Below the pieces are notes generated by a model. The model was not told the origin of the DNA and made no database searches. It was given only the letters and a program-made list of their open reading frames with translations. Shown here in pieces: positions 1 through 64,000 of a stretch of DNA of 64,000 bases (positions are counted from its first letter, which is position 1; every line of letters begins with the position of its first letter). Origin of the DNA: Cryobacterium fucosi (GTDB lineage: Bacteria; Actinomycetota; Actinomycetes; Actinomycetales; Microbacteriaceae); assembly GCF_004403515.1 (NCBI RefSeq), contig NZ_SOHH01000039.1:1-64000 (forward strand). The letters are read 5' to 3'. A program made the translations under genes and the position numbers.

Positions 1-172
1 ATGCCCGCCGCACCCGCGGTCAACGCGCCGATGCCGCGCCCGGAACCGCAGCCCGCGCCCGCGACCGCCGTCGCGGCCTGCGGAAACGGGCGCGGGCTAG
101 CCGCTCCGCGCGGCGGATGACGGATACCGGCTGCCGCGTGCCGGGGAAGGACGGGGCGGAAGGGAACGCCCG
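1..172. other. window edge, no gene called
   Basis: The first 120 bases are open in plus frame 1 and end in TGA at 118-120, giving a short Ala/Pro/Arg-rich stretch that could be the 3' end of a plus-strand gene beginning outside the window. Composition alone would also give such a frame in this G+C-rich DNA, so no product is assigned. Bases 121-172 are the short gap before the convergent glpD stop codon; no clear hairpin terminator was seen. Confidence 0.3.
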
Positions 173-1903
173 CTACTTCGTTGCGGCGATGTCCGGCGCC
201 TCGAGCCGTGCGCGGTCGGCGGACTCGTCGTCGGGCTCCAGCTGTGACGCCCGTTCGGCGGCGACCCGCTTGAGGTAGTAGGCCACCTCGCGTTCCTCCC
301 GATCGGTGTCCCAGCCGAGCACCTCGGCCATCAGTCGGGCCGCGACCGGCGCTGCCGAGACGCCACGGTCCCACGCCTCGATCGAGATCCGGGTGCGCCT
401 GGCCAACACATCTTCGAGGTGCAGGGCTCCCATGTGGCTCGCGGCATATACGACCTCGGCCTTGATGTAGTCGTCGGCGCCGGGCAGCGGATCGCCGAGC
501 TCCGGTGTCTCCTTGATCAGGTCGAGCAGTTCATCGGTCAGGGTGCCGTACCGATTGAGCAGGTGCTCGATCCGCACGGTGTGCAGCCCGAACGCCTTGG
601 CGATCCTGCCACGCTTGTTCCACGCGGCGCGATACCCCTCAGCACCGAGCAGCGGGATGTCATCGGTGGTCGACGCCGGAATCCGCCCGTCGAGCGCGTC
701 GACGACCGCGTCGATGGCATCCTTCGCCATGACGCGGTAGGTGGTCCACTTTCCGCCCGCGATCACAACCAGCCCAGGCACCGAATGGCCGACCAGGTGC
801 TCCCGCGAGAGCTTCGAGGTGCTCTCGGACTCGCCTGCGAGCAGGGGCCGGAGGCCGGCGTAGACGCCCTCGACGTCTTCCCGGGTGAGTGGAACCCGGA
901 CGACCGCGTTCACATGTTCGAGCAGGTAGTCGATGTCGGCGGCGGTGGCCGCCGGGTGCGCCTTGTCCAGGTGCCAGTCGGTGTCTGTGGTGCCGATCAG
1001 CCAGTGCCGGCCCCACGGGATCACGAAGAGCACGCTCTTCTCCGTGCGGAGCAGCAGGCCCATCGCCGACTGGAACCGGTCGCGCGGCACGACGAGGTGA
1101 ATCCCCTTCGACGCGCGCACCTTGAACGTGCCGCGTTCGCCGACCATCCGCTGGGTGTCGTCGGTCCACACCCCGGTGGCATTGACGACCTGCTTGGCGC
1201 GCACCTCGAAGCGCTCACCGGTCTGCAGGTCGTGGGCTTGCACGCCGACCACCCGTTCGCCGACCTTGATGAAGCCCTCGACCCGCACCCGGCTGGCCGC
1301 GTGGGCGCCGTAGAACGAGGCCGTGCGCACGAGGGACGCCACGTAGAGGGCGTCGTCGACCTGGGCGTCGTAGTAGGTGATGCCACCGACGATGGAATCG
1401 GTGTTCAGGCTGGGCAGGAGCCCCTTCACCTGGCGCTTCGACAGGTGGCGGTGGTGCGGCACGCCGGGCGGGCGCCCGCCGGTGTACGAGAAGATATCGT
1501 AAAGCAGCATCCCGGCGCCCACGTAGAACCGCTCGGTGACGCGTTTCTTGAGCGGGTAGAGGAACCGCACCGGCTTCACCAGGTGCGGCGCGATGCGCTG
1601 CAGCAGGAGCCCCCGCTCGGTGAGCGCCTCGCGCACCAGCCGGAAGTCGAGCTGTTCCAGGTAACGGATGCCGCCGTGCACCAGCTTGGACGACCGGCTC
1701 GACGTGCCGGAGGCCCAGTCCCGCGCCTCGAGGATGCCGACGCTCAGGCCGCGGGTGACCGCATCCAGGGCGCAACCCGCCCCGACGATCCCCCCGCCGA
1801 CCACAAGGATGTCGAGCTCTTTGCCCTTCAACCTCGCGAGCGCGGCCGCGCGTTCGTCAGGGCCCAGTTTCGTGGACCGTGACACCGAGTTACCTGTGGC
1901 CAT
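173..1903 (-). CDS. glpD: FAD-dependent glycerol-3-phosphate dehydrogenase
   Basis: 576 aa. Oxidises sn-glycerol 3-phosphate to dihydroxyacetone phosphate and passes electrons to quinone at the inner face of the membrane. The dinucleotide-binding motif GGGIVGAG lies at residues 36-43, followed by ASGTSSRSSKLVHGGIRYLE, typical of GlpD/GlpO. The C-terminal part (about 420-560) matches the alpha-helical GlpD cap domain. The ATG at 1901-1903 is chosen because GGAG lies about 8 nt upstream. The frame stays open to 2227, but that extension overlaps the next gene and lacks family similarity. No glpF or glpK lies beside it in the window, so it seems to be a stand-alone gene. Confidence 0.93.
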   Translation of the reverse strand: MATGNSVSRSTKLGPDERAAALARLKGKELDILVVGGGIVGAGCALDAVTRGLSVGILEARDWASGTSSRSSKLVHGGIRYLEQLDFRLVREALTERGLLLQRIAPHLVKPVRFLYPLKKRVTERFYVGAGMLLYDIFSYTGGRPPGVPHHRHLSKRQVKGLLPSLNTDSIVGGITYYDAQVDDALYVASLVRTASFYGAHAASRVRVEGFIKVGERVVGVQAHDLQTGERFEVRAKQVVNATGVWTDDTQRMVGERGTFKVRASKGIHLVVPRDRFQSAMGLLLRTEKSVLFVIPWGRHWLIGTTDTDWHLDKAHPAATAADIDYLLEHVNAVVRVPLTREDVEGVYAGLRPLLAGESESTSKLSREHLVGHSVPGLVVIAGGKWTTYRVMAKDAIDAVVDALDGRIPASTTDDIPLLGAEGYRAAWNKRGRIAKAFGLHTVRIEHLLNRYGTLTDELLDLIKETPELGDPLPGADDYIKAEVVYAASHMGALHLEDVLARRTRISIEAWDRGVSAAPVAARLMAEVLGWDTDREEREVAYYLKRVAAERASQLEPDDESADRARLEAPDIAATK

Positions 1904-1943
1904 GTGCTCACTCCATCCTGATGGTGTGGTGCTTACCTTGACG

Positions 1944-3062
1944 CTAGTTCGTTCGGTACGGCGCGACAACCACTTCGACGCGCTGGAATTCCTTGAGGTC
2001 CGAATACCCGGTGGTCGCCATCGAACGGCGCAGCGCGCCGACGAGGTTCGCGGTGCCGTCGGCGATCGGGGTCGGTCCGTAGAGAATGGTCTCGAGCGGG
2101 GCCAGGGCGCCCACCTCGACGCGCTTGCCGCGGGGCAGCTTCGAGTGGTGGACCTCGGGACCCCAGTGGAAGCCGCCGCCGGGGGCATCCGTCGCCCTGG
2201 CCAGCGCCGTGCCGAGCATGACCGCATCGGCGCCGCAGGCGATGGCCTTGACGATGTCGCCGGAGGTGTTCAGGCCGCCGTCGGCGATGACGTGCACGTA
2301 ACGGCCGCCGGACTCGTCCATGTAGTCCCGGCGCGCGCCGGCGACGTCGGCCACGGCCGTGGCCATGGGGGCGTGGATGCCGAGCGAGGCCCGGGTCGTG
2401 GAGGCGGCGCCGCCGCCGAAACCGACGAGCACGCCGGCCGCGCCGGTGCGCATCAGGTGGAGGGCCGCGGTGTACGTGGCGGCGCCGCCGACGATGACGG
2501 GCACGTCGAGCTCGTAGATGAACTTCTTGAGGTTGAGCGGCTCCTGGTTCTGGGAGACGTGCTCGGCGGACACCGTGGTGCCGCGGATGACGAACAGGTC
2601 GACGCCCGCGGCGACGACCGTCTCATACAGTTCCTGGGTGCGCTGGGGCGACAGGGCACCGGCAACGGTGACGCCGGCGGCGCGGATCTGGGCCAGGCGC
2701 TCGGTGACGAGGCTCGGCTTGATCGGCTCGGCGTACATCTCCTGCATCCGTGCGGTCGCGAGGCCGGCGGGCAGTTCGCGGATCTCGGCGAGGAGCGGTT
2801 CGGGGTCGTCGTAGCGGGTCCACAGCCCCTCGAGGTCGAGCACGCCGACCCCGCCGAGCTGGCCCATCATGATGGCCGTCGTCGGCGACACCACGGAGTC
2901 CATCGGCGCGGCGAGGAAGGGGATGGAGAACTGGTACGCGTCGATGGTCCAGCCGACCGAGACATCCTCCGGGTCGCGGGTGCGCCGGCTGGGCACAATC
3001 GCAATGTCGTCGAAGGCATACACGCGGCGAGCGCGCTTGGAACGGCCGATCTCGATTTCCAT
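1944..3062 (-). CDS. guaB3: GuaB3, IMP dehydrogenase-related protein
   Basis: 372 aa TIM-barrel protein of the IMPDH/GMP reductase superfamily without CBS domains, matching the actinobacterial GuaB3 family (Mycobacterium-type 'IMP dehydrogenase family protein'). APMDSVVSP near residue 52 and HVIADGGLNTSGDIVKA plus AVMLGTALARA in the C-terminal half are the barrel's phosphate and nucleotide sites. The catalytic loop reads GFGGGAASTTR where IMPDH has G-x-G-x-G-S-x-C-T-T-R, so the active-site Cys is replaced by Ser. IMPDH activity is therefore doubtful from sequence. True guaB lies 1.6 kb away on the same strand with patB in between. Start ATG at 3060-3062. Confidence 0.88.
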   Translation of the reverse strand: MEIEIGRSKRARRVYAFDDIAIVPSRRTRDPEDVSVGWTIDAYQFSIPFLAAPMDSVVSPTTAIMMGQLGGVGVLDLEGLWTRYDDPEPLLAEIRELPAGLATARMQEMYAEPIKPSLVTERLAQIRAAGVTVAGALSPQRTQELYETVVAAGVDLFVIRGTTVSAEHVSQNQEPLNLKKFIYELDVPVIVGGAATYTAALHLMRTGAAGVLVGFGGGAASTTRASLGIHAPMATAVADVAGARRDYMDESGGRYVHVIADGGLNTSGDIVKAIACGADAVMLGTALARATDAPGGGFHWGPEVHHSKLPRGKRVEVGALAPLETILYGPTPIADGTANLVGALRRSMATTGYSDLKEFQRVEVVVAPYRTN

Positions 3063-3174
3063 GGTTCCAGCTTAGGTGCCGCCCGCCGACACCGCCCACC
3101 CGGCACCGGGAGCGAGGGCGGTCACCGAGGCCGGCACCCTCGACGGCGCCGACCGGAAGGTGCATCCTGAGGTG

Positions 3175-4317
3175 ATGGACGTCACCGCCGAACCTCTGAC
3201 CCTGCTGCGCGAACGCACGAGCATGAAATGGCGCACCTACCCGGGCGACGTCCTGCCGCTGTTCATCGCCGAGATGGACTACCCGCTGGCCGAGCCGGTC
3301 GCGGACGCCCTGTACGACGCCGTGCGCCGCAGCGACACCGGCTACGCCGCTCCGGTCAACGGCCTCGGCGACGCGTTCGCCGGGTTCGCCCGAACCCGGT
3401 GGGGCTGGCGGGTCGATCCTGACCAGGTGTCGAGCACCACGGATGTCAGCGTCGCCATCGTCGAGACGCTCCGCGGCCTGATCCTCCCCGGCGACCGGGT
3501 CGTGATCACTCCCCCGGTCTACCCGCCGTTCTTCGACCTGGTCGCCGAGGCCGGCGGCCGGGTCGATCCGGTGCCGCTCCTTCACGGCCACACGGGCTGG
3601 ACGCTCGACCTCGACGCGCTCGAGCGGGCCTTCCTCGGCGGGACCCGCTTCATCCTTCTCTGCAACCCGCACAACCCGATCGGGCATCCACACGGCATCG
3701 AGGACCTCACCGCGCTGGCCGAGCTGGCCGCCCGCCACGGCGTGACGGTGGTCAGCGACGAGGTCCACGCGCCGCTCACCCAGCCCGGGGCCGCCTTCAC
3801 GCCCTACCTGACCGTGTCGCCGGAGGCCGCGGAGCACGGCGTGTGCCTCACCTCAGCGAGCAAGACCTGGAACCTCGCCGGGCTCAAGTGCGCGCTCATC
3901 GTCACGGCATCAGAGCGGATGCGCCGGGTCGTCACCGGCCTGCCGCAGGAGGTGTCCTGGCGCACGAGCCAGTTCGGCCTGATCGCCGGTGTCGCAGCCT
4001 TCCGGCACGGGCAACCGTGGCTCGACGGGGTGCTCGCCGCGCTGGACTCCAATCGCCGCCTGCTCGGCGCCCTGCTCGACGCGCAGCTGCCCGGCGTGGG
4101 GTACAGCCCGCCCAACGCGGGCTTCCTGGCCTGGCTCGACCTCCGCAGCCTCGGCTGGGGGGACGACCCGGCGGTCGTCGCCCTGGAGCGCGCGAAGGTG
4201 GCGCTCAGCCCCGGCCCGATGTTCGGCGCTCCCGGGAAGGGCTTTGCCCGCCTCAACTTCGCCTGCTCGGCCGAGGTTCTCTCGGAGGCGATCTCGCGTC
4301 TCGCCGCCGCGGTCTGA
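3175..4317 (+). CDS. MalY/PatB family PLP-dependent C-S lyase / aminotransferase
   Basis: 380 aa, fold type I PLP enzyme. The MalY/PatB family includes cystathionine beta-lyases, which split cystathionine to homocysteine, pyruvate and ammonia. The Schiff-base lysine is in SASKTWNLAG (about K230), CNPHNPIG is the PLP/substrate motif, and SDEVHAPLT holds the Asp that pairs with the pyridine nitrogen. I start at ATG 3175 (MDVTAEPLT), with GTG 3172 just in front as alternative. The frame is open to 3076, but that part has no family match and overlaps the divergent guaB3 start. Substrate (cystathionine, cysteine-S-conjugates) cannot be fixed from sequence. Confidence 0.86.
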   Translation: MDVTAEPLTLLRERTSMKWRTYPGDVLPLFIAEMDYPLAEPVADALYDAVRRSDTGYAAPVNGLGDAFAGFARTRWGWRVDPDQVSSTTDVSVAIVETLRGLILPGDRVVITPPVYPPFFDLVAEAGGRVDPVPLLHGHTGWTLDLDALERAFLGGTRFILLCNPHNPIGHPHGIEDLTALAELAARHGVTVVSDEVHAPLTQPGAAFTPYLTVSPEAAEHGVCLTSASKTWNLAGLKCALIVTASERMRRVVTGLPQEVSWRTSQFGLIAGVAAFRHGQPWLDGVLAALDSNRRLLGALLDAQLPGVGYSPPNAGFLAWLDLRSLGWGDDPAVVALERAKVALSPGPMFGAPGKGFARLNFACSAEVLSEAISRLAAAV

Positions 4318-4700
4318 CGCCCGCAGGCCCCGATGGTCGAGCCTGTGCGGTGGTCGAGCGCGTGCGGCGGTCGATCGCGTGCGGCGGTCGATCGCGTGCG
4401 GCGGTCGAGCCTGTCGAGACCCCGAACCTCGAGCAGACCCCCGTGGTCGAGCCGGCCCCGGTGGTCGAGCCTGTCGAGACCCCGAACCTCGAGCAGACCC
4501 CGGTGGTCGAGCCTGTCGAGACCCCGAACCTCGAGCAGACCCCGGTGGTCGAGCCTGTCGAGACCCCGGATCTCGACAAGCTCGATCACCGCACAAGCTC
4601 GGTCACCGCACAAGCTCGATCACCGCACGCGCTCGATCACCGCACAAGCTCGATCACCGCACGCGCTCGATCACCGCACAAGATCGATCAGCACCCGGGC
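4318..4700. repeat. tandem and dispersed TCGAG-type repeats between convergent genes
   Basis: About 380 bases between the convergent ends of the PatB-like gene and guaB contain only repeats. Three layers are visible: degenerate GGTCGA(G/T)C-x-CGTGCGGC units at about 4333-4405; a 42-bp unit containing GGTGGTCGAGCCTGTCGAGA with two full copies at 4460-4501 and 4502-4543 and partial copies either side; and a 17-bp unit AAGCTCGATCACCGCAC repeated several times with small changes at about 4578-4685. The halves are roughly inverted (GGTCGAGCCTGTCGAGA against TCTCGACAAGCTCGATC), so the transcript can fold strongly and may end both genes. Confidence 0.9.
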
Positions 4701-4710
4701 CGGTCAGCGA

Positions 4711-7802
<3,092 letters not shown>

Positions 7803-7813
7803 AAGGGCATCCG

Positions 7814-8797
7814 ATGATCGACTGGGGAGCAATCTTTAGCAACGCGGCCGTCGAGCTGATCAGCCCGACCACCGCCGCCTACGCCCTCGCGGCGCTCGGG
7901 CTGGCGGTCCACTTCGGATACACCGGCCTGCTCAACTTCGGCCAGGCCGGCTTCATGGCCCTCGGCGCCTACGGGTACGCCATCTCCATCCTCAGCTTCG
8001 GCTTCCCGGTCTGGGGTGCCGTGCTGGTGGGGATCGGGGCATCCGTGATCTTCGCGCTGGTCCTGGGCATCCCGACCCTGCGCCTGCGTGCGGACTACCT
8101 GGCCATCGTCACGATCGCCGCCGCCGAGATCGTTCGGCTGCTGTTCACGACCAACACGTTCGAGCCGCTGACCGGTTCGGCGAACGGCCTGAGCGGCTAC
8201 AAGGGCGGCTTCGCGGCGCTGAACCCGATCCCGGAAGGAAGCTACGGCTTCGGGCCGTTCGAGTACAACGCCTACGACTGGTGGCTGCGCATCGTGGCCT
8301 GGACGATCGTGGTGCTGGCCTGCCTGTTCACCTGGCAGATCATGCGCAGCCCCTGGGGTCGGGTGATCAAGGGCATCCGTGAAGACGAGGATGCCGTGCG
8401 CGCCCTGGGCAAGAACGTCTACTCCTACAAGATGCAGTCGCTGGTCCTCGGCGGAGTGTTCGGCACCATCGCCGGGATGATCTTCGTGCTGCCGCGCGCG
8501 GTGGTCCCGTCGAACTACCAGACGTCGCTTACGTTCTTCATCTATGCGATCCTGCTGCTCGGCGGCGCGGCCACGATCCTCGGGCCGGTCATCGGCTCGA
8601 TGATCTTCTGGGTGCTGCTCTCGTTCTTCTCCGGCTTCATCGCCCGGGCCGTCGAGGCCGGCTGGCTGCCGTTCATGACCAGCGTCCAGGCCGGACAATT
8701 GCGCTTCATCCTCGTGGGTGTCGCGATCATGCTCATAGTCATCTTCAGACCGCAGGGCATCTTCGGAAACAAGAAGGAGTTGGCCTTTGTCAAGTAA
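7814..8797 (+). CDS. livM: LivM-type ABC permease
   Basis: 327 aa, second membrane subunit of the importer. GYTGLLNFGQAGFMALGAY near residue 38 is the LivM signature, followed by about eight hydrophobic helices. The loop GIREDEDAVRALGKN near residue 195 is the cytoplasmic coupling region that contacts the ATPases. ATG start at 7814 is preceded by AGAAGGG. The stop codon overlaps the start of livG by 11 bases, so the two are probably translationally coupled. Confidence 0.93.
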   Translation: MIDWGAIFSNAAVELISPTTAAYALAALGLAVHFGYTGLLNFGQAGFMALGAYGYAISILSFGFPVWGAVLVGIGASVIFALVLGIPTLRLRADYLAIVTIAAAEIVRLLFTTNTFEPLTGSANGLSGYKGGFAALNPIPEGSYGFGPFEYNAYDWWLRIVAWTIVVLACLFTWQIMRSPWGRVIKGIREDEDAVRALGKNVYSYKMQSLVLGGVFGTIAGMIFVLPRAVVPSNYQTSLTFFIYAILLLGGAATILGPVIGSMIFWVLLSFFSGFIARAVEAGWLPFMTSVQAGQLRFILVGVAIMLIVIFRPQGIFGNKKELAFVK

Positions 8798-9710
8798 TCC
8801 CGTTCCCAGCAGCAAGCCGGTCAAGTCGATCGACCTGCACATCGGCGCGGCCGAACCCGGTTGCCGGAAGCGCGACCCGATCCTGATCGCGGACGGCGTG
8901 AGCCGCACCTTCGGCGGGCTCAAGGCCGTCGACGTCGACCACGTGGAGATCCCCCGCGGCGCCATCACGGCCCTGATCGGGCCGAACGGCGCGGGCAAGA
9001 CCACCCTGTTCAACCTGTTGACCGGCTTCGACAAGCCCGACAGCGGTTCGTGGACCTTCGAGGGCCGGTCCCTGTCCGGGATGCCGGCGTTCAAGGTGGC
9101 CCGGATGGGCCAGGTGCGCACGTTCCAGCTCACGAAGGCGCTCGGCCTGCTCACGGTGATGGACAACATGCTCCTCGGAGCGAAGGGCCAGTCCGGGGAG
9201 AACCTGTTCCGGGCGATGCTGCCGTTCTTCTGGCGCAAGCAGGAGGAGGAGAACAAGGCGAGGGCCATCGACATCCTCACCCGGTTCAAGCTGGACACCA
9301 AGAAGGACGACTACGCCGCCAGCCTGTCCGGCGGCCAGCGCAAGCTCCTCGAGATGGCCCGCGCCCTGATGAGCGAGCCGACCCTGGTCATGCTCGACGA
9401 GCCGATGGCCGGCGTGAACCCGGCCCTGACCCAGTCACTGCTCGACCACATCCTCAACCTGAAGACCCAGGGCATGAGCGTGCTCTTCGTCGAACACGAT
9501 ATGCACATGGTGCGCCACATCGCCGACTGGGTCATCGTGATGGCCGAGGGCCGGGTGGTCGCCGAAGGCGATCCGCACGAGGTCATGCGCAACCCCGCCG
9601 TGATCGACGCCTACCTGGGCCAGCACCACGACGAAGACCTCGGCGCGGACCCCTCCGCCGAGAAGGAACACGTCGTAGCGATCAAGGAGCTGCTCGATGA
9701 CGAATTCTAG
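8787..9710 (+). CDS. livG: LivG-type ABC ATPase
   Basis: 307 aa. ATP-hydrolysing subunit of the branched-chain amino-acid type importer. Walker A GPNGAGKTT at about 65-73, ABC signature LSGGQRKLLEMARAL, Walker B LVMLDEPMAGVNP and switch His in VEHDM. It carries a 30-residue N-terminal extension and a C-terminal acidic tail. The start is TTG at 8787, fixed by the AAGGAG box 6-11 nt before it; no ATG or GTG fits as well. Overlaps livM by 11 and livF by 14 bases. Confidence 0.92.
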   Translation: MSSNPVPSSKPVKSIDLHIGAAEPGCRKRDPILIADGVSRTFGGLKAVDVDHVEIPRGAITALIGPNGAGKTTLFNLLTGFDKPDSGSWTFEGRSLSGMPAFKVARMGQVRTFQLTKALGLLTVMDNMLLGAKGQSGENLFRAMLPFFWRKQEEENKARAIDILTRFKLDTKKDDYAASLSGGQRKLLEMARALMSEPTLVMLDEPMAGVNPALTQSLLDHILNLKTQGMSVLFVEHDMHMVRHIADWVIVMAEGRVVAEGDPHEVMRNPAVIDAYLGQHHDEDLGADPSAEKEHVVAIKELLDDEF

Positions 9711-10467
9711 CCCGACCACCGCCCCCGCGTCCGCGCAGACGGGCGTGCCCGTCGTCGACGTGAAGACCGTCACGGCCGGCTACCTGCCGGGTGTGAACAT
9801 CCTCAACGCCTGCTCGCTGACCGCCTACGACGGCGAGCTGATCGGCATCATCGGCCCGAACGGCGCCGGCAAGTCGACGCTGCTCAAGTCGATCTTCGGC
9901 CAGGTCAAGGTGCGCGAGGGCGAGATCCTGCTCCGCGGGGAGAACATCACCAATCTCAAGGCGAACAAGCTGGTCTCCAAGGGCGTCGGCTTCGTCCCGC
10001 AGACCAACAACGTCTTTCCCACGCTCACCATCCAGGAGAACCTGGAAATGGGCATGTTCCAGAAGCCGAAGGGTCTCGCGGAGCGGCTCGAGTTCGTGAC
10101 CGAGATCTTCCCGGAACTGAGGAAGCGCCTGCAGCAGCGGGCCGGATCCCTGTCGGGCGGCGAGCGCCAGATGGTCGCCATGTCCCGGGCGCTGATGATG
10201 GGCCCGCACGTGCTGCTGCTCGACGAGCCGAGCGCCGGCCTGTCGCCTGTGCGCCAGGACGAGGCGTTCCTGCGGGTCAAGGAGATCAACAAGGCGGGGG
10301 TGACCACGATCATGGTCGAGCAGAATGCGCGCCGCTGCCTGCAGATCTGCGACCGCGGTTACGTGCTCGACCAGGGCCGGGACGCGTACACGGGAACCGG
10401 CCGTGAACTGCTGAACGACCCCAAGGTGATCGGCCTGTACCTGGGCACCCTCGGGCAGGACGACTAG
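9697..10467 (+). CDS. livF: LivF-type ABC ATPase
   Basis: 256 aa. Second ATPase of the importer. Walker A GPNGAGKST at about 53-61, Q-loop VPQTNNVF, signature LSGGERQMVAMSRAL and Walker B LLLDEPSAGLSP. The short C-terminal end without an extra domain and the 'AGLSP' form are typical of LivF as opposed to LivG. Last gene of the operon; a strong hairpin follows about 230 bases downstream. Confidence 0.93.
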   Translation: MTNSSPTTAPASAQTGVPVVDVKTVTAGYLPGVNILNACSLTAYDGELIGIIGPNGAGKSTLLKSIFGQVKVREGEILLRGENITNLKANKLVSKGVGFVPQTNNVFPTLTIQENLEMGMFQKPKGLAERLEFVTEIFPELRKRLQQRAGSLSGGERQMVAMSRALMMGPHVLLLDEPSAGLSPVRQDEAFLRVKEINKAGVTTIMVEQNARRCLQICDRGYVLDQGRDAYTGTGRELLNDPKVIGLYLGTLGQDD

Positions 10468-10571
10468 CCACACCACGCCCCCCTGCCGGGCACAGGAGCG
10501 GCGCCAGAGGACATCCTCGGGCGTCGCTTCTCTGTGTGCCAGGACCCCCGTGCCCCCGACCCCCGCGTGCC

Positions 10572-10658
10572 CAATTCAGGAGACTCCGGACTTTCGCCGC
10601 CCTCCGCCGCACAGTTCCGGGGCCTCCGCGGCCGGTCCGGCCCGATTCTCCTGAATTG
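10572..10658. repeat. 12-bp inverted repeat pair with 63-base spacer
   Basis: CAATTCAGGAGA at 10572-10583 is matched exactly by its inverse complement TCTCCTGAATTG at 10647-10658. The spacer is G+C-rich with its own smaller CCGG-type repeats. It lies between the convergent ends of livF and livK, in non-coding DNA. Could be a fold in the 3' region of either transcript or the ends of a small repeat element. Confidence 0.7.
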
Positions 10659-10699
10659 CACCCCGTCCCGGACCGCTCTGGGCGCTGCAGGGGACGGGA

Positions 10700-10741
10700 A
10701 CGACGGAGGGGCCCCGACCGAAGTCGGGGCCCCTCCGTCGT
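10700..10741. terminator. bidirectional hairpin between livF and livK
   Basis: A 19-bp perfect stem (left arm from 10700, containing GACGGAGGGGCCCCGAC) closes on the tetraloop CGAA and ends at 10741. It sits 13 bases past the livK stop and about 230 bases past livF, so it can end both convergent transcripts. There is no long T run, as is common in high-GC actinobacteria. Confidence 0.85.
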
Positions 10742-10753
10742 GCGTTGTGGCGG

Positions 10754-12049
10754 CTAGTTGATGCGCTTGTACGTGTTGTCTGCCTTGTACTCGTAAACGC
10801 CGATGGTCGCCTCGGTCGGGTCGCCGTTCTCATCGAACGTGACAGGGCCGGAGAAGCCGTCGTAGTTGATCTGCTCACCCTTCGCGAGGGCCTTGGCGGC
10901 CGTCTTGAAGTCGGTGACCTTGGTGCCGTCGCCGGTGCCGCCCGAGACCTGGCGGAGGTAGTCGGCGATGGACTGGCCCTTGACGTCGTTCGCAGCGTAG
11001 GCGGCGAGCGCGATCAGCACGACGGCGTCGTAGGACTCGGCCGCGTAGCTGAAGTCGGTCAGGGTCGGGTCGATCTCCTTCAGGCGCGTGGTGAAGTCAC
11101 CCAGCGTTCCGACGTCGAGTCCGGGCAGCGTGCCCTTCGAACCGGTGATGAGATCCGCGGCGAAGTCCTTGCTGTAGTCGGACAGGTTCCCGTCGACGAA
11201 GTAGAGCTTGCCGCCCGGGAAGCCGGAGCCGACGAGGGCGGGCGTGATGACCTTGGCCTGGTCGAACGTGATCAGGGCGATCGCATCCGGCTTGGCGGCG
11301 GTCACTTCGGAGATCTGGGCGGCGAAGTTCGAGTCGCCCTCGTTGAACAGCGACTTGGCGACGACCTTGCCACCGGCACTCTCGAAAGCGGCGGCGGTCG
11401 ATTCGGCCAGGCCCGTGCCATACGCGTCGTTGAGCACGATCAGCCCGAGGGTGCTGTTGCCGTCCTCGGCGATCTGGTTGCCGAGCACCTCGCCCTGGAG
11501 CAGGTCGGACGGCGCAGTACGCCAGTACAGGCCCTTGTCGTCGTACGTCGTGAAGTCCGGCGAGGTGTTGGCCGGCGAGAAATGCACGACACCGGCGCCG
11601 GTGATCTGGTCGATCACGGTCTTCGAGACGCCGGAGGAGGCGGCACCGACGATGGCCGAGACATCCTGGGACAGGAGGTCGGTCACCGACACGGTAGCGG
11701 TGTCGGTCGTGGTGTCGCCCGAGTCGCGGTAGACGGGGTCGACGGTGATCCCGAGCTTCGCGTCGTTGATGTCCTTGACGGCGAGTGCGACACCGGCCTC
11801 TTCAGGCGGGCCGAGGAACGCCAGGGCGCCACTCTGGGGAAGGATCGTGCCGATTTTGAGGGTGAGATTGCGGTCGCCGGCCTTGACGGCCTTGGCGTCT
11901 CCACTCGCAGCGGGCGTGTCCGATGCAGTCGGGGTAGCAGAATTGCTGCTGCATCCGGTGAGCAGAAGTGCGCTGACGCCGACCATTGCGACACCAGTGA
12001 TGACTGCCCGGACTGAGCGGGAGGCCGAGGCCTTCGCGAATACGCTCAT
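10754..12049 (-). CDS. livK: LivK-like substrate-binding lipoprotein
   Basis: 431 aa. Extracytoplasmic binding protein for a branched-chain amino-acid type ABC importer, anchored by lipid. Signal peptide with lipobox LLTGC (Cys33). The mature part matches the Peripla_BP_6 fold: LKIGTILPQSGALAFLGPP near residue 65, then AVKDIND. The C-terminal segment INYDGFSGPVTFDENGDP is the usual end of LivK proteins. It faces livHMGF convergently and most likely feeds that permease. Own promoter expected in the 126 bases between it and the paralogue. Confidence 0.9.
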   Translation of the reverse strand: MSVFAKASASRSVRAVITGVAMVGVSALLLTGCSSNSATPTASDTPAASGDAKAVKAGDRNLTLKIGTILPQSGALAFLGPPEEAGVALAVKDINDAKLGITVDPVYRDSGDTTTDTATVSVTDLLSQDVSAIVGAASSGVSKTVIDQITGAGVVHFSPANTSPDFTTYDDKGLYWRTAPSDLLQGEVLGNQIAEDGNSTLGLIVLNDAYGTGLAESTAAAFESAGGKVVAKSLFNEGDSNFAAQISEVTAAKPDAIALITFDQAKVITPALVGSGFPGGKLYFVDGNLSDYSKDFAADLITGSKGTLPGLDVGTLGDFTTRLKEIDPTLTDFSYAAESYDAVVLIALAAYAANDVKGQSIADYLRQVSGGTGDGTKVTDFKTAAKALAKGEQINYDGFSGPVTFDENGDPTEATIGVYEYKADNTYKRIN

Positions 12050-12175
12050 GTTGCTCCTTGGGAATAGGAAGTGAAAGGTCCCGGCGATCGATTGACTGCC
12101 GTTCTGTCACATTATTGACAGGAATCGCGCGAAACAAGACAACCGGGTTACATCCGTGTAACGCGACCCAAATCG

Positions 12176-12901
12176 TTACGATCGGCGGCCGGTGACGCCC
12201 TCATAGGCGATCTGTTGCGTCCCGGCCAGCGCGGCCGCACATTCTCCCCAGGAGCCGCAGGCCACCGGGCCCGAACTCACCCGGACGAGGGCGGGTGCGA
12301 TCGACCGGCCGCCGTCGTCGTGGGACTCCACCGCGGCCAGTGCCGTGAGGATCACTCCGTCGTAGGCCTCGCCGCCGCCGGCCGTGCCCTCCATCCCGGG
12401 GTCCATGGTGCGCAGGCGTGCCGCGAACTCGTCGCCGGCGTCGAGCGGGGTGCCCCCGTTCGCGAATTCGGCGAGTGGCACCAGCGCGACCCGGGCCGAG
12501 GCGAGCGCGGATGCGACGTCCTCCGGCACCGGACTGGTCGCGTCCCAGAGCACGGCGTCCACGCCGCGGGCGAGGAGGTCGGCGACGGCGGCGCTCACGT
12601 CGCGGACGGAGTCCCGGTGCACGATGACGACCGGGTGGCCGAGTGCGAGACCCTGCTCCGAGATCTCCCGGGCCGCCAGCTCGGCACCGGCGACCTGGGC
12701 CGCCCCGGATGCGGAGGCCTCCCCCGTCATCGGGAACAGCGAGCCCAGGAGCAGCGTGTCGTCACCGGATGCCGCCACCCGCGGTGCGCCGACGGGTGCG
12801 GCTTTCGGCGGGGCGGAAGCGGTGGTCGGCGAGCAGCCCGCGACGGTGGCGAGGAGAAGACCCGCGAGCGCGAGCGCGGCGGCAGTGGTGCGGCGGGGCA
12901 T
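12176..12901 (-). CDS. shortened LivK-like lipoprotein
   Basis: 241 aa, starting MPRRTT at ATG 12899-12901. Lipobox ATVAGC gives lipid Cys23. Residues 50-110 (LLLGSLFPMTGEASASGAAQ, then AAREISE) match the first lobe of LivK proteins and the end (QQIAYEGVTG) matches the LivK motif INYDGFSG, but most of the middle lobe and the last about 40 residues of a normal 400-aa protein are missing. The frame is intact with no visible frameshift. It is either a degenerate paralogue kept in frame or a small variant binding protein. The gene follows rarD on the same strand, 37 bases downstream. Confidence 0.75.
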   Translation of the reverse strand: MPRRTTAAALALAGLLLATVAGCSPTTASAPPKAAPVGAPRVAASGDDTLLLGSLFPMTGEASASGAAQVAGAELAAREISEQGLALGHPVVIVHRDSVRDVSAAVADLLARGVDAVLWDATSPVPEDVASALASARVALVPLAEFANGGTPLDAGDEFAARLRTMDPGMEGTAGGGEAYDGVILTALAAVESHDDGGRSIAPALVRVSSGPVACGSWGECAAALAGTQQIAYEGVTGRRS

Positions 12902-12938
12902 CCGGAGTCCTTTCGCGGTGCCCCGAGCGTAACGCGGG

Positions 12939-13892
12939 TCAGGCCGGTTCGAGGGACGCTCGCCGAGGGGCACGCCCGCTGACGACCATGTCCGCGGTCA
13001 GGATGACCAGCGCCACCCAGACCAGGCCGAAACCGACCCAGCGTTCGGGCGGCATCGGCTCACGCAGGATGAACACGCCGACCAGGAACTGCAGGATGGG
13101 CGCGATGAACTGAATGAGCCCCAGGTAGGTGAGCGGGAGGCGCCGGGCCGCGGCCGCGAAGAAGAGCAGCGGCACGGCCGTGACGACCCCGGTGGTCAGG
13201 AGACCGACCGTGTGCCACGGCGAGATGGCGCCGAAGGTGAGCCCGGAGACGGTACCGACGACGATCAGCTGCACGATCGCGATGGGAGCCAGCCAGATGG
13301 TTTCCAGGGTGAGTCCGGCCAGGGCGTCGACGCTGTGCCCGACCCGTTTCTTGATCAGCCCGTAGAAGCCGAACGAGAACGCGAGCACGAGAGAGATCCA
13401 CGGCAGCGAGCCGTAGCCGACGGTGAGCACGACCACGGCGGCGAGGCTGATGCCCATGGCCACCCACTGGAGCGCCCGGAGCCTCTCGTGCAGCACCAGG
13501 ACACCGAGGAACACGGTCACGATCGGGTTGATGAAGTAGCCGAGCGCGGCCTCGACCACGTGGCCCGACAGCGTGCCGAAGACGTAGGTCTGCCAGTTGA
13601 CGAAAATGAGGATGCCGGCCAGGCCCATGGTCCAGACGATCCGCGGGCGGCGCAGTACCGCGAGGAACCGACCCCACCTTCTCGTGACCGTGATCAGCAG
13701 CGTGCAGAAGACCAGGGAGAACAGCACCCGCCACGCGACGACCTCGAACGCCCCGGTGGGGGTGAGCAGCAGGAAGTAGAGCGGCAGCATCCCCCAGAGC
13801 CCGTAGGCGAGGACCGCGTAGATGAGCCCGGTGCTGTGCGCGCTCCGCTGCGGGCGGCGTGCCGCGGCGTCCGTCTCGGTTTCGGTGTCCAT
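12939..13892 (-). CDS. rarD: RarD-like EamA family transporter
   Basis: 317 aa with about ten hydrophobic helices in two EamA repeats. GLIYAVLAYGLWGMLPLYF near residue 23 and WRVLFSLVFC are characteristic of RarD, an inner-membrane permease of unknown substrate in the drug/metabolite transporter superfamily. The start ATG 13890-13892 is preferred over an in-frame ATG at 13950-13952, because the groES terminator hairpin at 13929-13962 lies between the two and would otherwise sit inside the coding region. Confidence 0.87.
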   Translation of the reverse strand: MDTETETDAAARRPQRSAHSTGLIYAVLAYGLWGMLPLYFLLLTPTGAFEVVAWRVLFSLVFCTLLITVTRRWGRFLAVLRRPRIVWTMGLAGILIFVNWQTYVFGTLSGHVVEAALGYFINPIVTVFLGVLVLHERLRALQWVAMGISLAAVVVLTVGYGSLPWISLVLAFSFGFYGLIKKRVGHSVDALAGLTLETIWLAPIAIVQLIVVGTVSGLTFGAISPWHTVGLLTTGVVTAVPLLFFAAAARRLPLTYLGLIQFIAPILQFLVGVFILREPMPPERWVGFGLVWVALVILTADMVVSGRAPRRASLEPA

Positions 13893-13928
13893 GGTCTGCC
13901 TATCCTCGGGGACGGCCCCCGGAAACGA

Positions 13929-13962
13929 CAAATCCCGGGTGGCCATGGCCATCCGGGATTTG
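13929..13962 (-). terminator. groES terminator hairpin
   Basis: Arms containing CAAATCCCGG and CCGGGATTTG enclose an inner TGGCC-AT-GGCCA stem; only one base pair of the 34-base palindrome is mismatched. It begins 18 bases past the groES stop codon on the minus strand and precedes the rarD start. Confidence 0.75.
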
Positions 13963-13979
13963 CTGCGTGGTGCGTCTGA

Positions 13980-14276
13980 CTAGCGGACGACGACCGCGAG
14001 CACGTCGCGGGCCGACAGCACGAGGAGATCCTCGCCACCGAACTTGACCTCGGTTCCGCCGTACTTGGAGTAGATCACCTTGTCGCCGACGGCGACATCG
14101 AGCGGGATGCGGTTGCCGTTGTCGTCGATGCGGCCGGGGCCGACGGCGACGACTTCGCCCTCCTGGGGCTTTTCCTTGGCGGTGTCAGGAATGACCAGAC
14201 CTGATGCGGTGGTCTGCTCTGCGTCGACCTGCTTGATGACGATGCGATCCTCGAGCGGCTTGATGGAGACCGACAC
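13980..14276 (-). CDS. groES: GroES co-chaperonin
   Basis: 98 aa, 10-kDa lid of the GroEL folding chamber in the cytoplasm. [20 protein letters not shown] with the mobile loop ([19 protein letters not shown]) and the family end. GTG start at 14274-14276 with AGAGG about 6 nt upstream. No groEL follows; rarD comes next, so GroEL must be encoded elsewhere. Two CIRCE-like operators upstream indicate repression by HrcA and heat induction. Confidence 0.96.
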
Positions 14277-14305
14277 GGTTGACCTCTTTCTTAGCTAAGA
14301 CTTGG

Positions 14306-14332
14306 TTGGCAGACTCACAGCGAGAGTGCTAA
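14306..14332 (-). promoter_or_regulatory. CIRCE-like operator 1 upstream of groES
   Basis: TTGGCAGAC - 9 bases - GAGTGCTAA. The right half is identical to the CIRCE consensus half GAGTGCTAA and the left half matches TTAGCACTC at 6 of 9 positions, with the exact 9-base spacing. It lies 30 bases before the groES start. CIRCE is the binding site of the repressor HrcA. Confidence 0.82.
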
Positions 14333-14344
14333 GTCGAGTTTAGG

Positions 14345-14383
14345 GCGCATCTGGCACTCACGCAACGTGAGTGCCAGATGCGC
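14345..14383. promoter_or_regulatory. CIRCE-like operator 2 in a 39-bp palindrome
   Basis: Perfect 18-bp arms (GCGCATCTGGCACTCACG) around a CAA centre. Inside is CTGGCACTC - 9 bases - GAGTGCCAG at 14351-14377, which keeps the CIRCE spacing and the GCACTC/GAGTGC cores. It sits between groES and the divergent methyltransferase gene, ending 22 bases before that gene's ATG, so HrcA binding could affect both. Confidence 0.8.
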
Positions 14384-14405
14384 GCATGGTTGGTAGGTTT
14401 GCGGG

Positions 14406-15605
14406 ATGGATCGCTCAGAGCTCGTCGAGCTGTTGTCGCCGGACGGCTTGCGTCTGCTGGACTCCCTGCCGCCCTATGAACCGGCGGGCGACGTCGTGCG
14501 GATGGTGAGCGACCTGCGCAAGGTCGGCCACGCCCCCGGCCTGGTCACCGCCGTGCTGAACCAGTCGCGGCTGCGAGCACGGGCCGTGCCCAAGTTCGGC
14601 GAGTTCGCCGGGCGGATGCTGTTCACCGAGGCCGGCCTGGAGCAGGCCACCAGGCTGCGTGTCGCCGCACTGCACGCCGGCCGGTTCGTAGGGGCCTCAC
14701 TCGGTCGGGTCGTCGACCTCGGGTGCGGGATCGGCGGCGACGCCATGGCGATGGCGGCAATGGACCTCGCCGTGACGGCGGTGGACACCGACGAGGTGAC
14801 CGCGACCGTCGCCAGCTTCAACCTCGCCCCGTTCGACAACGCGGAGGTGGCACAGGGCGACGCCGGGACGTTCGACCTGTCCGGCTTCGACGCTGCCTGG
14901 CTGGACCCGGCCCGGCGCACCGCGGGCCACACCAACACCTCCCGTCTGACCCGCCCGGAGGACTATTCCCCGAACCTCGACTTCGTGTTCGGGCTGAGCG
15001 AACGGATGCCGATCGGCGTCAAGCTGGGCCCGGGGCACGACCGCGAACTCATCCCGGCCCGCGCGGAGGCGCAGTGGGTGTCCGTCGATGGCACATTGGT
15101 GGAGATGGGCCTGTGGTTCGGCGCCCTGGCCCGCGACGGCATCCGCCGGTCGGCCCTGCTCCTGGACCGGGAGGGGACCCACGAGCTGAGCGCGCCCGCC
15201 GACAGCGAGGACGTGGCGGTGGGGGTGCTCGGCGATTACCTCTACGAGCCAGACGGTGCGGTCATCCGCGCCCGCCTGATCGGTGACCTGGCCCGATCAC
15301 AGGGCGCCCTCATGCTGAGCGAGGGAATCGCCTACCTCACCTCCGAGACCCTGCGTCCGACCCCGTTCGCCACGGCCTTCCGGGTGCGGGAGGTGCTTCC
15401 GTTCGACGAGAAGAAGCTCCGCCTGGCGCTGCAGGAACGCCGGATCGGCACGCTGGAGATCAAGAAACGCGGTGTGGACATAGACCCGGCCACGCTGCGC
15501 ACCCGGCTGCGGCTGAAGGGGTCGGAATCGGCCACGCTCGTGCTCACCCGGGTTGCCGGCCAGCGGGTCGCCCTGCTCGTGGAGCGTGTGCGCACACTGG
15601 CCTGA
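14406..15605 (+). CDS. class I SAM-dependent methyltransferase, THUMP-like
   Basis: 399 aa. SAM-binding motif VVDLGCGIGGDAMAM at about 102-116, acidic end of strand beta-2 (VTAVDTDE), and the catalytic-site-like DPARRTAG near residue 165. The C-terminal about 90 residues (LPFDEKKLRLALQERRIGTL ... LRLKGSESATLVLTR) match the THUMP-like domain often found in RNA-modifying enzymes. The family is widespread in actinobacteria and uncharacterised; an RNA target is inference. The 5' side has no clear Shine-Dalgarno box, so the message may be leaderless. Divergent from groES and close to the second CIRCE-like palindrome. Confidence 0.82.
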   Translation: MDRSELVELLSPDGLRLLDSLPPYEPAGDVVRMVSDLRKVGHAPGLVTAVLNQSRLRARAVPKFGEFAGRMLFTEAGLEQATRLRVAALHAGRFVGASLGRVVDLGCGIGGDAMAMAAMDLAVTAVDTDEVTATVASFNLAPFDNAEVAQGDAGTFDLSGFDAAWLDPARRTAGHTNTSRLTRPEDYSPNLDFVFGLSERMPIGVKLGPGHDRELIPARAEAQWVSVDGTLVEMGLWFGALARDGIRRSALLLDREGTHELSAPADSEDVAVGVLGDYLYEPDGAVIRARLIGDLARSQGALMLSEGIAYLTSETLRPTPFATAFRVREVLPFDEKKLRLALQERRIGTLEIKKRGVDIDPATLRTRLRLKGSESATLVLTRVAGQRVALLVERVRTLA

Positions 15606-15643
15606 GGCGAATCCGCCGCCGGCCGCGGATCGGTTGCCTGGAG

Positions 15644-16072
15644 TCAGTACGCGATCCGGGCGAGGGCCTGGCTGATGATCACGCACCAGCCGATCACGAT
15701 CGCCAGGCCGGCGAGACCGGAGACGAGCCCCCAGACCCAGAGCGCACCGCCGAGGGGTTCGGACCGGCGCGCCAGGATCGCCAGCACGATGGCCGCCAGC
15801 GAGAACGGCGCCCCCCAGACTCCGAACAGGGCGACGAGCAGCCCGGCCAGCCCCATGACGAGCGCCGCCGCCGACAAGCCCCGACCGCCCTCGCGCGACT
15901 GCAACTCGGTGTCGGTGTAGACGTACGGCACCCACTCGGTGGGCGCCGTCACGGTCGACGCGTAGTCCAGTTCGCCGTCGACCGGGGCCCGCGGTCGCGC
16001 GAGGTCCAGCCGGAAGTCACCGCGTCCGGCGTGCGGGGCGGGCTGCTCCCCGTCCGGGCGTTCCGCCTCCAT
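15644..16072 (-). CDS. small DUF4190-like membrane protein
   Basis: 142 aa. A charged N-terminal half (about 1-70) is followed by hydrophobic segments GLSAAALVMGLAGLLVALFG, APFSLAAIVLAILARR and LWVWGLVSGLAGLAIVIGWC, the pattern of DUF4190 proteins (two or three helices, AxxLG...R-x-EP). Function unknown. First from the right end of a row of three such minus-strand genes. ATG at 16070-16072. Could not be linked to a pathway. Confidence 0.72.
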   Translation of the reverse strand: MEAERPDGEQPAPHAGRGDFRLDLARPRAPVDGELDYASTVTAPTEWVPYVYTDTELQSREGGRGLSAAALVMGLAGLLVALFGVWGAPFSLAAIVLAILARRSEPLGGALWVWGLVSGLAGLAIVIGWCVIISQALARIAY

Positions 16073-16080
16073 GGACCGGT

Positions 16081-16647
16081 TCAGTAGGAGTATCCGGTGT
16101 CGGGGATGTTGGCGAAGACGACGGCCCAGATCACGATGCTCAGCAGCGCCAGGGCGACACCGATTGCCCCGGTGATGATTCCGGTAAGCCAGAACCCCTT
16201 CGCGCGCGGCTCCTTGGTGCGACCGAGGAAACCGAGCACGACGGCCGCAGCCGGGATGAAGAGCCCGAAAATGCCGCCGGCGATCGGGATGAACACCACC
16301 GGGGAGCCGAGGATTCCGATGACACCGGCGACGAGTGCCAGGATGCTGAAAATCGGCTGTTTGGTGGCAGGCCGGCCCGGATAGGCAGCATACGGCGCAC
16401 CGTAGGTCGGCGGCGGCGGGCCGGCGTAGGGCGGCGGGGCGGCGGGACCGGCACCGGGGCCGGGCGGCGGCGTGGCCGAAGCGTAGGCGGGCGGGACCGG
16501 CGGCACGGCTGACGTGTTCGGGAAGTCGGGCACCTGCGGCACATCGGGCACCTGCGGCACATCCGGCACCTGCGGCACATCCGGCACATGCGGCACATCG
16601 GGCACGTGGGGCACCCCGGAGAGGTCTGGTGTATTCGAATTGCTCAT
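16081..16647 (-). CDS. proline-rich DUF4190-like membrane protein with VPDVP repeats
   Basis: 188 aa. Residues about 7-40 are tandem repeats of the type VPxVPD (HVPDVP, QVPDVP), encoded by 18-base units (GGCACCTGCGGCACATC-like) at about 16527-16610; a Pro/Ala/Gly/Tyr-rich linker follows. Membrane segments begin near residue 108 (IFSILALVAGVIGILGSPVV). The first about 105 residues are expected to be disordered and cytoplasmic. ATG 16645-16647 has AAAGGA about 8 nt upstream. Unknown function; similar architecture to both neighbours. Confidence 0.75.
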   Translation of the reverse strand: MSNSNTPDLSGVPHVPDVPHVPDVPQVPDVPQVPDVPQVPDFPNTSAVPPVPPAYASATPPPGPGAGPAAPPPYAGPPPPTYGAPYAAYPGRPATKQPIFSILALVAGVIGILGSPVVFIPIAGGIFGLFIPAAAVVLGFLGRTKEPRAKGFWLTGIITGAIGVALALLSIVIWAVVFANIPDTGYSY

Positions 16648-16703
16648 GAGCAACTGTCCTTTCCACATAATTCAGTCCGAACCGCGGCCTCGCCGCGGGA
16701 AGA

Positions 16704-17102
16704 TCAATAGCCGGAGATGGACCCGTCGTTGACCGCGGCGACGATGACCACGAACCACACGATGATGACGATGATCGCGGCCAGCACGCCGAGGTAGCCG
16801 AGCACGAGGCCCCCGATTGCGAGACCGCGACCCTTCTCGCCGGTCCTCTTGATCTGGCTCAGGGCGATGTGCCCGGTGATGATCGCGACGAGGGAGATGA
16901 AGAAGGCCGACACGAGCGAGACGATCGCCAGCACGTTGTACTTGTCGGCGGGTGCCTGAGCGTAGGCGCCGTTCTGCCCGTAGGCCGGCGCGGCCGGGGC
17001 TCCGTAGGCCGGCGCGGCCGGCGGCTGGTAGATCGGCGGCTGGCCGGTCGGCGGCTGGCCGGTCGGGGGCGGGGTCACCGGCGGCAGATTCGGGTCGGTC
17101 AT
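16704..17102 (-). CDS. proline-rich DUF4190 membrane protein
   Basis: 132 aa. N-terminal PPTGQPPTGQPP and APAYGAPAAPAYG repeats, then the DUF4190 core NVLAIVSLVSAFFISLVAII-TGHIALSQIKRTGEKGRGLAIGG-LVLGYLGVLAAI with two helices. The core motif GHIALSQIKRT is diagnostic. Function unknown. The ATG at 17100-17102 (MTDPNLPP) fits the family better than a longer frame starting at 17144. Confidence 0.82.
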   Translation of the reverse strand: MTDPNLPPVTPPPTGQPPTGQPPIYQPPAAPAYGAPAAPAYGQNGAYAQAPADKYNVLAIVSLVSAFFISLVAIITGHIALSQIKRTGEKGRGLAIGGLVLGYLGVLAAIIVIIVWFVVIVAAVNDGSISGY

Positions 17103-17244
17103 GTCGTGCGCTCCTTCAGCAGGTGGGTGGTGGGGCGGTGCCATAGTGACAGCGCGGGCCGCGAGGTGTCAACGTGCAAGACGAAGCGGGTCCCACTCGC
17201 CCAGAGTATCCCTTTCCCCGGGGAACCTCGGATGAGGCCGGGTT

Positions 17245-18312
17245 TCAGACCTGGATCTCGGAGACCGGCAGCGTCGAGTCAGCCCCGAACTCGAGCGACG
17301 AGGGCTCGTGCCCGGCCATGATCAGTTGTGCGCCGAGGGCGGCGATCATGGCGCCGTTGTCGGTGCAGAGCGACAGCGGCGGGATGCGGAGGGCGATGCC
17401 GGCGGCATCCGTGCGCTCCGCGGCCACCTGGCGCAGCCGGGCGTTGGCGATCACGCCGCCGCCCAGCAGCAGCCGCGGGACCTCGAAGTCGACGCAGGCA
17501 GCGACGGCCTTGGTCAACAGGATGTCGACGACGGACTCGCGGAAGCTGGCCGCCACGTCGGCGACCGGCACGGGGTCGCCCGCATCCTGCCGCTGCTCGA
17601 CCCACCGGGCCACCGAGGTCTTCAGCCCGGAGAAGGAGAAGTCGTAGCGGTGCCTGGCCATGTCCTTGGCCTGGCTGAGACCGCGGGGAAAACGGATCGC
17701 CGCGGGGTCACCCTCCAGCGCGGCCCGGTCGATCTGCGGACCGCCGGGGTAGGGCAAGCCCAGGATGCGGGCCACCTTGTCGAACGCCTCCCCTGCCGCG
17801 TCGTCAATGGTCTCGCCGAGGAGTTCGACATCGGAGACGAGGTCTCGCACCAGTAGCAGGGACGTGTGCCCGCCGGAGACGAGGAGCGCGATTGTCGGGT
17901 ACTCGAGCGGGGCATCGGTCTGGTCCTCATCGGTGCGCAGCAGGTCGGCCCCGACGTGCCCGACCAGGTGGTTGACCGCGTAGATCGGTGTGCCGAGCGA
18001 GATCGCCAGGGCCTTCGCCGCGCCGACGCCGACCATGAGCGCACCGGAGAGGCCCGGGCCGCAGGTCACGGCGACCGCGTCGATCTCGGCCAGGCTGATG
18101 CCCGCCTCGGCGGTCGCGGCGCGGATCGCCGGCACGAGCTCCTCGAGATGGGCTCGGGCGGCCACCTCCGGCACGACTCCCCCGTAGCGGGCGTGTTCGT
18201 CCATCGACGACGCGATCGTGTTGGAGAGCAGCGTGGTGCCGCGCACGATTCCGATCCCGGTCTCGTCGCAGGAGGTCTCGATCCCGAGGACCAGCGGGTT
18301 CGTGCGGTTCAT
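17245..18312 (-). CDS. tsaD: tRNA threonylcarbamoyladenosine transferase TsaD
   Basis: 355 aa. Transfers the threonylcarbamoyl group from its AMP adduct to A37 of ANN-decoding tRNAs. [13 protein letters not shown] near residue 9, metal-ligand pair in NHLVGH (His115, His119), and the ASKH-fold phosphate motifs including [12 protein letters not shown]; the C-terminal TDNGAMIA carries the third metal ligand Asp. The usual Glu in NHxEGH is Val here. Overlaps rimI by 4 bases and ends the acpS-alr-tsaE-tsaB-rimI-tsaD run. Confidence 0.95.
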
Positions 18313-18824
18313 TCGGTCGCCTCCAGGCGTACGGGTGCCGTCGTCGTCGGGGCCATCTCCGGGTCTGGCAGCCGCACGCGCATCACCAGGGCGTCGACGT
18401 TGTCGGGCTGGTAGTAGCCGCGGCGCACACCGAGTTCCTCGAAGCCGAGCCGGCGGTAGACATGCTGTGCCCCCGGATTGTCGGCGCGCACCTCGAGGAA
18501 CACCTCGCGAGCGCCGCGCTTGCGGGCCTCGGTGAGCAGGGTCTGAACGAGGGTGCGTCCGAGGCCGTGTCCCCGGGCTTCCTCGGTGACCGCGATCGTC
18601 TGGATGTCGCCCTCCAGCGCCCCGCGGGGCGCCTGCAGCCCGGCGTAGGCGTCGATCTGGGTGGGTGTGTCCGGCGGGAAGGCCACGAGGTAGTAACAGT
18701 CCGGGTCGGTGACGTCCCGGGCCATTGCCTCCGTCGACCAGGCGTCGTTCTCGAAGATGCGGGTTTCGAGCGCCATGATGGCGTCGACGTCGGCGCGGGT
18801 GGCCCGCCGCAGTTGCCAGGTCAT
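18309..18824 (-). CDS. rimI: ribosomal-protein-alanine N-acetyltransferase RimI
   Basis: 171 aa, GNAT fold. Acetylates the N-terminal alanine of S18 in enterobacteria; homologues may act on other N termini. The acetyl-CoA pyrophosphate loop [17 protein letters not shown] lies near residue 90 and the C-terminal half has the [20 protein letters not shown] motif common to RimI. Start is 1 base after the tsaB stop and the gene overlaps tsaD by 4 bases, the standard actinobacterial context. Confidence 0.92.
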
Positions 18825-18825
18825 C

Positions 18826-19458
18826 TCAGCTCACCCGTTTCCGGCCCGAGGACATGGTGACGTCGGGCGACCGCAGGTAGAGCGCCTCGTCGACGGCGAA
18901 GGCACGGTGGTGGGCCCGGCTGAGCTCGGCGACGAGTCCCAGGTCGCCCGCGGACACCGTCGCCGCGTCGAAACGGGGCGATCCGACGTGCGTCCAGTCG
19001 GGCTCCTGCAACACGGCCGGTTTCGCCACCCCGGGCGCGTCGATGCGGATCGGCAGGCCGACGGCATCCGCCCCGCTGTACGCGGACCAGTTCACCTCGC
19101 GGCGACGCGCGTCGGTGACCACGACGAGAGCGCCGACGTGGCCGGCGCGGTAGCGGCCGTAGGCGATGGCGTCGTGGCTGACGATCGGCACGAACGGTGT
19201 GCCGGCGCCGAGGGCGAAGACGCGCGCGGCGGCGATCCCGACCCGAAGCCCCGTGAACGGGCCGGGGCCCATCCCCCCGACGACCGCGGAGAGGTCGCCG
19301 ACACCGATTCCGGCTGCGGCGAGGCAGTCGGCGATCAGCCGGCCGACCACCTCGGCGTGGCGCATGGTGTCGTCGGTGCCGAGTTCGGCGAGGACGCCAC
19401 GCTCGAGGTCGACGACGGCGACGCTCGTGCCGGCGGAGGTATCGATGGCGAGAAGCAC
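18826..19458 (-). CDS. tsaB: tRNA t6A modification protein TsaB
   Basis: 210 aa ASKH-fold partner of TsaD, needed for assembly of the t6A complex. LLAIDTSAGTSVAV at the N terminus and GGMGPGPFTGLRVGIAAARV at about 62-81 are the family signatures. Lies 9 bases downstream of tsaE. The C-terminal half is less conserved, as in other TsaB proteins. Confidence 0.93.
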   Translation of the reverse strand: MLLAIDTSAGTSVAVVDLERGVLAELGTDDTMRHAEVVGRLIADCLAAAGIGVGDLSAVVGGMGPGPFTGLRVGIAAARVFALGAGTPFVPIVSHDAIAYGRYRAGHVGALVVVTDARRREVNWSAYSGADAVGLPIRIDAPGVAKPAVLQEPDWTHVGSPRFDAATVSAGDLGLVAELSRAHHRAFAVDEALYLRSPDVTMSSGRKRVS

Positions 19459-19467
19459 CTCACCAGC

Positions 19468-20022
19468 CTATTCGCTGCGCCGCGGGTCCCCGGCCTCGTC
19501 GTCGGCGGCCTCGGGATCGAATCCGGCGTCTCCCGCCCAACGCGGACCGTGCGCCGTGATCGTGACCGTGCGGGGCTCGTCGAGGTCGAACCCGTCGTCG
19601 GAGAGGCCGGACGGCGCGGCCTGCGATGCGCCCAGCGGGCGCTCGATCTCGATGTCCAGCCACGATTCGGTGAGGCCGTCGAGCATGCCGCGGCCCCACT
19701 CGACGACGACGATCGAGTGCGGGAAGTCGATGTCGAGGTCGTCGAGTTCGACGGCACTCGACAGGCGGTAGGCGTCGACGTGCACGAGGGGCGGGCCGCC
19801 GACCGTGCTGGGATGGGTGCGGGCGAGCACGAAGGTGGGGCTGGTCACGGAGCCGCGAACCCGCAGGCCAACGCCCAGGCCGCGGGTGAAGGTGGTCTTG
19901 CCCGCGCCGAGCGGCCCGGTGAGCACCACCAGGTCGCCGGCCCGCAACCGCCCGGCCAGGGCGGCGCCGAAATCGTGCATTTCGGCAGCGTCGGGGATCA
20001 CGGTGCGCATGATGCCGGTCAA
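19468..20022 (-). CDS. tsaE: tRNA t6A modification ATPase TsaE
   Basis: 184 aa P-loop ATPase of the TsaB-TsaD-TsaE complex. Walker A GPLGAGKTT at 36-44, RGSVTSPTFVLARTH, and HVDAYRLSSAVELDDLDID containing the Walker B-like Asp; VEWGRGM follows. The tail from about 135 is acidic and variable (DEAGDPRRSE). Overlaps alr by 4 bases. Confidence 0.94.
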   Translation of the reverse strand: MTGIMRTVIPDAAEMHDFGAALAGRLRAGDLVVLTGPLGAGKTTFTRGLGVGLRVRGSVTSPTFVLARTHPSTVGGPPLVHVDAYRLSSAVELDDLDIDFPHSIVVVEWGRGMLDGLTESWLDIEIERPLGASQAAPSGLSDDGFDLDEPRTVTITAHGPRWAGDAGFDPEAADDEAGDPRRSE

Positions 20023-21215
20023 CCCTCCGGGTCGGGTGCGGCCGACGCGGGCGTCGCGTCGGGGGCCGCTGCGGCGTCAGGGCCGGCCGGAGAGCCCGGT
20101 CCCGGCTGCGGGTAGCTGCGCGGCACCCGGTGCCCGACCCGGGTCACGATCTCGTAGTTGATGGTGCCGGCGGCGTCCGCCCAGTCGGTGGCGCTGGGGG
20201 CGCCGGTCGCGGGATCGCCGAACAGCACGACCTGGTCGCCGACGGCGACGTCTGCCTGGCCGACGCTCACGACGAACTGGTCCATCGCGATCCGGCCGAC
20301 GATCGGATGCGTGCCGCCGCGGATCCGCACGCTCGCGGCACCCGACGCCTGCCGTGGCACCCCGTCGGCATAGCCGAGAGGAACGAGGGCGAGGTTGCCG
20401 TCTTCGGGCGCCCGCCAGAGGTGGTCGTAGGAGACCCCTGCGCCCGCGGCGACTCGGCGCACGGCCGCGACCCGTCCGCGCAGGGTCATCGCGGGGACGA
20501 GGCCCAGGTCGTGCGAGCTCTGGTCGTCGAACGGCGACAGCCCGTACAGGCCGATTCCGATCCGCACCAGCGAGAAACGCGCCGCGGGCAGCCGGAGTGC
20601 GGCGGCCGTCGAGGCAAGGTGGATGAGGCTCGGGGTCAGTCCCGCCTCGGCGGCCAGCCGCACGCCCCGCTCGAAGCGTCCGACCGCATCCGCGTCGTCG
20701 GCGGGGGACGCGTTGGAGAGGTGGCTGAAGAGGCCTCGCACGCTGAGCAGGCCGGCCCGCTCGAACCCGGCGGCCAGCGCGAAGACGTCGGGCCAGTCCG
20801 GTTCGTGCACGCCGTTGCGGTTGAGCCCGGTCTCGAGTTTGAGCTGTACCGAGGCCGTGCGGCCCAGGGCCGCCGCGGCATCCGCCGCCTGCCTGAGTTG
20901 ACGCGCGGACGACAGGCCGAGGTCGATGCCCCTGCCGATCGCCGGCGCGAAGTCGACGTCTGGGTCGTGCAGCCAGGCCAGGATGGGTGCGTCGATGCCG
21001 CCGTCACGCAGCTGGAGCGCCTCCTCGACGTCGGCGACCCCGAGCCAGTCCGCGCCGGCGGCGAGTGCCGTTCGGGCCACCGGCAGGGCGCCGTGGCCGT
21101 AGGCGTTCGCCTTGACCACGGCCATCAGGTGCGGGGTGCCGACCACGGTGCGCAGGTGGGCGACGTTGGCCGCGATGGCGCCGAGGTCGACGACCGCTTC
21201 CCGGAAACCGGTCAT
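20019..21215 (-). CDS. alr: alanine racemase
   Basis: 398 aa PLP enzyme making D-alanine for peptidoglycan. The PLP lysine is K35 in VVKANAYGHG. The second catalytic base Tyr lies in GVSYDHLW, and GRIAMDQFVV is the conserved C-terminal-domain motif. An Ala/Pro-rich tail of about 30 residues follows the conserved end (HRVPRSYPQ). Overlaps acpS and tsaE by 4 bases each, so they are probably co-translated. Confidence 0.95.
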   Translation of the reverse strand: MTGFREAVVDLGAIAANVAHLRTVVGTPHLMAVVKANAYGHGALPVARTALAAGADWLGVADVEEALQLRDGGIDAPILAWLHDPDVDFAPAIGRGIDLGLSSARQLRQAADAAAALGRTASVQLKLETGLNRNGVHEPDWPDVFALAAGFERAGLLSVRGLFSHLSNASPADDADAVGRFERGVRLAAEAGLTPSLIHLASTAAALRLPAARFSLVRIGIGLYGLSPFDDQSSHDLGLVPAMTLRGRVAAVRRVAAGAGVSYDHLWRAPEDGNLALVPLGYADGVPRQASGAASVRIRGGTHPIVGRIAMDQFVVSVGQADVAVGDQVVLFGDPATGAPSATDWADAAGTINYEIVTRVGHRVPRSYPQPGPGSPAGPDAAAAPDATPASAAPDPEG

Positions 21216-21568
21216 GAGTCGCCCTCCGCGACCACGAAGGCGCAGGCCACGCCCGCGTCGTGTGTCATCGTCAGGTGAACGGTGCTGATCTTCCTCGCCC
21301 GCAGCACCTCGGCGACGCCGCCGGAGAGTCGGAAGCCGGGGTTGCCGTGCTCGTCGGCGACGACCTCCATCTCCTGCCAGGTTGCCCCCGCGCTGTCGCC
21401 GAGCGCCTTGATCAGCGCCTCCTTGGCGGCGAACCGGGCGGCCAGCGAATGCAGCGGCAGCTCACGTTCGGCAGGGGTGAACAGTCGCGGCACGAGCCCG
21501 GGCGTGCGCAGCACCTGGCGTTCGAAGCGCGCGAGGTCGACGATGTCGACCCCGATGCCTCGAATCAT
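21212..21568 (-). CDS. acpS: holo-[acyl-carrier-protein] synthase
   Basis: 118 aa. Transfers phosphopantetheine from CoA to acyl carrier protein. [18 protein letters not shown] holds the metal-binding Asp and [12 protein letters not shown] the catalytic Glu/Lys motif; SVHLTMTHD-type ending ([17 protein letters not shown]) closes the domain. ATG 21566-21568. The longer open frame continues upstream into glmS and is not used. First gene of the alr-tsa run, 34 bases downstream of glmS. Confidence 0.94.
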
Positions 21569-21602
21569 GCGGCGACCTCGCCCATCCCGATCCCGACGAC
21601 CG

Positions 21603-23453
21603 CTATTCGACCGTGACGGACTTCGCCAGGTTGCGCGGCTGGTCGACGTCGAGGCCCTTGACGGTGGCCAGCTCCATCGCGAAGATCTGCAACGGGACCA
21701 CGGCCAGGAAGGGCTCGAACAGCGGTGCGGCCAGCGGGATCCGGATGACGGTGTCCGCGTAGGGCAGCACCGCCACGTCGCCCTCTTCTGCGATCGCGAT
21801 GATCCGGGCACCGCGGGCGCGGATTTCCTGGATGTTGGAAACGACCTTGGGGTGCAGGTGTGCCGACCCACGGGGGCTGGGCACGATCACGAACACCGGC
21901 TGGCCGGGCTCGATCAGGGCGATCGGGCCGTGCTTGAGCTCTCCGGCGGCGAAACCCTCCGCGTGGATGTAGGCGAGCTCCTTGAGCTTGAGCGCGCCCT
22001 CGAGCGCGATCGGGAAGCCGACGTGGCGGCCGAGGAACAGCACCGCCCGGGTGTCCGACATCCAGCCGGCCAGCTCGTGCACGGTGGCTTCCTGGAGCAG
22101 GGTGGTGGCGATCTTCTCGGGGATGGCCTGCAGCTCGATGACCTGTTCCGCGGATTCGGCGGCGGTGAGGCTGCCGCGCACGCGGGCCAGGTGGAGTCCG
22201 AAGAGGTAGAGCGCGGCGATCTGGGCGGTGAAGCCCTTGGTCGACGCGACGGCGACCTCCGGGCCGGCGTGCGTGTAGATCACGGCGTCGGATTCGCGCG
22301 GGATCGTGGCACCCTGGGTGTTGCAGATGGAGATGGCCCTGGCGCCGCCCTCGCGGGCGTACTTGACCGCCATCAGGGTGTCCATGGTCTCGCCGGACTG
22401 GCTGATCGAGATGATCAGGGTCTCCGGGTTGAGCACCGGGTCGCGGTAACGGAACTCATGGCTGAGCTCCACGTCGACGGGGACCCTGGTCCACTTCTCG
22501 ATCGCGTACTTGGCGACGTAGCCGGCGTTGGCCGCGGTGCCGCAGGCGACGATGATGATCCGACGGATGCCGGCGAGCACGTCATCTCCGAAGCCGGTCA
22601 GCTCGGGCACGACGGCCTGGCCCTCGTGGATACGCCCGCGGAGGGTGTTGGCCACGGCATCCGGCTGCTCGGAAACCTCCTTGGCCATGAAGCTGGACCA
22701 ACCGCCCTTTTCGGCCGCCGACGCGTCCCAGGCGATGTCGAACTCCTCGGCTTCGACCGGGGTGCCGTCGAAATCGGTGACGGTGACCAGGTCGGGGGTG
22801 ATCGTCACGATCTGGTCCTGCCCGACGGCCACGGCCCGGCGCGTGTACTCGACGAAGGCGGCAACGTCGGAGCCGAGGAAGTTCTCCCCGTCGCCGAGGC
22901 CGATCACGAGTGGGGAGTTGCGGCGGGCGCCCACGACGACACCAGGCTGGTCCTGGTGCACGGCGAGGAGGGTGAAGGCTCCGTCGAGGCGGGAAACGAC
23001 CGAGCGGAACGCGGTGCTGAGGTCGCCGACCCGCTGGTATTCGCGGCCGAGCAGCACGGCTGCGACCTCGGTGTCGGTCTCGCTCTCGAAGCCGAAGCCC
23101 TCGGCCACGAGCTCGTCCTTGAGCACAGCGAAGTTCTCGATGATGCCGTTGTGGATGAGCGCGAGCTTGCCGTTGTCGCCCAGGTGCGGGTGTGCGTTCA
23201 CGTCGGTCGGGGCGCCGTGGGTGGCCCAGCGGGTGTGGCCGATTCCGGTGCGGCCGTTGTTGATCGGGTGGGCTTCGAGCTCCCCGGCGAGCACGGCGAG
23301 CTTGCCGGCGCGCTTGGCGGTGTTCAGCACGCCGTCGCCGTCGATGACGGCGATTCCCGCCGAGTCGTACCCTCGGTATTCCAGCCGGCGCAGCCCTCCC
23401 ATCAGGACCTCGACGCTTTTATCTTCTCCGACATATCCCACAATTCCGCACAT
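21603..23453 (-). CDS. glmS: glutamine-fructose-6-phosphate aminotransferase
   Basis: 616 aa. Makes glucosamine-6-phosphate from fructose-6-P and glutamine. MCGIVGYVG exposes Cys2 as glutaminase nucleophile; [14 protein letters not shown] and GHTRWATHG are N-terminal-domain motifs. Two SIS domains follow ([39 protein letters not shown]), and the end [13 protein letters not shown] forms the active-site tail. ATG 23451-23453; the frame is open to 24632, but this is upstream non-coding/antisense DNA over coaA. No sign of a glmS ribozyme in the 33 bases before it. Confidence 0.96.
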
Positions 23454-23463
23454 GGACCCGATT

Positions 23464-23476
23464 TTAGTCGGACTAA
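23464..23476. promoter_or_regulatory. 13-bp palindrome between divergent glmS and coaA
   Basis: TTAGTC-G-GACTAA fills most of the 33-base gap between the glmS and coaA start codons. It is A+T-rich in a G+C-rich setting and close to both starts, so it could be an operator or part of overlapping promoters. No regulator is recognised. Confidence 0.4.
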
Positions 23477-23486
23477 GCTTGGGGAA

Positions 23487-24443
23487 ATGTCCGATCCGGT
23501 TACGAGCCCCTGGAAAAACGGCCACGGTACTCCGTTCGTCGAACTCGACCGGGCCGACTGGGCAGCCCTCGCCCCCACGACCCTGCTTCCCCTCCGGGAG
23601 ACGGAGATCGTGCAGTTGCGTGGCCTCGGCGAACCGCTCGACCTCAGCGAGGTGACGGATGTCTACCTGCCCCTGAGCAGACTGCTCAACCTCTACGCCG
23701 CGGGGGCCAGGCAACTGCACCGGGCGACCAGCGACTTCCTCGGCGAGCGGGCGCAGCGCACGCCGTTCGTGATCGGCGTTGCCGGATCCGTCGCTGTCGG
23801 CAAGTCCACCATCGCACGCCTGCTGCGGGAGCTGCTCGCCCGGTGGGAGGACACCCCCCGGGTGGAACTCGTGACCACCGACGGTTTCCTGTTCCCCAAC
23901 GCCGAGCTTGGCCGCCGAGGCCTGATGGACCGCAAGGGTTTCCCCGAATCGTACGACCGGCGCGCCCTGCTCCGGTTCGTCTCCGCGGTCAAGAGCGGTG
24001 CCGCCGAGGTGCGGGCCCCGTTCTACTCGCACCTCAGCTACGACATCGTCGCGGACGCCCAGATCGTGGTTCGCCAGCCGGACATCCTGATCGTCGAAGG
24101 GCTCAACGTGCTCCAGCCGCCCGGGCCGGGCCACGGGCTCTCGGTCAGCGACCTGTTCGACTTCACCGTGTTCGTCGACGCCCGCACACAGGACATCGCC
24201 CGATGGTACGAGGAGCGCTTCCTGAAGCTTCAGCGGGGCGCCTTCACGAACCCGAAGTCGTACTTCCACCGCTTCTCCACCCTGACCGAGGCTGAGGCGC
24301 GCAGCCGCGCCCGGTCGATCTGGACCGAGATCAACGAGCCCAACCTGACCCACAACATCCGCCCGACCCGGTCGCGGGCCACTCTCGTGCTGCGCAAGGA
24401 CCCCAACCACGCCGTCTCGAAGGTGCTCCTGCGCAAGGTCTGA
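23487..24443 (+). CDS. coaA: pantothenate kinase type I
   Basis: 318 aa. Phosphorylates pantothenate in the first step of CoA synthesis. P-loop [12 protein letters not shown] near residue 95; [20 protein letters not shown]-like ([11 protein letters not shown]) and [11 protein letters not shown] motifs are those of bacterial type I enzymes. ATG at 23487 with GGGGA immediately upstream. Divergent from glmS with only 33 bases between, so its promoter must overlap glmS or the message is nearly leaderless. Confidence 0.95.
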
Positions 24444-24494
24444 CTCGGTATCCCGGGACGCCCCGGGCAACCCCGGGCAACCCCGCCGAGATCT

Positions 24495-24546
24495 ACCTTT
24501 CCGGTCGAACCCGACCGGTCTGCAGGTCGGTCTCGACCGGAAAGGT
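24495..24546. terminator. long hairpin downstream of coaA
   Basis: An imperfect 52-base palindrome with outer arms ACCTTTCCGGTCGA and TCGACCGGAAAGGT and inner arms CCGACC/GGTCGG around GGTCTGCA. It follows coaA by 51 bases and faces the end of glmM, so it can serve both convergent genes. Loop and bulges are small. Confidence 0.75.
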
Positions 24547-24578
24547 CGACGTCGGCGCGGGTTCGGGCATGCACTCGG

Positions 24579-24640
24579 GGGTTGAGCCTGCCGAAACCAC
24601 GGGGTCTCGACCGGCTCGACCGGCTCGACCACCGTACGGT
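24579..24640. repeat. dispersed TCGAC-type repeat near glmM 3' end
   Basis: Decayed copy of the dispersed family: GTTGAGCCTGCCGAAACC on the left and GTCTCGACCGGCTCGACC plus further CGGCTCGACC units on the right. It adjoins the glmM stop at 24644. Confidence 0.65.
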
Positions 24641-24643
24641 CGC

Positions 24644-26005
24644 TCAGACGGCGAGGCGCTCCCGCACGACGCCGGCCAGTGCGTGCGCCAACCGGTCAGC
24701 GGTCGCCTGGTCGGCGGCCTCGACCATGACGCGCACCATCGGTTCGGTGCCGGACGGGCGGAGAAGCACACGCCCGGTCTCGCCGAGTTCGGCCTCGGCA
24801 GCGAGCACGGCGGAGGCGATCGTATCGTCGCGCCCCAGCGCGTGGTGGTCGACGCCGCGCACGTTCACCAGGATCTGCGGGAAGACCGTCATCACGCTCG
24901 CCAGCTCGGCCAGTGTCTTCCCGGTGCGGGCCATCTCGGCGACGAGGTGCAGTCCGGTCAGGATGCCGTCGCCGGTCGTGGCGAACTTCGTCATGATCAC
25001 GTGGCCGGACTGTTCGCCGCCCAGGGACAGGCCATGCTCGTTGAGCGCCTCGAGCACGTACCGGTCGCCGACCTTGGTCTCGATCATGCGGATGTCGTTG
25101 GCCGCCATGGCCTTGCGCAGGCCGAGGTTGCTCATCACCGTGGCGACGAGGGTGCGGTCGTTGAGCACCCCCCGCTCGGCCATCGAGACCGCGAGGATCG
25201 CCATGATCTGGTCGCCGTCGACGATGTTGCCGTCGCGGTCGACCGCGAGGCACCGGTCGGCGTCGCCGTCATGGGCGATTCCGATGTCGGCGCCGGCGGC
25301 GAGTACGGCTGCGGCGAGGTTGTCGAGATGGGTCGAGCCGACACCGTCGTTGATGTTGAGGCCGTCGGGATCCGCGCCGATCACGGTCAGGCGCGCGCCG
25401 GCATCCGTGAACACCTGCGGCGAGACGCCGGCCGCGGCGCCGTGGGCGCAGTCGAGCACGACGTGCAGGCCGTCGAGGCGGTTCGGCAGCGTGCTGAGCA
25501 GGTGCACGACGTAGCGGTCCTCGGCGTCCGCGAACCGACGGATGCGTCCGACGTCGCCGCCGATCGGCGTGAGGTTGGGTCCCTCGAGGTGTTCCTCGAT
25601 GCGGTCCTCGACGTCGTCGGGAAGCTTGGTTCCCCCGAATGCGAATATCTTGATTCCGTTGTCGGGGGCGGGGTTGTGCGAGGCGGAGATCATCACGCCG
25701 AAGTCAGCGCCGATGTCGGCGATCAGGAATGCGGCGGCGGGCGTCGGGATGACGCCGGCGTCGAGAACGTCCACGCCGGAGCTGGCCAGTCCGGCGGCGA
25801 CGGCGGCGGAGATGAACTCGCCGGAAATACGGGGGTCGCGGGCCAGGACCGCCACGGGGCGGCGGCCTTCCGCGAGGCGCAGTCTGGCGCGACGTCCCTG
25901 GGTGAGGACCGCCGCACTGGCCTGCGCGAGTGACAGGGCCAGGCCAGCCGTGAGATCACGGTTGGCCAGGCCCCGAACACCGTCGGTACCGAACAGTCGA
26001 GGCAT
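24644..26005 (-). CDS. glmM: phosphoglucosamine mutase
   Basis: 453 aa. Interconverts glucosamine-6-P and glucosamine-1-P for UDP-GlcNAc synthesis. [11 protein letters not shown] at the N terminus; the phosphoserine is in [14 protein letters not shown] (about S109); metal-binding DGDADR is present as [13 protein letters not shown]; the C-terminal phosphate loop is [12 protein letters not shown]. Follows rpsI after 20 bases, giving the common actinobacterial rplM-rpsI-glmM order. Confidence 0.96.
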
Positions 26006-26025
26006 CTGGGGTACCGACTATCGAC

Positions 26026-26511
26026 TTAGCGCTTGGAGAACTGAGGCGCCTTACGGGCCTTCTTGAGACCGGCCTTCTTGCGCTCCTTGACGCGAGCGTC
26101 ACGGTTGAGGAAGCCGGCCTTCTTCAGGATGGCGCGGTTGTTCTCTTCGTCGATCTGGTTGAGCGAACGTGCGATGCCGAGACGCAGGGCGCCGGCCTGG
26201 CCGGACGGGCCGCCACCGGTGATGCGGGCGATGACGTCGTAGCTGCCGAGAAGGTCGAGCACCTTGAACGGGTCGTTGATCAGCTGCTGGTGCAGCTTGT
26301 TCGGGAAGTAGTCCCCGAATTCGCGGCCGTTCACCGTGATGGTGCCCGAGCCGGGAACGATGCGCACGCGGGCGATGGCCTGCTTGCGACGTCCGACGGC
26401 TGCGCCGGGAACGTTGAGGATGGCGCGGGGCGCCTTGGTTACGGTTTCGGCCGGAGTCTCGGTCGAGTAGCTCTCCGGAGCCTGGTCAATCTGGTCTGCG
26501 ATCTTCGCCAC
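26026..26511 (-). CDS. rpsI: ribosomal protein S9
   Basis: 161 aa. Small-subunit head protein whose C-terminal tail reaches the P-site t[21 protein letters not shown] and [19 protein letters not shown] are the family motifs, and the end [12 protein letters not shown] is the conserved tail. The first about 35 residues are a variable N-terminal extension, common in actinobacteria. Second gene of rplM-rpsI. Confidence 0.97.
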
Positions 26512-26559
26512 GATGTAGTGAATCCTTTTTCTTAGAGTCGAGAAGTCTGGTGGCCGGCG

Positions 26560-27006
26560 CTACTGAGCGACCTGGGAGAGGGTGTACGGCTTCGGCTGCT
26601 GGGCAGCGTGCGGGTGCGCAGGACCGGCATAGACCTTCAGCTTGGCCAGCTGGGCACGGCCGAGCGTGTTCTTCGGCAGCATGCCACGGATGGCCTTCTC
26701 AACCGCACGGGTCGGGTGCTTCTCGAGCATCTCCGAGTAGTTGGTGGCCGTGAGGCCGCCCGGGTAACCGGAGTGGCGGTACGCCATCTTCAGGTCGAGC
26801 TTCTTGCCGGTGAGGGCGATCTTCTCGGCGTTGATGATGATGACGAAATCGCCCATGTCCATGTGGGGAGAGAACGTTGCCTTGTGCTTTCCACGGAGGA
26901 GAACGGCGGCGTGGCTGGCAAGACGACCGAGAACGATGTCTGTGGCGTCGATGACGACCCAGTCGTGCTGGACTTCGCTTGCCTTGGGAGTGTAAGTGCG
27001 CGTCAC
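26560..27006 (-). CDS. rplM: ribosomal protein L13
   Basis: 148 aa. Large-subunit assembly protein. [19 protein letters not shown] near the N terminus and [20 protein letters not shown] near residue 105 are diagnostic. GTG start at 27004-27006 (VTRTYTPK) matches the family; the frame is open to 27132 but this part is leader containing no homology. A good promoter lies about 135 bases upstream. Confidence 0.96.
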
Positions 27007-27138
27007 TAGTGAGCTGCTTTCTTGTTCGAACGGAGGTGTTCGTGAATCCCGCTCCGGGTGTGTTCCAAATCTGGGAACACGATCGATGGAGGGCTCACGT
27101 TCGTGTGCCTGGCTGCAACGCACAGACACCAAAGGTCT

Positions 27139-27167
27139 ATGTTAGTGTCCTCAGCCCCCGAGCGCAA
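27139..27167 (-). promoter_or_regulatory. rplM-rpsI promoter
   Basis: On the minus strand TTGCGC (27162-27167), 17-base spacer, TAACAT (27139-27144): a good match to a housekeeping-sigma promoter. It gives an rplM leader of about 125 nt and lies between truA and rplM, so rplM-rpsI-glmM can be transcribed apart from truA. Confidence 0.65.
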
Positions 27168-27191
27168 TTCCCCGGCGGTGACGGCGAGCGT

Positions 27192-28109
27192 CTATTCCGT
27201 GTCGTCGATGAGTTCGCGGCGCGCCCGGGTTTCCCGCGCCCGTGCCGCGAGCAGTTCGTCGGCGGGGTAGGCGACCTCCATCAGCGTCAGACCCTGGGGC
27301 GGCATCACCTTGAACTCGCTGGTCCTGGCTCGCTCGATCCGGAGGTCGACCAGGCGGCCGCCGGCCAGGCGACCCTCACCCACGGCGACGCAGGCGCCGA
27401 CCAACGCCCGCACCATGCTGTGGCAGAAGGCGTCGGCCTGCACGGATGCGACGAGCACGCCATCCGGGTCCCGCCTCCAGTGGAACTCCTGCAGGGTGCG
27501 GATCGTGGTGGCGCCCGGCCGCGGCTTGCAATAGGTGGCGAAATCGTGGAGGCCGATCAGCGTCGCCGCGGCCTCCGCCATCCTGTCCAGATCGAGCCGG
27601 AAGCCGTGCCAGGTCGTGCGGAACCGTTGCAGCGGGTCGTGGCCGACCACGGAATCCGCGATCCGGTACTCGTAGCGACGCCACAAGGGCGAGAAGCGCG
27701 CGTCGAATCCGGGCGGGGCGATCGTGGAGGACTTGAGAACGATCTCGGGCTGGGTGACGAGGATGCCGCTCAGTCGCCGCTGCACCATGACCGCCAGCGG
27801 CGTCGGCGGGCGCCCCTTGCCGCGGGTGACGCGCACGAGGCTGTCCGCCTGCTCGGCGTTCAGGTCGAAGTGCGCCACCTGCCCGGCCGCGTGCACACCG
27901 GCATCCGTTCTCCCGGCGACGGTGAGGACCGGGGTCGGCGGGTGGCTGTGCAGGATGCCGGCGAGGCCGGCCTCGATCTGGCCCTGCACGGTGCGCAGGC
28001 CGGGCTGGGTGGCCCACCCGGACATTCCGGTGCCGTCGTAGGCGATATCGAGCCTGATCCGGGTGGTTTCCGGCGGGAGGGTCTCGTCGGCTGCCGGGGG
28101 AAGAATCAC
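27192..28109 (-). CDS. truA: tRNA pseudouridine(38-40) synthase
   Basis: 305 aa. Makes pseudouridine at positions 38-40 of the anticodon stem. Catalytic Asp lies in AGRTDAGVHA; RYEYRIAD and FCHSMVRALVGA are further motifs. GTG start at 28107-28109. The first about 15 residues and the Arg/Glu-rich end are variable. Normally follows rplQ in actinobacteria; here an opposite-strand acyltransferase gene separates them. Confidence 0.95.
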   Translation of the reverse strand: MILPPAADETLPPETTRIRLDIAYDGTGMSGWATQPGLRTVQGQIEAGLAGILHSHPPTPVLTVAGRTDAGVHAAGQVAHFDLNAEQADSLVRVTRGKGRPPTPLAVMVQRRLSGILVTQPEIVLKSSTIAPPGFDARFSPLWRRYEYRIADSVVGHDPLQRFRTTWHGFRLDLDRMAEAAATLIGLHDFATYCKPRPGATTIRTLQEFHWRRDPDGVLVASVQADAFCHSMVRALVGACVAVGEGRLAGGRLVDLRIERARTSEFKVMPPQGLTLMEVAYPADELLAARARETRARRELIDDTE

Positions 28110-28155
28110 GGAGGTAAGTGTATGGGCCGCGCCGGGTTATCGTTGAACCCGGACA

Positions 28156-30072
28156 GTGTCCGTTCTTGCTATGAATCCCCGTCGCCGCAGCCCCACAGTC
28201 GCTCGCCCGGAGTCCGTGGCTCCCGCACCGAAGCGCCTGGCCGGGCTCGACGGGCTGCGCGGCATCGCGGTCACCCTGGTCGTTGTGTACCACTTCTTCC
28301 CGGCCGCGTTGCCCGGCGGCTTTGTCGGCGTCGACGTCTTCTTCGTGATCAGCGGGTTTCTGATCACCCGCCTCCTGCTCGCCGAACACCGGCGCACGGG
28401 CAGGTTCGCCCTCGGGCGGTTCTGGCAGCGCCGGGCATTGCGCCTCGTGCCGCCGCTGATCCCTCTGGTCCTGGTGGCGTGCACCGCCGCGTGGCTCATC
28501 GGCGGAGACGTGCTGGTCGGGCTCGGCTGGCAGGTGCTCGGCGCGGCGACCTTCGGCTACAACTGGGTGTCGATCGCGGGATCGACGAGCTACTTCGATA
28601 CCGCCCAGCCCGAGCTGTTCCGCAACCTGTGGTCGCTCGCGGTGGAGGAGCAGTTCTACCTGGTCTGGCCGGTTGCGCTCCTCGCCGTGCTGCTGATTCG
28701 CAGCCCCCGGCTTCGGGTGGCCCTTGTCGGCGGCCTCGCTGTGGCCGCAGGGCTGTGGATGGGCGTCCTGTACCACCCGGGGAGCGACCCGACCCGGGTG
28801 TACTACGGCTCGGACACGCACAGCTTCGGCCTGTTCGCGGGCGCCGCACTGGCGCTCCTGCTGGCCGCCGGCGGGCGGGAGACGGAGCTCCCCCGGCTCC
28901 GGGCGGTGCTCGGCCGTTCCCGGCCGTGGCTGGGACTGGCCGCCTTCGCCGGGCTCCTCGCAGCGGCGTGGGCGCTGCCCGCCACCGGGGCGGTCACCTA
29001 CCGTGGCGGACTGGTCGCGGTCGGCCTGCTCAGCGCGATCGTCATCTGGGCCGCCGTCCGCGGCGACCGGTTCGGCCCGTCCCTGGACGTGGCGCCGCTG
29101 CGATACCTCGGCGAGCGGTCATACGGAATCTATCTCTGGCACTGGCCCGTGCTCGTGCTCGTGCGGGTGGCGTGGCCCGCGGCGGGCGGGGCGGACGGGC
29201 TGGCCGGGGCGCCGGTCGGCCTCGCCGCGGGCATCCTTGCCGGGGCGCTGACCCTGATTGCCGCCGCGACGTCGTACCGCTGGCTGGAACGACCGGTGCG
29301 GGCGTACGGCGTGCCGGCCGGCATCCGTCGACTGGAAGCCGCAGCGGCCGGCTCGATATCCCGCCGGGTGCTCCTCTCCCTGGGCGCGGTCGCCGTGCTA
29401 CTCGTCGTCGGCGGAACGACCTCGGCGCTGGTCACCGCGCCTGGCGAGACCAGCGCCCAGCAGGAGATCGATCGCGGGCAGCGGGCCGTGGAGGCCGCCG
29501 CCGCCGCGGTGGCAGCCAGGCGTGCGGACGCGTCCAGTCACCGGCCGCTGCCTGGCGGCAGCATGATCACCGCGATCGGCGACTCGGTGATGCTGGCGTC
29601 CGCCCCCGAGTTGCAGAGCAGCTTCCCGGGGATCTCGATCGATGCCGCGGTGAACCGGGGAATGCGCTCGGCCCCCGGGATTCTGGCCGCCCTGGACCAG
29701 GCCGGGACCCTGCGGTCGGTCGTCGTCGTCGGCCTCGGCACGAACGGCCCGATCGACGAGGACGAGCTCGCCGCCATCCGGAGCGTCGTCGGCCCGCATC
29801 GGCAGTTGATCATGGTCAACGCCTTCGCCGAGCGCGACTGGACTTCCGGCGTCAACGCGGCCCTGGCCGACTTCTCCGCCCGGTATCCGCTGGTGGAGCT
29901 GGCCAACTGGCACGACGCTATCGCGCCGCGCTCCGACGTGCTGGCCGAGGACAACATCCACCCGGGCCCGACCGGCGGCCAGATCTACGCCGACACCATC
30001 TCGTCGGCGATCCAGCTCCTTGGCACCCACCCCCCACGCGGCCCGCTCGACGTCTACCGCCTCGACGAGTAG
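28156..30072 (+). CDS. OafA-type acyltransferase with SGNH-like domain
   Basis: 638 aa. Membrane O-acyltransferase fused to a hydrolase-like extracytoplasmic domain, the design of enzymes that acetylate cell-wall or surface polysaccharides. RLAGLDGLRGIAVTLVVVYH begins the acyltransferase-3 domain with its catalytic His; DVFFVISGFLITRLLL and LWSLAVEEQFYLVWP follow; about ten helices run to residue 430. The C-terminal part has ITAIGDSVMLAS (Ser nucleophile block) and EDNIHPGPTGG (Asp/His block) of SGNH folds. Starts at GTG 28156 or ATG 28171; neither has a clear RBS. Inserted between rplQ and truA on the opposite strand. Confidence 0.88.
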   Translation: MSVLAMNPRRRSPTVARPESVAPAPKRLAGLDGLRGIAVTLVVVYHFFPAALPGGFVGVDVFFVISGFLITRLLLAEHRRTGRFALGRFWQRRALRLVPPLIPLVLVACTAAWLIGGDVLVGLGWQVLGAATFGYNWVSIAGSTSYFDTAQPELFRNLWSLAVEEQFYLVWPVALLAVLLIRSPRLRVALVGGLAVAAGLWMGVLYHPGSDPTRVYYGSDTHSFGLFAGAALALLLAAGGRETELPRLRAVLGRSRPWLGLAAFAGLLAAAWALPATGAVTYRGGLVAVGLLSAIVIWAAVRGDRFGPSLDVAPLRYLGERSYGIYLWHWPVLVLVRVAWPAAGGADGLAGAPVGLAAGILAGALTLIAAATSYRWLERPVRAYGVPAGIRRLEAAAAGSISRRVLLSLGAVAVLLVVGGTTSALVTAPGETSAQQEIDRGQRAVEAAAAAVAARRADASSHRPLPGGSMITAIGDSVMLASAPELQSSFPGISIDAAVNRGMRSAPGILAALDQAGTLRSVVVVGLGTNGPIDEDELAAIRSVVGPHRQLIMVNAFAERDWTSGVNAALADFSARYPLVELANWHDAIAPRSDVLAEDNIHPGPTGGQIYADTISSAIQLLGTHPPRGPLDVYRLDE

Positions 30073-30103
30073 CCCGCCCGCGCATGGGGCGTCCGGCATG
30101 GAA

Positions 30104-30133
30104 AAAGGGGCCCGACCGAAGTCGGACCCCTTT
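30104..30133. terminator. bidirectional terminator between acyltransferase gene and rplQ
   Basis: AAAGGGG-C-CCGAC, loop CGAA, GTCGG-A-CCCCTTT: a 12-bp stem with one mismatch, flanked by A and T runs on its two sides, so it can work for both convergent transcripts. Same CCGAC-CGAA-GTCGG core as the livF/livK hairpin. Confidence 0.85.
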
Positions 30134-30155
30134 CGGGTAAGCGTGGGACTCGTGC

Positions 30156-30668
30156 TTACTTGGCTTCCTCGGCGTCGGCCGGGGCAGCGGCGTCGGCTTC
30201 AACGACCTCGACCGGTGCTGCGTCGGCTTCAACGACCTCGACCGGTGCTGCGTCTTCAGCGACAGGCTTCGCGGCCTTGGCGGAGGAGGACTTCTTGACC
30301 TTCGGGGTCAGCGGCTCGAGGACGAGCTCCATCTGGACCATCGAGGCGTTGTCACCCTTGCGGAAGCCGAGCTTCGTGATGCGGGTGTAGCCGCCCTCGC
30401 GAAGGGCAACCTGCGGCGCGATCTCGGTGAAGAGCTCGTGCACGACGGTCTTGTCGCCGATGGTGGCGAGAACGCGACGACGGGCGTGCAGGTCGCCCTT
30501 CTTCGCGAACGTGATCAGTCGCTCGGCGACCGGACGCAGGCGCTTGGCACGGGTCTCGGTCGTCTTGATCGACTTGTGGGTGAACAGGGACGCGGCCAGG
30601 TTGGCGAGCATCAGGCGCTCGTGGGCCGGTCCGCCGCCGAGGCGGGCTCCCTTAGTGGGCGTAGGCAT
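30156..30668 (-). CDS. rplQ: ribosomal protein L17 with acidic repeat tail
   Basis: 170 aa. Large-subunit protein near the exit tunnel. [19 protein letters not shown] near residue 10 and [17 protein letters not shown] are family motifs; the core ends at about 120. The rest is an Ala/Glu/Val-rich tail with two copies of [10 protein letters not shown], encoded by an exact 30-base tandem repeat at about 30188-30248. Last gene of the alpha cluster, 47 bases after rpoA. Confidence 0.95.
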
Positions 30669-30715
30669 TGGTAATCTCCAGTATCAAAAGTCGAAAGTCA
30701 GTCTGAGTGACTGCT

Positions 30716-31705
30716 TTAGATGGTTTCTTCGTCGTAGCCGCTGTAGAAGTGGGCGCCGTCGAATCCGGGCACCGAGTCCTTGAGTGACAGGCCGAGCTCT
30801 ACGAGCTTGTCCTTGACCTCATCCACCGACTTCTGGCCGAAGTTGCGGATGTTCATCAGCTGGGTCTCCGAGAGGGCGACCAGTTCGCTGACGTTGTTGA
30901 TGCCTTCACGCTTGAGGCAGTTGTACGAACGAACCGACAGATCGAGGTCTTCGATCGGAATCGACAGTTCGGTCGACAGCACGGCGTCGACCGGCGCGGG
31001 GCCGATTTCGATGCCCTCAGCGGCGGTGTTCAGTTCGCGGGCCAGACCGAACAGCTCGGTCAGCGTGCGACCGGCGGATGCGATGGCGTCGCGAGGCGAA
31101 ATCGCCGACTTGGTCTCCACGTCAACGACGAGGCGGTCGAAGTCGGTGCGCTCACCGGCACGAGTTGCCTCGACGCGGTAGGTCACCTTGAGCACGGGCG
31201 AGTAGATCGAGTCGACCGGGATCTGGCCGGCTTCCGAGTACTCGTTGCGGTTCTGGGTGGCCGACACATAGCCACGGCCACGCTCGATGGTCAGTTCGAG
31301 TTCGAACTTCGCCTTGTCGTTCAACGTGGCGATGACGAGCTCGGGGTTGTGAACCTCGACCCCGGCCGGAGCCGAGATGTCAGCGGCGGTGACCTGGCCG
31401 GCACCCTGCTTGCGCAGGTACGCGGTGATCGGCTCGTCGTGCTCGCTGGAGATGACGAGACCCTTGATGTTCAGGATGATCTCGGTGACATCTTCCTTGA
31501 CACCGGGAACGGTGCTGAACTCGTGCAGCACACCGTCGATCCGGATGCTGGTGACAGCGGCTCCGGGGATCGAGGACAGCAGGGTGCGGCGCATCGAGTT
31601 GCCGAGGGTGTAACCGAAACCAGGCTCAAGAGGTTCGATGACGAACCTGGATCGGAACTCCGAAATGTTCTCTTCGGTGAGCGTGGGGCGCTGTGCGATA
31701 AGCAC
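30716..31705 (-). CDS. rpoA: RNA polymerase alpha subunit
   Basis: 329 aa. Assembly platform of RNA polymerase. [20 protein letters not shown] and [20 protein letters not shown] mark the N-terminal dimerisation domain; the C-terminal domain from about 250 ([20 protein letters not shown]) binds UP elements and activators. Length and motifs are normal. A repeat block separates it from rpsK. Confidence 0.98.
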
Positions 31706-31770
31706 TATTGATTCCTTTCGGCTAAGTGTCCGCTATATGACACTTGCGTGGCGAGGTGTTGAGGGTGTGT

Positions 31771-31918
31771 CTCGACAGGCTCGACTACCGAGTCTGTCGC
31801 TGCCGAACGTGACGGAGATCGAGCCTGTCGAGCGGAGATCGAGCCTGTCGAGCGGAGATCGAGCCTGTCGAGCGGAGATCGAGCCTGTCGAGATCTCGAC
31901 AAGCTCGATCACCGCGAG
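31771..31918. repeat. dispersed repeat block between rpsK and rpoA
   Basis: Begins TCTCGACAGGCTCGACTACC and continues into four tandem 20-base units GGAGATCGAGCCTGTCGAGC at about 31814-31893, ending with inverse GATCTCGACAAGCTCGATC. The block reaches the rpsK stop at 31923. Left and right parts are inverted relative to each other, so the rpsK-rpoA transcript folds here. Confidence 0.88.
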
Positions 31919-31922
31919 GAAG

Positions 31923-32321
31923 TTAGACGCGGCGACGCTTGGGCGGACGGCATCCGTTGTGAGCCTGAGGCGTGACGTCGTTGATCGAGCCCACCTCGAG
32001 GCCGGCGGCCTGAAGCGAACGGATCGCCGTCTCGCGTCCGGAGCCGGGGCCCTTGACGAAGACGTCTACCTTCTTCATGCCGTGCTCCTGCGCCTGGCGG
32101 GCGGCCGACTCGGCTGCCAGCTGTGCGGCGAACGGGGTCGACTTGCGCGAACCCTTGAAGCCAACTCCACCTGAGGACGCCCAGCTGATGACCGCACCGG
32201 TGGTGTCAGTGATCGAGACGATGGTGTTGTTGAACGTGCTCTTGATGTGGGCCTGGCCCACAGCGATGTTCTTCTTTTCTTTCTTGCGCGGCTTCCGAAC
32301 GGCCGACTTTGGTGCTGCCAT
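31923..32321 (-). CDS. rpsK: ribosomal protein S11
   Basis: 132 aa. Small-subunit platform protein. [38 protein letters not shown] and the end [11 protein letters not shown] are conserved. Next downstream gene is rpoA rather than rpsD, so rpsD must lie elsewhere. Confidence 0.98.
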
Positions 32322-32365
32322 GAATTTCTCCTGAATCCTGAGGGCGAGACGGGCCGGGCCGAGGC

Positions 32366-32740
32366 CTAGCGCGCCTTCTTCTTGCCGGCTACGGTGCGCT
32401 TCGGGCCCTTGCGGGTGCGAGCGTTGGTCTTGGTGCGCTGGCCGCGAACGGGCAGGCCCTTGCGGTGGCGGATGCCCTCGTAGCTGCCGATCTCGACCTT
32501 GCGGCGGATGTCAGCGGCAACCTCACGGCGGAGGTCACCCTCAACCTTGAAGGTTCCTTCGATGTAGTCACGGAGGGCGACGAGCTGGTCGTCACTCAAA
32601 TCCTTGACTCGGATGTTTCCATCGATTTCAGTGTCGGCGAGGGTCTTGAGTGCCCTCGTACGGCCAACACCAAAGATGTAAGTCAGTGCAACTTCCACGC
32701 GCTTATCGCGAGGAATATCAACGCCGGCTAGACGTGCCAT
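32366..32740 (-). CDS. rpsM: ribosomal protein S13
   Basis: 124 aa. Small-subunit head protein that touches tRNA and L5. [20 protein letters not shown] at the start and [20 protein letters not shown] near the end are diagnostic. A repeat tract lies between it and rpmJ. Confidence 0.98.
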
Positions 32741-32850
32741 TGTGGCTTCTCCTGTATATGAGTGGAGGTCTGTAGCAGTGCCTGTTCATCGGCCTCCAAC
32801 CGATGGTGTCGCCCCGGAGGGTTCCCGGCATTGCTATTTACTGTTGAGTT

Positions 32851-32955
32851 GTGTCTCGACAGGCTCGACATCCGAGACGGGGCTCGAGCACCACTGCGGT
32901 GATCGAGCACCACTGCGGTGATCGAGCACCACTGCGGTGATCGAGCTTGCCGAGA
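32851..32955. repeat. dispersed repeat tract between rpmJ and rpsM
   Basis: Starts GTCTCGACAGGCTCGACATC, then three tandem copies of the 19-base unit CGAGCACCACTGCGGTGAT from 32885 to about 32941, ending GATCGAGCTTGCCGAGATC just at the rpmJ stop codon. The unit itself contains a small hairpin (ACCACTGCGGT). Confidence 0.88.
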
Positions 32956-33069
32956 TCAGCCCTGACGCTGCTTGTGACGCGGGTTCTCGCAGATGACCAT
33001 CACGTTGCCATTACGGCGGATGACCTTGCACTTGTCGCAGATCTTCTTGACGCTGGGCTTGACCTTCAT
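32956..33069 (-). CDS. rpmJ: ribosomal protein L36
   Basis: 37 aa: [19 protein letters not shown], then the second half ending [10 protein letters not shown]. Three zinc-ligand Cys and the His (CxxC, C, H) are all present, so this is the zinc-binding form of L36. Located between infA and rpsM as in most bacteria. The stop codon abuts the repeat tract. Confidence 0.97.
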
Positions 33070-33135
33070 TGTGTGTCCTTGTATTCGCTGTCTTCGTACC
33101 CCAGGAACGCCTCGGGCCGTTACTTACAGCAATGC

Positions 33136-33357
33136 TTACTTGTAGCGGTAGACGATCCGGCCGCGAGTCAGGTCGTACGGGCTCAGCTCCACGATCACGC
33201 GGTCCTCAGGAAGGATGCGGATGTAGTGCTGACGCATCTTGCCCGAAATGTGGGCAAGAACCTTGTGGCCGTTGGTCAGCTCAACACGAAACATCGCGTT
33301 GGGAAGAGCTTCGACTACTGCGCCCTCGATTTCGATGACACCGTCTTTTTTTGCCAT
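33136..33357 (-). CDS. infA: translation initiation factor IF-1
   Basis: 73 aa OB-fold protein that binds the A site during initiation. [40 protein letters not shown] and [15 protein letters not shown] match the whole family length. It has its own promoter upstream, in line with its separation from map by the mannitol cluster. Confidence 0.98.
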
Positions 33358-33449
33358 AACTCACTATCGCTAGGGTATTGATTGCTGGTCGTGCGTGGAT
33401 TGTGGCGCCTTGACACGCCGAAAGCGACGGCATCAGACACCAAGGATTT

Positions 33450-33479
33450 ACTCTATGGTATGAAGTTGCGATTTGCCAA
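33450..33479 (-). promoter_or_regulatory. probable infA promoter
   Basis: On the minus strand TTGGCA (33474-33479), 18-base spacer, TAGAGT (33450-33455), about 90 bases before the infA ATG. The region 33358-33542 is A+T-richer than its flanks and lies just downstream of mtlD, so infA-rpmJ-rpsM would be transcribed independently. Confidence 0.55.
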
Positions 33480-33542
33480 TTCACGCCTATAATCCTCGGA
33501 GTTCCGACGCCGTCGCCGGGATTGTGCACTACAGCCTGTGTC

Positions 33543-34694
33543 TTACAGCCGGTCCTGGGCCGCGCTGACGACCTGCACCACGTCGGCGAAGAGCGGATGC
33601 GCGGGGTCGAGACCGCAGACCTGCCCGGCGAACGCCTCCGGGGTCTCGGAGCGCAGCATCCGTTGCAGTTCGACGCTCTGTTCGTCGTCGGGCACGTCGA
33701 ACCGCAGGGCGGCGCCGATCGCCACGAGCAGAGCCGTCGGGCGCGTGCCGTGCTCGGCGATCTCCGCCGCCGGCCCGATGAACCGTTCGTAGCGGCTGAG
33801 CTTGCGCATCGGCTGGCGCCCCACCCGCCGGGCCGTGTCCGGCAGTGCGGGGTTGGCGAAGCGCACCAGGATCTTCTCCCGGTAGGCACGCTGCGCCGCC
33901 TCGTCGAGGCCATGCTTGGCCACGAGCAGAGCGGAGGTCTCCTCGAGCACGCGGCGGGCCCCCTCCCGGACCTCCGGCACCGCGAGGGCGTCGGAGATCC
34001 GGGAAACTCCCGCCAACGAGCCGAGGTAGGCCACCGTGGCGTGTCCGGTGTTCACGGTGAACAGCTTGCGCTCGATGTAGGGCGCAAGGTTGTCGACGAA
34101 GGTCGCACCGGGGATGACCGGCGCGGAGTCGCCGAAGGCGCCGCGCTCGATCACCCACTCGTAGAAGGCCTCGACGGTGACGTCGATGCCCGAGCCGGCC
34201 GCCTGGCCGGGCACGATTCGGTCGACCGCGGTGTTGGCGAAGGCGGCCTTCCGGGCGAGGGACTCCCGTTCCTCGGCGGACACGTCCTTCCAGACGTGCC
34301 CGGCGAGCACGTCGGTGGCGTTGATCGCGTTCTCGCAGGCCATCACGGCGAGCGGCGCGAGCCCCGCCGCCCTCCGTTTCAGGCCGGCGAGGATCACCGG
34401 CGCCACGAACGGGAGCACCGTCGGCCCGACAGCGGTCGTGACGATGTCGGCCGTCGCGATTTCTTCGATCAGCCTCTCTTCCTCGGCGCGGCTGTTGATG
34501 GCGCGGAAGTCGTCGACCACGCGGTCGGTCGACGTCTCCCCTGCCTCGTGGACGGTGTAGCTCGTGGCGGCCTGCAAGGCCTCGATCAGGGAAGCATCCA
34601 CATCGGCGAAGACAACCTCGTATCCGGCATCGTGGAGAAGGAGACCGACGAATCCGCGGCCGATGCTGCCTGCGCCGAAGTGGATGGCTTTCAT
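33543..34694 (-). CDS. mtlD: mannitol-1-phosphate 5-dehydrogenase
   Basis: 383 aa. Oxidises mannitol-1-phosphate to fructose-6-phosphate with NAD+. Rossmann motif MKAIHFGAGSIGRGFVG at the N terminus, CENAINATDVL and YIERKLFTVNTGHATVAYLG (with the catalytic Lys region) are those of MtlD. Overlaps the EIIA gene by 4 bases (ATGA). Last gene of the mannitol operon. Confidence 0.95.
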   Translation of the reverse strand: MKAIHFGAGSIGRGFVGLLLHDAGYEVVFADVDASLIEALQAATSYTVHEAGETSTDRVVDDFRAINSRAEEERLIEEIATADIVTTAVGPTVLPFVAPVILAGLKRRAAGLAPLAVMACENAINATDVLAGHVWKDVSAEERESLARKAAFANTAVDRIVPGQAAGSGIDVTVEAFYEWVIERGAFGDSAPVIPGATFVDNLAPYIERKLFTVNTGHATVAYLGSLAGVSRISDALAVPEVREGARRVLEETSALLVAKHGLDEAAQRAYREKILVRFANPALPDTARRVGRQPMRKLSRYERFIGPAAEIAEHGTRPTALLVAIGAALRFDVPDDEQSVELQRMLRSETPEAFAGQVCGLDPAHPLFADVVQVVSAAQDRL

Positions 34695-35131
34695 TCTGCG
34701 TTGACCTCCTCGAGGAGCGTGAAGATGTCCTCGGCCGTTGCCGCATCGATCAGTTTCTGCACCTCGTCCTCGTCGGAGAAGACGACGGCGATTTTCGAGA
34801 GGATCCCGAGGTGCTCATTGTTGAGGCCGGCGATGCCGACGGCGAACCGCACGGGCTGCCCGTCCCAATCGATCGGGTCGGGATAGCGCACCAGCGACAG
34901 GGATGACCGGATGATCGATTCCTTGGCCTCGTTCGTGCCGTGCGGGATGGCGAGGAAGTTGCCCATGTAGGTCGACACGCTCGCCTCCCGGTCGAACATC
35001 GAGTCGACGTAGGCGCTCGTCACGGCGCCGGCCGCCACGAGCAGGGTGCCAGCCTCGCGGATCGCCTCCTGCTTCGTGGTGGCCGTGCCGGCGGCCACCA
35101 CGTTCCCGCGTTCCAGGATGTTCTGAGTCAT
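34691..35131 (-). CDS. mtlF: mannitol-type PTS EIIA component
   Basis: 146 aa. Carries phosphate from HPr to the mannitol EIIB domain. Active-site His64 lies in FLAIPHGTNEAK; VRFAVGIAGLNNEHLGILSK follows as in MtlF. Translational overlaps of 4 bases with the EIICB gene upstream and mtlD downstream suggest tight coupling. ATG 35129-35131. Confidence 0.95.
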   Translation of the reverse strand: MTQNILERGNVVAAGTATTKQEAIREAGTLLVAAGAVTSAYVDSMFDREASVSTYMGNFLAIPHGTNEAKESIIRSSLSLVRYPDPIDWDGQPVRFAVGIAGLNNEHLGILSKIAVVFSDEDEVQKLIDAATAEDIFTLLEEVNAE

Positions 35132-36618
35132 CGTGTTGCTTCCTCCGCCGCTCTGCTCTGCAGCAGGGTGACGACCTCGTCGTATTTCGGGCTGTTCATG
35201 AAGTTGTCCACCGAGACGAAGATCGAGTCCGGCGACTTGGCCTTCGCGCGGGCGGTCAGGTCCTGGTGCGTGATGACCAGGTCGGCCGTGCCGTCGAGGT
35301 TCGCGATGGCCTGGTTGACCACGGTGATGCCCTCGAGCCCGGCCTTCTTGATCTTGTTGCGGAGCACGGATGCACCCATGGCACTCGAGCCCATGCCGGC
35401 GTCGCAGGCGAAGACGATGTTCTTGAGGGGGCGGTTGTCGGCCGCGGCGGTTCCCGCTCCGGCTCCCGCTCCGGCGAGGCCGCCGAGGACGCTGCTGGAC
35501 TTGCCTTTCATGGCCTCGGTCTTCGCGACGGCCCCGGTGAGGTCGCCGTCGAGGCCGTTGGCGATGTCGCGCTTGCGGCTGGACCGCAGGATGACCGCGG
35601 CGATCAGGAACGACACCGTTGCGGAGAGGATCACGGAGAGGATCACGCCGACGTAGCTGTCCGACGCGGTCTGGATGAGAACCGCGAAGATGCTGCCGGG
35701 TGAGGCAGGAGCGCGCAGGCCGGTCTGGAAGGCCACGTTGGTCGCCACGCCGGTCATGCCGCCGCCGATGGCCGCGAGGATGAGGATCGGCTTCATCAGC
35801 ACATACGGGAAGTAGATCTCGTGGATGCCGCCGAGGAAGTGAATGATGATCGCGCCGGGCGCGCTCGCCCGGGCAAGGCCGAGACCGAAGAACGAATAGG
35901 CGAGCAGGATGCCGAGGCCGGGGCCGGGGTTCGCCTCGATCAGGAAGAGCAGCGACTTGCCGGATTCCGAGACCTGCTGAACGCCGATCGGCGTGAACAC
36001 GCCGTGGTTGATGGCGTTGTTGAGGAACAGCACCTTGCCGGGCTCGACCAGGATGCTCGCCAGCGGCAGCAGGTTGTTCGAGACGAGCCAGTTGACGCCG
36101 GTCTCCAGCACGGAGCTGAAGGCGGTCACGACGGGCGCGATTCCGAAGAATGCTCCGAGCGCAAGGATGCCGCCGAGGATGCCGGCGGAGAAGTTGTCGA
36201 CGAGCATCTCGAAGCCGGGCTTGATCTTGCCGGCCCACAGGCTATCGAGCTTCTTGAGCAGGTACGCGGACAGCGGGCCCACGAGCATGGCGCCGATGAA
36301 CATCGGGATCTCGCTGCCGACGATGACACCCATGGTGGCGATCGTGGCGATGACGCCGCCGCGGATGCCGTAGACCATCCGGCCACCGGTGTTGGCGATG
36401 AGCAGCGGGAGCAGGTACACGATCATCGGGCCGACCATCTTGGCGACGGTTTCGTTCGGGGTCCAGCCGGTGGGAATGAAGAACGCGGTGATGAGGCCCC
36501 ACGCGATGAACGCCGCGATGTTGGGCATGATCATTCCGCTGAGGAAGGTGCCGAAACGCTGAACGTGCACGCGGGCTCCCCCGCTCTTGTTCTCTGTCCC
36601 GGTTGACGTCGTCGTCAT
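35128..36618 (-). CDS. mtlA: mannitol PTS EIICB transporter
   Basis: 496 aa. Membrane transporter that imports and phosphorylates mannitol. The IIC domain spans about 18-345 with the GGIHEIYFPYV motif (264-274). A Gly/Ala-rich linker (378-394) leads to the IIB domain with active Cys405 in VFACDAGMGSSAMGAS. A IIA domain is absent and supplied by the next gene. Start ATG 36616-36618 has GAAAGG upstream; the open frame to 36735 lies in the gap and over the HPr gene and is not used. Confidence 0.95.
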   Translation of the reverse strand: MTTTSTGTENKSGGARVHVQRFGTFLSGMIMPNIAAFIAWGLITAFFIPTGWTPNETVAKMVGPMIVYLLPLLIANTGGRMVYGIRGGVIATIATMGVIVGSEIPMFIGAMLVGPLSAYLLKKLDSLWAGKIKPGFEMLVDNFSAGILGGILALGAFFGIAPVVTAFSSVLETGVNWLVSNNLLPLASILVEPGKVLFLNNAINHGVFTPIGVQQVSESGKSLLFLIEANPGPGLGILLAYSFFGLGLARASAPGAIIIHFLGGIHEIYFPYVLMKPILILAAIGGGMTGVATNVAFQTGLRAPASPGSIFAVLIQTASDSYVGVILSVILSATVSFLIAAVILRSSRKRDIANGLDGDLTGAVAKTEAMKGKSSSVLGGLAGAGAGAGTAAADNRPLKNIVFACDAGMGSSAMGASVLRNKIKKAGLEGITVVNQAIANLDGTADLVITHQDLTARAKAKSPDSIFVSVDNFMNSPKYDEVVTLLQSRAAEEATR

Positions 36619-36670
36619 TTTTCTGCCTTTCGTTTCGGTTGTGATTGTGCGGGGATTGTGTGCATTCGGA

Positions 36671-36943
36671 TCACGCCTGGGCGTCGTGGTCCGTGGTGAG
36701 CAGGGCGGCGAGGGAGGCGAGCACGAGGTCGGCATCGGCTCCCTCGGCGGTCAGGGTGACCGCGTCACCGAAGTTGATGCCGAGCGAGATGACTCCGAGG
36801 ATGCTTGCCGCGTCCACGACCGTGCCGCCGTTGGCGGCCAGCGTGACCTCGAGGCCGGAATCGGAGGCCGCCTGCGTGAACAGCCTCGCCGGGCGGGCGT
36901 GCAGCCCGTGGGTCGATCCGATCAGAACGGTGCGTTCAGCCAT
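36671..36943 (-). CDS. ptsH: HPr family phosphocarrier
   Basis: 90 aa. General PTS phosphocarrier. Active His15 in THGLHARPA, and AASILGVISLG holds the Ser at the regulatory position (Ser47). As no EI gene is seen in the window, EI must be encoded elsewhere. ATG 36941-36943; a start 8 codons upstream is possible. It is placed between the small EIIB-like gene and mtlA in one operon. Confidence 0.93.
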   Translation of the reverse strand: MAERTVLIGSTHGLHARPARLFTQAASDSGLEVTLAANGGTVVDAASILGVISLGINFGDAVTLTAEGADADLVLASLAALLTTDHDAQA

Positions 36944-37005
36944 CGGCGTGTTTCCTTTCTCGTGCAATTTCGTTCTCCCTCGGTCTCGGTGGAGTCAGGG
37001 GGTGG

Positions 37006-37311
37006 TCAGCCGGTCAGAGCGTGGAGCGCCGCATCCAGCGCCTCGTTTCCGTCCCGTGCGGCGAAGATCGTGGCCGGGAGCAGCGAGCAGCCGGCGCCCG
37101 CCCGTTCGGCCTGGGCCGTGAACTCGTCGAAGCGGGGAGCAAGGTGCGGCCCGACCAGGAGCACGTCGACGCCGTCGAGGGCGTCCGGCAGGTCCGACTC
37201 GCTGCCCGCCGACACGTCCAGGTCGAGGCCGCGGGCGGCAGCGGTCTGGCGTATCCGGAGGGCCACGAACGTGCTGGACGCACCGGCACCGCAGACAACC
37301 AAAATCCTCAT
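37006..37311 (-). CDS. small PTS EIIB-like protein, copy 1
   Basis: 101 aa. MRILVVCGAGASSTFVALRI places a phospho-Cys at position 7 and fits the lactose/cellobiose-type EIIB fold; SESDLPDALDGVDVLLVGPH and APRFDEF follow. Closely similar over its whole length to the gene at 39399-39728. As MtlA already has its own EIIB domain, the job of this stand-alone one is open: it may serve another EIIC, or relay phosphate to the PRD regulator. First gene of the mannitol operon and divergent from mtlR. Confidence 0.85.
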   Translation of the reverse strand: MRILVVCGAGASSTFVALRIRQTAAARGLDLDVSAGSESDLPDALDGVDVLLVGPHLAPRFDEFTAQAERAGAGCSLLPATIFAARDGNEALDAALHALTG

Positions 37312-37461
37312 CGATTCACCTTCCAGTAGCGCTGAACCCAGTCTTGCCAGATCGTCCGAATCGGGCCACCACATCCCTTTCCGCACCCCCGGAAACGGGT
37401 CTGAGCGGTCCGATCGGGTCAGGCGTGGTTGACTACAAGCGGATTGATGGAGCTGTGTGCA
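37312..37461. promoter_or_regulatory. divergent promoter region of the mannitol genes
   Basis: 150 bases without coding signal separate the EIIB-like gene (minus) from mtlR (plus). TTGACT at 37429-37434 might be a -35 for mtlR, but no good -10 follows, so the promoters are not placed. MtlR would be expected to act here. Confidence 0.4.
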
Positions 37462-39375
37462 ATGAGCGATAAACAGACACGGATGCTGGACTACCTGTCC
37501 CAGACGCCGGCCTGGGTCACCGCCGGCGAGCTTGCCGACCTCCTGGGCGTCACCCCTCGCACCGTTCGCAGCTACATCACGACGCTGAAGGCGGCCGCGC
37601 ATCCGCTGGAGGTCGTCGAATCGGGCGCCGCCGGCTACCGGCTCGACCTGGAGGCCTACGCCGCCCACCGGGCAGCGCGCCGCACGTACTCCGAACCGGA
37701 GACCCCGCGGAACCGGCTGTACGCCCTCGTGCGGCGGCTCACCGAGGCGGAGGCCGGGCTCGACGTCTACGACCTGTCCGAGGAGCTCTTCGTCAGCGAC
37801 TCCACCGTCGATGCCGACCTGGCCAAGGTCAGGCAGTTGCTTCCGGACACCGGGCTCACCCTCAGCCGCCACGGCAGCGTGGTCACCCTCAAGGGCTCCG
37901 AGACCGATCGCCGCCGCCTTCTCAGCCGGATGTTCCGGGAGGAGAGCTCCCGCGGACTGCTCGAACTCGAGGCGATCCAGAAGGAATTCGCGTCCGAGAG
38001 CCTGGGGGCGTTCAAGACCGACCTGATCGCGATGCTCGACTCCCAGGGCTACTTCGTCAACGAGTACGGCACCAACGACGTGCTGTTGCACGTTGCCATC
38101 GCGATCGACCGGGTGACCAGGCGCACCGCCCCCGTGTTCGCCAGCGCCCCCAGCGGCCCGCCCGACGACATGACCCTGGCCCTCTCCGCCCTGGTCACGC
38201 GACATTTCCAGGTGGAACTGGGCAGCGGGGACCTCGACTACCTGGCCCTGCTCCTGAAGACCAGGGTGATCACGCCCGGCCAGGACCAGCCGGCCGCGGT
38301 GCTGATCGAAAGCTTCGTGCGCACGGAAGACCTCGAATCGGTGCGCCGGATCGTGGGCCAGGCCGGCGAGGAGTTCCTGGTCGACCTGGTCGAGGAGAAC
38401 TTCATCGTTCGCCTGACCCTGCACGTTCGCAACCTGATCAACCGCGCGCAGGACCGCTCGTACTCACACAACCCGCTCACCCGGTCGATCAAGACGAGCT
38501 ACCCGATGATCTACGAGCTGGCGGTGTACATCGCCAGCTCCCTCCAGCGCCAGGAGAACATCGTCATCAACGACGACGAGATCGCGTACATCGCCATGCA
38601 CGTCGGGGCGCACCTTCAGCAGCAGTCCCGCCGCGAGGACCTGGTGAGCTGCGCCCTGGTCTGCCCGAACTACTACGACATGCACGTGCTGCTGCGGGAG
38701 CGCATCGAACGGGTGCTGGGCGACGAGCTCGAAGTGGTCTCGGTGATCACCCGCAGTGATGTCGAATGGGTCGGGATCGATGCGGACCTCGTGCTCACCA
38801 CCATCGACCCGGCGGTGCCCTCCGAGGGCGTCATCGTGATCCAGCCGTTCCTCACCGAGGGCGACATCGAACGGGTCCGAAAGGCCGCCAGCCGCATCCG
38901 CCGGATGCGTCGCCGCGCCCACCTCAAGGACGATCTGCTGCAGTTCTTCGACGAGTCGTTGTTCTCGCACAATTTCTACGCCGCCGACGAGAGTGCCATG
39001 ATCAGGGCCCTCGGCGAGCGGATGCTCATGCAGGGCACCATCGGCCAGGACTACATCGACGGCGCCATCGAGCGCGAGCTGATGTCGTCGACGGCGTTCA
39101 CCGATAATCTCGCCGTGCCGCATTCGATGTCGATGACGGCCAACCGCACGTCCATCGCCGTCGTCGTCAACGACTCCCCGATGGACTGGGGTGAGAACCG
39201 AGTGAACGTGGTGGCCCTGGTGGCGTTCAGCAAGGAAGGGCGCCGCAGTTTCCAGGCCGTCTTCGACCAGTTCGTCGAGGTCTTCTCAGACCGGGCCGCC
39301 GTGCAGCGGCTGGTGAAACGATCGGTGGACTTCGCTTCCTTCATCGACGAGCTCGTCCATCTGATGGATCAGTAA
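37462..39375 (+). CDS. mtlR: MtlR-type PRD transcriptional regulator
   Basis: 637 aa. Phosphorylation-controlled activator of PTS operons, BglG/MtlR family. N-terminal HTH (WVTAGELADLLGVTPRTVRS at about 17-36) and a second HTH-like block (DLSEELFVSDSTVDADLAKV). PRD domains follow (HVAIAIDRV; YIAMHVGAHLQQQ), then a EIIB-like part and a C-terminal EIIA-like domain with AVPHSMSM. ATG 37462 is preceded by GGAG at proper distance; ATG 37447 and a GTG at 37429 are alternatives. Flanked on both sides by EIIB-like genes on the other strand. Confidence 0.9.
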   Translation: MSDKQTRMLDYLSQTPAWVTAGELADLLGVTPRTVRSYITTLKAAAHPLEVVESGAAGYRLDLEAYAAHRAARRTYSEPETPRNRLYALVRRLTEAEAGLDVYDLSEELFVSDSTVDADLAKVRQLLPDTGLTLSRHGSVVTLKGSETDRRRLLSRMFREESSRGLLELEAIQKEFASESLGAFKTDLIAMLDSQGYFVNEYGTNDVLLHVAIAIDRVTRRTAPVFASAPSGPPDDMTLALSALVTRHFQVELGSGDLDYLALLLKTRVITPGQDQPAAVLIESFVRTEDLESVRRIVGQAGEEFLVDLVEENFIVRLTLHVRNLINRAQDRSYSHNPLTRSIKTSYPMIYELAVYIASSLQRQENIVINDDEIAYIAMHVGAHLQQQSRREDLVSCALVCPNYYDMHVLLRERIERVLGDELEVVSVITRSDVEWVGIDADLVLTTIDPAVPSEGVIVIQPFLTEGDIERVRKAASRIRRMRRRAHLKDDLLQFFDESLFSHNFYAADESAMIRALGERMLMQGTIGQDYIDGAIERELMSSTAFTDNLAVPHSMSMTANRTSIAVVVNDSPMDWGENRVNVVALVAFSKEGRRSFQAVFDQFVEVFSDRAAVQRLVKRSVDFASFIDELVHLMDQ

Positions 39376-39390
39376 CCGCCCGAAGGACCG

Positions 39391-39410
39391 GCCGCGGCTC
39401 AGACCGCGGC
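39391..39410. terminator. weak hairpin between mtlR and EIIB-like copy 2
   Basis: GCCGCGG - CTCAGA - CCGCGGC, a 7-bp perfect stem, starts 15 bases after the mtlR stop and covers the last codons of the convergent EIIB-like gene. Could end mtlR transcription; no T run. Confidence 0.3.
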
Positions 39411-39728
39411 GTCCACCCAGCTACGGGACCTGAAGGCGTAGATCGCCGCGTCGAGGGCTTCGTCGCCGTTCTGAGAGGCGAAAACCGTGTCCGGCAGGAG
39501 GGCGATGCCGACGCCAGCCTTGATCGCCTGCGACCGGATCTTCTCGTAGCGGGGCGCCAGGTGCGGGCCGACGAGCAGCACATCGATCGGCCCGAGCGAG
39601 CCGGGGAGGTCGGATTCGCTTCCCGCGTGCACTGACACGTCGAGGCCGCGCTCGGTCGCCGTGTGGCGGACGCGGTGGGCCACGAAGGCGCTGGAGGCTC
39701 CGGCACCGCAGACGACGAGGATCTTCAT
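39399..39728 (-). CDS. small PTS EIIB-like protein, copy 2
   Basis: 109 aa. MKILVVCGAGASSAFVAHRV with phospho-Cys7; SESDLPGSLGPIDVLLVGPH and APRYEKI match copy 1 closely, plus a 7-residue longer end (SRSWVDAAV). Lies 23 bases past the mtlR stop on the other strand and 138 bases downstream of map, so it is likely to have its own promoter. A duplicate of copy 1 by sequence. Confidence 0.84.
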   Translation of the reverse strand: MKILVVCGAGASSAFVAHRVRHTATERGLDVSVHAGSESDLPGSLGPIDVLLVGPHLAPRYEKIRSQAIKAGVGIALLPDTVFASQNGDEALDAAIYAFRSRSWVDAAV

Positions 39729-39866
39729 TGACGTGCTCTTTTCTCTCGGCGGGTTGTACCCACCTCAATCCTCTCGCTTCCGGCGCGGCGCTGCCACCAA
39801 ACGGGTGCCGGCCCTGCACCCATTCTCGAGAGTGGGACCTGCGGGGCTTCGCGGGAGGTGCCCGGT

Positions 39867-40697
39867 CTACTGGATGGGCATCGGGATGATGCCCAGGGGC
39901 GCCAGGCCGGCGGCGCCGCCGTCTTCCGCGGTGAGCACCCAAATTCCGTCCTTGTGCACGGCGACGCTGTGCTCCCAGTGCGCGGCGGCCAGGCCGTCGC
40001 TGGTCGCGACCGTCCAGTCGTCGTCACGCACGTACGTCTCAATCGAACCCAGCACGACCATGGGCTCGATCGCGACGACCAGGCCCGGCTTGACGTCCGG
40101 CCCCTTCTGCCGCACCCGGTAGTTGAACACCGGAGGGGCCTCGTGCATGGACCGGCCGATGCCGTGGCCGACGTAGTCGGTCAGGATCCCGTACTGGCCC
40201 TGGGCTTCGACATAGTCCTCGATGGCTTCGCCGACCTCGTTCAGGTGGCGCGCGACCGCAAGCCGGGCGATGCCGTGCCAGAGGGACTGCTCGGTCACGG
40301 CCGACAGCTTCTGGCGCTCCGCCACGAGCTCGGGTCGGGTCGGGTCGGGAATGACGAAGCTGAAGGCCGCGTCGCCGTTCCAACCGTCGAGGATGGCGCC
40401 GCTGTCGATCGACACGAGGTCACCGGCGGCGAGGATGCGTCTCCCGGGGATGCCGTGCACGACGTCGTCGTTCACGGACGCGCACACCGTGTGGTGGTAG
40501 CCCTGCTCGAGTTTGAAGTTCGGCTGTCCCCCCAGCGCCAGGATGGCGTCCTCCGCGGCGACGTCGATCTCCAGCGTGGTCGCCCCGGCGCGGATCGCGG
40601 CGCGGGCCGCATCGAGCGACGCGGCCGTCGCCAGGCCCGGTGCGAGCATGAGTCGCATCTGCGCCGGCGACTTGTAGATGGAACGTCGAAGGCTCAT
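39867..40697 (-). CDS. map: methionine aminopeptidase type I
   Basis: 276 aa. Removes N-terminal Met from new proteins. Metal ligands are visible in SIDSGAILDGWNGDAAFSF (two Asp), GHGIGRSMHE (His), IEPM (Glu) and WEHSVAV (Glu). Start ATG 40695-40697 (MSLRRSIYKS). Follows adk after 67 bases in the usual secY-adk-map order, but infA does not follow: the mannitol cluster is there instead. Confidence 0.95.
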   Translation of the reverse strand: MSLRRSIYKSPAQMRLMLAPGLATAASLDAARAAIRAGATTLEIDVAAEDAILALGGQPNFKLEQGYHHTVCASVNDDVVHGIPGRRILAAGDLVSIDSGAILDGWNGDAAFSFVIPDPTRPELVAERQKLSAVTEQSLWHGIARLAVARHLNEVGEAIEDYVEAQGQYGILTDYVGHGIGRSMHEAPPVFNYRVRQKGPDVKPGLVVAIEPMVVLGSIETYVRDDDWTVATSDGLAAAHWEHSVAVHKDGIWVLTAEDGGAAGLAPLGIIPMPIQ

Positions 40698-40764
40698 GGT
40701 GTCGATCCCTGCATTGCTGATTGTGATGCGTGAATTGCGGCCGGCCTGCGCTCGGGTCTGCGGC

Positions 40765-41349
40765 TCAGACGGTGTGGATGTCGCGCTCTGCCAGGGCGTC
40801 GAGGATGCGCGCGGTGACCTCGTCGACGGCACCGAGGCCGTCGACCGTTACCACGATGCCGCGGCTGCCGTAGATGTCGATCAGCGGGGCGGTCTGCTCC
40901 GCGTAGACGTCCAGGCGGTGCCGGATGACCTCGGCCGTGTCATCCGCCCGGCCCTGCTCGGCGGCGCGCTTGAGTAGGCGGGCGACGACCTCGTCGGTGT
41001 CGGCGACGATCTGCACCACCGCGTCGAGCTGGGTCCCGTCAGCCTCGAGCAGCCGGTCCAGCTCCTGCACCTGGTCAAGCGTGCGCGGGTACCCGTCCAG
41101 CAGGAAACCCGCCGCGGCGTCGGCCTGGTGCAAGCGGTCGCCGACGATCGCGTTGGTGACGGAGTCGGGCACGTACTTGCCTGCGTCGATGAACTCCTGC
41201 ACCTGGATGCCGAGCGCGGTCTTGCCCTTCACGTTGGCACGGAACATGTCCCCGGTGGACACGGCGGGAATTCCGAAGGCGGCGGCCATCCGTTCGGCCT
41301 GGGTGCCCTTGCCTGCCCCGGGCGGGCCGATCACGAGCAGACGCGTCAT
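40765..41349 (-). CDS. adk: adenylate kinase
   Basis: 194 aa. Interconverts ATP + AMP and 2 ADP. P-loop [10 protein letters not shown] at about 8-17, AMP-site STGDMFR and [10 protein letters not shown]. The LID is short ([17 protein letters not shown]), without the zinc or long LID insert, as in Mycobacterium-type enzymes. Overlaps secY by 4 bases. ATG 41347-41349. Confidence 0.96.
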
Positions 41350-42668
41350 CGGAGGAGCCCCTCGTAGTGGCGCTGCTGAAGTTGCGAGTCGATCTGCTTG
41401 ACCGTTTCGAGACCGACGCCGACGACGATCAGGATGCTGGCGCCACCGAACGGGAAGTTCTGGTCGGCGCCGATGGTCGAGAAGGCAACCAGGGGCAGGA
41501 GCGCGATCAGACCCAGGTAGAGCGCACCGGGGAGGGTCACGCGGGTGAGCACGAAGTCGAGGTACTCGGCCGTCGGGCGACCCGCTCGGATGCCGGGGAT
41601 GAAGCCGCCGTACTTCTTCATGTTGTCGGCGACCTCTTCGGGATTGAAGGTGATCGCGACGTAGAAGTAGGTGAAGCCGACGATCAGCAGGAAGTACATC
41701 GCCATGTACAGCGGCTGGTCGCCGCCGGTCAGGTTGTTCGACACCCATGTCACCCAGGCCGCCGGTGTTTGTCCGGCCGAGGGCTGGTTGAACTGGGCGA
41801 TCAGGGCGGGCAGGTAGAGCAGCGACGACGCGAAGATGACGGGAACGACGCCGGCCATGTTCACCTTGATCGGGATGTAGGTGTTGTTCCCGCCGTAGGT
41901 GCGACGTCCGACCATCCGTTTGGCGTATTGCACGGGGATGCGCCGCTGCGACTGCTCGACGAAGACCACGGCGGCCACCACGAGCAGTCCGACCGCGATC
42001 ACGATCAGCAGCACGTCGATGCCCTTCTGCTGGCCGATCGACCCGAGCGAGTTCGGGAACAGCGCTGCGATCGACGTGAAGATCAGCAGGGACATGCCGT
42101 TGCCGATGCCACGCTCGGTGACGAGTTCGCCCATCCACATGATCACGCCGGTGCCGGCGGTCATGGTGATGACCATGAGCATGATGGCGTACCAGGCGTC
42201 GTTGGTGATCAGCTGCGAGCATTCGGAGCTGGCGGACGTGCCGAAGAGGGCACCGCTGCGGGCCACCGTGATCAGCGTCGTCGACTGGAGGATGCCGAGG
42301 GCGATGGTGAGGTAGCGCGTGTACTGGGTCAGGGTGCTCTGACCGGACGCACCCTCCTTGTAGAGGGTTTCAAAGTGTGGGATGACCACGCGCAGCAGCT
42401 GCACGATGATCGAGGCCGTGATGTACGGCATGATGCCCAACGCGAAGACCGACAACTGCAGCAGTGCGCCGCCGCTGAACAGGTTGACGAGCTCGTAGAG
42501 GCCGCTGGTTCCCTGATTCGCGGCAAGACACGCCTGCACGTTGCCGAAGTCCACGAAGGGCGCCGGGATGAATGAGCCCAGGCGGAACAGGGCAACGATC
42601 CCCAGGCTGAACCCGATCTTCTTGCGAAGGTCGGGCGTGCGGAATATCCGCGCAATGGCGCTGAACAC
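41346..42668 (-). CDS. secY: preprotein translocase subunit SecY
   Basis: 440 aa. Channel of the Sec translocon with ten helices. [20 protein letters not shown] at the start, the plug-region and [20 protein letters not shown] in TM7, and the cytoplasmic [19 protein letters not shown] loop before the last helices. GTG start at 42666-42668 (VFSAIARIF) with GGAGG about 4 nt upstream. The in-frame ATG at 42716 lies inside a dispersed hairpin repeat and is not the start. Confidence 0.96.
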
Positions 42669-42693
42669 AATGCCTCCAGTTGATAACGTGAAA

Positions 42694-42752
42694 AACGAGC
42701 TTGTCGAGACCAGCATCGAAAGATTTCGATTGGTGGCCTCGACAAGCTCGTT
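42694..42752. repeat. inverted dispersed repeat between rplO and secY
   Basis: AACGAGCTTGTCGAG on the left and CTCGACAAGCTCGTT on the right with further pairing inside (CCA/TGG, ATCGAAA/TTTCGAT) give a long near-perfect hairpin in the rplO-secY transcript. It ends about 26 bases before the secY GTG, close to its RBS. Confidence 0.88.
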
Positions 42753-42766
42753 CAGCGTCTACGGAC

Positions 42767-43330
42767 TTACTTGATTGAGCCACCTGCAGCGACGATCTTC
42801 TGCTCTGCTGAGCCGGAGACCTTGTCCACCGCAATGTTCAGCTTAACGGCAATGTCACCGTTGCCGAGAACCTTGACCTTCTCGTTGTCGCGAACCGCGC
42901 CCTTGGCGACCAGGTCGGCGATGGTTACATCGCCGCCGTTCGGGTAGAGCTCGGCGAGCTTCTCCAGGTTGACAACCTGGTACTCGACCCGGAACGGGTT
43001 CTTGAACCCGCGCAGCTTCGGGGTGCGCATGTGCAGAGGCATCTGCCCACCCTCGAACCCGACGCGCACGTTGTAGCGTGCCTTCGTGCCCTTGGTGCCA
43101 CGACCCGCGGTCTTACCCTTGGATCCTTCACCACGTCCGACGCGCTGGCGCGACTTCTTGGCGCCGGCGGCGGGACGAAGGTGGTGCACCTTCAGGACCT
43201 GCTCGCGCTTCTCAGCAGGAGCGGCCTTGACGGCGACCTTGGCGGCAGCAGCCTTTTTGGGGGCTACCGCCTTCTTTTCAGTGGCGGGCTTGGCTGCTGT
43301 CTTCTTGACAGCTTCCTTCTCGTCAGCCAT
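42767..43330 (-). CDS. rplO: ribosomal protein L15 with Lys/Ala-rich N-terminal extension
   Basis: 187 aa. Large-subunit protein near the peptidyl-transferase region. The core begins at about residue 45 ([36 protein letters not shown]) and [19 protein letters not shown] is diagnostic. The first 43 residues are Lys/Ala repeats ([19 protein letters not shown]) absent from the usual 147-residue protein. Overlaps rpmD by 1 base. Confidence 0.96.
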
Positions 43331-43512
43331 TAGTCAATCTCCTCGACCTTCACGAGGTGAGCAACGGTGTTGACATAGCCGCGGTTCTGCGAGTTGTCCT
43401 CGCGGATCACGACAGCGCCAATGCGCTTGAGACCCAGGCTGCGAAGCGTGTCGCGCTGGTTCTGCTTCTCACTAATTTTGGACTTGATCTGTGTCACTTT
43501 GAGGCGAGCCAT
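43330..43512 (-). CDS. rpmD: ribosomal protein L30
   Basis: 60 aa. [20 protein letters not shown] and [13 protein letters not shown] cover the full family. Overlaps rpsE and rplO by single bases. The open frame upstream to 43728 is antisense/out-of-frame to rpsE and not used. Confidence 0.97.
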
Positions 43513-44222
43513 CAGGCACCTGCCTTTGCTGCCGCCGCGGCTGCTGCCGCTGCGGCGTCGGCACGCAGGAAGCGTGCCGGAGCAACGTCTTCGTACGCGA
43601 GGCCACGGCGAGCCGCAACCGCACGCGGCTCTTCGAGCTGGTGCAGGGCCTCGACGGTGGCGTGGACGATGTTGATGGTGTTCGACGAGCCGAGCGACTT
43701 GCTCAGCACGTCGTGGATGCCGGCGCATTCGAGTACGGCGCGCACCGGGCCACCGGCGATAACGCCGGTACCTGCTGCGGCCGGACGGAGCAGGACGACG
43801 CCTGCAGCGGCCTCACCCTGGACGGGGTGCGGGATGGTCAGGCCAACGCGGGGCACGCGGAAGAAGTTCTTCTTCGCTTCCTCGACGCCCTTGGAGATGG
43901 CGGTGGGCACTTCGCGTGCCTTGCCGTAGCCGACTCCGACCAGTCCGTTGCCGTCTCCGACGACGACGAGGGCGGTGAAGCTGAAGCGACGACCACCCTT
44001 GACGACCTTGGACACGCGGTTGATGGTGACGACGCGCTCCAGGAACTGGCTCTTGTCGGCATCGCGGCTGCCGCGGTCCTTGTTGGGGTTGCGCTCACGG
44101 CCACCACGACGAGCCTCACGAGGCTCGTTCTGCGGGGGCGTCGTTGACGCAGCAGTTTCGACGGGTGCCTCAGCGGCCACCACGTTCTCCTTTGTTGCTG
44201 TGCTTGCAGTTTCAGTGCTCAC
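43512..44222 (-). CDS. rpsE: ribosomal protein S5 with extended ends
   Basis: 236 aa. Small-subunit protein at the mRNA entry and accuracy centre. The core starts near residue 60: [20 protein letters not shown], then [18 protein letters not shown] and the Ala/Gly-rich second domain. The first about 55 residues (Thr/Ala then Arg-rich) and the poly-Ala C-terminal end are extensions over the usual 166. Overlaps rplR by 4 bases. Confidence 0.97.
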
Positions 44223-44590
44223 AGGTTCAATCCACCCTCTCGAGCTCCCTCGGCGATGGCAGCGACGCGTCCCGCGTACTTACTGCCTCCACGGTCAAAT
44301 ACGACGGCTTCGATACCGGCGGCCTTCGCGCGCTCGGCGACGAGTTCGCCGACCTTGCGGGCCTTGGCGGTCTTGTCACCATCGAAGGTGCGCAGACCGT
44401 CTTCGAGCGTGGACGCCGAAGCAAGGGTGAAGCCCTTGCTGTCGTCGACAACCTGCACGAACACGTGGCGAGCCGAACGGGTCACGACGAGACGCGGCCG
44501 AAGCGCGGTCCCTTCGATCTTCTTGCGAAGACGTGTGTGCCTGCGTCCGCGGGCAGCAGCCTTGCTCTTACCTCTAGTTCCGAGACCCAT
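44219..44590 (-). CDS. rplR: ribosomal protein L18
   Basis: 123 aa 5S rRNA-binding protein of the central protuberance. [29 protein letters not shown] and [26 protein letters not shown] are conserved. Two bases separate it from rplF. Confidence 0.97.
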
Positions 44591-44592
44591 GG

Positions 44593-45129
44593 TTATTTAC
44601 CACTCTTTCCGGCCTTGCGGCGAACAATCTCGCCGGCGTAACGCACACCCTTGCCCTTGTAGGGCTCTGGCTTGCGAATCTTACGGATATTGGCGGCGAC
44701 CTCGCCGACGGCCTGCTTGTCGATGCCACCGACCGTGAGGCGGTTGACGCTCTCCACGGTCAGGGTGATTCCGGCGGGCGGGTCGACGAGGACCGGGTGC
44801 GAGAAGCCGAGGGCGAACTCGACCGAGCTGCCCTTCTGGGCGACGCGGTAACCGGTACCGACGATCTCGAGGGACTTGGTGTAGCCCGTGGTCACCCCGA
44901 TGATCTGGTTGGCGATCAGCGTGCGGGTCAGTCCGTGCAGCGAACGCGAAGCGCGCTCGTCGTCCGGGCGAGTGACGACAACGTGGCCGTCCTCGATCTT
45001 GACCTCGATCGGGTTGGCGACGGTGAGCGCGAGCTCGCCCTTCGGACCCTTGACGCTGACGAGGCGGCCCTCAGTGGCTACCGTGACATCCGCGGGGATC
45101 GGGATGGGGAGTCTTCCGATACGTGACAT
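44593..45129 (-). CDS. rplF: ribosomal protein L6
   Basis: 178 aa. Large-subunit protein near the sarcin-ricin loop. [15 protein letters not shown] at the start and [20 protein letters not shown] at the end are diagnostic. Six bases downstream of rpsH. Confidence 0.97.
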
Positions 45130-45135
45130 CGTCGG

Positions 45136-45534
45136 CTACCACACGTAGGCGAGAACTTCTCCGCCTACGCCCTTCTTCTCGGCCTGGCGGTCGGTGAGCA
45201 GACCGCTGGAGGTGGACAGGATGGCAACGCCGAGGCCACCGAGAACGGTGGGGATTTCGGTCGACTTCGCGTACACGCGCAGGCCGGGCTTGGAAACCCG
45301 CTTGATGCCCACGATGGAACGCTCGCGGTTCGGACCGAACTTGAGGTTGAGCGTGAGGGTCTTGCCGACCTCTGCATCCTTGACGTCCCAAGCCGAGATG
45401 TAACCCTGGGCCTTGAGGATGTCTGCGATGTTCGCCTTGAGCTTGCTGTGCGGCATGGACACGGTGTCGTGGAACGCCGAGTTAGCGTTGCGCAGTCTGG
45501 TCAGCATGTCTGCGACCGGATCTGTCATTGTCAT
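45136..45534 (-). CDS. rpsH: ribosomal protein S8
   Basis: 132 aa. Binds helix 21 of 16S rRNA and in many bacteria represses spc m[22 protein letters not shown] at the start and [11 protein letters not shown] at the end are typical. A 117-base gap precedes it, where rpsN lies in many other genomes. Confidence 0.97.
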
Positions 45535-45597
45535 TTTTGGTGCCTTTCTCGCCTGGTTTCGTTCATCCGTTACACGGGTGACGACCTTGGTCGTTGT

Positions 45598-45621
45598 GGG
45601 GCTGGACGGTTGTCCAGCCCC
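45598..45621 (-). promoter_or_regulatory. stable hairpin in the rplE-rpsH gap
   Basis: GGGGCTGGAC - GGTT - GTCCAGCCCC: a perfect 10-bp stem in the 117-base gap between rplE and rpsH. No T run follows on the minus strand, so it may act as an RNA processing or translational control site, not as a full terminator. Confidence 0.7.
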
Positions 45622-45651
45622 CGGGGTGTACTACAAGGAGCCGAAGCTACC

Positions 45652-46254
45652 CTACTTGGTGTTTTCGGCCGTCTTGAACGGGAAGCCCAGCGCCTTGAGC
45701 AGCGCACGTCCTTCTTCGTTGTTCCTGGCCGTCGTCACGACCGTGATATCCATACCGCGGATACGGTCGATCCGGTCCTGGTCGATCTCGTGGAACATGA
45801 CCTGCTCGGTGAGACCGAAGGTGTAGTTGCCGCTGCCGTCGAACTGCTTGTCCGACAGGCCGCGGAAGTCACGGATGCGGGGAAGCGCGAGGCTGAGCAG
45901 CCGGTCGAGGAACTCCCACATGCGGTCGCCACGAAGTGTGACGTGCGTGCCGATGGGCTGTCCTTCACGCAGTTTGAACTGCGCGATCGACTTGCGTGCC
46001 TTGGTGACCTGCGGCTTCTGGCCGGTGATCTTGGTGAGGTCGGCGACAGCGCCATCCATGATCTTGCCGTCGCGAGCTGCCTCGCCGACACCCATGTTGA
46101 CAACGATCTTGACCAGGTTCGGAACCTGGTGGACGTTGGTGAAGCCGAGGTCCTTGGTGAGCTGGGCGGTGATCTCATCGCGGTACTTCTGCTTCAGGCG
46201 CGGCAGGACTGCCGGGACGGCTGCTTCGGCCGCTGCTACTGCAGTGTCGGTCAT
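45652..46254 (-). CDS. rplE: ribosomal protein L5
   Basis: 200 aa 5S rRNA-binding protein. [33 protein letters not shown] and [20 protein letters not shown] are conserved. An about 18-residue Ala-rich N-terminal extension precedes the core. Overlaps rplX by 1 base. Confidence 0.97.
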
Positions 46255-46613
46255 CAGAGGTCCTTCCCTGACTTCTTGGCGTAACGGATGCGGACGGTCT
46301 TGGTGACCCCGTCCTTCGTCACGTCTTCGAGGCGGACGCCGACGCGAGTCGGCTTCTTGGTCTCCGGGTCGACGATGGCCACGTTGGACACGTGAATCGG
46401 CGCCTCCATGGTCTCGATGCCGCCGGTCTTGGTGCCGCGCTGGGTCTGGCCAACGCGAACGTGCTTCGTGACGAAGTTGATGCCCTCGACGAGGACCCGG
46501 TTCTTCTCCACGAGCACGGCGATGACCTTGCCCTGCTTGCCACGGTCGCCGCCGCGGGCCTGGGTGCGGCCGGTGATGACCTGAACGAGGTCACCCTTTT
46601 TGAGTCTGGCCAT
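46254..46613 (-). CDS. rplX: ribosomal protein L24
   Basis: 119 aa assembly initiator of the large subunit. [20 protein letters not shown] holds the KOW motif; [10 protein letters not shown] follows. Three bases separate it from rplN. Confidence 0.96.
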
Positions 46614-46616
46614 GAT

Positions 46617-46985
46617 TTAGATAACCTCCGGTGCCAACGAGATGATCTTCATGAACTTCTTGTCGCGAAGTTCGCGACCGACCGGTCCGAAGATTCGGGT
46701 GCCGCGGGGGTCACCGTCGTTCTTCAAAATCACTGCGGCGTTCTCATCGAACTTGATGTACGAACCGTCTGAACGACGGGTCTGCTTTTTGACGCGAACG
46801 ACGACGGCCTTGACGACGTCGCCCTTCTTGACGTTTCCGCCGGGGATCGCATCCTTGACCGTGGCGACAATCGTATCGCCCAGTCCGGCGTAGCGACGGC
46901 CGGAGCCGCCGAGCACGCGAATGGTCAACAGTTCCTTGGCGCCCGTGTTGTCGGCAACCTTGAGTCGTGATTCTTGCTGAAGCAC
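46617..46985 (-). CDS. rplN: ribosomal protein L14
   Basis: 122 aa, full family length. [30 protein letters not shown]-type ([20 protein letters not shown]) and [20 protein letters not shown] are diagnostic. Confidence 0.98.
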
Positions 46986-47018
46986 TTTTTAACTCCTTCT
47001 ATCAAGCAAGCGCGAGGC

Positions 47019-47357
47019 TTACTTGGCCTTCTCGAGGATCTCGACCAGGCGCCAGCGCTTGGACGCGCTGAGCGGACGGGTCTCACTGATCAGGACCAGG
47101 TCGCCGATGCCGGCGATGTTCGCCTCGTCGTGAGCCTTCAGCTTGGACGTACGGCGGATGACCTTGCCGTACAGGGGGTGCTTCACGCGGTCTTCGACCT
47201 CGACGACGATGGTCTTGTCCATCTTGTCGCTGGTCACGTAACCACGCAGCGTCTTGCGGTAGCCGCGAACAATCGCGGTGGTCGCGGTGGTCGCGGTGGT
47301 CGAGCTTGTCGAGACCTCAGCCTCGGCAGTGACGACCTTTTCGTCAGTCTTCGCCAT
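47019..47357 (-). CDS. rpsQ: ribosomal protein S17 with repeat-derived N terminus
   Basis: 112 aa. Binds 16S rRNA in the small-subunit body. The core starts at about residue 32 ([36 protein letters not shown]). The first about 30 residues include [22 protein letters not shown] is encoded by a copy of the dispersed repeat (GTCTCGACAAGCTCGACC on the coding strand, 47298-47316) and TTATTATTA by a 9-base tandem repeat. So the repeat has entered the reading frame without breaking it. Confidence 0.95.
47275..47316 (-). repeat. dispersed repeat and 9-bp tandem repeat inside rpsQ
   Basis: GGTCGAGCTTGTCGAGACC at 47298-47316 is an exact core of the dispersed family. Just before it are three 9-base units (GTCGCGGTG-type). 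Both lie within the 5' part of rpsQ and keep the frame. Confidence 0.9.
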
Positions 47358-47359
47358 GA

Positions 47360-47703
47360 CTAGGCCTCCTTCGTTTCGACGACCTCAGCGACAGCATCCG
47401 TTTCGGATTCTGCAGCCTTTGCGGCCTTCTTCGGCTTCTTCTCAGCCTTGTCCGCCTTGGCGGGGGCTTCGACGGGCACGGGAGTCGGGCGAATGCCCAA
47501 CTCGCGCTCACGGAGAACCGTGTAGATGCGAGCGATGTCGCGCTTGACCGCGCGGAGGCGGCCGTGGCTTTCGAGCTGGCCGGTGGCCGACTGGAAGCGA
47601 AGGTTGAACAGTTCTTCCTTCGCCTTCTTCAGCTCGTCGAACAGTCGCTCATTTTCAAAAGTGTCGAGCTCGACCGAGGCGAGCTCCTTGGATCCGATCG
47701 CCA

Positions 47704-47704
<1 letters not shown>
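47360..47704 (-). CDS. rpmC: ribosomal protein L29 with Lys/Ala-rich tail
   Basis: 114 aa. [20 protein letters not shown] and [16 protein letters not shown] are the L29 helices. The core ends near residue 72; the rest ([20 protein letters not shown] and an acidic end) is an extension, against about 65-70 residues in the typical protein. Overlaps rplP by 1 base; 2 bases before rpsQ. Confidence 0.95.
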
Positions 47705-48123
<419 letters not shown>

Positions 48124-48125
48124 GG

Positions 48126-48887
48126 TTATGCCTCAACTCCTGCTGCAACCGGTGCCGCTGCCTCTGCGCGGGGCGCACGGCGGGGTCGGTCGTCACGTCG
48201 TTCGGGGCGGGTCGACTTAGCGTTGGCCTGCTCGCGAGCGAGTTCCTTGTTGGTGATGTCGCCCTTGTAGATCCAGACCTTCACGCCGATGCGGCCGAAG
48301 GTGGTCTTGGCTTCGTAGAAGCCGTAGTCGATGTTCGCGCGCAGGGTGTGCAGTGGCACGCGTCCCTCACGGTAGAACTCCGAACGGCTCATTTCGGCGC
48401 CACCAAGGCGACCGGAAACCTGGATGCGAACACCCTTGGCGCCGGCGCGCTGGGCGCCCTGCAGGCCCTTGCGCATCGCGCGGCGGAATGCCACACGAGC
48501 GGAGAGCTGCTCTGCGATGCCCTGTGCGACGAGCTGAGCGTCGACCTCGGGGTTTTTGACCTCGAGGATGTTCAGCTGGATCTGCTTGGCGGTGAGCTTC
48601 TCGAGGTCGGAGCGGATGCGCTCGGCCTCCGCGCCGCGGCGACCGATCACAATGCCCGGACGGGCGGTGTGAATGTCGACGCGAACACGGTCACGTGTGC
48701 GCTCGATCTCGATGCGGGACACGCCGGCACGGTCGAGGCTGGTGCTCAACAGTCGGCGGATCTTGACGTCTTCAGCAACGAAGTCGCTGTAACGCTGGCC
48801 GGGCTTCGTCGAGTCAGAGAACCATCGCGACACGTGGTCGGTCGTGATTCCCAGACGGAAGCCGTAGGGGTTTACTTTCTGACCCAT
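48126..48887 (-). CDS. rpsC: ribosomal protein S3
   Basis: 253 aa. Forms the mRNA entry channel with S4 and S5. [20 protein letters not shown] at the start, the KH-domain [14 protein letters not shown], and [13 protein letters not shown] near 205. The last about 35 residues are an Arg/Ala-rich tail of variable type. Overlaps rplV by 1 base. Confidence 0.98.
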
Positions 48888-49252
48888 TACTTCGTACCCT
48901 CCTCAGGAGTGGCGAGCACAACGGTGATGTGGCTCGTGCGCTTCTTGATCTGGAATGCGCGACCCTGTGCTCGGGCCTGGAAACGCTTGAGGGTCGTACC
49001 CTCATCAACGAACGCCTGGCTGACGAACAGGTCCTGCTCGTCTAGGAAGGTGTTGGCTGCATCTGCCTTGACCCGGGCGTTCGCGATTGCCGAGGCAACC
49101 AGCTTGTACACCGGATCGCTCGCACCCTGGGGTGCGAACTTCAGGATTCCCAGGGCCTCATGTGCCTGCTTGCCGCGGATCAGGTTGACAACGCGACGAG
49201 CCTTCTGGGGGGTAACGCGGATGTGACGCACGCGTGCGATCGACTCCACCAT
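48887..49252 (-). CDS. rplV: ribosomal protein L22
   Basis: 121 aa. Its beta hairpin lines the exit tunnel. [20 protein letters not shown] and the end [15 protein letters not shown] are conserved; the tunnel loop is [20 protein letters not shown]. Confidence 0.98.
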
Positions 49253-49278
49253 TTCTTCTCCTCCTTCACGTCCCCGCG

Positions 49279-49560
49279 CTAGCGGCGACGGCCCTTCTTG
49301 TCGTCCTTCACGTGTCCACGGAAGGTGCGGGTGGGCGCGAACTCGCCGAGCTTGTGCCCGACCATGCTCTCGGTGACGAACACCGGGATGTGCTTGCGCC
49401 CGTCGTGAACCGCGATGGTGTGCCCAAGCATGCCGGGGATGATCATCGAACGGCGCGACCAGGTCTTGATTACGTTCTTGCTGCTGGCTTCGTTCGCCTT
49501 GACAACCTTGCGAAGCAGGTGGTCGTCAACGAACGGGCCCTTCTTGAGACTGCGTGGCAT
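49279..49560 (-). CDS. rpsS: ribosomal protein S19
   Basis: 93 aa. [39 protein letters not shown] and [14 protein letters not shown] are diagnostic; full length. Nine bases after rplB. Confidence 0.98.
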
Positions 49561-49569
49561 CGTCTACTC

Positions 49570-50409
49570 CTACTTACGCTTCTTGCCGACGGTACGGCGA
49601 CGAACGATGAGCTTGTCGCTTTCCTTGTTCGGGTGGCGGGTGCGCCCTTCCTTCTGGCCCCAGGGGCTGACGGGGTGACGTCCACCGGACGTCTTACCCT
49701 CGCCACCACCGTGCGGGTGGTCGACCGGGTTCATGGCAACACCACGAACGGTCGGGCGAACGCCTTTCCAGCGCATACGGCCGGCCTTGCCCCAGTTGAT
49801 GTTCGACTGCTCGGCGTTGCCGACCTCGCCGATCGTGGCGCGGCAGCGGGCGTCGACGTTGCGAATTTCTCCGGACGGCAGGCGCAGCTGGGCGTAGATT
49901 CCATCCTTCGCGACGAGGCGAACAGACGATCCGGCGGAGCGGGCCATCTTGGCGCCACCGCCCGGACGCAGCTCGACCGCGTGAATGATGGTACCGGTGG
50001 GGATGTTCTTCAGCGGCAGGTTGTTGCCGGGCTTGATGTCAGCACCGGCGCCCGACTCTACGATGTCGCCCTGGTTCAGCTTGTTCGGGGCGATGATGTA
50101 GCGCTTGGTTCCATCAAGGAAGTGCAGGAGCGCGATGCGCGCCGTGCGGTTGGGGTCGTACTCGATGTGAGCGACCTTGGCGTTGACGCCATCCTTGTCG
50201 TTACGACGGAAGTCGATCAGACGGTACTGGCGCTTGTGTCCACCACCGATGTGGCGAGTGGTGATCCGACCCTGGTTGTTACGGCCACCGGTCTTGGACA
50301 GGGGGCGAAGCAGGGACTTCTCCGGGGTCGAACGGGTGATCTCTGCGAAGTCTGCAACAGATGAACCGCGACGACCGGGAGTCGTGGGCTTGAACTTACG
50401 AATAGCCAT
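49570..50409 (-). CDS. rplB: ribosomal protein L2
   Basis: 279 aa. Central large-subunit protein needed for subunit joining and peptidyl transfer. [37 protein letters not shown], and [20 protein letters not shown] with the conserved His are present. Confidence 0.99.
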
Positions 50410-50434
50410 TTCTTATTCCTCTAGTCCGCGCCGC

Positions 50435-50737
50435 TTAGCCGACGGCCGTGAAGATGTCAATGGAACCGGACTTGAGCGTGACGATGGCACGCTTGGTGTC
50501 CTTGCGCTTGCCCTGACCGAACTTCGTGCGACGCGTCTTGCCGATCCGGTTCATGGTGTTGATCGAAGCGACCTCCACCTTGAAGATCTTTTCGATCGCG
50601 AGCTTGATCTCGGTCTTGTTGGAGCGCGGGTCCACGATGAAGGTGTACTTACCCTCGTCGATCAGGCCGTAGCTCTTTTCAGAGACGACCGGAGCGATGA
50701 TGATGTCGCGGGGGTCCTTGTTTGTCGGGGTAGCCAT
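50435..50737 (-). CDS. rplW: ribosomal protein L23
   Basis: 100 aa. Docking site for trigger factor and SRP at the tunnel exit. [20 protein letters not shown] and [14 protein letters not shown] are conserved. Overlaps rplD by 1 base. Confidence 0.97.
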
Positions 50738-51387
50738 TATGCGGACACCTCTTCCTTCTTGGTCTTGCTCTCCACGAACGCGTCGAACGCGCCCTTGGTG
50801 AAGACGATGTCGTCACTGACGAGCACGTCATAGGCATTCAGCTGGTCCCACGGCAGAACGTGCACCGTCGGCAGGTTGCGGATGCTGCGGAGCGTCATTT
50901 CGTCCGTGCGTTCCAGAACAACGAGGACGTGCTTGCTGCTGGCGATCTGGCTGAGCAGTCCGATGGCGCCCTTGGTGCTGGGCGTCTCGGCGCTGAACAG
51001 TGCAGTCACGACGTGCAGGCGGTCACCACGGGCGCGGTCCGACAGCGATCCGCGCAGTGCTGCCGCGATCATCTTCTTCGGGGTGCGCTGCTCGTAGTTG
51101 CGCGGGGTCGGTCCGTGGACGATGCCACCACCGGTCATCTGGGGCGCACGGATCGAGCCCTGACGAGCGCGACCGGTTCCCTTCTGCTTGAACGGCTTGC
51201 GGCCGGCACCGGAAACTTCACCACGACGCTTGGTCTTGTGAGTGCCCTGGCGTGCGGCAGCGAGCTGCGCGACGACGACCTGGTGAATCAGCGGGATGTT
51301 GGTCTGAACGTCAAAGATTTCGGCGGGCAGCTCAACGGTGCCGGCCTTCTTGCCCTTGGCGTCGATGAGATCGAGTGAGGTAGTCAT
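50737..51387 (-). CDS. rplD: ribosomal protein L4
   Basis: 216 aa. Lines the exit tunnel and in many bacteria represses S10 m[43 protein letters not shown] and [15 protein letters not shown] are diagnostic. Four bases after rplC. Confidence 0.98.
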
Positions 51388-51391
51388 GCGA

Positions 51392-52051
51392 CTAGGCTCC
51401 CTTCACTGCATTGCGGACGAATACGAGGCGGCCCTTGGCGCCGGGAACGGCACCCTTGACCAGCAGGAGGCCCTTTTCGGCATCAACGGCGTGAACCTTG
51501 AGGTTCAGCACGGTGACGCGCTCGCCACCCATGCGACCGGCCATGCGCATGCCCTTGAAGACACGGCTCGGGGTCGAGGAAGCACCGATGGAACCGGGCT
51601 TGCGGTGGTTGCGGTGTGAACCGTGCGAGGAGGAGACACCCTTGAAGTTGTGACGCTTCATGACACCGGCGAAACCCTTGCCCTTGCTGGTGCCCATGAC
51701 GTCGACCTTGGTGCCGGCAGCGAAGACACCGTCAACGGTGAGTTCCTGGCCCAGGGTGTAGTCAGCGGCATCCGCGGTGCGGAGCTCGGTGAGGTGACGG
51801 CGAGGCGTGACGCCCGCCTTCTCGAAGTGTCCGGCGGAAGGCTTGTTGACCTTGCGCGGGTCGATGGCCCCGGCAGCGATCTGAACGCCGGCGTAGCCGT
51901 CGATCTCCGTGCTGCGGATCTGGGTGACAACGTTGGGCGAGATCTCGATGACGGTGACGGGAACGAGCTTGTTGTTCTCGTCCCAGACCTGCGTCATGCC
52001 GAGCTTCTTGCCGAGGAGACCCTTGGTGGTCTTGGTATCTGCGTAAGACAT
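51392..52051 (-). CDS. rplC: ribosomal protein L3
   Basis: 219 aa. [20 protein letters not shown] at the start and [35 protein letters not shown] in the middle are diagnostic. Eight bases after rpsJ. Confidence 0.98.
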
Positions 52052-52059
52052 CGCGGGCC

Positions 52060-52368
52060 CTAGAGCTTGATCTCGATGTTGACGTCGGCCGGAAGGTCGA
52101 GACGCATGAGCGAGTCGACTGCCTTCGGGGTCGGGTCAATGATGTCGATCAGACGCTTGTGGGTGCGCATTTCAAAGTGCTCCCGGCTGTCCTTGTACTT
52201 GTGAGGGGAACGGATGACACACACCACGTTCTTCTCGGTCGGAAGCGGCACGGGGCCGACGACGGTCGCGCCCGCACGGGTCACGGTGTCGACGATCTTG
52301 CGCGCCGAGATGTCGATGACCTCGTGGTCATACGACTTCAGTCGAATGCGGATTTTCTGTCCCGCCAT
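52060..52368 (-). CDS. rpsJ: ribosomal protein S10
   Basis: 102 aa, first gene of the S10 operon; also the transcription factor Nus[41 protein letters not shown] and [16 protein letters not shown] are full-length family motifs. Confidence 0.99.
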
Positions 52369-52906
52369 GTCGAACTCTCTTTCTTGTCAAGGCTTCGTAC
52401 ATCCCGAAGGCTGCATTGGACGCCGTAGTAGCACTGCTGCTGTCGCACCACTGTTCATCTGTCAATTTCGATTCATCGCGCCGCAGCCGGTGGGCCGCAC
52501 CACTTCGAACCGTGCCATCTCCCGCTCCATGCCGGGGCATGGAGGAAGGCATGGATTTCCCATACCGTCCCGGTTGTTGGTTTGAGCTCTGTTCTGCTAC
52601 CCGCGGCCTAGCTGCGTATCCCGGCGTATCTTCCCGCCTGACACCAGCTATGCACTGCCTGGCAGTGATCCCGACACCGCGTGCAGCGCGGCAGTCGAAA
52701 GTGTTGAACTAGAAGAGTCTGCCACAGGCTCTGCCCTTTCTGCAACCCGGGCGTGTCGCGGGCGGCGTGTCGCCCCTCCCCCTCTCGCCGAACGCGCCTC
52801 CCCCCTCGCACCGAGCGCGCCACTTCCGCCGTTGCGCGCCCGGCATGCCTGGCGCGCAGCGGCGCACCTGGGGCGTTCGGCCGATCCGGACTGGCCGATG
52901 CCCTGG
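52369..52906. promoter_or_regulatory. S10 operon upstream region, no gene seen
   Basis: 538 bases between rpsJ and the AbiEi-like gene. Frames here are open only by composition. TTGACA occurs on the minus strand at about 52460-52465, but without a good -10 at standard distance, so the S10 promoter is not fixed. The last part (52811-52880) is one of two palindromic repeat copies. The length suggests a long S10 leader that could carry autoregulation by L4. Confidence 0.4.
52811..52880. repeat. 70-bp palindromic element, copy A
   Basis: Starts CCGAGCGCGCCACTTCCGCC and contains the inner GCCTGGCGCGCAGCGGCG that pairs with the left arm. By hand alignment it matches copy B (53983-54052) at about 58 of 70 positions in the same orientation. 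It lies 27 bases beyond the stop codon of the AbiEi-like gene. Confidence 0.82.
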
Positions 52907-53884
52907 TCACCACGCGCGCAGTGTGGGCCGGGTGATCGGCAACCCGAACTCGAGCAAGCGCGTGCGCAGCCGCACCCTACTTACAGAGACGGCGAACGGC
53001 CAGCGCGCGAATCCGTGAACCTGCCGCCGCACTCCGTCTTCCCTCAGCTTCTCAGCCCAGAGCACCTGCTCAGGCGTGCGCCCATCGCGCATCACCGGGT
53101 CGAAGTATTTGACCTTGCCATCGGCTTCCCCCACCTTGTCCTCGTCGGGGAAATAGAAGTCGACGAAGACCTCGGCGCCGTCGACGGCGAACGGATGCTG
53201 GAGCACCGGCTCAGGGAAGCCGTTCAGGGCGATGTTGACTCGGCTTGCCGATTCGTTCGGCGACCCGGCCAGGTGGCTCGCGAAATCGATCACGGCCTTC
53301 GCGCGCGCTGAGCCGCGAAATGGAAGCATTCGCGCCCAGGCCTCGTAGAGTTCCGTCTTCGTGGCGAGGACCGCGCGCTGCCCCCGGCGGTCGGCGTATA
53401 GCGCCCGGTCGGCCACGACGACGGCCGATTGGAGGTCGAGCGCGGCGGCCACGTCCACAACCGTGCGCGCCACTGTCGTGACCTGGAGCCCGTTGAGCAC
53501 GGTGACGTCCCGGGGATCGATGTGGACCGCGTGCTTGCGAATGCCGGGCTTTGATCTGCCCCCGGCCGCCCGAGGAACGATGAAATGGACCTCGCTTGGA
53601 GGCCCGAAAAGAAACGGGAGGCCATGAAGCACGGCCGCCGACTGATGCGAGAGCACGAGGTCTCTCTGTCGTGCGGCCGCCGCCGCGCACACCACAACGG
53701 CGTACCGCTCCTCGTTCCGGAGCGTGTCCCATTGGCCCCGAGGAAAATACTGCCCGCGGGAGACGCGATGGAACTCACCACGCTTCGCACTACGACGCAG
53801 TCTGAGATCCGCGCCGAAGGTCCGCGTGTAGTCGGCCACTGAGACCAGTCGGTCGGCCGGATTGTCGGAATGCGCGGGTGTCAT
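52907..53884 (-). CDS. AbiEi-like protein with endonuclease-like C-terminal domain
   Basis: 325 aa. The first about 180 residues (YTRTFGADLRLRRSAKRGEF, then RVSRGQYF, LSHQSAAVLHGLPF, VTTVARTVVDVAAAL) match the AbiEi antitoxin-like winged-helix type seen in many actinobacterial proteins. The C-terminal part with EVFVDFYFPDEDKVGEADGK, then KYFDP and EQVLWAEKLREDGV, resembles DUF559/Vsr-like PD-(D/E)xK folds; D, E and K residues are in place. No AbiEii toxin gene is next to it. Function unknown; the call rests on pattern. Flanked by two palindromic repeats. ATG 53882-53884; longer frame possible. Confidence 0.72.
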   Translation of the reverse strand: MTPAHSDNPADRLVSVADYTRTFGADLRLRRSAKRGEFHRVSRGQYFPRGQWDTLRNEERYAVVVCAAAAARQRDLVLSHQSAAVLHGLPFLFGPPSEVHFIVPRAAGGRSKPGIRKHAVHIDPRDVTVLNGLQVTTVARTVVDVAAALDLQSAVVVADRALYADRRGQRAVLATKTELYEAWARMLPFRGSARAKAVIDFASHLAGSPNESASRVNIALNGFPEPVLQHPFAVDGAEVFVDFYFPDEDKVGEADGKVKYFDPVMRDGRTPEQVLWAEKLREDGVRRQVHGFARWPFAVSVSRVRLRTRLLEFGLPITRPTLRAW

Positions 53885-53947
53885 GCGCCCACTGTGCGGG
53901 CGACGTGCTCGCCCCCGGCACGGCAGCCGTGATCTGTGGACAACGGC

Positions 53948-53976
53948 CAGCATCCGTCACCTGTGAGTGGATGCTG
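53948..53976. terminator. small hairpin upstream of the AbiEi-like gene
   Basis: CAGCATCC and GGATGCTG pair exactly across 13 bases. It lies between the AbiEi-like start (53884) and the antitoxin-like gene (ending 54084) on the same strand, so it could end the latter's transcript together with the neighbouring palindrome. Confidence 0.4.
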
Positions 53977-53982
53977 TCCGGC

Positions 53983-54052
53983 CCGAGCGCGCCAGTTGCG
54001 CCGCTTCGCTCCCGGTGTGCCTGGCGCGCAGCGGCGAAGTTGGCGCGCTCGA
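53983..54052. repeat. 70-bp palindromic element, copy B
   Basis: Starts CCGAGCGCGCCAGTTGCGCC and ends AAGTTGGCGCGCTCGA, so its two arms (CGAGCGCGCCA / TGGCGCGCTCG) pair perfectly at the tips. Same orientation as copy A, about 83% identical by eye. Lies between the AbiEi-like gene and the small antitoxin-like gene. Confidence 0.85.
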
Positions 54053-54083
54053 CTGAGCGGCCGTTCGCGATCTGTGCCAGGGG

Positions 54084-54293
54084 CTACTCGTCGCCGATCT
54101 TCTCGTCGGCGGCGGCACGGGCACCCTCGATCTGTTCATCGAACTTGCCGCCGGTGACCTTGTTGGCGAGGTCCGCGACGCCGCCGAGCAGCTTGTCGCT
54201 GACGCCCTCGGCCTGCTCGCTGTTCAGGGCTTCCTTGACCTTGTTGTCGCCCAGGAAGTCCTGTGCCTTTTTGGTGATGTCTTCGAGTCCCAT
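54084..54293 (-). CDS. MT0933/Rv0909-type antitoxin-like small protein
   Basis: 69 aa. [19 protein letters not shown] and [27 protein letters not shown] match the small helical MT0933-like antitoxin family of actinobacteria (Pfam MT0933_antitox). No toxin gene is next to it, and many members of this family stand alone, so the toxin-antitoxin role is uncertain. ATG 54291-54293. Confidence 0.75.
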
Positions 54294-54380
54294 GGTGTTC
54301 TTCCTGTCCGGGCCGCGTCGTTGCTGCCGAGTCAAAAGTAGAGCAGGACTCCGCCCAGCACAAGGAGATTCCGGGTGCGC

Positions 54381-54547
54381 AAGGGGGGCCGGCTGCGAAG
54401 GACCGACCCGCTGATCTCGACGAGCTCGATCACCGAACTCCGAGCTCGATCACCGAACTGCGAGCTCGATCACCGGCGGTAGGGACGAAAAAGGGGCCGG
54501 CCCCGAAGGACCGACCCCCTGATCTCGACAAGCTCGATCACCGAACT
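54381..54547. repeat. duplicated terminator-plus-repeat block downstream of tuf
   Basis: Two direct copies at 54381-54439 and 54491-54547 share AAGGGG..CCGG, CGAAGGACCGACCC, CTGATCTCGAC(A/G)AGCTCG and ATCACCGAACT. Between and after them are extra CGAGCTCGATCACCGAACT units. The second copy holds the working tuf terminator; the first looks like an older, mutated copy. Confidence 0.85.
54487..54519 (-). terminator. tuf terminator
   Basis: On the minus strand GGGGTCGGTCC, loop TTCG, GGGCCGGCCCC, then TTTTT. Two G-U pairs only. It lies about 70 bases past the tuf stop, in the second copy of the duplicated block. Confidence 0.85.
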
Positions 54548-54586
54548 GCAAGCTCGATCACCGAGGTGACCGCGCCGCGAAGGGAA

Positions 54587-55780
54587 CTACTTGATGATCT
54601 TCGTGACCGTTCCGGCGCCGACGGTGCGGCCACCTTCACGAATGGCGAAGCCGAGGCCCTCTTCCATGGCGATCGGCTGGATCAGCGCGACGTTCATGTC
54701 GGTGGTGTCGCCGGGCATGACCATCTCGGTGCCCTCGGGCAGCGTGATGACGCCGGTGACGTCCGTGGTGCGGAAGTAGAACTGCGGACGGTAGTTCGCG
54801 TAGAACGGGTTGTGACGGCCGCCCTCTTCCTTTGACAGGATGTACGCGGTGCCCTCGAAGTCGGTGTGCGGCGTGACCGAACCCGGCTTGACGACGACCT
54901 GGCCACGCTCGACGTCCTCGCGCTTGGTGCCACGAAGAAGCAGACCACAGTTCTCGCCGGCCCATGCCTCGTCGAGCTGCTTGTGGAACATCTCGATACC
55001 AGTGACCGTGGTCTTGATGGTCGGGCGGATGCCGACAACCTCGACCTCGGAGTTGATCTTGAGGGTTCCACGCTCGGCGCGGCCGGTGACGACGGTTCCA
55101 CGACCGGTGATCGTGAAGACGTCCTCGATCGGCATCAGGAAGGGCTTGTCCTTGTCGCGGACGGGCTCCGGGAAGTACTCGTCGACGGCCGTCATCAGCT
55201 CGAGGATGTTGCCGACCCACTTCGGGTCGCCTTCCAGGGCCTTGAGTGCGGAAACGCGGATGACGGGAGCGTTGTCGCCGTCGAAGCCCTGCGCGGTGAG
55301 GAGTTCGCGAACCTCGAGCTCGACGAGCTCAAGGATCTCTTCGTCGTCGACCATGTCGGACTTGTTCAGCGCGACGAGCAGGGACGGCACGCCGACCTGC
55401 TTCGCGAGCAGAACGTGCTCACGGGTCTGGGCCATCGGGCCGTCGGTGGCGGCAACCACGAGGATCGCGCCGTCCATCTGGGCAGCACCGGTGATCATGT
55501 TCTTGATGTAGTCAGCGTGGCCGGGTGCGTCAACGTGCGCATAGTGACGCTTCTCGGTCTCGTACTCGACGTGCGAGATATTGATCGTGATGCCGCGCTG
55601 GCGTTCTTCCGGAGCCGAGTCGATCGACGCGAAGTCGCGCTGAACGTTCGTCTTGGACGGGAACGTGTCGGCCAGGACCTTGGAGATCGCTGCAGTCAGC
55701 GTGGTCTTTCCGTGGTCAACGTGACCGATCGTTCCGATGTTTACGTGCGGCTTGGTCCGCTCGAACTTGGCCTTGGCCAC
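54587..55780 (-). CDS. tuf: elongation factor Tu
   Basis: 397 aa GTPase that brings aminoacyl-tRNA to the ribosome. G1 [10 protein letters not shown]2 RGITI, G3 DAPGHADY and G4 NKSDMV are intact; domains 2 and 3 follow at normal length. Last gene of the str cluster, with a 126-base gap after fusA that may carry a separate promoter. Confidence 0.99.
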
Positions 55781-55906
55781 TGTGGGTCCTCCTCAGGACT
55801 CTCGGCTTCACCGACCGCTGGTTTGCGGCCGGTGAACCTGCTGGATTTGTGTACTTATGCTACTCGGGCCGGGAGGCCTAAGCGATTTGGGCCCGAAGGC
55901 CCCAGG

Positions 55907-58021
55907 CTATTCGCCCTTGTTCTTCTGGATGATCTCTTCGGCTACAGCCTTCGGGACCTCCGCATAGCTCTCGAACGTCATCGAGTACACGGCGCGGCCG
56001 GAGGTCTTGGACCTCAGGTCGCCGATGTAGCCGAACATCTCCGAAAGTGGAACATGGGCGCGAATTACCTTCACACCGCTTGCGTCCTCCATGGTTTGGA
56101 TCTGACCGCGGCGCGAGTTGAGGTCGCCGATTACGTCACCCATGTATTCCTCAGGGGTGCGTACTTCGACACTCATCAACGGCTCGAGCAGAACCGGGTC
56201 TGCCTTACGAACGGCTTCCTTGAAGCCCATCGATCCGGCAATCTTGAACGCCATCTCCGAAGAGTCGACGTCGTGCGCGGCGCCGTCAAGCAGGCTTGCC
56301 TTGACGCCGACCATCGGGTAGCCGGCCAGGACGCCGACGTGCAGCGCGTCCTGGATTCCTGCGTCCACCGAGGGGATGTACTCCCTGGGGATGCGGCCAC
56401 CCGTGACCTTGTTCACGAACTCGTAGCTCTTCTCGGCGGTGATCTCGAGCGGCTCGATCGCGATCTGAATCTTCGCGAACTGCCCGGATCCACCGGTCTG
56501 CTTCTTGTGCGTGTAGTCGTGACGCTCGACCGCCCTGCGGATGGTCTCGCGGTATGCGACCTGGGGCTTGCCGACGTTGGCTTCGACGTTGAATTCACGC
56601 CGCATCCGGTCGACCAGGATGTCCAGGTGCAGTTCGCCCATTCCCTTGATGACCGTCTGACCAGTTTCCTGGTTCTGCTCGGTGCGGAAGGTCGGGTCTT
56701 CTTCGGCCAGCTTCTGGATCGCGAGACCCAGCTTTTCCTGGTCCTGCTTGGTCTTGGGCTCGATCGCAACCTCGATGACCGGGTCAGGGAACGTCATCGA
56801 CTCGAGCACGACCTGGTTGTTCGGGTCGCACAGGGTGTCGCCGGTGGTCGTGTCCTTGAGGCCGATGACCGCGTAGATGTGACCGGCGGTCACGAAGGCC
56901 ACCGGGTTCTCTTTGTTGGCGTGCATCTGGAAGATCTTGCCGATGCGCTCCTTCTTGCCCTTGGTCGAGTTGATGACCTGGGCGCCGGAGTCGAGGTGAC
57001 CGGAGTACACGCGAACGTAGGTCAGGCGACCGAAGAACGGGTGCACGGCAACCTTGAACGCGAGGGCCGTGAACGGCTCGGTCGCATCCGGGTGGCGCAT
57101 GATGACCTTCTCCTCGTCACGCGGGTCGTGCGCCTCGATGGCGGGCACGTCGAGCGGGGTGGGGAGGTAGTCGATGACGGCGTCGAGCATCGGCTGGACG
57201 CCGCGGTTCTTGAACGCCGAGCCACAGAGGACCGGGTAGATCTCGCTGTTGACGGTGAGCTTGCGGATTGCGTGCTTGATCTCGGAGACGGTGAGCTCTT
57301 CGCCGGAGAAGTACTTCTCCATGAGGTCGTCGTCGGTTTCGGCGACGGTCTCGAGCAGGAGCTTGCGGTACGAGGCGGCCTGGTCGACGAGGTCGGCCGG
57401 GATCTCTTCGATGGCGTACTTGGAGCCCATCTCGACGTCACCCTTGGAGTCGCCGCGCCAGGTCAGCGCACGCATCTCGACGAGGTCGACAACACCTTCG
57501 AAGGTGTTCTCGGCGCCGATCGGCAACTGGATGACGAGCGGCTTCGCGCCGAGGCGCTTCACGATGGTGTCGACGGTGTAGAAGAAGTCGGCGCCGAGCT
57601 TGTCCATCTTGTTGACGAAGCAGATGCGGGGCACGTCGTACTTGTCGGCCTGGCGCCAGACGGTCTCGGACTGGGGCTCGACGCCCTCCTTGCCGTCGAA
57701 CACGGCGACGGCGCCGTCGAGGACGCGGAGCGAACGCTCCACCTCGACGGTGAAGTCAACGTGGCCGGGGGTGTCGATGATGTTGATCTGGTTCTCAGCC
57801 CAGAAACAGGTCGTCGCGGCAGACGTGATGGTGATGCCACGTTCCTGCTCCTGCGCCATCCAGTCCATGGTCGAGGCGCCGTCGTGCGTCTCGCCGATCT
57901 TGTGATTGACACCCGTGTAGTACAGGATGCGCTCAGTGACGGTGGTCTTGCCAGCATCAATGTGAGCCATGATGCCGATGTTGCGGACCTTACTCAGGTC
58001 GGTGAGCACGTCAAGTGCCAC
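55907..58021 (-). CDS. fusA: elongation factor G
   Basis: 704 aa translocase GTPase. G1 [16 protein letters not shown]3 DTPGHVDF, G4 NKMDK; domain IV and the end EIIQKNKGE are typical. GTG start at 58019-58021 ([14 protein letters not shown]) with GGAGG upstream. The frame runs on to 58093 through the palindromic repeat, but that part has no homology and lacks a good RBS. Confidence 0.98.
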
Positions 58022-58068
58022 GGGGGTCCTCCGGAAGTTTTTGTAAAAGATGAGGTTGAACAGGCGTT

Positions 58069-58116
58069 CGCTGGTCGAGCTTGTCGAGACCATGGTCTCG
58101 ACAAGCTCGACCAGCG
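58069..58116. repeat. perfect 48-bp palindrome between rpsG and fusA
   Basis: Two head-to-head copies of the dispersed core (GGTCGAGCTTGTCGAGACC then its inverse) share the centre CCATGG and pair without mismatch from 58069 to 58116. It begins in the gap 9 bases after the rpsG stop and ends 48 bases before the fusA GTG. Confidence 0.93.
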
Positions 58117-58124
58117 GCGGACGA

Positions 58125-58595
58125 CTACCAGCGGTAGTGAGCGAAGGCCTTGTTCGCCTCGGCCATCTTGTGCGTGTCTTCGCGGCGCTTCACAGCGGCG
58201 CCGAGGCCGTTGGACGCGTCGAGGATTTCATTGGTGAGGCGCTCCGTCATGGTTTTCTCGCGACGAGCCTTGGCGTAGCTGGTCAACCAGCGGAGGGCCA
58301 GGGTGTTGGCGCGGTGCGGCTTGACTTCGACCGGAACCTGGTAGGTGGAACCACCGACGCGACGCGAACGCACCTCGAGGGTGGGGCGCACGTTGTCGAG
58401 CGCCTTCTTCAGCGTGACGACGGCATCCGCACCATTCTTGGCGACGACGCCCTCGAGTGCATCGTAAACGATGCGCTCGGCGAGGCCCTTTTTGCCGTCG
58501 AGGAGGATTTTGTTGACGAGCTGAGAGACGATGGGGGCGCCGTATACCGGGTCAGCGATAACGGGACGCTTGGGCGCTGGGCCTTTACGAGGCAT
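58125..58595 (-). CDS. rpsG: ribosomal protein S7
   Basis: 156 aa. Small-subunit head organiser and, in E. coli, translational repressor of the str operon. [40 protein letters not shown] and [20 protein letters not shown] are diagnostic. Overlaps rpsL by 1 base (TAATG). Confidence 0.98.
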
Positions 58596-58969
58596 TACTT
58601 CTTCTCCATCTTGGCGCCGTAGCGGCTACGAGCCTGCTTGCGGTTCTTGACGGCCTGGGTGTCCAGCGCGCCGCGAACGATCTTGTATCGAACACCGGGG
58701 AGGTCCTTGACGCGACCGCCGCGGACGAGCACCATCGAGTGCTCCTGCAGGTTGTGACCCTCGCCGGGGATGTAGGCGGTGACCTCTGTGCCGTTCGACA
58801 GCTTGACGCGGGCGACCTTGCGGAGAGCCGAGTTCGGCTTCTTCGGGGTGGTCGTGTAGACACGGGTGCACACGCCGCGCTGCTGGGGGTTGGACTTCAG
58901 GGCGGGAGCCTTGGTCTTGGTGACCTTGGGGCTGCGGCCCTTTCTGACCAACTGCTGAATGGTGGGCAC
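58595..58969 (-). CDS. rpsL: ribosomal protein S12
   Basis: 124 aa decoding-centre protein. [38 protein letters not shown] and [18 protein letters not shown]. Both lysines changed in streptomycin-resistant strains (in PKKPNS and GGRVKD) are the wild type. First gene of the str operon. Confidence 0.99.
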
Positions 58970-59225
58970 TAATTACTCCTTGATTTTGCTGCACGGTGAC
59001 AGCTCTGTGATGGTTAGCATTCGAATCGGGAACGTTTCCGGCCGAATCGAGTTCATCTGGACCCGCCGGCACGCACGGAACAAGTTCCGTTTGTTGAGGT
59101 GGGTATGCCGTGGGGGCTGCTCGGAGAGCAAACCCTGTATGCGTGCCGTATCTGCGCGCCTAAGGTGCAGCACGACGGTATCGCGGTGGCATGACTCAAG
59201 CGCACGACAAAGCGCACACCACGAA

Positions 59226-59255
59226 ATACTAACTCGGCAGTGGCAGCCCGGTCAA
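59226..59255 (-). promoter_or_regulatory. probable rpsL (str operon) promoter
   Basis: On the minus strand TTGACC (59250-59255), 18-base spacer, TAGTAT (59226-59231). It predicts a leader of about 250 nt before rpsL. The bases 58970-59225 have no gene and form this leader. Confidence 0.6.
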
Positions 59256-59277
59256 ATGGATTGCGGGGTCACGGTGA

Positions 59278-59480
59278 TCGAGGTTGCCCGGTGATCGAGG
59301 TTGCCCGGTGATCGAGCCTGTCGAGATCCGGCCTGGTCTCGACAAGCTCGACCACCGACGGGGGGCAGGTCTCGACGAGCTCGACCACCGACGGGGGGGG
59401 CAGGTCTCGACGAGCTCGACCACCGAGGGGCAGGTCTCGACCACCGACGGGCTGGTCTCGACAAGCTCGACCACCGGGAT
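59278..59480. repeat. dispersed repeat cluster between rpsL promoter and unknown gene
   Basis: GATCGAGGTTGCCCGGT units twice, then GATCGAGCCTGTCGAGATC, GTCTCGACAAGCTCGACCAC, and three more copies of CAGGTCTCGACGAGCTCGAC-type with G runs. Ends at the stop codon (59481) of the next gene. Arms of both orientations are present, so it may end that gene's transcript. Confidence 0.9.
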
Positions 59481-60134
59481 TCAGATGCTGCGCGGCCAGA
59501 TCGGCGAATCGAGCGCCGTGTCGAGGTCGGCGAGGAGGGCCAGCACCCACGGTTCGACGAATTCGGTGACGGCCTGGCGCATCCGGTCCCGGTGTCGGAA
59601 CAGCTCGGCGCAGACCCGGCTGCCGATCAGGGCCGCGTGTTCGTCGGCCAGTTTCAGCTCGGTGCGGATGGCCGCCTTCTCCTCCGTCGTGAGCGGCGGC
59701 GGCACGGATGCGGCGGCCGCGGCCTGATCGGGGCGGGCGAGCTCGGCGAAGGTGAAGAGGTAGGGCGCGTCCGTTGCGGTGGGCGGGTCGAGGTCGAGGC
59801 CCTTGTACTCGGGGTCGAGGCCCTCGGTGGGGTGGTAGCTCGCGGCCGCCTTCCGTTCCTCGTTGAGACGGATCTCCCGGCTGAGCAGGGGCAGGTTGAG
59901 CTCCGTGTATTCGTCGACGGCGGCATCGATGACGAGCTTCACGCGCATGGCGAGGGCGTGCTGCACTGCGTGCGGGACATCCGTGGCCAGTCCGGCGGCG
60001 ACGATGACCGGCGAGCCGAAGCAGGTGCGGCAGAGGCGGGAACGGCCGCGGTGCGTGCCGGGGCGCCAGCGCGGGAGCCAACGCAGCCAGTTGTCAACCT
60101 CATGGCTGACTCGTGCCTCGATGGATCCGTCCAT
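59481..60134 (-). CDS. conserved hypothetical protein with CxxC
   Basis: 217 aa, not recognised. The N-terminal half has LRWLPRWRPGTHRGRSRLCR followed by TCFGSP, so a CxxC that might bind metal. DVPHAVQHALAMRVKLVIDA and NLPLLSREIRLNEERKAA look helical; the C-terminal half (LTTEEKAAIRTELKLADEHA, FRHRDRMRQAVTEFVEPWVL) is also helical. No signal peptide or membrane segment. ATG 60132-60134; an upstream start to 60188 is possible. Coding is supported by frame length and codon use, yet the function is open. Confidence 0.7.
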   Translation of the reverse strand: MDGSIEARVSHEVDNWLRWLPRWRPGTHRGRSRLCRTCFGSPVIVAAGLATDVPHAVQHALAMRVKLVIDAAVDEYTELNLPLLSREIRLNEERKAAASYHPTEGLDPEYKGLDLDPPTATDAPYLFTFAELARPDQAAAAASVPPPLTTEEKAAIRTELKLADEHAALIGSRVCAELFRHRDRMRQAVTEFVEPWVLALLADLDTALDSPIWPRSI

Positions 60135-60201
60135 GGACGTTAAGGATAGCCGCTCGACGTCCGCAATGGGCGTTCCGCCGGAAATCATCGGCGCCCGTGG
60201 A

Positions 60202-60693
60202 TCAGGGTTCGCCGCGACGTTCCCAGGGCCAGAGCGGGCGTCCGTGCTCCCCCACCCGCGAGGCCAGGATCACCGAGTAGAGCAGGGTCACGACGAAGGC
60301 GAGCACCCCGGTCACCGCGGCAAACGGTCGGGCCAGTGTGGTCTCCGCGAAGGTGAGCGCGTCGAACGCCTGGCCACTGGTCACCGGATAGAGGACCGCT
60401 CCGACGACGATGAACACGGCGAAAGCCGACGCCCCGGTCCCGAGCGAGTAGCCGACGGCGACCCGCTGCCGATTGGGGCGATCACGTAGCCCGAGCGTGA
60501 CCATGAGCACGAAAACCAGGAGCACCGCGGCGGCGGCCATGCTCGGCCCGACCAGCGGGCCGGCATCCGTTTCGCTGATGACGTCGAGGTTGGTGGCGAG
60601 GCTGATCATGCCGAACGCCGCCACGATCAGCGCGCCGTAGAGCACCGCCGCGAAGACCGCGACGATCGCGGCGTACTTCTGGTAGTCACGCAT
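60202..60693 (-). CDS. four-helix membrane protein, unknown
   Basis: 163 aa with four hydrophobic segments (about 7-32, 50-68, 85-105, 122-145) and a charged end RVGEHGRPLWPWERRGEP. Not assigned to a family with confidence. On the same strand as its neighbours, 67 bases upstream of the CxxC gene and 69 bases downstream of the next membrane protein gene. Confidence 0.72.
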   Translation of the reverse strand: MRDYQKYAAIVAVFAAVLYGALIVAAFGMISLATNLDVISETDAGPLVGPSMAAAAVLLVFVLMVTLGLRDRPNRQRVAVGYSLGTGASAFAVFIVVGAVLYPVTSGQAFDALTFAETTLARPFAAVTGVLAFVVTLLYSVILASRVGEHGRPLWPWERRGEP

Positions 60694-60762
60694 CGCAACC
60701 CCCTCTCCGCGACTCCGTGCAGCCCGACCTGCGTCGTGCCTGGGTTAGTTGGGGCGGATGCG

Positions 60763-61758
60763 TTAGTTGGAGCGGATGCCCTGTGGTCCGTCGGCGAGGA
60801 TGCGGTCGTACTCGGCCTTGGCGGTGGCGTTGCGCGCGGTGACGGAGCGGCCGCGGCGGGCGATCCAGGCGCCGGCCCAGATCGGCACCTCGCGGGCCAC
60901 GACGGCGGCGGCGATCGCGCCCGGGTTCAGCCACTGCTGGCTGATGAAGCGGTACGCCTCGTCGGGCGTGAAGTTCCACGCCTGCACACTGAGCAGGGCC
61001 GCGCCGATGTAGGAGAAGTAGACGGCGACGGCCACCAGGAAGCCGAAGAGCACGTAGGCCCACCAGCCGCCACGGTTGACGATCGCGATCAGCAGGGCGA
61101 AGGCGATGAAGAAGACGATCGCCGGGACGTAGAAGATCGGCAGCACGATGAAGTCGGTGAACTTCGACGTGGTGTCCGAGAGTGAGCCGCTGCCGATGCC
61201 GGAGAGCGCCAGGGCAACGAGCGCGTAGATGGCGGCGAAGATTGCCGTGCCGAGGAGCGCGATCAGGATGCCGGCGCCACGGTTGCCCTTGTACTTGGGC
61301 GGAGTGGGCGCCTGGATGTACACCGGCGGCTGCACCGTCGTGTTCGTCGGGGCGTAGGCCTGGGTCGGCTCGGCCTGCTGGGTGTACGGCGCCGGCTGCT
61401 CGCGGGTGGGCGAGTCGTCGCTGGCGAGCGTGGCGGCACCGGTGCCGCCGAGCGTGGCGGCCGGCACATAGGTTTCGCGTTTGACCGAGTCGGCGGAGAC
61501 CGGCGCGGGGGCGTAGTCTTGGGTGGCGGCGGAATCGGGCGCGTCGTAGGAGATCGGCTCGCCGACCGGCTCGGCCGGGTGGGCGGATGCTGCGGGTGCG
61601 GCCGAGTGAGATCCGGTGCCGGTGAAGTCGGCGGCATCCGTGCGCTCGGTGCTCTCCCCGTTGTCTGCGTTCCCAGCGCGGTCGACGCGCTCGCCGGAGT
61701 TGTTCGGTGCTTCCGCGTCGGGGTTGCGGTTGCCCTCAGGGGGCGTTGTGTTGCTCAT
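60763..61758 (-). CDS. membrane protein with long disordered N terminus
   Basis: 331 aa. Residues 1 to about 150 are polar and rich in Pro, Ala, Asp, Thr with no hydrophobic stretch. From GAGILIALLGTAIFAAIYAL on there are about four helices, then SVQAWNFTPDEAYRFISQQW and a cytosolic end AEYDRILADGPQGIRSN. No family named with confidence. ATG 61756-61758 gives MSNTTPPEG; the longer frame to 61833 is less likely. Confidence 0.75.
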   Translation of the reverse strand: MSNTTPPEGNRNPDAEAPNNSGERVDRAGNADNGESTERTDAADFTGTGSHSAAPAASAHPAEPVGEPISYDAPDSAATQDYAPAPVSADSVKRETYVPAATLGGTGAATLASDDSPTREQPAPYTQQAEPTQAYAPTNTTVQPPVYIQAPTPPKYKGNRGAGILIALLGTAIFAAIYALVALALSGIGSGSLSDTTSKFTDFIVLPIFYVPAIVFFIAFALLIAIVNRGGWWAYVLFGFLVAVAVYFSYIGAALLSVQAWNFTPDEAYRFISQQWLNPGAIAAAVVAREVPIWAGAWIARRGRSVTARNATAKAEYDRILADGPQGIRSN

Positions 61759-61865
61759 GCTGCACTCCTTGTGGTTGGCCGTGACCGTCAGCAGTAACCT
61801 TAGCAACGCGAATCCCCGTGCCGAGGAAGGCACGGCCCAAATGGCCGGAGAAGTCGGCTCCGGCT

Positions 61866-62648
61866 TTAGCCTGCGGGCGGCACCGGGGCGGCGCTCGGAT
61901 CAAGCAAAACGTAGACGAGTGCAGAGATTGTCGCCGTAACCACGTCGGATGCGCTGGATACCGCGCCGGCTCCCCTGCCCCCAGCGTCGGCGGGCGCCGG
62001 CGCCACAGCGGGCAACGTGCTGAACGTCGTTACCAGGACCAGCCGGGTGCCCTTCTGCAACCCCTCGATGAAGTCGAGCACGTTTCCGTAGTTCCCATCG
62101 ACGGTCAGCGAGACGGGGACGGACACGAAGTTCGCGGCCGTGACGAGGGCGCTTGGCTTCGGCGCGAGAGCCGCCGCGGCTTCCGCCACTGTCGGAACTA
62201 CCGGTGCTGCTGCGGCAGGGGGAGGAGTGCTCCCCGCCGCAGGGGCTTCGCCGGCCGCCGCCGCGGGAGCCGCGGGCGCAGCCGGGACGGCCGCTAGCAC
62301 CGGTACGTACGGCTGCGCGTCGTTCACCTTGATATCGGTGAGCGTCACCTGGTGCTGTTGGCCGATCGCATCCAGCTGAGTGACGAACGCAGGGATGTCG
62401 GCCTCGCGTGGAACGGCCAGGCGCAGCGCAGCGAGATCACTCTTAAGGCCGCCGATGCCTTCGAACTGCTTCTTCAGCGTGGCGACCTGCGCTTCGTACG
62501 CCGAATTCTGCGTTTCGATGGCGGCTCGATCAGCGTCCGCGACACTCGCCTGGGTGAGCTTCGGAGAGATCCCAAGCGCCCAGCCCAGAACGACGGTGGC
62601 GCCGATCAGAAGGACCACGCCGAGAACCCAGAGTCTGTTCCTGTCCAT
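61866..62648 (-). CDS. pilO: PilO-like type IV pilus assembly protein
   Basis: 260 aa. Inner-membrane protein that pairs with PilN in the alignment complex. One N-terminal helix (LWVLGVVLLIGATVVLGWAL, about 5-24), a coiled-coil (ADADRAAIETQNSAYEAQVA, about 36-60) and a ferredoxin-like region split by an Ala/Pro-rich insert at about 120-160. Two bases after pilN, so same operon. Confidence 0.83.
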   Translation of the reverse strand: MDRNRLWVLGVVLLIGATVVLGWALGISPKLTQASVADADRAAIETQNSAYEAQVATLKKQFEGIGGLKSDLAALRLAVPREADIPAFVTQLDAIGQQHQVTLTDIKVNDAQPYVPVLAAVPAAPAAPAAAAGEAPAAGSTPPPAAAAPVVPTVAEAAAALAPKPSALVTAANFVSVPVSLTVDGNYGNVLDFIEGLQKGTRLVLVTTFSTLPAVAPAPADAGGRGAGAVSSASDVVTATISALVYVLLDPSAAPVPPAG

Positions 62649-62650
62649 GC

Positions 62651-63316
62651 TTACTTTCCCCCTGTGCCTGCGAACCGGTTGGAATACGCGCCGTCGTTGA
62701 TATGGAGAGTGAGGTCAACCTTGTAGGCGCCGATTTCGGACCGCGTGATCGACCCGGGCGTGGCATCCGTGTAGCCTGGCAAACCCTTCATCGACTCGAG
62801 CCACTGCGGCACCGACGGAAGATCCGGGCTGGTCAGCGACAGCGTTAGGGTGGCCACCCGCACCGCCTGGAGCGGGGCGGTCGCCTGGTCAAAGGGGAGC
62901 AACGGCGATGCAGAATCGACGGTCACCGTATCGATTGAGACGTCCGCCGGCAGCACGGCCCGGACCCCGGAGAGATACGCCTTCCAGTCGACCTCGGTGG
63001 ACGCCCCGAACTGGCGCGCGGCCACCGTCGTATCCACCGCGTCCTGCACCTGGTTCACTTCGGCATACTTGGCCTGGTGCGCGAGCAGCTCGGTCGTGCG
63101 CGCCTGGGCCGTGGCGAGCTCCGCGCGGCTGTTCTGTGCGTCCCAGGACGCGGCGGCCACCCCGGCGCTCACCAGCACCACCACACCGATGAGCGCAGCG
63201 ATCAGACGCCGCCGGGTTGCCTTGACTCTCTTCCCGGCCTTGACCTCGGGTGGGAGCAGATCGACGCGCGGTTCTGCACCCAGGACGAGCTCGTCGGCGG
63301 CGGCTGCGCGGCTCAT
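62651..63316 (-). CDS. pilN: PilN-like type IV pilus assembly protein
   Basis: 221 aa. Short cytoplasmic N-terminal part with RVDLLPPEVKAGKRVK, related to the PilN motif that binds PilM; one helix at about 38-57 (LIGVVVLVSAGVAAASWDAQ), then coiled-coil and a ferredoxin-like C-terminal domain. Overlaps pilM by 4 bases. Confidence 0.83.
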   Translation of the reverse strand: MSRAAAADELVLGAEPRVDLLPPEVKAGKRVKATRRRLIAALIGVVVLVSAGVAAASWDAQNSRAELATAQARTTELLAHQAKYAEVNQVQDAVDTTVAARQFGASTEVDWKAYLSGVRAVLPADVSIDTVTVDSASPLLPFDQATAPLQAVRVATLTLSLTSPDLPSVPQWLESMKGLPGYTDATPGSITRSEIGAYKVDLTLHINDGAYSNRFAGTGGK

Positions 63317-64000
63317 GCCTGGCTCCCCAGGGCGAGTCCGAGCGCAACCGAGAAGGCGCCTTGAGTGTGTTGCAACGCCCCCGCGTCGATTCCGCGGCCG
63401 AGAGTGACCGCAGCGGACGGTTCGGCCGGGAAAACCGGAAGTCGTGTCTGCTCACCCAGCGCGGCGGCAAAGCCGGCCAATTGGGCGCCTCCACCCGTCA
63501 GCACGATTCGGGTCACCGGCATGTTATGCCGGGTGTTCGCGAAGTAGTTGACGGTGTTCCGCAGGCTGTTCAGCAACTCGGTCGTGACTTCGACGATGAC
63601 GGTCGCAGCGGCCTCGGACTCCGGGGCCGAGGGTTGACCGAAGCCAAGGGTCCGTTTCAGTGCTTCGGCTTCGTCACTGGTGATCCCCAGCCGCAACGCG
63701 AGGGCCTGGGTGAGGTCGCCACCACCTGCCGGGATGAGACGGAGGAACTGCGGGACTCCCGCGAGCGTGACCACGACCGTGGTGGTGGCGACACCGACGT
63801 CGATCTGCGCCACCGCGCCGTCCGTTTTCGTGCCCCGGTAGATGACTCGACTGAGCGCGAACGGGATGAGGTCGACCTCGACCGGACTCAACCCGGCCAG
63901 CTGTACCGCCTTGATATTGCCCTGCACGGCGTCCTTGACCGCGGCGATCAGCAGACCATTGATCTCCGGGCCGTTCTCCCCCTCGTGCTCGGAGATCGGG
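63313..64000 (-). CDS. pilM: PilM-like pilus assembly ATPase (5' end outside window)
   Basis: At least 228 codons of the 3' part, open to the window edge. Actin-like (FtsA family) cytoplasmic partner of PilN. Visible motifs are GTKTDGAVAQIDVGVATTTV (phosphate loop 2), SLRNTVNYFANTRHNMPVTR and IVLTGGGAQLAGFAAALGEQ (adenosine site). The end IDAGALQHTQGAFSVALGLA is typical. The open frame has no start needed here as the gene continues beyond 64000. Confidence 0.88.
   Translation of the reverse strand, partial: PISEHEGENGPEINGLLIAAVKDAVQGNIKAVQLAGLSPVEVDLIPFALSRVIYRGTKTDGAVAQIDVGVATTTVVVTLAGVPQFLRLIPAGGGDLTQALALRLGITSDEAEALKRTLGFGQPSAPESEAAATVIVEVTTELLNSLRNTVNYFANTRHNMPVTRIVLTGGGAQLAGFAAALGEQTRLPVFPAEPSAAVTLGRGIDAGALQHTQGAFSVALGLALGSQA

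What the first reader, a model, noticed from the sequence alone, without database searches (positions are those of the whole stretch)
33543..39728. Mannitol PTS cluster splits the ribosomal superoperon between map and infA
secY-adk-map is normally followed directly by infA-rpmJ-rpsM. Here seven sugar-transport and regulator genes lie between, and infA has gained or kept its own promoter. Sugar supply genes next to highly expressed, origin-near ribosomal genes may gain high dosage.
Basis: partly seen in the sequence, partly recalled or inferred. Interest (0 to 1): 0.52.

Follow-up and report, generated by a model that had tools for sequence, protein, structure and literature searches.

The report
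Mannitol genes wedged between ribosomal operons
A block of mannitol-uptake genes does sit between two ribosomal gene units in this Cryobacterium, but many relatives carry it at the same spot, and infA has a conserved control region of its own there, so this is an old, shared gene order and not a recent break-in.

Summary
In detail: seven genes (EIIB-like, MtlR-like regulator on the other strand, EIIB-like, HPr, MtlA, EIIA, MtlD) lie between map and infA. The window is Cryobacterium (-free evidence: 11, 15, 32). The insertion is not local: among 119 family genomes with infA, mtlD lies upstream of infA in 38, from 26 of 85 genera, usually as map-mtlR(-)-eiib-hpr-ptsI-mtlA-mtlF-mtlD-infA. Named cases include Leifsonia, Clavibacter, Rathayibacter, Herbiconiux and Agromyces. 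In 139 genomes of other families of the order I saw none. infA's promoter and leader are alike with and without the block, so the block sits at an existing unit boundary that also takes other cargo. One old entry with many losses and moves fits best; repeated entry is not excluded. The dosage idea is weak. Side find: before infA in other actinobacterial families stands a covarying RNA without Rfam match.

The parts
39867..40697 (-). map, methionyl aminopeptidase type I, last gene of the secY-adk-map unit
   Evidence: TIGR00500 above cut-off
39399..39728 (-). eiibA: small lactose/cellobiose-type EIIB-like protein with CGAGASS site; two copies of eiib are found in 7 of 29 Cryobacterium loci and in the window
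   Evidence: PF02302 above gathering score; TIGR00853 below cut-off; copies counted; tree
37462..39375 (+). mtlR-like regulator (HTH_11, Mga, PRD, EIIA_2), divergent from eiibB
   Evidence: Pfam domains above gathering score; no NCBIfam model over its cut-off
37312..37461 (.). 150-base divergent intergenic region between mtlR and eiibB, likely mtl promoter and operator
   Evidence: position only; inference
37006..37311 (-). eiibB: second small EIIB-like protein, at the place where most family copies have theirs
   Evidence: PF02302; eiib present in 34 of 38 family copies
36671..36943 (-). hpr, phosphocarrier
   Evidence: TIGR01003 above cut-off
35128..36618 (-). mtlA, mannitol EIICB
   Evidence: TIGR00851 507 bits against cut-off 468; NF011663 663 against 589
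34691..35131 (-). mtlF, separate EIIA
   Evidence: PF00359 above gathering score; no NCBIfam model over its cut-off
33543..34694 (-). mtlD, mannitol-1-phosphate 5-dehydrogenase
   Evidence: NF002652 430 bits against cut-off 356
33450..33479 (-). infA promoter-like site TTGGCA-18-TAGAGT
   Evidence: similar sites in the family with and without the block
33358..33449 (-). infA 5' leader with TTGGTG, GACCAG and GCGAC..GAG blocks shared across the family
   Evidence: alignment of 41 family leaders picked by hand from 81 that a TTGG pattern had found
33136..33357 (-). infA, IF-1, first gene of the infA-rpmJ-rpsM-rpsK-rpoA-rplQ unit
   Evidence: TIGR00008 above cut-off

Best explanation
An inducible mannitol PTS module sits, in one orientation, at the boundary between the secY-adk-map unit and the infA-rpmJ-rpsM unit. 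Likely action (inferred from the families): MtlA, with MtlF and HPr, imports mannitol as mannitol-1-phosphate, MtlD oxidises it to fructose-6-phosphate, and the divergent PRD-type MtlR switches the operon according to PTS phosphorylation. infA need not depend on the upstream unit, because it has its own older promoter and leader, so the boundary tolerates cargo. The module most likely entered this site once, early in Microbacteriaceae. It was then lost in many lineages and moved elsewhere as a unit in others (Microbacterium, Plantibacter). In the window's lineage it lost ptsI and gained a second EIIB-like gene. Shown: gene content, gene order, distribution, and promoter conservation as sequence. 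Inferred: single origin, regulation, transport function.
For: 38 of 119 family genomes with infA have mtlD upstream of infA on the same strand; in 31 of the 38 it is under 300 bases away. 49 of 80 named loci (the best 80 of 518 that matched MtlD) hold adk or map, mtlD and infA together. Gene order is near-constant. The state occurs in many clades of a family tree built from 8 ribosomal-locus proteins. ptsI without mtl genes stands at the junction in G060, G063 and G101, which looks like a remnant; G060 and G063 are sisters of clades that hold the full block, G101 is not. Of 20 fetched loci with mtlD away from the junction, 10 keep the mtlR(-)-eiib-hpr-ptsI-mtlA-mtlF-mtlD order and 2 more differ by one gene; off-site copies nest among junction copies in the gene tree. 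The infA promoter and leader are alike with and without the block. A passage of PMC4128351 names infA among genes whose start sites share a -35 motif in both Mycobacterium species compared there.
Against: Equal-cost parsimony prefers 17 gains and no losses; a single gain with 28 losses wins only once a gain costs about 3 times a loss (128 rows, 52 with the block). Deep nodes of the mtl tree and the ribosomal tree disagree (for example Rathayibacter and Clavibacter), with weak support in places, so transfer by recombination in the flanks is not excluded. Of the 20 off-site loci, 4 have another layout and 4 show only mtlD. No expression data exist here.
Confidence: 0.72

Rival explanations
1. 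The map-infA boundary is an insertion hot spot, and the same module entered it several times, perhaps by homologous recombination between the conserved ribosomal flanks.
For: Equal-cost parsimony gives 17 gains. The boundary also carries a pabC-like aminotransferase, LytR-CpsA-Psr protein, glycosyl hydrolase 16, MFS, cyclase, TPP enzyme or DUF222 protein, and in G045 a signal peptidase beside mtlD. In 7 of 17 outgroup loci with both genes the map-infA gap is over 600 bases.
Against: Same orientation, near-identical gene order and a similar distance to infA in most; ptsI remnants, two of three beside clades that hold the full block.
Confidence: 0.25
2. The position is kept for gene dosage or high expression next to ribosomal genes.
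For: Junction copies are nearer the origin than off-site copies: medians 0.17 and 0.35 of the circumference, 8 against 11 positions, P = 0.001.
Against: About 1.28-fold at C/tau = 1; no codon-usage difference between 35 junction and 19 off-site genomes; many losses and moves.
Confidence: 0.08
3. A recent insertion particular to this strain or genus split a single superoperon.
For: None beyond the window itself.
Against: 26 of 85 genera share it; the infA promoter stands there without it.
Confidence: 0.02

Closest known systems
[quoted passage not shown] passages seen)
   Same: A small gene set enters between two operons of the ribosomal cluster in an ancestor, is inherited, and the new order is not kept in all descendants (tusDCB, bfd-bfr; ilv-leu genes in Sporolactobacillaceae).
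   Different: Those cases are in Gammaproteobacteria and Bacilli and at other junctions (rpoBC-str, str-S10); here it is Microbacteriaceae, the map-infA junction, and a regulated sugar PTS.
Mannitol PTS operon mtlA-mtlF-mtlD with MtlR (B. subtilis type; recalled)
   Same: EIICB, separate EIIA, dehydrogenase and a PRD regulator with PTS domains.
   Different: Adds HPr, usually EI, and one or two lone lactose-type EIIB-like proteins; the regulator is divergent at the start.

Membership tests
Mannitol-specific PTS | EIIC/EIICB of the MtlA family | tested here: met
   TIGR00851 and NF011663 over their cut-offs
Mannitol-specific PTS | EIIA of PTS_EIIA_2 type beside it | tested here: met
   PF00359 over gathering score; no NCBIfam equivalog passed
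Mannitol-specific PTS | Mannitol-1-phosphate 5-dehydrogenase | tested here: met
   NF002652 over cut-off
Mannitol-specific PTS | General EI in the same cluster (usual in this family, not required) | tested here: not met
   No ptsI match in the window's block; PF02896 matches, a domain EI shares with other PEP enzymes, lie on C99, C106 and C115
MtlR (PRD regulator of mannitol operon) | HTH, PRD and EIIA domains | tested here: met
MtlR (PRD regulator of mannitol operon) | Binds the mtl promoter and responds to mannitol | not testable with these tools
   needs experiment
Inherited insertion between ribosomal operons | Flanking operons contiguous in relatives without the insert | tested here: met
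   38 of 119 family genomes have map and infA under 600 bases apart
Inherited insertion between ribosomal operons | Shared by descent in a clade | tested here: inconclusive
   Wide distribution and constant order, but parsimony depends on the cost ratio
Known Rfam RNA (for the infA leader) | Match to an Rfam 15 family at gathering score | tested here: not met
   0 matches in the window and in 7 other loci

The most novel reading that the evidence does not exclude
infA of actinomycetes is headed by an undescribed structured leader RNA that regulates infA-rpmJ-rpsM on its own, possibly by binding IF-1, and this autonomy is what leaves the map-infA boundary open to cargo such as the mannitol block. 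Outside Microbacteriaceae the RNA has a conserved CCCCGCGGCUGG loop and covarying stems; the Microbacteriaceae leader would be a diverged form. IF-1 binding is a guess, and the family's own leaders do not match the model.
Probability: 0.3. Interest if true: 0.62.

Novelty: new member of a known kind. Interest (0 to 1): 0.4.

Why it matters
It adds an actinobacterial, family-wide case to the known insertions between ribosomal operons and shows a junction that accepts many kinds of cargo, probably because the downstream unit has its own promoter. The side find, a covarying RNA directly before infA in several actinobacterial families and without Rfam match, would open the regulation of initiation factor 1 in actinomycetes to direct test.

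Tried and rejected
Dosage and high expression: tested by dnaA distance and codon adaptation; at most a small effect. Recent insertion: rejected by synteny. Rfam families: none at gathering score in the window or 7 other loci; one sub-threshold chance match in 33300-33620. A fold shared by Microbacteriaceae infA leaders: the MAFFT alignment gave only five long-range pairs without covariation. A hand-made two-helix structure was 68.8% paired, reached by 93 of 500 shuffles on that measure, by 7 of 500 on covariation score and by 20 of 500 on pairs with changes on both sides; versions slid by 1-3 columns paired in 36-54% of cells. Whole-leader folding energy was near that of shuffles (mean z -0.39, 112 leaders; the first hairpin region -1.19). 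So structure in the window's own leader is not shown. Model R2 matched none of 14 family sources tried, window included, apart from a chance-level match at E 2.1 in L005; neither R1 nor R2 matched the window's genome. Resemblance of leader pieces to 16S rRNA (note) rests on recalled 16S letters and was not tested. That I found neither the arrangement nor the leader in print rests only on paper searches (listings) and passages, 86 of an open-licence library.

Weak points of the counts. The 41 leaders were picked by hand from 81 (one per genus) that had been found by a TTGG pattern, so the invariance of TGGTG there is partly by construction; 116 of 118 family upstream regions hold such a motif within 200 bases. 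dnaA was sought in 25 genomes and 22 were used; positions were copied by hand, and for G007 and G109 (two contigs) the contig length stood for the circle. The outgroup of the ribosomal tree was not one clade. Some genomes are present twice, unnamed and named (for example G078 and L172). Labels corrected: G022 was marked ptsI because its contigs end inside the block, and MTL; L173 was marked off-site although its block runs into infA. Rows dropped from the tree: G020, G054, G100, G072, G114, OUT_L136, OUT_L137. In the outgroup motif scan the loose pattern also hit L136 and L137 upstream of infA; I did not use these two. One antisense match of R1 in L125 was left out by a stricter threshold.
Full report
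What is there. On the - strand the window reads rplO-secY-adk-map, then seven genes, then infA-rpmJ-rpsM-rpsK-rpoA-rplQ. The seven are a small EIIB-like protein, an MtlR-like PRD regulator on the + strand, a second small EIIB-like protein, HPr, MtlA (EIICB), a separate EIIA and MtlD. MtlA, MtlD, HPr, map and infA pass curated NCBIfam cut-offs. The regulator, the EIIA and the two EIIB-like proteins pass Pfam gathering scores only. The finding's observation is confirmed.

Whose genome. A scan with MtlD kept the best 80 of 518 matching stretches; the four nearest are Cryobacterium at 90-94% identity. G078, which the genome search calls same genus as the window, has its block on a contig of 513577 bases, the length of a named Cryobacterium contig, L172. 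So the window is Cryobacterium. 26 of 29 Cryobacterium loci hold adk or map, mtlD and infA together; the other three are short contigs or cut by the flank limit (L159, L161, L173).

How widespread. In 120 family genomes (85 genera) I located map, mtlD and infA. 119 have infA. In 38 of 119 (26 of 85 genera) mtlD lies upstream of infA on the same strand within 12 kb, in 31 of these under 300 bases. In 38 of 119 map and infA are less than 600 bases apart; in 21 there is a gap of 600 or more without mtlD; in 22 map was not found beside infA and no mtlD is there. G058, in this last group, has mtlR, eiib, hpr, ptsI, mtlA and mtlF at the site with mtlD elsewhere. Fetched regions show the usual order map-mtlR(-)-eiib-hpr-ptsI-mtlA-mtlF-mtlD-infA, with a pabC-like gene after map in some. 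Of the 38, mtlR is found in 35, eiib in 34, hpr in 35 and ptsI in 31. In 149 genomes of the order, of which 139 are outside the family, 15 of the 139 have a strong mtlD match (E up to 1e-60) and none of these lies between map and infA; the nearest, G243, is about 10 kb downstream of infA.

History. A FastTree tree of eight ribosomal-locus proteins (145 rows) shows the block in many clades of the family but not in the earliest-branching small-genome groups g11, g14 and g81. With equal costs the fewest changes are 17 gains; with a gain cost of 3 or more, one gain and 28 losses. For a single entry speak the constant order and orientation, ptsI left without mtl genes at the junction in G060, G063 and G101, and off-site copies (Microbacterium, Plantibacter and others) that keep the order and nest among junction copies. 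Of 20 fetched off-site loci, 10 have the full order, L229 has it with an extra hpr, L234 lacks ptsI, four have a different layout with ptsI and hpr(-), and four show mtlD alone. Against: disagreement of deep nodes of the two trees, often with weak support.

Why the site is open. The bases before infA are alike with and without the block: a -35 like TTGGC[AG], a -10 like TAAGAT, TTGGTG a few bases later, then GACCAG and GCGAC..GAG blocks before ATG (41 chosen leaders aligned). Outside the family a -10-like box is also seen before infA in many of 20 loci (by eye). So infA begins a unit of its own, and the block lies just above that unit. Pfam on ten cargo proteins (one gave nothing) found LytR-CpsA-Psr, glycosyl hydrolase 16, aldo-keto reductase, MFS, cyclase, TPP enzyme, DUF222, signal peptidase S26 and aminotransferase IV. 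All but two lie between map and infA; the signal peptidase lies between mtlD and infA in G045 and the aminotransferase between map and mtlR in G043.

Window-specific points. The window's block shows no ptsI, as do 11 of 29 Cryobacterium loci. PF02896 matches are found on three other contigs, and the one on C106 lies beside what reads by eye as a fructose-type EIIC and an HPr (the third, C115, was not read). Two EIIB-like copies occur in 7 of 29 Cryobacterium loci and in the window. 100 of 107 EIIB-like copies (some genomes twice) carry the CGAGASS-like motif; six of the other seven differ by one or two letters and keep the cysteine, and one is a partial hit.

Dosage. dnaA and infA positions in 22 genomes put infA at 0.08-0.30 of the circumference from dnaA (dnaA searched in 25 genomes). 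Junction mtlD is nearer the origin than off-site mtlD, worth about 1.28-fold at C/tau = 1 by the usual formula (recalled). Codon adaptation does not differ.

Side find. In 5 of 20 loci from other families of the order, the region about 100 bases before infA carries GGCUCACGAGC...GUCC...GCCCCGCGGCUGG...GGC...GGAC...GUCAC.CGUG.GCC, with variations. A covariance model from these five matched 10 of 246 class genomes. Two of the ten gave training sequences; of the eight new ones, six matches lie directly before infA, one (G292) before rpmJ where infA was not found, and one (L254, in G313) at neither. A second model from 12 sequences matched 13 of 296; nine of the 13 were training genomes, and of the four others G141, G197 and G313 (now at another place, before a partial infA match) lie before infA and G368 does not. 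Both were strict-filter searches that lose weak matches. On the 12-sequence alignment 93.9% of cells pair, 24 cells change on both sides, no shuffle of 500 reaches either value (6 of 500 reach the eight pairs with a change on both sides), and slid controls fall to 30-45% paired. That alignment was fitted to the model, which favours the structure. Rfam has no match in the loci tried. The window's own leader does not match the model and shows no convincing fold.

Verdict. A real, conserved gene order at an operon boundary, of a kind already described in other phyla (PMC8046335, passages only). The RNA before infA in other families is the more novel lead and needs its own study.

Noticed in passing
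L125:8858-8942, L128:4902-4988, L139:4948-5030, L140:2154-2238, L142:8902-8983, L246, L248-L253, L255-L257: Covarying structured RNA element directly before infA (before rpmJ in L248, before a partial infA match in L257) in several actinobacterial families, loop CCCCGCGGCUGG, no Rfam match where tried.
   Followed up: partly
window 33358-33449 (-): infA leader of Microbacteriaceae has conserved blocks (TTGGTG, GACCAG, GCGAC..GAG) but no proven fold.
   Followed up: partly
window 31813-31892 and 32884-32946: Perfect tandem arrays (20 bases x 4.0; 19 bases x 3.3) in the rpsK-rpoA and rpmJ-rpsM gaps of the ribosomal operon.
   Followed up: no
window 39399-39728 and 37006-37311: Two lone lactose-type EIIB-like genes flank mtlR; role unknown, since MtlA already has its own EIIB domain.
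   Followed up: partly
L061, L063, L118: ptsI without mtl genes between map or adk and infA, apparently left over from the block.
   Followed up: partly
L006, L033, L037, L085, L099, L104: LytR-CpsA-Psr type gene at the map-infA junction (Pfam tested on L006 only; the others look alike by eye).
   Followed up: partly
family genomes such as G018, G021, G048, G066, G075: No canonical map beside adk; the best map matches listed for these genomes are relatives of 37-42% identity elsewhere.
   Followed up: no
L071, L153, L154 between map and mtlR: Long stable inverted repeats between the tail-to-tail genes map and mtlR.
   Followed up: no
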